IMG/VR virus record: IMGVR_UViG_3300025759_000795
Coordinates: 1 to 21,990 of that record
Source: a virus
Strand: one strand, 5' to 3'
Length of the DNA stretch: 21,990 bases
A program made the translations under genes and the position numbers. This document shows, piece by piece, positions 1 through 21,990 of the stretch (the stretch's first letter is position 1; each line of letters begins with the position of its first letter). The notes under the pieces are model-generated. The model saw nothing but the letters and a program-made list of their open reading frames with translations, did not search any database and was not told the DNA's origin.

Positions 1-1
1 T

Positions 2-289
2 AGAGCCATGCGAGAGGATGACAAAATCCATCAAGCCATTATGAAAGCAAGAGAAGTTGGAACTTATACTATTTTAGATCAAATACACGATGAGTTAAAC
101 ACTCCGCAAGATCCAAAGTATTTCCAACAGTATAGAGAAAAAGCTCATCATGCTAGATGGCTTGCAAGTAAACTCGCTTCAGGAATTTTCGGAGACAAAC
201 AAAAAATCGATCAAAAGACCGATAGTAAGTTAACGATTAGTTGGGCAAGACCCCAGGAGCAAAAAGCTCCTGGAGCGATTGAAGGTTAA
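2..289 (+). CDS. terS: Phage terminase small subunit, C-terminal part (5' end outside window)
   Basis: The small terminase subunit recognises viral DNA and guides the large subunit during packaging. The C-terminal half (ARWLASKL..GIFGDKQKID, about residues 49-68 from the first ATG) has the pattern I know from Sf6-type small terminases, in which a helical oligomerisation segment is followed by a K/R-W-x-x-S-K-L..x-Y/F-G-D-K motif and a short basic tail. The AREVGTYTILDQI segment matches the helix before it. The frame is open to the left edge, so the N-terminal helix-turn-helix expected for a protein of about 140 aa probably lies outside the window; the first internal ATG is at 8. The gene is separated from the large terminase by about 1.9 kb, including two genes on the opposite strand. 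Its TAA stop overlaps the stop of the converging minus-strand gene. The family call is from memory of sequence patterns. Confidence 0.72.
   Translation, partial: RAMREDDKIHQAIMKAREVGTYTILDQIHDELNTPQDPKYFQQYREKAHHARWLASKLASGIFGDKQKIDQKTDSKLTISWARPQEQKAPGAIEG
253..273. other. Perfect 8-bp inverted repeat at a convergent gene junction
   Basis: The arms CCAGGAGC and GCTCCTGG pair perfectly around a five-A loop. The element lies inside the last codons of the small terminase gene and 12-13 nt beyond the stop of the converging minus-strand gene. Neither strand has a following T-run, so it is not a canonical intrinsic terminator. It could still pause or end minus-strand transcription, or stabilise mRNA 3' ends. 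Its role is inference. Confidence 0.5.
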
Positions 290-912
290 TGACCAAAACC
301 AGATGCGGTTTGATATAAATTTTGACCTGGTTTGTAAGGAGTTGCCCAGGCATAAGAAGATATTTTTATTGAGTTATTACTTCCATCAACTTTTTTTAAT
401 AAAGTAATAGGCTCATATTTTTTTAAGGTTGGGTTGTACTTTCTAGTAAAAACATTAGCTTGAGAACTTGAGTTAGCAGGAGTTGCTAAATCTTGGCTCT
501 CGCAACCTGGTACAGACTCAATCTCAGTATCTACACCAATAATTTTTATTTGGGTTTTACCGACTAATTCAACAACTTTAAAAAAGTCAATGTTGGTTTG
601 ATCGTAACCCCATGAAGCGTAAAGAATGTCTCCAACTTTTAAAGAGTGTGCTTGATTTCTTTTCGCTTTGTTTTCTTCTTGAGTTTTTTTTCTTGAGACA
701 GCATTTGAAATAGTTTCTTCAACTTTTTTCATCATTCTGTCGTAAGATAAAAATTGAATGTACCAGAATTGATTTTTAGCTTTTTTGCTAAATGTAATAC
801 ACACTGGTTTTTCTTTGTTTTCATTCCAAAAGAAATCAAAGAACTCATTACTAAGTAACGGAGTATTACAAGTTTTTGGAATGTATCTGTCTTTTGAGTA
901 GTCTTTAGACAT
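286..912 (-). CDS. Conserved phage protein with SWGYDQTN motif, function unknown
   Basis: A 208-aa protein. The central block VGDILYASWGYDQTNIDFF (residues 93-111), followed by a beta-rich stretch (VVELVGKTQIKIIGV), is a signature I recognise from a widespread family of uncharacterised phage and plasmid proteins. The C-terminus (YAWATPYKPGQ..YQTASGFGH, residues 188-208) is also typical of that family. A Lys/Glu-rich helix lies at about residues 59-89. There is no signal peptide and no membrane segment. It is the second gene of a two-gene minus-strand operon, one base after the upstream gene's stop, with a GGGAG ribosome-binding site overlapping that gene's last codons, so translation is probably coupled. 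Its TAA stop shares the TTAA at 286-289 with the small terminase stop. The function is not known to me. Confidence 0.8.
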   Translation of the reverse strand: MSKDYSKDRYIPKTCNTPLLSNEFFDFFWNENKEKPVCITFSKKAKNQFWYIQFLSYDRMMKKVEETISNAVSRKKTQEENKAKRNQAHSLKVGDILYASWGYDQTNIDFFKVVELVGKTQIKIIGVDTEIESVPGCESQDLATPANSSSQANVFTRKYNPTLKKYEPITLLKKVDGSNNSIKISSYAWATPYKPGQNLYQTASGFGH

Positions 913-913
913 A

Positions 914-1210
914 TTAATTTACTCCCTTGTATTTGTTTTTTTGTTGTCTCAATTTGCTTAGATAAACAAAAAGAGGAATTAACACTAAAGCAAGCAAGCA
1001 GCCTAAAGCAGTACCGATCGCAAGCTGATACGACAAAGTTGACATACCGCCAAGGAAGTCAGAGAGAGCATTACCCAAACCAGCACCGATAACAGCACCT
1101 AAACCTTTTTGAAATCTAGCTGGAAAGTATTTATCAATCTCTAAACCACATATTGCGCCAAGCAACATGATAGCGTTATCAACAATACCGTAAATTATGT
1201 AATCTAACAT
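914..1210 (-). CDS. Small glycine-rich membrane protein, holin candidate
   Basis: A 98-aa protein with three likely membrane segments at about residues 5-22, 36-55 and 62-85, and a basic C-terminal tail (KLRQQKNKYKG). The middle segment (GAVIGAGLGNALSDFLGG) is a glycine-zipper that favours tight helix packing or oligomerisation. The N-terminal pattern (DNAIMLLGAICGLEID) resembles small conserved phage membrane proteins I have seen annotated as hypothetical. The size, number of helices and charged tail fit a holin, but no endolysin is visible nearby, so that role is inference. It is the first gene of the minus-strand operon and starts at the edge of the palindrome-rich region at 1211-1289. I see no clear Shine-Dalgarno upstream; the palindrome occupies that place. 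Confidence 0.75.
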   Translation of the reverse strand: MLDYIIYGIVDNAIMLLGAICGLEIDKYFPARFQKGLGAVIGAGLGNALSDFLGGMSTLSYQLAIGTALGCLLALVLIPLFVYLSKLRQQKNKYKGVN

Positions 1211-1289
1211 ATTACCAACTTGGTAACATATGTAACTAGAATGTCAACACTAAAAACCGTAAGTCAATAAAAAAAAAGGAAGGTTAAAA
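1211..1289. promoter_or_regulatory. Divergent intergenic regulatory region with palindrome
   Basis: This 79-bp gap separates the minus-strand operon from the + strand late genes. It contains a perfect palindrome with 7-bp arms, TTACCAA-C-TTGGTAA (1212-1226), then a GTAAC direct repeat at 1223-1227 and 1232-1236 centred on the palindrome ACATATGT (1226-1233). Two TTGAC hexamer-like sites appear on the minus strand (near 1245-1250 and 1262-1266), but I could not pair either with a good -10 box. An A-run and GGAAGG (1278-1283) give a strong Shine-Dalgarno for the + gene at 1290. Operator or promoter function is inferred. Confidence 0.45.
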
Positions 1290-1448
1290 ATGAAAAAAGG
1301 ATATCATAAAACAAAGTCTGGCAAGATGGCAAAGAAGGGGCTTTATTATAATATTAATAAAAGAAAAAAATCTGGCACAAGTAGAAGTAAAAAGAAATCT
1401 ACAATTACTTCCAAGTCTTATAAAAACATGCAACGTGGCTTTAGATAA
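1290..1448 (+). CDS. Small Lys-rich conserved phage protein (52 aa)
   Basis: A 52-aa, strongly basic protein (MKKGYHKTKSGKMAKKGLYY at the N-terminus, then NINKRKK and a Ser/Lys-rich tail ending NMQRGFR). The central KKGLYYNINKRKKSGTSRSK pattern is one I recall in small hypothetical proteins of marine phages. A GGAAGG ribosome-binding site lies 6 nt before the ATG. The stop is 3 nt before the next basic gene at 1452, which suggests co-translation. The charge suggests nucleic-acid binding or a virion role, but no function is known to me. A minus-strand ORF over the same bases lacks such features and is taken as a shadow. Confidence 0.72.
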   Translation: MKKGYHKTKSGKMAKKGLYYNINKRKKSGTSRSKKKSTITSKSYKNMQRGFR

Positions 1449-1451
1449 ACA

Positions 1452-1706
1452 ATGGTTGCTAAACGATTTCAAAATCCAAGTGGTGGATTAAATGAAGCAG
1501 GTAGGAAAAAGTTTGGAGTTAAAGCTCCAGTAAGTAAAGGAACTAATCCAAGACGCGTCTCATTTGCTGCAAGGTTTAGCAAAGTCAAGGGACCACTCAA
1601 AGATAAAAAGGGAAGACCAACAAGACTCAAGCTTGCACTAAAGAAGTGGGGGTTTGGATCTAAAGAAGCAGCAGCCAGGTTCGCTGCCAGACACAAGAAG
1701 AGTTAA
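1452..1706 (+). CDS. Small basic conserved phage protein, DUF6321-like
   Basis: An 84-aa protein rich in Lys and Arg. It has a near N-terminal NPSGGLNEAGRKKFG motif (residues 8-22), a central RRVSFAARFSKVKGPL segment (34-49), and a C-terminal LKLALKKWGFGSKEAAARFA segment. The order GGLNxxGRK ... R-S-F-x-A-R ... ALxKW is the pattern I associate with the DUF6321/DUF5872 group of small phage proteins of unknown function. It follows the 52-aa gene after 3 nt and has no clear Shine-Dalgarno, consistent with translational coupling. It is followed by the largest non-coding gap in the window. A DNA-associated or capsid-associated role is only a guess from charge. Confidence 0.72.
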   Translation: MVAKRFQNPSGGLNEAGRKKFGVKAPVSKGTNPRRVSFAARFSKVKGPLKDKKGRPTRLKLALKKWGFGSKEAAARFAARHKKS

Positions 1707-1971
1707 GTTGGTTTGCAGCCACAGGAAGAGGCACGCTCTCGCGCGTGTGTTATGGATTTCTAGATTGATTAAACACAATGCCAACACTTTTTGTTTAATT
1801 AAACTAGCAATACCAACAATTACTTACGGTTATGTTAACCAATAGACAAACGATTTGCATATAAAAAGTCGTTTTTGCGTTTAAAAATCAAGACTATCGC
1901 CAAAAATCTTGGCGCGGTTTGTAGTTGTATTGTCATTGGGAGTTTAAGACACTCACACACAGAGAGACACT
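1707..1971 (+). promoter_or_regulatory. Longest non-coding gap (265 nt), hairpins and possible promoter
   Basis: No convincing gene or tRNA is seen here. Four elements stand out. A GC-rich hairpin shortly after the upstream gene has CACGC (1732-1736) pairing with GCGTG (1743-1747). A perfect 12-bp palindrome GTTTAATTAAAC lies at 1793-1804. A -10-like TATAAA at 1860-1865 has only a weak TTAACC 19 nt upstream. A hairpin has CGCCAA (1898-1903) and TTGGCG (1909-1914) around a 5-nt loop. None of the hairpins has a proper T-run. The region leads into the packaging and structural genes, so late-promoter or leader functions are likely but unproven. Confidence 0.4.
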
Positions 1972-2172
1972 ATGAAAAAGAAACCAGATATTAAAACAGA
2001 ATTAGCCAGCTTAGTATTCGTTGATAAAGAAACAAATGCTATCGTGGTTCATATACACGGATTTGAAACGCCAAAGGTGGCATCAGACTTTGCAAGCTAT
2101 ATGCTAAAGAACTCAGGCATGAAGTATGAAGAAGCCAATGATTGTTTTGAAGAGCTGCCAACAATACACTAA
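1972..2172 (+). CDS. Small conserved phage protein upstream of large terminase
   Basis: A 66-aa acidic protein. A beta-hairpin-like start (LASLVFVDKETNAIVVHIHGFETP, residues 12-35 in outline) is followed by a helix (KVASDFASYMLKNSG). Small proteins with the layout D-x-x-T-x-x-I-V-V-H-x-x-G-F-x-x-P-x-x-A are common in phages just before the large terminase gene, as far as I recall. The function is not known. The stop and the large-terminase start overlap as TAATG (2170-2174), so TerL translation is probably coupled to this gene. The ribosome-binding site is weak (AGAGAG). Confidence 0.68.
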   Translation: MKKKPDIKTELASLVFVDKETNAIVVHIHGFETPKVASDFASYMLKNSGMKYEEANDCFEELPTIH

Positions 2173-3449
2173 TGCATATTGAGATACCTTATACGCCTAG
2201 ACCGTTTCAGCAAGAGCTGCATGATCTATTAGATCAGCATAGATTTGCAGTGCTAAACTGCCATAGACGTTTCGGCAAAACAGTTTGTATTTTAAACCAC
2301 TTAATCAAAGCGGCTCTTACAAACCCATTGCCAAACCCTAGATTTGCGTATGTGGCTCCAACGTATAAGCAAGCTAAAAGTATTGCTTGGGATTACATAA
2401 AACAATTTACGAGTAAAATCCCAGGGGTCAAATACAATGAGACAGAACTTAGATGTGATTTACCAAATGGGTCGCGTGTAACATTATTATCAAGTGAAAA
2501 TGCAGAAAGTATCAGGGGTATATTCCTGGATGGGGTCTGCATAGATGAGACCGCACAAGTAAACCCTAAACTTTGGAATGAAATTTTAAGACCCGCATTA
2601 TCAGATAGAAAAGGGTTTTGTTATTTTATAGGTACACCAGCTGGAATGAATAATTTTTTTTATGAAATTCACCAGCACGCGGTCAAAGATAAAAGTTGGC
2701 TCGCCTATACGGCTCCTGTATCGAAAACAAATATTATCGATCAAGAAGAACTCGATGCAGCAAGAGCGCAGATGGGAGATAATAAATATAAGCAAGAGTT
2801 TGAATGTGATTGGATTGCAAATATTGAAGGGTCGGTTTACGGAGATATTATTAAAAAGATTGAACAAGAAGATAAGTTTACCGTACTTGAATATGACCCA
2901 AGCTTATTAGTTAATACAGTCTGGGACATCGGCGTTGGGGATGCTACATCTATAATCTTTTTTCAGCAACTCGGTAATACCGTTAGAATTATAGATTATT
3001 ACGAAAACAATCGTGAAGGCTTACCGCATTATGTAAACATTATAAAACAAAAAGAATATGTTTACGATAAACATTACGCACCACACGATATAGAAGTTAC
3101 AGAATTTAGCCTGGGTAAAACCAGAAGGGAAGTTGCTTATCAATTAGGAATAAATTTTTATATTTTACCTAAGCTACCCCTGGAGGATGGGATCCACGCT
3201 GCTAAAATGATTTTACCAAGATGTTATTTTGATTTGGATAAAACAAAACACTTGGTAGATGCTTTGAGACATTATCATCGTAGGTATAACGAAAAGATGA
3301 GAATGTTTCATAATAAACCCGTGCATGATTGGTCAAGCCATGCTTGCGATGCTTTTAGGTATATGGCGATTGCAATAGATGAATTGCCAAGCCAACAGAA
3401 TATCAGTAAGCGATATCAAACTGCGGATAATGAATACAAAATATTATAG
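2172..3449 (+). CDS. terL: Phage terminase large subunit (packaging ATPase and nuclease)
   Basis: The motor that pumps DNA through the portal and cuts concatemers. The ATPase half has a terminase-style Walker A, HRRFGKT (residues 31-37), Walker B GIFLDGVCIDE (116-126, with D125-E126 as catalytic pair) and the coupling motif GTPAG (154-158). The RNase H-fold nuclease half has candidate metal ligands D252 (VWDIGVGD), D306 (APHD) and D393 (HACDAFRY). All key residues look intact. At 425 aa it is clearly shorter than T7 gp19 (586 aa) and resembles the compact terminases of P22/Sf6-like or siphovirus phages, although the rest of the module is T7-like. The start overlaps the preceding stop (TAATG). 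Cutting mode, headful or terminal repeat, cannot be read from the sequence. Confidence 0.95.
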   Translation: MHIEIPYTPRPFQQELHDLLDQHRFAVLNCHRRFGKTVCILNHLIKAALTNPLPNPRFAYVAPTYKQAKSIAWDYIKQFTSKIPGVKYNETELRCDLPNGSRVTLLSSENAESIRGIFLDGVCIDETAQVNPKLWNEILRPALSDRKGFCYFIGTPAGMNNFFYEIHQHAVKDKSWLAYTAPVSKTNIIDQEELDAARAQMGDNKYKQEFECDWIANIEGSVYGDIIKKIEQEDKFTVLEYDPSLLVNTVWDIGVGDATSIIFFQQLGNTVRIIDYYENNREGLPHYVNIIKQKEYVYDKHYAPHDIEVTEFSLGKTRREVAYQLGINFYILPKLPLEDGIHAAKMILPRCYFDLDKTKHLVDALRHYHRRYNEKMRMFHNKPVHDWSSHACDAFRYMAIAIDELPSQQNISKRYQTADNEYKIL

Positions 3450-3457
3450 GAGACAAC

Positions 3458-3679
3458 ATGAGTTTTTTAACACCAAAAATGCCAGCACTTCCACCACCAC
3501 CACCAGAGCCTACGCCACCGCCTAGCTTTGAGGATCAGGAAAGAGAAGCTGCGGCAACAGCAAAACAAGAAACTTTAGATAGAAAAAGAAAAGGCAGAAA
3601 GTCAACGATCTTAACAAGCTATCAAGGCTTACAAGATGATGATTCTGTCATTTCTAAAAAAACATTATTAGGGAGTTAA
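3458..3679 (+). CDS. Proline-rich small phage protein, copy 1 of a tandem pair
   Basis: A 73-aa protein with a proline-rich N-terminus (P-runs within residues 8-22), an acidic helix (FEDQEREAAATAKQETLDRK) and a conserved C-terminus: KRKGRKSTILTSYQGL (about 43-58) and the terminal KKTLLGS. Small proteins with G-R-x-S/A-T-I-L-T ... G-L ... K-T-L-L-G are common between large terminase and portal genes of podoviruses and siphoviruses; their function is not known to me. A strong AGGAGA ribosome-binding site lies upstream. The next gene at 3681 has the same layout and C-terminal motif, so the two are probably tandem duplicates. The last codons (tta ggg agt) also supply the GGGAG ribosome-binding site of the next gene. 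Confidence 0.82.
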   Translation: MSFLTPKMPALPPPPPEPTPPPSFEDQEREAAATAKQETLDRKRKGRKSTILTSYQGLQDDDSVISKKTLLGS

Positions 3680-3680
3680 C

Positions 3681-3899
3681 ATGGGAGGATTTAGAAAACC
3701 ATCACCACCTGCACCACCACCACAACCCCCAAAACCAAAACCAATGGTACAACCAACGGAAGCAGAATATACGCAATCTAGTGCAGCAGATGCAAACCTA
3801 GATGTGAAAAGAAGAGGCAGACGTGCAACAGTTTTAACTGGATCGTTAGGCTTATCAGATAGAGCTGAAGTATCGAAGAAAACATTATTAGGAGGATAA
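3681..3899 (+). CDS. Proline-rich small phage protein, copy 2 of a tandem pair
   Basis: A 72-aa protein, paralogous to the gene just upstream. It has a proline-rich N-terminus (PSPPAPPPQPPKPKP, about residues 8-22), a helix (EAEYTQSSAADANLDVK), then KRRGRRATVLTGSLGLSDRA and the terminal KKTLLGG. The shared core with copy 1 is K-R-[KR]-G-R-[KR]-[SA]-T-[IV]-L-T followed by KKTLLG. It starts 1 nt after the previous stop. Its final codons (tta gga gga) form the AGGAGG ribosome-binding site for the portal gene, which begins directly after the TAA. A minor virion or head-assembly role is suggested by position only. Confidence 0.82.
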   Translation: MGGFRKPSPPAPPPQPPKPKPMVQPTEAEYTQSSAADANLDVKRRGRRATVLTGSLGLSDRAEVSKKTLLGG

Positions 3900-5486
3900 A
3901 TGGCACATAATCCAAAATCAAAAATGGCGATTGATCGTTACAATACTTTGAAAGTAGAACGTCAAACATGGGAAAGCCACTGGCAAGAAGTTGCTGATTA
4001 TTGTTTACCAAGAAAAGCAGATATTACAAAATCAAGATCCAAAGGAGATAAAAGAACAGAGTTTATCTATGATGGAACGGCAACACATGCTTTAGAATTA
4101 TTGGCTGCATCTTTACATGGGATGCTTACAAATACAGTATCACCTTGGTTTTATTTAAAATATAAAAATGATGAATTAAACAAAGAAGATGAAGCGGTTG
4201 AATGGCTTGAGAATTGTACTCAAGTTATGAACCAGGCTTTTAATCGATCCAACTTTCAACAAGAGATATTTGAACTTTACCATGATCTGATTGCTTTTGG
4301 TACAGCTGCACTATTTATTGCTGAAGATAAAGATAATGATTTAAGATTTAAAAATTTACATATTTCAGAAATTTATATTACAGAAAATGAAAAAGGTTTC
4401 GTTGATAGCTTAACCAGGCATTTTAAAATGCAAGCAAGAAACTTACCTAACCAGTTTCCTGATGCTGTATTACCGCCAGAGCTTGTAAAAAAAATTGAAA
4501 AAAATCCTTACGATAGAGTAAATATAATTCACTGCATCCATGCAAACCCAGACTATTCTGAAACTAAAAAGTTTGTATCGCATTATGTTCACGAGGATAG
4601 CGGAACTTTATTATCCGAAGGTTTCTTTGCAGACTTTCCTTTTGCTGTACCAAGATATTTAAAATCGTCAAATGAGATTTACGGTAGATCACCAGCGATG
4701 AATGCACTTGCAGATGTTAAGATGTTAAACTTAATGAGCAAGACAAGTATTAAGGCTGCGCAAAAACAAATAGATCCACCTTTAATGGTACCTGATGATG
4801 GTTTCTTAATGCCAATTAGAACCGTGCCAGGTGGTTTAAATTATTATAGATCAGGAACCAGGGATAGAATTGAACCAATGAATATTGGAGCAAATAATCC
4901 TGTAGGTATTCAAATGGAAGAACAAAGAAGGGATGCGATCAGACAAAACTTTTTTGTAGATCAGTTAATGACAAACCAGGGAACAACAATGACCGCAACA
5001 GAAGTCATCCAGCGTAACGAAGAAAAAATGAGAATACTTGGTCCCGTGTTAGGTCGTTTACAATCTGAGTTGTTACAACCTTTAATTACAAGATCATTTA
5101 ATATTTTAAATAAAAATAAAAAGTTTTTACCTGTACCTGAAATGTTAGGTGAAACGGATATTGAAATTGAATATGTATCACCGCTTGCTAAAGCTCAAAA
5201 AACTGGAGACTTACAAGCATTGATGAGAGGAATTGAAATCTTTGGTTCGTTACAACAAGTATCACCTGTTATGGATTACTTAGATACTGATAATATGGTT
5301 CAATACATTAAAGAAGTTTTAGGTATTCCAGCTAAAATATTAAAATCAAGATCTCAAGTTGAGCAAATAAGATCAGAACAAGCACAGCAACAAATGATGC
5401 AAGCAGAAATGCAACAAGAAATGCAACAAGCGGAGATCGCAAATAAAGCTGCACCGATGGCTAAAGTTTTAAATGAAAGCAATTAA
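3900..5486 (+). CDS. Portal (head-to-tail connector) protein
   Basis: The portal forms the dodecameric ring at one capsid vertex through which TerL packages DNA and to which the tail attaches. The 528-aa length is close to T7 gp8 (536 aa). The N-terminal pattern (ERQTWESHWQEVADYCLPR, then ..YDGTATHALELLAASLHGMLT, residues 20-76, and SPWFYLKY) is diagnostic of the podovirus head-tail connector family (PF12236, from memory). TMTATEVIQRNEE and the following long helix also fit. The C-terminus (from about residue 485) is a Gln/Met/Glu-rich helix that may form the barrel. An AGGAGG ribosome-binding site is encoded in the tail of the upstream gene. The 3' end overlaps the next gene by 14 nt. Confidence 0.95.
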   Translation: MAHNPKSKMAIDRYNTLKVERQTWESHWQEVADYCLPRKADITKSRSKGDKRTEFIYDGTATHALELLAASLHGMLTNTVSPWFYLKYKNDELNKEDEAVEWLENCTQVMNQAFNRSNFQQEIFELYHDLIAFGTAALFIAEDKDNDLRFKNLHISEIYITENEKGFVDSLTRHFKMQARNLPNQFPDAVLPPELVKKIEKNPYDRVNIIHCIHANPDYSETKKFVSHYVHEDSGTLLSEGFFADFPFAVPRYLKSSNEIYGRSPAMNALADVKMLNLMSKTSIKAAQKQIDPPLMVPDDGFLMPIRTVPGGLNYYRSGTRDRIEPMNIGANNPVGIQMEEQRRDAIRQNFFVDQLMTNQGTTMTATEVIQRNEEKMRILGPVLGRLQSELLQPLITRSFNILNKNKKFLPVPEMLGETDIEIEYVSPLAKAQKTGDLQALMRGIEIFGSLQQVSPVMDYLDTDNMVQYIKEVLGIPAKILKSRSQVEQIRSEQAQQQMMQAEMQQEMQQAEIANKAAPMAKVLNESN

Positions 5487-5688
5487 CGACAATATAAAAC
5501 TCTATCAAAGAATTTTTAAATCTGAAGATGGCGAGAAGCTATTAGAAGATTTAGAAAAACGATGCAATGTCGAAAGCACATCTTTTTCTAAAGATCCTTA
5601 CGAAACTGCATTTAGGGAGGGTCAACGATCAGTGATCCTTTATATAAAAAACATACTCAAACAAAAACCAGGAGGAAAAAATGAGTAG
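5473..5688 (+). CDS. Bbp19-like small phage protein
   Basis: A 71-aa protein. The core YQRIFKSEDGEKLLEDLEKR (residues 11-30), then a Cys, an S-T-S-F stretch, D-P-Y-E-T-A-F-R-E-G-Q-R-S-V and a helical end (ILYIKNIL), matches the Bbp19-like phage protein family that I recall lying just after portal genes in many podoviruses. The function is not established; its placement between portal and scaffold points to head assembly. The ATG lies inside the last codons of the portal gene (14-nt overlap) with no strong Shine-Dalgarno, suggesting coupled translation. Its own end overlaps the scaffold start by 8 nt and holds the AGGAGG for that gene. Confidence 0.85.
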   Translation: MKAINDNIKLYQRIFKSEDGEKLLEDLEKRCNVESTSFSKDPYETAFREGQRSVILYIKNILKQKPGGKNE

Positions 5689-6520
5689 TGAAAACCAGGT
5701 AGCGGAACAGCCGATATTATCGACAACTCAACCGTCTGAGCCAGCTACATTAGAAAACACTCAACCCGTACAGGTTGATTGGAAAGAGTCTTTACCAGAT
5801 GAGTTAAAGGCTGAAAAAACATTGGAGAGTATTAAAGATATACCTTCATTAGCAAAAAGTTATATTCATGCACAAAAGCTAGTAGGCGCAGATAAAATAC
5901 CTGTACCGAATAAGCATGCAACCGAGGAGGATTGGAACAAAGTTTATGAAAAACTTGGCAGACCAAACTCAGCGCAAGAATATAATTTTAATTTACCCGA
6001 TGGATCGTCTGTAGATGAAAAGGCATTAACTAATTTTAAAGATGCTGCACACAAATACGGATTGTTACCTAAGCAAGCAGAAGGTATTTTAAATTTTTAC
6101 CAAGATATGACGAACGGCATGATTGCTGATTTAGACAGTAAAGCGGAGCAAGGAAGAATGAACGCTGAACAAACTCTACAAAAAGAGTGGGGAGCTGCAT
6201 ATAATTCTAAACTTACTTCAGCTATGGATGCCGCAAGAGAATATCTTGATACGGATTTTGCACACTTAACATTATCAGATGGAACAAAAGTTGGAGATCA
6301 TCCAGTATTTATCAAAGCGTTTGCAAAGATTGCTTCTGATGTAGGCGAAGATAAATTTGTTTCAGCAAATGGTCCCCAATACATGACCCCTGATGAAATA
6401 AGTAAGCAAGTTGGCGAGCTGCAAAAACAAGGTTCAGCATACTGGGATAAAAACCATCCGAACCATGAAGCAGCCGTTAAAGAGGTTCAAAATTTACTTG
6501 AGCTTAAACACAAAAGGTAA
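5681..6520 (+). CDS. Capsid assembly scaffolding protein (gp9-like)
   Basis: The scaffold directs coat-protein assembly into procapsids and leaves before or during packaging. The 279-aa length is near T7 gp9 (307 aa). The N-terminal third is disordered and Pro/Thr/Gln-rich. It is followed by WKESLPDELKAEKTLESIKD and LAKSYIHAQKLVGADKIPVP (about residues 33-75), then a EEDWNKVYEKLGRPNSAQEYNF block, a pattern typical of podovirus scaffolding proteins. The rest is acidic and helical, ending in a basic tail (LLELKHKR), as coat-binding C-termini of scaffolds often are. It lies directly upstream of the capsid gene, as in T7. The start has a perfect AGGAGG ribosome-binding site. Confidence 0.9.
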   Translation: MSSENQVAEQPILSTTQPSEPATLENTQPVQVDWKESLPDELKAEKTLESIKDIPSLAKSYIHAQKLVGADKIPVPNKHATEEDWNKVYEKLGRPNSAQEYNFNLPDGSSVDEKALTNFKDAAHKYGLLPKQAEGILNFYQDMTNGMIADLDSKAEQGRMNAEQTLQKEWGAAYNSKLTSAMDAAREYLDTDFAHLTLSDGTKVGDHPVFIKAFAKIASDVGEDKFVSANGPQYMTPDEISKQVGELQKQGSAYWDKNHPNHEAAVKEVQNLLELKHKR

Positions 6521-6667
6521 TAGTAAATTTGAATAGTTAGACAATCGTTAAGACCTAACTGCCGTCTTGGAAAGACAAGACACCGAGAGGTGTAAAGCCA
6601 AGGATCGACCCGCAAGGATAATCTTCCGCAATACAAACAAACAACTAAACAATAGAAGGAGACAATT
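6521..6667 (+). promoter_or_regulatory. Structured leader of the capsid gene
   Basis: This 147-nt untranslated stretch contains three adjacent inverted repeats. The first is AGTTAG (6535-6540) with CTAACT (6555-6560). The second is GTCTTG (6564-6569) with CAAGAC (6576-6581). The third is ACACC (6580-6584) with GGTGT (6589-6593), closing on a GAGA tetraloop. The second and third share two bases, so they compete at the join. An unstructured A/C-rich stretch follows, with a strong AGGAG before the capsid ATG. T7 places a promoter (phi10) and an mRNA 5' hairpin here; a late promoter, RNA-processing site or stabilising leader is likely by analogy only. Confidence 0.5.
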
Positions 6668-7543
6668 ATGTCAACTCAAATAACAACTGCTTTTGTCGAG
6701 CAATATTCGGCAAACGTAAGCATGTTATCTCAACAAATGGGTTCAAGACTTCGTGGTTCCGTTGATGTGGAAACTATCAAAGGGAAAAACGCATTCTTTG
6801 ATCAAATCGGGGTAACTGCTGCACAGGTTAGATCATCACGCCACGGATCTACACCTCAAATCGATACACCTCATAGTAGAAGGCGTGTTAGCTTGGCAGA
6901 TTACGAGTGGGCAGATTTAATTGATGACCAAGATAAAGTCAGAATGTTAATCGACCCAACATCGTCTTATGCAAAAGCTGCTGCTGCTGCAATGGGTAGA
7001 TCAATGGATGATGTAATCATCGCTGCATTCAACGCGGATGCTGCAACTGGAGTTGCTGGAGGAACAACTACTGCTCTTCCATCTGGGCAAAAAACTGCAA
7101 CTGCAAACCAAACTGATGGTTTGACTATTGCAAAACTTTTGCAAGCAAAGCAAATCCTTGACTCTAATGACGTAGATCCATCTTTACCGAGATTTATCGT
7201 TGTTGGACCAAAACAAATCCAAGACTTGTTAGGCACAACGCAAGTAACTTCATCAGATTTCAATTCTGTAAAAGCACTTGCTCAAGGTGATATTGATACC
7301 TTTATGGGTTTCAAATTCATGATGTCTAACAGATTGCCAACTGATGCAACAAATACTGATGACAGATTAGTATTTGCTTACACTCAAGATGCAGTCAAAT
7401 TAGCGATTGGAAAAGATGTAACTGCAAGAATAGATGAGAGAAATGATAAATCATACGCAACTCAAGTTTATTACTGCATGAGCATTGGAGCTACTAGAAT
7501 GAACGAAACTGGTGTGGTTCAAATTCCATGCCACGAGGCGTAA
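6668..7543 (+). CDS. Major capsid protein (gp10-like, HK97 fold expected)
   Basis: The 291-aa coat protein, shorter than T7 gp10A (345 aa). The N-terminus (TAFVEQYSANVSMLSQQMGSRL) and the block FFDQIGVTAAQVRSSRHGSTPQID are typical of podovirus capsid proteins. The SRRRVSLADYEWADLIDDQDK region (residues 75-95) with SYAKAAAAAMGRSMDDVII is a strong family signature. The C-terminal part (DERNDKSYATQVYYCMSIGATRMNETGVVQI) gives the usual beta-rich end. Codon choice includes more C-ending codons and looks more regular than in the ejection genes, as expected for a highly expressed gene. It is preceded by a structured leader and followed by a strong hairpin. Position after scaffold and before tail-tube A matches T7. 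Confidence 0.95.
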   Translation: MSTQITTAFVEQYSANVSMLSQQMGSRLRGSVDVETIKGKNAFFDQIGVTAAQVRSSRHGSTPQIDTPHSRRRVSLADYEWADLIDDQDKVRMLIDPTSSYAKAAAAAMGRSMDDVIIAAFNADAATGVAGGTTTALPSGQKTATANQTDGLTIAKLLQAKQILDSNDVDPSLPRFIVVGPKQIQDLLGTTQVTSSDFNSVKALAQGDIDTFMGFKFMMSNRLPTDATNTDDRLVFAYTQDAVKLAIGKDVTARIDERNDKSYATQVYYCMSIGATRMNETGVVQIPCHEA

Positions 7544-7559
7544 TCATTAAGTAGTACCT

Positions 7560-7579
7560 GGGGGCGGGCAACCGCCCCC
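7560..7579 (+). terminator. Strong GC hairpin after the capsid gene, Tphi-like
   Basis: Arms GGGGGCGG (7560-7567) and CCGCCCCC (7572-7579) form a perfect 8-bp all-GC stem with a GCAA (GNRA-type) tetraloop, 17 nt after the capsid stop. The following bases, TAATTAATTAAAAGG, are AT-rich but not a pure T-run, so termination may be only partial. T7 has its partial terminator Tphi at the same place between capsid and tail-tube genes, which sets a high capsid-to-tail ratio. The structure is seen directly; the function is inferred from position. Confidence 0.75.
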
Positions 7580-7602
7580 TAATTAATTAAAAGGAATTTA
7601 TT

Positions 7603-8184
7603 ATGGCAAGTATTGTAGATCTTTGTAATTCAGCGTTAAACCAATTAGGAGCTAGCACCATTATTGCGCTTACTGAAAACAGTAAGAACGGTAGATTATG
7701 TAATGCAAGATATAATGTTATCCGTGATGCAGTATTTAGAGCGCATCCTTGGAACTGCGCAATCAAAAGACAGAATTTAGCTGAAGATACAGCTACGCCT
7801 GCCTGGGGTTTTACAAGACAATTTACTTTACCGAGTGATTGTTTACGAGTTTTAACGATTGCAAATCACGATAGCAATTACAAAGTTGAAGGCAGAAAAA
7901 TTTTAACAAACGATGACAATATAAAATTAGTTTATGTTGCATCAATTACAGATCCAAACGAAATGGATATATTAGTTAGAGAAGTTATATCAGCTTCTTT
8001 AGCGTCAGATATTGCTTATGCTGTAACAGCGAATGCTGGTCTAGCAGCAAGAATGTATGACAAGTATCAAGCAAAACTTTCAGAAGCAAGACATGCAGAC
8101 GCGGCTGAAGGATATAATATAGATCCGCAAAACGGACCAGTAGATCAGATCGGTTCAGAAGATTTTATTAATAGTAGATTATAA
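7603..8184 (+). CDS. Tail tubular protein A (gp11-like adaptor)
   Basis: The ring protein joining the portal to the tail nozzle. The 193-aa length is almost that of T7 gp11 (196 aa). The N-terminus IVDLCNSALNQLGA, the motif ARYNVIRDAVFRAHPWNCAIKR (about residues 39-60), and WGFTRQFTLPSDCLRVL (about 69-85) are characteristic of the podovirus tail tubular A family. The C-terminal helices (REVISASLASDIAYAVT and MYDKYQAKLSEARHADAAEG) are also typical. An AAGGAA ribosome-binding site lies upstream, after the Tphi-like hairpin. The gene stops 2 nt before the nozzle gene. Confidence 0.92.
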   Translation: MASIVDLCNSALNQLGASTIIALTENSKNGRLCNARYNVIRDAVFRAHPWNCAIKRQNLAEDTATPAWGFTRQFTLPSDCLRVLTIANHDSNYKVEGRKILTNDDNIKLVYVASITDPNEMDILVREVISASLASDIAYAVTANAGLAARMYDKYQAKLSEARHADAAEGYNIDPQNGPVDQIGSEDFINSRL

Positions 8185-8186
8185 TA

Positions 8187-9938
8187 ATGGGAAAAGCTTT
8201 ATTATCAGTGCCGAGCTTTACGGCAGGCGAACTATCACCTAGAATGGAGGGTCGTACAGACTTTCAAAAATATTACAGTGCAGGCACAATTATAAATAAT
8301 TTTGTTATACAGCCACACGGACCAGTAACTAGGAGACCAGGATCCGTTTTTGTTTCAGAAGTAAAAAACTCAGCACATAATACAAGATTAATTCCATTTA
8401 GCTTTTCAACAACACAAACTTATATTTTAGAGTTTGGAGATCAGTACATAAGATTTTATAAAGATAGTGGTCAAATTACTTCAGGTGGAGCCGCTTATGA
8501 AATCTCATCACCTTATTTACATACAGAAGTTTTTGATATTAAGTTTGCGCAGAGTGCTGATGTTATGTATCTCACGCACCCTAACCATCCAACAAAAAAA
8601 TTATCAAGAACGGGACACACAAATTTTACTTTAGCAACAGTTAGTTTTACAGAAACTTCAACAACACATCTTTTAAATGGAACGGGTAATTATCCTAAGT
8701 GTGTAAGTTTTTTTGAACAGCGATTAGTTTTTGCAGGCACAATCAATAACCCCCAAACAATTTGGTTTTCTAAATCAGGTGATTATGAAAATTTTACAAC
8801 AGGTACAGCTGATGCGGATGCTATGATTTATACGATTGCATCCAATCAAGTGAATGCCATTGAAAGTATTAAAGCAACAAGAACTTTAATTGTAATGACG
8901 ACTGGCGGTGAATTTACTGTAACCAGTGGAGCAACCCAGGATCCGATTACACCAACAAACTTAAATATTAGAAAACAATCTAATTATGGATCAGCTGGCG
9001 TTGATGCAGTTTCAGTAGCTAACTCAACTTTATTTTTACAAAGAGCGAAAAGAAAAATTAGAGAGCTTGCTTACAATTTTGATTCAGACTCTTATGTTGC
9101 ACCAGATTTAACTATCTTAGCTGAACACATTACCGATAGCGGGGTTGTGCAAATGGATTATCAGCAAGAGCCTTTTAGTATCGTTTGGTGTGTAAGAGAC
9201 GATGGAAAACTTGTTGGTTTAACTTATAACAGGCTTCAAGATGTTGTTGCCTGGCATGGTCACGACTTTGGAGGCACAGATGCTAAATGTAAATCAGTTG
9301 CCGTGATTGACGTAGATACTGCTGAAGATCAAGTTTATGTAATTGTAGAGAGAACGATTGATGGCGGAACAAAAAAATATGTAGAGTATTTATCGACTTA
9401 TGATTTTAATTCTTCACTTACTGAGTTTCATTTTGTAGATAGTGGTTTAGCTTACTCAGGTTCCTCAACAACAACACTATCTGGTCTAAGTCATTTAGAG
9501 GGTCAAACTGTAAAAGTGATTGTAGATGGAGCAACGCATCCTGATCGTACTGTATCTAGTGGTTCCATATCGTTAGAGCGATCTGCAACAACAGCCAAAG
9601 TTGGTCTTGGTTTTATTTCTACTTTACAAACAATGAGATTAGATGAAGGTTTTAGAGGTACAGATCAAACTAAAACCAAAAGAATTTATGATGTAACAGT
9701 TAGATTTTTTGAAACTGTTGGAGCTAAAGTGGGACCAAACGAAAGTAATTTAGATGAAATCCCATTTAGAGATAGCTCGGCATCTATGACGGCACCAGTA
9801 CCTTTATTTACTGGCGATAAGGAAACAGAGTTTCCAAGTGATTATGGAACGGATGGATTTGTCTTAGTCAAACAAGAACAAGCTTTACCAATGACAATCC
9901 TTGCGCTTTACCCAAGACTTGAAACCCATGATGATTAG
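8187..9938 (+). CDS. Tail tubular protein B-like nozzle protein (gp12-like)
   Basis: The hexameric tail nozzle through which DNA exits. The N-terminus (VPSFTAGELSPRMEGRTDFQKYYSAG, residues 8-33 in outline, then NFVIQPHGPVTRRPGSVFV) is diagnostic of phage nozzle/stabilisation proteins, as is LIPFSFSTTQTYILEFG. The middle block FFEQRLVFAGTINNPQTIWFSKSGDYENF also fits. The chain is beta-rich throughout with no membrane segment. At 583 aa it is shorter than T7 gp12 (794 aa). It begins 2 nt after the gp11-like gene without a clear Shine-Dalgarno, so coupled translation is likely. Its 3' end overlaps the next gene by 11 nt. Confidence 0.9.
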   Translation: MGKALLSVPSFTAGELSPRMEGRTDFQKYYSAGTIINNFVIQPHGPVTRRPGSVFVSEVKNSAHNTRLIPFSFSTTQTYILEFGDQYIRFYKDSGQITSGGAAYEISSPYLHTEVFDIKFAQSADVMYLTHPNHPTKKLSRTGHTNFTLATVSFTETSTTHLLNGTGNYPKCVSFFEQRLVFAGTINNPQTIWFSKSGDYENFTTGTADADAMIYTIASNQVNAIESIKATRTLIVMTTGGEFTVTSGATQDPITPTNLNIRKQSNYGSAGVDAVSVANSTLFLQRAKRKIRELAYNFDSDSYVAPDLTILAEHITDSGVVQMDYQQEPFSIVWCVRDDGKLVGLTYNRLQDVVAWHGHDFGGTDAKCKSVAVIDVDTAEDQVYVIVERTIDGGTKKYVEYLSTYDFNSSLTEFHFVDSGLAYSGSSTTTLSGLSHLEGQTVKVIVDGATHPDRTVSSGSISLERSATTAKVGLGFISTLQTMRLDEGFRGTDQTKTKRIYDVTVRFFETVGAKVGPNESNLDEIPFRDSSASMTAPVPLFTGDKETEFPSDYGTDGFVLVKQEQALPMTILALYPRLETHDD

Positions 9939-10377
9939 TATTCAACCGTTCAAAGCAGACCACGCAGAATTTATTTTAAGTCAGCAATTAAATTTTAATG
10001 AACTGTACTTAAAACCTGAACATAGAAAATACGCTTTGTATTTACAACAAATGGGTATGTCGTTCACAGCGTTTGCTCAAAACAAACCGATAGCGGCAGG
10101 AGGCATATACTTGCTTTGGGAAAATGTTGCTGAAGGGTGGGTCATGGCAACGAATGAAGTTTGGAATTACAAACTTGGAATGGCACGTCATTTTAAAAAA
10201 AAAACTGATGTGTTAATTGAAACGAATAAGATTAAAAGATTACAAACTTCCGTCAAAGCTGATTTTTGGCATGGTCAAAAATTTGCAAAATGGATGGGAT
10301 TTGAAAAAGAAGGATTAATGAAACATTACGGACCAGATGGTTCAGATTACATAAGATATGCGAGGATTATAAAATGA
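9928..10377 (+). CDS. gp13-like internal protein with GNAT acetyltransferase-type fold
   Basis: A 149-aa protein. AAGGIYLLWENVAEGWVMAT, the central helix, then IKRLQTSVKADFWHGQKFAKWMGFEKEGLM..YGPDGSDY, follow the strand-helix pattern of GNAT acetyltransferases and of the T7 gp13-like family (PF11090, from memory). No clear Q/R-x-x-G-x-G/A acetyl-CoA pyrophosphate loop is visible, so it may be a structural relative rather than an enzyme. T7 gp13 is 138 aa and needed for virion assembly, and the position between nozzle and gp14-like genes is the same. I chose the ATG at 9928 (overlapping the nozzle gene by 11 nt) over an upstream TTG at 9901; ATG 9931 is equally possible. Confidence 0.82.
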   Translation: MMISIQPFKADHAEFILSQQLNFNELYLKPEHRKYALYLQQMGMSFTAFAQNKPIAAGGIYLLWENVAEGWVMATNEVWNYKLGMARHFKKKTDVLIETNKIKRLQTSVKADFWHGQKFAKWMGFEKEGLMKHYGPDGSDYIRYARIIK

Positions 10378-10823
10378 GTTTTTTTGGTGATTTATTAGCG
10401 GGACAAGCAGCACAAAAAGCGTCTAACTATAACGCTTCACTTATGGAGCGAGACGCAAAAGTAAAAGAACAGAATGCAGAACAAGGTTATAAAGTTTTTG
10501 AACAATATGACTTACCAAAATTTAATTACTATGCAGAGAGACAACAAAGTACATTAGAAAATCAAATAGCAGGATCAGGTGTTGAGATTGGTACAGGAAC
10601 TGCTTTTGATATTATTGCTGAAAATCAATACATGATTGATACAGATAGAGACATGGCTGTTTATAATGCAGAGGTTGTTAAAGAGCGTGGTTTTAACGAT
10701 GCAATTATGACAAGAGCAAGTGCTAACGTAGAACGATTTAGAGGCAGAGTTGCTAAAAGAGCAAGTTATTTTAAAGCAGCAGATTCTTTATTAACAGGTG
10801 GAAAAAAAATGGGGTATTTTTAA
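10374..10823 (+). CDS. Internal virion protein, gp14-like
   Basis: A 149-aa, mostly helical protein. The MSFFGDLLAGQAAQKASNYNA start, the acidic-basic helix around QNAEQGYKVFEQYDLPKF, the SGVEIGTGTAFDIIAENQYM block and the repeated alanines around VAKRASYFKAADSLL resemble podovirus internal core proteins equivalent to T7 gp14 (196 aa). In T7 that protein is ejected first and forms a pore in the outer membrane. There is no clear classical transmembrane helix, as in T7 gp14. The start overlaps the previous stop as ATGA (10374-10377), with a GAGGAT ribosome-binding site. The assignment rests on position, size and pattern. Confidence 0.8.
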   Translation: MSFFGDLLAGQAAQKASNYNASLMERDAKVKEQNAEQGYKVFEQYDLPKFNYYAERQQSTLENQIAGSGVEIGTGTAFDIIAENQYMIDTDRDMAVYNAEVVKERGFNDAIMTRASANVERFRGRVAKRASYFKAADSLLTGGKKMGYF

Positions 10824-10825
10824 CA

Positions 10826-12949
10826 ATGGCAATTAAAATTTATCAAACACAAATAAGACCAGATACGAAAACGAGTGCTGTAGAAACAAGGTCTGATATG
10901 AGAGTCAGTCAAGGCACAGCTACACAGGTTGGAAATGCTATAAAAGGATTAGGAAAAACAGCAGAGAATATTTATGCGGAATACGAAACAAGAAAATCAA
11001 AAAATGAAGTGCAAGACGCTGCAAGAAAAATAATAGAAGGAGACGATACTTTTGAAGGTATCAGCATGGCTAAAGAAAAAGCAATGCAAATGACCGATCC
11101 TGATGAGGCAAAAGCTTATTATAAAAAAGCTTTAGATCAAGCTTTAACTAAAAAACCAAATTTTAAACACCGTTTTTCTAATAGATTATTTGATACTTAT
11201 ATTAAAAAACAATCTTTAGAAGATAATATTGCTATCAGTAAATATTCTAATAAAAATTTTATTTTTAAATCTCAATCTTCAGACAAAGAAAAAATACAAT
11301 TTTTAACAAAAAAAATTATTTATGGTGAGACAGAAGAAATAAAAAACAATGCACGATCTGAACTTAACTCAATGTTTGCAAGCAATGAGTTTAAAAATTT
11401 ACATGGTAAAAATGCAGACGTTTTAAAAAAAGCAACAGAAACAGATATAGCTTTTTATAAATCAAAAAGAGCAATAGACGTTGACTCTAAAGCTGGTTTA
11501 GAACTTGCAAAGAAAAACAAAAATATTTCTGTTGAAAATTTTGAAAAACTAAGAACTTACGCAAAAACTTCTAACGCAAAGAAAAAAGCTTTAAACACCA
11601 CAAATATTGCAAAAATAAATCAAGGTTTAGATGATTTTGTTATTCCTGATGTTAATAGCATTAAAGAAGCAGAAAAAATTGCTTTAGCAATTAATGATGA
11701 AAAACAAATTGCTAATATTAATTTAATTAAAAAAAAAGGTGACTTACTTCTTAAATTAAAAGAAATGAGCATGGATGAAATTAATAGTGCAGCATCCTCA
11801 GCTTATAAAGTTGCTAATACTACAGGTGCAGACGCTGATTTACGTTTTAGACTTGATTATATTAATAAATACAAAAATAATTTACAAACTGGTTTAAACA
11901 AAGATCCAATTACCACTGCTAATAAAGTGGGTGTATTCCAAACAACACCACTTAACATTTCTGATTTTTTGAAAAATCCAATGAATGCAGAAGATTTTAA
12001 TAATCATGCTGCGGAAAGAGTCAAAAATGCAAAAGCTATTTCTGAATATTATAATTCACCTTTGCAGTTTTTTACTAAATCTGAAAAACTTGCAATAGAG
12101 AATGCAATTCAAACAACAACAGATCCAAAGACTTTAATATCTATATCCAGTGGTATCGTTAAAGCTTTCGGACCAGACGCAGAACTTGCTTTTAAAGAAA
12201 TATCAAAAGAAAATAAGTTTTTAGGTTATCTTGGTGGTCTTACTTTAGTGAATGGCGCAAATGACCAGGCTGTTTTAGATGCTGCTTATGGATATAGTTT
12301 ATCAAAAACAGATAAATTAAAAAAAAGTTTTTCTTCTTCTGATGCCACTTACCAAAAAGTTATCAGTAAATATAGAGAGGCTTTTCCATTATCAGGTCAA
12401 CAAGAAACTTACGATAACATTATAGAAGGAGCTACAAACATTTATAATGCAAGAATGTATAAACAAGGTAAAGATTTTTCTACATTTAATGAAAAAGAAT
12501 TCAAAAAAGCTTTACAATCCGCAGCTGGTCGTCAAGGTGATTTTGGAGGAATAATAAATTATCAAGGAAGATTTTTACCTATACCTAATTATGTTAAAGA
12601 TAATCAATTTGAAGAACTTGTTGAGTTATTAAAAAAACCTGAAATTTTTGCTAAAGCCACAGGCAATGATGTACCCAAATATCTTAGTATTCGAGAAGGA
12701 AAAGCAAAATTAAAAACAGCCAATCCATTTAAAGAAGGTGATCCAACATTTATTGCAGTAGGATATGGTAAATATATTTTAGCTCAAGGCGATCATCCTT
12801 TTAATAAAAATGCTAACCCTGAATTTATTGCTTCAAGTAAACCTAATGTAAAAACTGGAATTAGTTATTTAGTTGTTGATTTAAACAAAATTAAAACTGA
12901 AATCCAAGGTTTAGAAACTGAAATTTTAGGTAGAAATTCAAGAAATTAA
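10826..12949 (+). CDS. Internal virion protein, gp15-like
   Basis: A 707-aa protein, close to T7 gp15 (747 aa), which builds the periplasmic tunnel during DNA ejection. It is rich in Lys, Asn and Ala, almost entirely helical and free of membrane segments. The region around GIVKAFGPDAELAFKEISKE (about residues 446-465) followed by YLGGLT and AVLDAAYGYSL resembles gp15-like proteins of marine podoviruses, from memory. The C-terminal 130 residues are more globular (NYQGRFLPIPNYV, VPKYLSIREG, FIAVGYGKYILAQ). No enzyme motif was found. It starts 2 nt after the gp14-like gene with no Shine-Dalgarno, and ends 2 nt before the next large gene. Confidence 0.82.
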   Translation: MAIKIYQTQIRPDTKTSAVETRSDMRVSQGTATQVGNAIKGLGKTAENIYAEYETRKSKNEVQDAARKIIEGDDTFEGISMAKEKAMQMTDPDEAKAYYKKALDQALTKKPNFKHRFSNRLFDTYIKKQSLEDNIAISKYSNKNFIFKSQSSDKEKIQFLTKKIIYGETEEIKNNARSELNSMFASNEFKNLHGKNADVLKKATETDIAFYKSKRAIDVDSKAGLELAKKNKNISVENFEKLRTYAKTSNAKKKALNTTNIAKINQGLDDFVIPDVNSIKEAEKIALAINDEKQIANINLIKKKGDLLLKLKEMSMDEINSAASSAYKVANTTGADADLRFRLDYINKYKNNLQTGLNKDPITTANKVGVFQTTPLNISDFLKNPMNAEDFNNHAAERVKNAKAISEYYNSPLQFFTKSEKLAIENAIQTTTDPKTLISISSGIVKAFGPDAELAFKEISKENKFLGYLGGLTLVNGANDQAVLDAAYGYSLSKTDKLKKSFSSSDATYQKVISKYREAFPLSGQQETYDNIIEGATNIYNARMYKQGKDFSTFNEKEFKKALQSAAGRQGDFGGIINYQGRFLPIPNYVKDNQFEELVELLKKPEIFAKATGNDVPKYLSIREGKAKLKTANPFKEGDPTFIAVGYGKYILAQGDHPFNKNANPEFIASSKPNVKTGISYLVVDLNKIKTEIQGLETEILGRNSRN

Positions 12950-12951
12950 AT

Positions 12952-15900
12952 ATGTCTTTTTTTGTAAATGAAAATCAAACTTTAGAGGCAGCTGCTACAG
13001 AAAATAGTTGGAGCCAGGGAGATAAAACTGGTTTCAAAGAAAATTTAAAAGCAGCTTATAACTATATGGTTATGACCGAACTTTCTACTTCAGAAAGAAA
13101 TAACCTGATGAATAAATACGGTGAAATTATAGATACAGCTAGAGGCTTAGGTCATACGAATTTAACTAATCCTTTTGTAGATGAGCCTATGGAGTCTGAA
13201 GCTGGAGGCGGTGTATTGGATGAGACTGGAGGTTTTGAGTCTGAAGAAAATCGTATATCCGCATTCCATCAAAAATTAAATGAATTACAAAAAACAGATT
13301 TTAATTTAGCGCAAGCGTTAAAAGAAAAAGGAATTGATACCAGGGAAGGTATAGAGCAACAAATTAAAATAGATATTAACGAAAGTTTTAATAAATTTTT
13401 AGACGTTAAAAGAAGATCAACAGGTAAAGGAACTGTTGGATCTTTTTTTGGTATGGGTGGTGCAATATTTAAAGATCCGCTTATTCAAGCAACTATCCCT
13501 ATAAGCATGGGTTATTCTATACCTAGAAACTTTTTAGCAGCCGCTGGTAAGATTGCTTATATGGAGGCAATTATTGCTGCAACAGCAGAAACTGCAATTC
13601 AATATGGAGCAGGAGCTTCTGAATATAGAGAGAGAATGGGATTAGATGGTGAAGGCTTAAAAAGAATTGGTTATGCTACAGTTGCGGGCGCACTTGGCGG
13701 ACCACTTTTATTTGGTTTTTTTAAAGGTATAGGAAAAACAATAGATGTTTCTAAACAAGGTTTAGGGGTTGTTAGATCTAAACTAGAAGATTTACCCATA
13801 CAAAGATTAAGAGCCATGTATAGAGAAATGGCAAAAAAAAATCCTCAGTTTGCTACAAAGAATGCTGACAATTTTAAACCTGAGCAATTTACAGAAGAGA
13901 CTCCTTTTGAAGTAACACCTGCTGGGAATAGCGAGCATGTTGCAAGATCTAATGAAGTTATGAATTTAGTTAATGGTACAGGTAAAATAGAAACTTTAAA
14001 TGAGCCAACAATCATTCCTGTTAAGCCAAAAGACATTAAAGATTACAATGCTGATATAAAAACTTATGATCCTGATGATTTAATTTTTGATCCGCAAACT
14101 TTTCAATATAAATTAGACGGTGATGCCGAGGGTGTTTCTAACAAATTAAAAGATGTAACCGAGTGGGATCAACCTAGCGCGGGTGTAGCATTAGTTTATG
14201 AATATAGAGACGGTAGAAAAGTTATTGTTGACGGACATCAAAGATTAGGTCTTGCAAAAAGATTAAAACTTAGAGGTCAAGAACCAAAATTACCAGCATA
14301 TACTTTTAAAGAAGCAGACGGCATTATACCCGATCAAGTCATGGTAAAAGGTATGTTAATGAACCTAAGAAATAATACTGGTTCAGCCGTTGATGCTGCA
14401 AGAGTTATGCGTTCTGATTATCAAGTTGATTGGAATAAAGTCAAAGCTAGTTTGCCGCCAAGGTCAAAACTTGTAAAAAACGCTTTTGGTTTATCTAAAT
14501 TATCAGATGATGCCTGGGGTTTATTTTTAAATAAAAATGTTAATGAAGATTTGGCATCATTAGTTGGTTCAATTTTAGATAATAAAAAAATTCATAATAA
14601 AGTTTTAGCATCATTAATGAATAGAAGATTTAACAATCTTACAGAGATGGAAAATGTTATAAACTCTATTAAGAATAGTGCGGTTGTAAAATCTCAACAA
14701 GAAACTTTATTTGGTACTGATTTTATAGAAGAAAGTTTATTTATCGAGAAAGCACAACTTGTGAGCTATGTTACCAGTAATAAAAAAAGGTTAAAACAAG
14801 CCTTTCAGACAATAGTTAAATCTGATAAAGATTTATCAGCTGCTGGTAATATATTAAAAAAAGAACAAAATATTGAACAAGGAATAGAAAATGCGAAAAT
14901 CCTCGAAAAACTTAACACCCTCTCAACAAGAGTTGGAAAACTCTCAGACGATCTTAACGCCTCAGCAAAAATCCTTAAAGAAGGAAATGTTGCAGAAGCA
15001 AGGCAATCGGCTCAAGAAGCTATCCAGCGAGCAGTTGAACGAGGCGATTTTGATAGGAACTTTGTTAGCGGACCAATCAGAGATAATGCGGTTGAAACTC
15101 CGACACGAACAATATCTAAAATCGAAAAACCAGAAGTCAATCAAAGAACAATAGAAGAAGCTAAAAGCTTTGATGATATACAAAACAATACTAAGGGTAT
15201 TGAAAAACAAACCAACGACTATGACAATCAATTTTTTGGTGAAGAATTACAACAACCAAAAGGTAGAACAGAAATTAATACTGAAGAACAAAAATTAGTT
15301 GATGAAATTAAAAATGCAGATCCAACTGATGCCAATGTTCAAAAATATGAAAACTCTAGTTTATATAAAAACAAATTAGAGGAAGCTAAAAAGTTTGAAA
15401 TTAACACAAATGAAAGACCAGGGTATGTTGCGGATGAAACAGCTGATTTTTGGAAAACAAGAGATTATGGAAATTTTGGCGTTGGTTTAGAAAATTTTAT
15501 TAAAAAATTTTATGGATCAGGTGCAGCAAAAAAAGAAAAAAAACTTGTTATTGTGATGGGACCCACAGCTTCTGGTAAGTCATCTGTCATCAATAAAGAT
15601 TATAAAAATTATGGAGCATATTTAGCAGACTCAGACGAAATTAAAAAAGTTTTACCTGAGTTTGAAGGTGGTTTAAACGCAAACGGGGTTCATCCAGAAT
15701 CTAGTTTTATTAATACTAGAATTTTAGAAAGAGCTGCTCAAAATGGAGATAATATTATTTATCCAACTACAGGTAGAGAAGCATCTAAACTAAATAATGT
15801 TATTACTGAATTTGAAAAAGCAGGGTATAATATTGAGGTTGTAAATGTTAAAATAAATGCAAATGAGGCAAAACTTAGAAATATTGCAAGAACATTTACA

Positions 15901-16257
15901 GGAAATAGAGTTATTAGTAATAATTTATTAGATGAAAAGACTTTAAAAAAAATAGAAAATAATTATATAAATATTAAAGATGAATACAAAAGTAAACAAA
16001 TCGACAATTCTCAAAGAACTAGCACAAAAGACGTTGAAGGCTTACAAGATAGCAGATCAAGAATTCTACTTAAAAATTTCGAAGAAGAAATCGAACAAGT
16101 CGCTCAAAGACTTGACCCCGAAACCAAAATCCCTGGAAACAGAATAATCAATCAAGAAACTGGGGAAACCCAGGTTGAAGAAATAACTATTAGAAGTATG
16201 CTTGACGATGAAGCTCAAGATACAGCATTAATAAATAGAATGAAGGATTGCGTATGA
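12952..16257 (+). CDS. Large ejected protein: membrane segments, ParB-like and zeta-kinase domains
   Basis: 1101 aa in the position of T7 gp16. Residues 1-150 are helical and acidic. Residues 160-262 are Gly/Ala-rich and hydrophobic (GSFFGMGGAIFKDPL; YATVAGALGGPLLFGFFKGI), fitting a membrane channel segment of ejection proteins. Residues about 352-470 are a ParB/sulfiredoxin-like domain with VDGHQRLGLAKRL (426-438). Residues 570-720 are charged coiled coil; 720-860 form a low-complexity linker. Residues 862-1015 are a zeta-toxin-like kinase: Walker A GPTASGKSS (870-878), D893/D895 in the DSDEIKKVLPEF motif, HPESS (914-918), TGR (940-942) and R980. There is no T7 gp16 lytic transglycosylase domain. 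The mix recalls 'polyvalent' proteins of phages and conjugative elements. It ends with an ATGA overlap with the next gene. The virion location is inferred from position. Confidence 0.85.
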   Translation: MSFFVNENQTLEAAATENSWSQGDKTGFKENLKAAYNYMVMTELSTSERNNLMNKYGEIIDTARGLGHTNLTNPFVDEPMESEAGGGVLDETGGFESEENRISAFHQKLNELQKTDFNLAQALKEKGIDTREGIEQQIKIDINESFNKFLDVKRRSTGKGTVGSFFGMGGAIFKDPLIQATIPISMGYSIPRNFLAAAGKIAYMEAIIAATAETAIQYGAGASEYRERMGLDGEGLKRIGYATVAGALGGPLLFGFFKGIGKTIDVSKQGLGVVRSKLEDLPIQRLRAMYREMAKKNPQFATKNADNFKPEQFTEETPFEVTPAGNSEHVARSNEVMNLVNGTGKIETLNEPTIIPVKPKDIKDYNADIKTYDPDDLIFDPQTFQYKLDGDAEGVSNKLKDVTEWDQPSAGVALVYEYRDGRKVIVDGHQRLGLAKRLKLRGQEPKLPAYTFKEADGIIPDQVMVKGMLMNLRNNTGSAVDAARVMRSDYQVDWNKVKASLPPRSKLVKNAFGLSKLSDDAWGLFLNKNVNEDLASLVGSILDNKKIHNKVLASLMNRRFNNLTEMENVINSIKNSAVVKSQQETLFGTDFIEESLFIEKAQLVSYVTSNKKRLKQAFQTIVKSDKDLSAAGNILKKEQNIEQGIENAKILEKLNTLSTRVGKLSDDLNASAKILKEGNVAEARQSAQEAIQRAVERGDFDRNFVSGPIRDNAVETPTRTISKIEKPEVNQRTIEEAKSFDDIQNNTKGIEKQTNDYDNQFFGEELQQPKGRTEINTEEQKLVDEIKNADPTDANVQKYENSSLYKNKLEEAKKFEINTNERPGYVADETADFWKTRDYGNFGVGLENFIKKFYGSGAAKKEKKLVIVMGPTASGKSSVINKDYKNYGAYLADSDEIKKVLPEFEGGLNANGVHPESSFINTRILERAAQNGDNIIYPTTGREASKLNNVITEFEKAGYNIEVVNVKINANEAKLRNIARTFTGNRVISNNLLDEKTLKKIENNYINIKDEYKSKQIDNSQRTSTKDVEGLQDSRSRILLKNFEEEIEQVAQRLDPETKIPGNRIINQETGETQVEEITIRSMLDDEAQDTALINRMKDCV

Positions 16258-18866
16258 GTTATAAGCAATGTTTATCTAACGCTCTTAATGAAGGTACAAT
16301 TAATAAAAAACAATTTGATGAGCAATCAGAATTAATTGAAAATTTAGAAAGAACTTATAAGGGTCAAGGATTAAATCCAACAGAGGCAAGTATAGAAGCT
16401 GCTAAAAGAGCTTATGATACTGCTAAGGTTGCAGCAGCTTATAAAAAAAGAAACAATAGATTGAAAATTGCAGCTCAACAAAGAATAGATTTTAATATGA
16501 AAACTTACCGTAATGCTAAAGGTGAAGAAGATTACGCTTCTGGTTTAAAAGCTATATTTGCCAGAGACGATCAAGCTAATTTTGCAAGTTTAGAAACTTT
16601 AATTCAACAAGAATACTCTATTGTTCAAAAATATTTAGATGATTTTTTACATGAGTTTAGATACGGACCATTAGAAAAAGTTAGAGGTATTGTAGGCAAC
16701 GAAACAACAAAAAGAAAAACTCTTACTTCTAATTTTATGAAAGCTTTGTTTGGTGAGGAAACTACAGATCCTCTTGCAAAACAATTAGCAAAAGCCTGGT
16801 CTGAGGCAGCTGAACTTGCAAGACAAAGATTTAATAAATTTGGTGGTCGTATAGCAAAACTTATAGATTGGAGAATACCACAATCTCACGATTTTATAAA
16901 AATTAGAAAAGTGGATGATGCAACTTGGATAGATTTTATTTTACCATTACTTAACATAAGCAAAATGATAGATCAAACAACTGGTTTACCATTTACGCCT
17001 CAATCTATTAGACTTGCTCTGCGAGAAGTTTACGAAACATTAAGTTTAAATGGTACTAATAAATTACTTGCTAAAGATGCGTCTAAAAGAAGATCAGCAA
17101 CTTCTCAAAGATTAGATCATCGTTTTTTAATTTTTAAAGACTCAGACTCTTGGTTAAGCTATCAATCTCGTTTTGGTAAAGGTGATAATATTTTAGCAAT
17201 CTCTCAAGATCATTTGATGAGTATTACAAGAGATACTGCATTAATGAGAGCATTGGGACCAGACCATGAAGCAGGATATTTATATGCAAAAAGTATAGTT
17301 AGACAAAAAGCAGCTCTTGATGCAAGATCAGAACTTCAAGGTACTTTTAATAGAAAAACTTTAAGATTTAGAAATGAAGATGAAAGAGCTGAAGCGATTT
17401 TGGGTGGAAGTATAACTGGAGAAGCTGGAGTAGATAATTTATACATGTTATTTAAAGGTCAACTTAATAAACCTACAGATAATCCTTGGGCTAGAGGATT
17501 GGCTGGTTTAAGGCAGTTAATAACTGGTGCTTATCTTGGTTCAGCCTCTATTGTTGCATTAACAGATTTTAACTGGCAAAGAATTACAAACCAATTTAAC
17601 GATTTACCTGCTTTTAAATCTGCAAGAAGAACTTTAGATTTATTTAGAGAAGGTTTGTTTTCAGGTGATAAAACAATTGGTAAAGTTGCAGTAAGATCAG
17701 GTTTGATAGCTGAAAGCTGGACTACTTTTGCTCATCAACAATCAAGATTTTTTATTGAAAATAACGGTATGGAATTAACTCAAAGATTAGCTGATGGAAC
17801 AATTACTTTATCAGGTTTATCAGGCATGACCCAAGCAGGTCGTTGGGGTTTTGGTATGGAGTTAATGGGTTTTTTTGCTGATAATGCAAATAAAGCTTTT
17901 AATCAATTAGATAAAAAATTTCAAAGAGGATTAAAAAGATACGGCATTGGCGAAGGAGAATGGGAAGTTATAAGAAAAACAAAATTATATGATGCAGGTA
18001 TTGATGATCCTAAAATGGTTGGTCAAAATATTGTTTTTTTAAGACCCGATGACATTAGAGCTAGAACAGATATACCAGAAACTGCGGCAGAAGATTTATC
18101 AACAAAATTATTTGATTTTATAAAATCAGAAACTGAATATGCTGTGCCTTCTGTATCAGCAAAAGGTAGAGCTTGGATTTTAGGTAATGCAAGACCAGGA
18201 ACTTGGGCAGGTGAACTAATGTTATCTGCTGCAATGTTTAAACAATTTCCAATAACATTAATGTACACTCATATTGCTCGTGGTTTAACTCAAAGTGGTT
18301 TTCCAGGAACATTTAGATACATGGGCGATCTTATTATTACTGGATCTATTTTCGGTGCATTTACCATGGAGATAAGAGAAATTACTAAGGGAAGGCAACC
18401 TACTTCTATTGATTATATTAAAGAAAACCCAGGTGAATATTTTTTAAGAGCTTTAGTTACTGGAGGTGGCTTAGGTTTATTTGGAGATTATTTTGTTGCA
18501 GATCATAACAGATATGGAAGAACAATATCAGAGACAATTCCTGGACCATTAGTGCAATTTATTGCTGATCTTTACGGTTTATCAGCTGGTAATGTTTTAG
18601 ATTTAGTTAGAGGAAGAGAAGCTAATTTTGCAGGAGACGCTGTTAAATTTGTAAAAAGAAACACTCCAGGAGCTTCTATTTGGTATTTAAGGTTGATTTG
18701 GGAAAGAATGATTATGGATACTGTTGCAAGAATGGTTGATGATGATTTTGATGCAAAAAATAGCAGACAAATAAATAATTATTTAAGAAATACACAACAG
18801 GAATATTGGTGGCAACCAGGAGAAACATCACCTTCAGAGACTCCAAATATACCTTTTTCACAATAA
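16254..18866 (+). CDS. Very large phage protein, probable internal virion/ejection protein
   Basis: An 870-aa protein. The N-terminal 90 residues are charged helices. Then comes a helical body including RRSATSQRLDHRFLIFKDSD and a SYQSRFGKGD block. A hydrophobic segment lies near residues 414-440 (ITGAYLGSASIVALTDF), a conserved block at about 520-575 (SGLSGMTQAGRWGFGMELMG; KRYGIGEGEWEVIR), and membrane-prone Gly-rich segments near 687-747. This pattern matches a protein family I remember from alphaproteobacterial phages and prophages, function unknown. Together with the 1101-aa protein it seems to share the role of T7 gp16. I chose ATG 16254, which overlaps the previous stop as ATGA, over the TTG at 16248 because of this overlap and the AAGGAT just upstream. 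It ends in a proline-rich tail. Confidence 0.82.
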   Translation: MSYKQCLSNALNEGTINKKQFDEQSELIENLERTYKGQGLNPTEASIEAAKRAYDTAKVAAAYKKRNNRLKIAAQQRIDFNMKTYRNAKGEEDYASGLKAIFARDDQANFASLETLIQQEYSIVQKYLDDFLHEFRYGPLEKVRGIVGNETTKRKTLTSNFMKALFGEETTDPLAKQLAKAWSEAAELARQRFNKFGGRIAKLIDWRIPQSHDFIKIRKVDDATWIDFILPLLNISKMIDQTTGLPFTPQSIRLALREVYETLSLNGTNKLLAKDASKRRSATSQRLDHRFLIFKDSDSWLSYQSRFGKGDNILAISQDHLMSITRDTALMRALGPDHEAGYLYAKSIVRQKAALDARSELQGTFNRKTLRFRNEDERAEAILGGSITGEAGVDNLYMLFKGQLNKPTDNPWARGLAGLRQLITGAYLGSASIVALTDFNWQRITNQFNDLPAFKSARRTLDLFREGLFSGDKTIGKVAVRSGLIAESWTTFAHQQSRFFIENNGMELTQRLADGTITLSGLSGMTQAGRWGFGMELMGFFADNANKAFNQLDKKFQRGLKRYGIGEGEWEVIRKTKLYDAGIDDPKMVGQNIVFLRPDDIRARTDIPETAAEDLSTKLFDFIKSETEYAVPSVSAKGRAWILGNARPGTWAGELMLSAAMFKQFPITLMYTHIARGLTQSGFPGTFRYMGDLIITGSIFGAFTMEIREITKGRQPTSIDYIKENPGEYFLRALVTGGGLGLFGDYFVADHNRYGRTISETIPGPLVQFIADLYGLSAGNVLDLVRGREANFAGDAVKFVKRNTPGASIWYLRLIWERMIMDTVARMVDDDFDAKNSRQINNYLRNTQQEYWWQPGETSPSETPNIPFSQ

Positions 18867-18875
18867 AATAATTCT

Positions 18876-18932
18876 TGCCAATATTGACAATTTTTGGCAT
18901 GAGGTAAATATAAACTGGGTAAAAATCTACCC
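18876..18932 (+). promoter_or_regulatory. Probable sigma70-type promoter and 5' hairpin before tail-fibre genes
   Basis: A perfect TTGACA (18884-18889) precedes TATAAA (18909-18914) with a 19-nt spacer, a little long. The -35 sits in the loop of an inverted repeat, TGCCAA (18876-18881) and TTGGCA (18894-18899). Just after the -10 lies a hairpin, GGGTA (18917-18921) with TACCC (18928-18932), near the expected start site. A strong AGGAG (18950-18954) follows, 8 nt before the next ATG. This is the best promoter candidate in the window, and it could drive the tail-fibre genes separately from the ejection genes. Confidence 0.55.
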
Positions 18933-18962
18933 GCATTTTCAAACATTACAGGAGAAAAAACT

Positions 18963-19043
18963 ATGCCAGGACATTATGGTAAAAAAGGCAAAATGATGCC
19001 TATGAAGAAAACAAAAAAGAAAAAAGGCAAGAAGAAGAAATAA
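18963..19043 (+). CDS. Tiny Lys/Met-rich phage peptide (26 aa)
   Basis: A 26-aa peptide, MPGHYGKKGKMMPMKK followed by a Lys-run ending at a TAA. It has a strong AGGAG ribosome-binding site and a start following the probable promoter. Short MPGHYGKK-type Lys-rich peptides recur before tail-fibre genes in marine phages, as far as I recall. The stop overlaps the start of the next small gene (TAATG, 19041-19045). The strong ribosome-binding site and overlap argue that it is translated. Its charge suggests DNA or membrane association; the function is unknown. Confidence 0.62.
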   Translation: MPGHYGKKGKMMPMKKTKKKKGKKKK

Positions 19044-19153
19044 TGCCAGGAAAAAAACTTTCGCTTAAACAAAAAAAAATAGCACGAGCAGCAAAACCAA
19101 GAAATAAAATTACTGGTACTGATTTTAAAAAACTAAGGAAAAATAAAAAATAA
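19043..19153 (+). CDS. Tiny basic phage protein (36 aa)
   Basis: A 36-aa protein: MPGKKLSLKQKKIARAAKPR followed by NKITGTDFKKLRKNKK. The pattern L-[ST]-x-x-Q-K-K-[IL]-A-x-x-A-x-P-x-x-K-I-T-x-x-D-F is one I recall from small marine-phage proteins of unknown function. The start overlaps the stop of the 26-aa gene, and its own stop overlaps the start of the tail-fibre gene, both as TAATG, giving a three-gene coupled chain. The first residues (MPGK) echo the upstream peptide (MPGH). The role is unknown. Confidence 0.68.
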   Translation: MPGKKLSLKQKKIARAAKPRNKITGTDFKKLRKNKK

Positions 19154-21660
19154 TGACTGTTTCAAGCACAACAGTTAAAAACTCTTTTAGCGGTGATGGT
19201 TCTACTACTCAGTTTACTTACACATTTCCAATAAATACTACTGCGGAATTAAAAGTAATTGAGAGATCATCGCTAGGAGCGGAAACTGTTAAAACATTAA
19301 ATTCGGATTATACGGTAGTCGATAACGGCTCATCAGGAGGAACTGTAACTTTCACTTCAGCTCCTGCCAGTGGTACGTCTATTGTCTTGTTAAGAGATAC
19401 TAACTTAACACAAGATACAGACTACGTTGCTAATGATCCATTTCCTGCGGAGTCTCACGAAACAGCTTTAGATAAACTTACTTTACAACAACAAGAGATC
19501 CAGGAAGAAATTGATCGTTCTTTAAAATTATCAAGAACGAATACAATGACATCTACTGAGTTTACAATAGATGCTTCATCAAGAGCAAATAAAGTTTTAG
19601 GATTTGATAGTACAGGTGAATTATCTGTAACTACAACGATTGGATCTAACCGTGGAAACTGGGCATCAGGAACCGCGTATAGTGTAAGAGATATTGTTAA
19701 AGATACTTCTACTAATAATATTTTTATGGTTAATGCAGCTCACACTTCAAGTGGAGCGGAGCCTTTAACGACCAATACCAATTCAACAAAATACGATTTA
19801 TTAGTCGATGCTGCTGCATCAACTACAGCTCAAACAGCTGCGGCTACCTCAGCGACTAACGCTGCAACATCGGAAACAAATAGTGCTGCAAGTGCTGCGT
19901 CTGCTTTATCACATAAAAACGATGCTGAAACTGCAAAGACAGCATCCGAGACAGCTCAGACAGCAGCCGAAACTGCGAGAACAGCAGCTCAAACCGCGCA
20001 AGCGGCAGCCGAAAGTGCTTTAGATACTTTTGACGACAGATTTTTAGGAGCTAAGTCTAGCGATCCTTCAGTTGATAATGACGGCAATGCTTTAGTCGAT
20101 GGTGCATTATATTTTGATACCACAAATGATATTATGAAAGTTTACGACTTGACTAATACTCAGTGGAGACAACTTACTTTAACATCAGGAAATCAAACCA
20201 ATGTAAATACGGTTGCAGGTCAAATTTCACCAACCAATAATATAGCAACTGTTGCTGGAGCTAATTCAAATATAACTACAGTAGCTTCAGATTTAAGCGG
20301 ATCCAATAATATTGGAACTGTTGCAGGATCAATTACAAATGTAAATAATGTTGGCGGATCTATTACTAACGTCAACACAGTTGCATCTAATTTATCTGGT
20401 GTAAATTCTTTTGGAGAGCGATACCGAGTACAAGCTGGAGTGCCTTCATCTTCTAATGATGTTGGAGATTTAGTTTTTGATACGACAGCAAATGCTTTAA
20501 AAGTTTTTGATGGTTCATCATACGCACTTGCAGGCTCTTCAGTAAATGGCACTAGCGAACGATTTAAATATGTAGCAACTTCTAGTCAAACAACATTTTC
20601 TGGTTCAGACGCTAACGGAAACACATTAACTTATGATGTTGCTGGTGGAACTGCGTTTGCAGATATTTATTTAAACGGAGTTAAATTAGATACTACAGAC
20701 TTTACAGCAACAGACGGAACGTCAATCGTATTAGCGAGTGGCGCAGCAAGTGGAGATATTTTACAAGTTGTCAGCTACGGTACATTTACTCTTGCTAGTT
20801 TTAGTGCAGGTAATTTAACATCAGGAACAATTAATAACGACAGACTACCTTCACCAACTTTAGTTGTTAAAGGTGATGGTTCTTCTACAGATGGTAAACT
20901 AACTTTAAACTGTTCTCAAAATTCACATGGCGTTTCAATACAAGCTCCGCCACACTCAGCAGGTCAAAGTTATACTTTAACATTACCTCAGACTTCACCA
21001 CAAAACGATAAAGTTTTAGGTGTTAATTCTTCAGGTGAACTATCTTTTATAGATAGCGGTATTACTCGACCAACGATTACAACATCAAGTTTAACGATTG
21101 CTCCAAGCACATCATCAACAGTAACGATTGCAGGAACTAATTTTATTAGCGTACCGATTGTAGAAGCTATCAGCTCAACTGGAGCTGTAACAAGAGCTAG
21201 TGCAGTTTCATTTACAAGTGCTTCATCAATTGACGCAACATTTAATTTATCAGGTGGTTCTTATCACATTAGAGTTGAAAACAATGATGGTGGAGCTGTA
21301 AGAACAACCAATGCTATTTTAACGGTTTCATCAGCTCCAAGTTTCTCTACGTCAGCAGGTTCTTTAGGAACGGTAGGAGCAGGAGATAGTGTAAGCTTAT
21401 CCGTATCAGCTTCATCAGATAGTGCGGTTACAATTACAGAGACAACTTCCGTATTAACATCAAACAGCGATACACCTGCAACGACTATGAATTTATCATT
21501 ATCTAGTGCAGGAGCAATTACAGGCACAGCTCCATCACCAACAAGTGATACGACTTATACATTTACCTTACAGGCACAAGACGCTGAGGGTCAAACAACG
21601 ACAAGACAATTTTCAATAACCATTTCAGTAGGAATAAATAATTCAGGGGGATTTAACTAA
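19153..21660 (+). CDS. Modular tail fibre protein (gp17-like N-terminus)
   Basis: An 835-aa receptor-binding fibre. Residues 1-125 match the T7 gp17-type N-terminal domain that docks on the tail (GDGSTTQFTYTFPI; LRDTNLTQDTDYVANDPFPAESH; LDKLTLQQQEIQEEIDRSL). Residues 219-290 are an Ala/Thr/Glu-rich triple-coiled-coil repeat. Residues 348-418 are repeats of N-[IV]-x-T-V-A, likely a beta-helical shaft. Residues 470-548 form a module with FSGSDANGNTL and IYLNGVKLDTTDFTATDG, and 563-632 one with GKLTLNCSQNSHGVSIQAPP, both familiar from marine-phage fibres. Residues 638-728 look IPT/Ig-like and 729-826 like a putative Ig (He_PIG) domain. T7 gp17 is 553 aa, so this fibre is longer. The start and end both overlap neighbouring genes as TAATG. 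Confidence 0.9.
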   Translation: MTVSSTTVKNSFSGDGSTTQFTYTFPINTTAELKVIERSSLGAETVKTLNSDYTVVDNGSSGGTVTFTSAPASGTSIVLLRDTNLTQDTDYVANDPFPAESHETALDKLTLQQQEIQEEIDRSLKLSRTNTMTSTEFTIDASSRANKVLGFDSTGELSVTTTIGSNRGNWASGTAYSVRDIVKDTSTNNIFMVNAAHTSSGAEPLTTNTNSTKYDLLVDAAASTTAQTAAATSATNAATSETNSAASAASALSHKNDAETAKTASETAQTAAETARTAAQTAQAAAESALDTFDDRFLGAKSSDPSVDNDGNALVDGALYFDTTNDIMKVYDLTNTQWRQLTLTSGNQTNVNTVAGQISPTNNIATVAGANSNITTVASDLSGSNNIGTVAGSITNVNNVGGSITNVNTVASNLSGVNSFGERYRVQAGVPSSSNDVGDLVFDTTANALKVFDGSSYALAGSSVNGTSERFKYVATSSQTTFSGSDANGNTLTYDVAGGTAFADIYLNGVKLDTTDFTATDGTSIVLASGAASGDILQVVSYGTFTLASFSAGNLTSGTINNDRLPSPTLVVKGDGSSTDGKLTLNCSQNSHGVSIQAPPHSAGQSYTLTLPQTSPQNDKVLGVNSSGELSFIDSGITRPTITTSSLTIAPSTSSTVTIAGTNFISVPIVEAISSTGAVTRASAVSFTSASSIDATFNLSGGSYHIRVENNDGGAVRTTNAILTVSSAPSFSTSAGSLGTVGAGDSVSLSVSASSDSAVTITETTSVLTSNSDTPATTMNLSLSSAGAITGTAPSPTSDTTYTFTLQAQDAEGQTTTRQFSITISVGINNSGGFN
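19807..20022 (+). repeat. Ala/Thr/Glu-rich coiled-coil repeats in the tail fibre
   Basis: Repeated codons for T-A-x-[TA]-A and A-x-[TS]-A units (for example TAQTAA, ETAQTAAETARTAAQ) fill about 70 residues. The even composition explains the long ORF-like reading in another frame over the same bases. It probably forms the trimeric coiled-coil shaft. Confidence 0.75.
20194..20406 (+). repeat. Short tandem N-x-x-TVA repeats in the tail fibre
   Basis: At least six protein repeats of about 10-13 residues are visible: NVNTVAGQIS, NIATVAGANS, NITTVASDLSG, NIGTVAGSIT, NVNNVGGSIT, NVNTVASNLSG. Unit length switches between 10 and 13 residues by a D/N-LSGxN extension. Each unit could form one beta-strand turn of the shaft. 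The DNA repeats are diverged, so the array is probably not very recent. Confidence 0.75.
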
Positions 21661-21990
21661 TGGCTAGTACATATTTAACAAAATCAATGTCAGGAAACAC
21701 AGCATCTACAAAAATGACTTTTTCTGCATGGATTAAAAAATCAGATAATGACACAGGTTTTTTTAGATTATTTGGAACTAGAGACGCAAATCATGTTTAT
21801 ATTTTTCAAAATAATATTTATTTTGATGTAACTAATACAAGTGGAACTGCTATAGGAAGTATAAATACAACAAGAGTTTTAAGAGATAATCACGCTTTTT
21901 ATCACATTGTAGCTGTTTTAGATACTACACTTTCTACTGCTACTGATAGACAAAAAATTTATATTAATGGAGAAAGAGTAACTGATATAA
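21660..21990 (+). CDS. LamG/concanavalin-like phage protein, N-terminal part (3' end outside window)
   Basis: The frame is open from the ATG at 21660 to the window end (110 codons visible). MASTYLTKSMSG..ASTKMTFSAWIKKSDND, then FFRLFGTRDANHVYIF, ..RVLRDNHAFYHIVAVLDTT and DRQKIYINGERVTDI follow the beta-sandwich pattern of LamG/concanavalin A-like lectin domains (TFSAWIK ... FYHIVAVLDTT ... IYINGE). In marine phages such proteins often follow the tail fibre and probably bind cell-surface glycans. The start overlaps the fibre stop (TAATG), with a G-rich AGGGGG about 10 nt upstream. The full length is unknown. Confidence 0.85.
   Translation, partial: MASTYLTKSMSGNTASTKMTFSAWIKKSDNDTGFFRLFGTRDANHVYIFQNNIYFDVTNTSGTAIGSINTTRVLRDNHAFYHIVAVLDTTLSTATDRQKIYINGERVTDI

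What the first reader, a model, noticed from the sequence alone, without database searches (positions are those of the whole stretch)
15535..15996. Zeta-toxin-like kinase domain inside a predicted ejected virion protein
Residues 862-1015 of the 1101-aa protein keep the landmarks of zeta/PezT-type kinases in order: Walker A GPTASGKSS, a DSDE..KKVLPEF acid motif, HPESS, TGR and a basic residue R980 at the expected place. Zeta toxins phosphorylate UDP-N-acetylglucosamine and block wall synthesis (established for PezT/zeta). T7 gp16 has no such domain. If the protein is ejected with DNA, the phage could deliver a sugar-nucleotide or other small-molecule kinase, or a nucleotide-triggered switch, at infection onset. 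No epsilon-type antitoxin gene is visible next to it, so it is not an ordinary toxin-antitoxin pair.
Basis: partly seen in the sequence, partly recalled or inferred. Interest (0 to 1): 0.8.

Follow-up and report, generated by a model that had tools for sequence, protein, structure and literature searches.

The report
Swappable kinase inside phage injection protein
A marine phage related to those that infect the abundant ocean bacterium SAR11 carries a zeta-toxin-type kinase built into a large protein that sits among its DNA-injection genes, at a spot where related phages carry a different enzyme or nothing, so these phages may deliver interchangeable enzymes into the cell together with their DNA.

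Summary
Residues 860-1012 of the 1101-aa protein (12952-16257, +) match Pfam Zeta_toxin (E 1.6e-15), and an AlphaFold2 model (pLDDT 86) matches zeta and PezT best in the PDB. ATP-side and catalytic residues (K876, D895, R980, R986) are invariant in 26 aligned homologues, and close pairs of relatives show purifying selection.

The UDP-GlcNAc interpretation is not supported. E116, essential in zeta toxin, is proline in 23 of 26 homologues, the window included; E100 and T128 are not kept either. The invariant HxES motif is shared with the NAD kinase AvrRxo1. The substrate is open.

New here is the setting. The protein belongs to a conserved family just upstream of a virion pilot gene in podoviruses: N-terminal region, ParB/Noc-like region, variable slot, 44-aa C-tail. 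Zeta fills the slot; relatives carry RelA/SpoT or RelA-like domains there, or nothing. One pair with 96% identical scaffolds differs by such an insert, and the pilot tree forces repeated changes.

Zeta kinases in phage polyvalent proteins were already predicted (Iyer 2017, fused to MuF). This is a new variant of a known kind. Ejection into the cell remains an inference from gene order.

The parts
12952..16257 (+). 1101-aa polyvalent-type protein that carries the zeta domain
   Evidence: ORF; 2-bp gap to the gene upstream, 10-bp overlap with the pilot gene downstream; same position upstream of the pilot in about 28 zeta-bearing loci, near-copies included
13006..13929 (+). conserved N-terminal scaffold region (residues about 19-326)
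   Evidence: local iterated HMM found in 75 non-identical proteins; two weakly hydrophobic stretches at 194-212 and 239-257
14056..15045 (+). ParB/Noc-like region (residues about 369-698) with FQYK and DGHQR motifs
   Evidence: phrog_10691 E 2e-37 and phrog_21 E 9e-20; AF2 model pLDDT 90, Foldseek to Noc/ParB E 7.6e-6, probability 1.0
15046..16119 (+). variable slot: linker, zeta domain, linker (residues about 699-1056)
   Evidence: slot is empty in L012 and L004; RelA/SpoT in L014, L015, L016, L017, L020, L021, L029, L032; divergent RelA-like in L043, L046, L052, L065, L077, L055
15529..15987 (+). zeta-type P-loop kinase domain (residues 860-1012)
   Evidence: PF06414 E 1.6e-15; PDB profile and fold matches
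15559..15585 (+). Walker A GPTASGKSS, catalytic lysine K876
   Evidence: equivalent of zeta K46; invariant in 26 of 26
15628..15636 (+). D893-S-D895; D895 is the presumed catalytic base
   Evidence: equivalent of zeta D67 and AvrRxo1 D193; invariant
15691..15702 (+). HxES motif (H914, E916, S917)
   Evidence: invariant in 26 of 26; VHxESS also in AvrRxo1, absent from zeta and PezT
15760..15777 (+). YPTTGR: P938 stands where zeta has E116; T940 and R942 match zeta T118 and R120
   Evidence: P in 23 of 26 homologues
15877..15909 (+). arginines R976, R980, R986; R980 and R986 match zeta R158 and R171
   Evidence: invariant in 26 of 26
16120..16251 (+). conserved C-terminal tail of about 44 aa
   Evidence: local HMM; found after the slot in zeta-bearing, RelA-bearing and insert-free scaffolds
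16248..18866 (+). 872-aa virion pilot-type protein, next gene
   Evidence: phrog_684 virion structural protein E 7e-155; homologues in phiV10/SPN1S-type phages, DVV SI2 and pelagiphages
10826..12949 (+). 707-aa protein, upstream neighbour, in the position of T7 gp15
   Evidence: gene order only; no tblastn hit in phage records
9901..10823 (+). two small internal virion proteins
   Evidence: phrog_4177 E 2e-29 and phrog_308 internal virion protein E 2e-9; phrog_418 internal virion protein E 1e-12

Best explanation
The 1101-aa protein is a polyvalent-type virion protein of an HTVC010P-like podovirus. It has a fixed scaffold (N-terminal region, ParB/Noc-like nucleotide-binding region, C-terminal tail) and one slot for an exchangeable effector. 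In this phage the slot holds a zeta-family P-loop kinase that is very probably active. Proposed course: the protein is packaged with the internal virion proteins, enters the cell with the DNA alongside the pilot protein, and the kinase transfers phosphate from ATP to a hydroxyl of a nucleotide-containing metabolite at the onset of infection, altering host metabolism or blocking a nucleotide-based response. Shown here by computation: the domain, the retained catalytic residues, purifying selection in relatives, the position, and the exchange of slot contents. Inferred: packaging, ejection, substrate and effect. UDP-GlcNAc is possible but not favoured.
For: Zeta domain by HMM, profile and fold. 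K876, D895, R980, R986 invariant in 26 homologues. dN/dS 0.07-0.13 in zeta for the three close pairs with dS 0.18-0.40. Gene sits between internal virion proteins and the pilot gene. ParB/Noc fold. Slot: of 75 non-identical scaffold proteins 23 hold zeta, all with the ParB region; RelA/SpoT in 8 loci and a RelA-like domain in 7 more. L046 and L048 are 96% identical outside gaps, with and without a roughly 300-aa insert. L078 and L079 are mostly 98-100% identical before residue 750 and 60-80% after it. Tree of 86 pilots: at least 9 changes of the zeta label forced by well supported branches. Precedent for injected polyvalent proteins with zeta, RelA/SpoT and ParB domains: PMC5512222.
Against: No virion proteomics. 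No convincing profile similarity to T7 gp13-gp16, so ejection rests on gene order and PHROG labels. Zeta E116, essential for activity in zeta toxin (PMC6356619), is proline here, so activity could be lost or changed, although the invariant HxES motif and low dN/dS argue against loss. The dN/dS values come from relatives, not from the window's own gene, which has no close homologue. The tree is a quick search on pilots, and 'noScaffold' loci include truncated contigs.
Confidence: 0.6

Rival explanations
1. The domain is a UDP-N-acetylglucosamine kinase like zeta/PezT that blocks wall synthesis or weakens the wall at entry, as the first reader and Iyer et al. proposed for zeta domains in general.
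For: Best sequence and fold match is zeta toxin. The window keeps T118 and R120 equivalents, which contact the UDP phosphates. Iyer 2017 gives this role to phage MuF-zeta fusions.
Against: E116 is proline, E100 and T128 are not kept; T118 is valine in 17 of 26 homologues and R120 is kept in 6 of 26. Family members with known other substrates exist: AvrRxo1 on NAD, ng-zeta1 on UDP-MurNAc at 4'-OH.
Confidence: 0.15
2. The domain is a kinase of adenine nucleotides or NAD, working like AvrRxo1, and interferes with NAD metabolism or NAD-based anti-phage defence.
For: The VHxESS motif is shared with AvrRxo1 and absent from zeta and PezT; D895 matches AvrRxo1 D193. Fold match TM 0.66. Gram-negative members of the family have varied substrates.
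Against: AvrRxo1 scores below zeta in sequence and fold. The motif may be a general feature of the larger family. No structure with ligand could be compared here.
Confidence: 0.2
3. The domain repairs or phosphorylates nucleic-acid ends, as a polynucleotide kinase that helps the incoming genome or counters tRNA-cleaving defence.
For: Bacterial polynucleotide kinases are among the next fold matches (TM 0.59-0.63); phrog_505 polynucleotide kinase weakly matched. A ParB-like region in the same protein could hold it near DNA.
Against: Zeta and PezT rank higher in sequence, profile and fold.
Confidence: 0.12
4. The domain is a catalytically dead structural insert or ATP-dependent switch in the ejection machinery.
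For: Loss of the E116 acid; the slot can be empty, so it is not needed for assembly in all relatives.
Against: All other catalytic residues invariant across divergent homologues; purifying selection in relatives; replacement by another kind of enzyme, RelA/SpoT, fits an effector better than a structural part.
Confidence: 0.1
5. The protein is not in the virion but is made late and acts inside the cell, for example in assembly.
For: No direct evidence of packaging; gene lies in the late block.
Against: Neighbours match PHROG internal virion and virion structural families; Iyer et al. infer injection for proteins of this kind, and P1 DdrB is found in the head.
Confidence: 0.2

Closest known systems
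Zeta toxin / PezT (PF06414, epsilon-zeta type II toxin-antitoxin)
   Same: P-loop kinase fold, Walker A lysine, catalytic aspartate D67 equivalent, R158 and R171 equivalents
   Different: fused in a large phage protein, no antitoxin gene, E116 replaced by proline, E100 and T128 not kept, HxES motif instead
MuF-zeta polyvalent proteins of phages (Iyer 2017; cyanophage PSS2 minor head protein)
   Same: zeta kinase built into a phage head or ejection protein, predicted to enter with DNA
   Different: here no MuF domain; the scaffold is a ParB-containing podovirus protein next to the pilot gene. PSS2 is MuF plus zeta in 1499 aa
AvrRxo1 NAD 3'-kinase
   Same: zeta-like fold, VHxESS motif, aspartate equivalent to D193
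   Different: secreted effector of a plant pathogen, lower similarity than zeta, substrate of the phage domain untested
Dunaliella viridis virus SI2 DVVG_00008 and pelagic relatives
   Same: same N-terminal region, ParB region and C-tail upstream of the same pilot protein
   Different: slot is empty (792 aa)
RelA/SpoT domains of polyvalent proteins (Iyer 2017)
   Same: fill the same slot in relatives L014, L020, L021, L029
   Different: different fold and chemistry (pyrophosphate transfer)

Membership tests
Zeta_toxin superfamily (PF06414 fold) | significant match to the curated model and to the zeta fold | tested here: met
   57.5 bits against 22.3; Foldseek 3q8x E 1.4e-7
Zeta_toxin superfamily (PF06414 fold) | catalytic K46, D67, R158, R171 | tested here: met
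   K876, D895, R980, R986, invariant in 26
UDP-GlcNAc kinase toxins (zeta/PezT proper) | UNAG-site residues E100, E116, T118, R120, T128 | tested here: not met
   T118 and R120 kept in the window; E116 is P, E100 is T, T128 is V
UDP-GlcNAc kinase toxins (zeta/PezT proper) | phosphorylation of UDP-GlcNAc | not testable with these tools
   needs an enzyme assay
epsilon-zeta toxin-antitoxin module | adjacent antitoxin gene | tested here: not met
   2-bp gap upstream, 10-bp overlap downstream; no antitoxin among the window proteins scanned
AvrRxo1-type NAD 3'-kinase | VHxESS motif and D193 equivalent | tested here: met
   alignment; H914, E916, S917, D895
AvrRxo1-type NAD 3'-kinase | closest sequence or fold relative is AvrRxo1 | tested here: not met
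   zeta ranks first
Polyvalent proteins of phages | two or more unrelated activities in one polypeptide, among virion genes | tested here: met
   ParB/Noc fold plus zeta kinase, in the internal virion protein block
Polyvalent proteins of phages | injected with DNA | not testable with these tools
   needs virion proteomics and a translocation test
DdrB-like ParB domain | match to a curated ParB-type model | tested here: not met
   no ParB-type family among Pfam hits up to E 1; fold is ParB/Noc-like
T7-type ejection proteins gp13-gp16 | detectable sequence homology to gp14, gp15 or gp16 | tested here: inconclusive
   best profile match 9.6% probability, outside the zeta domain; gene order agrees

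The most novel reading that the evidence does not exclude
The protein is a general delivery scaffold with one dedicated cassette slot for nucleotide-modifying enzymes (zeta kinases, RelA/SpoT-type pyrophosphokinases), used by HTVC010P-type and other podoviruses to change a host nucleotide pool or signal within the first moments of infection. Its zeta kinases form a subgroup with an altered pocket (HxES, proline for E116) and a substrate other than UDP-GlcNAc.
Probability: 0.35. Interest if true: 0.75.

Novelty: new variant of a known kind. Interest (0 to 1): 0.55.

Why it matters
SAR11 bacteria and their phages are among the most abundant in the ocean (general knowledge), yet what pelagiphage virions carry into the cell is hardly known. 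A conserved scaffold with an exchangeable slot gives a direct way to find virion-borne effectors: read what fills the slot. The swap between a kinase and an alarmone-type enzyme points to a common theme, control of host nucleotides at entry, that can be tested with purified domains. No paper in the searched open library mentions pelagiphages together with zeta toxin.

Tried and rejected
Single-sequence searches of viral contigs with the whole protein or the domain found no relatives; alignments were needed. Single-sequence PDB search found only noise. A first HMM for the pilot used the wrong ORF and matched only itself; it was rebuilt. The idea that the domain is a chance P-loop match was rejected. 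The idea that T7 homology would prove ejection failed. A GNAT in the slot of L065 stands beside a RelA-like stretch, so it is an addition and not a clean replacement. Pfam found nothing for the inserts of L077 and L055; comparison with the RelA set gave a moderate match (hhalign 75%, E 2.5e-5), so these are called RelA-like only. The paper on HTVC010P-type pelagiphages (PMC8477408) was not held.

Full report
Observation. The ORF at 12952-16257 encodes 1101 aa. The window is a 21,990-base virus record from IMG/VR. Its capsid protein is 60-69% identical to those of HTVC010P-type pelagiphages, so a SAR11-type host is likely but not shown.

What the domain is. I collected 26 homologous zeta domains (window included) from viral contigs. 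Their profile finds zeta toxin first among solved structures (E 4e-15), then, leaving aside adenylate-kinase-type P-loop hits, Pnkp1, PezT and AvrRxo1. The AlphaFold2 model of the window's domain is good (pLDDT 86, pTM 0.81); its best folds are zeta and PezT, then bacterial polynucleotide kinase and, lower, AvrRxo1.

Active site. The alignment numbers match the published zeta numbering. K46, D67, R158 and R171 of zeta correspond to K876, D895, R980 and R986, all invariant in 26 sequences. In zeta, D67, E116, R158 and R171 are essential, E100 and T128 partly dispensable (PMC6356619); E100, T118, R120 and T128 touch UDP-GlcNAc (PMC3062530). Here E116 is proline (23 of 26), E100 is threonine, T128 is valine; T118 and R120 are kept in the window but not in most relatives. 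Instead an HxES motif is invariant, and the AvrRxo1 alignment shows the same VHxESS. AvrRxo1 is a zeta-like kinase that lacks the UDP-GlcNAc motif and phosphorylates NAD (PMC5087710), and a gonococcal zeta toxin acts at another hydroxyl and prefers UDP-MurNAc (PMC5923241). Kinase activity is likely; UDP-GlcNAc as substrate is not supported by these residues. In relatives the domain is under purifying selection: dN/dS 0.07, 0.13 and 0.07 in the three close pairs with dS 0.18-0.40. One further pair, L078/L079, gives 0.43; its zeta regions differ far more than the rest of the gene.

What the protein is. Residues about 369-698 match phrog_10691 and phrog_21; a model of this region (pLDDT 90) matches ParB and Noc CTPases (E 7.6e-6). 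No ParB-type Pfam model matched, so I call it ParB/Noc-like and not DdrB-like. The gene follows a 707-aa gene, two small proteins of internal-virion families and the tail tube genes, and overlaps an 872-aa pilot-type virion protein. This order is that of T7 genes 12 to 17, but profiles show no convincing similarity to T7 gp13-gp16. Packaging and ejection remain inference.

The slot. Among loci found through the pilot protein and through zeta, 75 non-identical proteins share the N-terminal region; 23 of them hold zeta, always after the ParB region, and 21 of these 23 end in a shared C-tail of about 44 aa. Counts in the zeta-derived set are biased by the query; in the 80 loci found through the pilot alone, 14 carry zeta in the upstream gene (near-copies included), 8 carry RelA/SpoT and 7 a RelA-like domain. 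Pfam confirms RelA_SpoT above cut-off in L021 and L014 and below it in L020 and L029; the divergent group is linked by profile comparison only. L012 and the Dunaliella virus SI2 have no insert. L046 and L048 have 96% identical scaffolds and differ by about 300 residues at the slot. L078 and L079 have nearly identical pilots and ParB regions but 60-80% identity from about residue 750 to the end. On a tree of 86 pilots the zeta label needs 10 changes, 9 forced by well supported branches; without loci that lack the scaffold it is 8. In the 12-row clade of the window the slot holds zeta (window, L092), nothing (L012), zeta (L078, L079) or RelA/SpoT (two groups). Exchange of slot contents is the simplest reading.

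Literature. Iyer et al. [quoted passage not shown] they also list RelA/SpoT and ParB domains. Cyanophage PSS2 is such a MuF-zeta protein. What I did not find described is the ParB-zeta scaffold next to the pilot gene, the exchange with RelA/SpoT, or the altered pocket. Only open-licence papers could be searched.

Mechanism. Most likely the protein is packaged with the internal proteins, enters with the DNA, and its kinase phosphorylates a nucleotide-type metabolite. The fact that the same slot takes an alarmone-type pyrophosphokinase suggests control of host nucleotides. The ParB/Noc-like region may bind a nucleotide or DNA. These steps are inference.

Noticed in passing
L046:6619-9996 and L048:7574-9997: Near-identical scaffold proteins (96%) with and without a roughly 300-aa RelA-like insert: a natural presence/absence pair at the slot.
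   Followed up: yes
L078:1243-4614 and L079:6322-9822: Proteins mostly 98-100% identical up to residue 750, then 60-80% through zeta and the C-tail, with nearly identical pilots downstream: possible recombination at the slot.
   Followed up: partly
L123:30-4295, L124:3-3299, L134:7826-13048: Large phage proteins with two zeta domains in tandem; L134 also has two ParB-like regions.
   Followed up: no
BFVD A0A6J5LTH6, not in the window: An uncultured phage protein of 1134 aa named anti-CBASS protein Acb1 has a fold match to the zeta domain, a possible link between zeta and anti-defence functions.
   Followed up: no
window 914-1210 (-): 98-aa ORF with a match to TMEM65 just below the Pfam cut-off (24.3 against 25 bits).
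   Followed up: no
L006:6795-10004: A gut phage scaffold relative with a GH108 lysozyme domain after the N-terminal region.
   Followed up: no
L173:3487-6747 and L183:3490-6783: Bacterial MAG contigs labelled Aquisalinus and Polaribacter carry the same N-term, ParB, zeta protein followed by the pilot, so the arrangement is not limited to SAR11 phages.
   Followed up: partly
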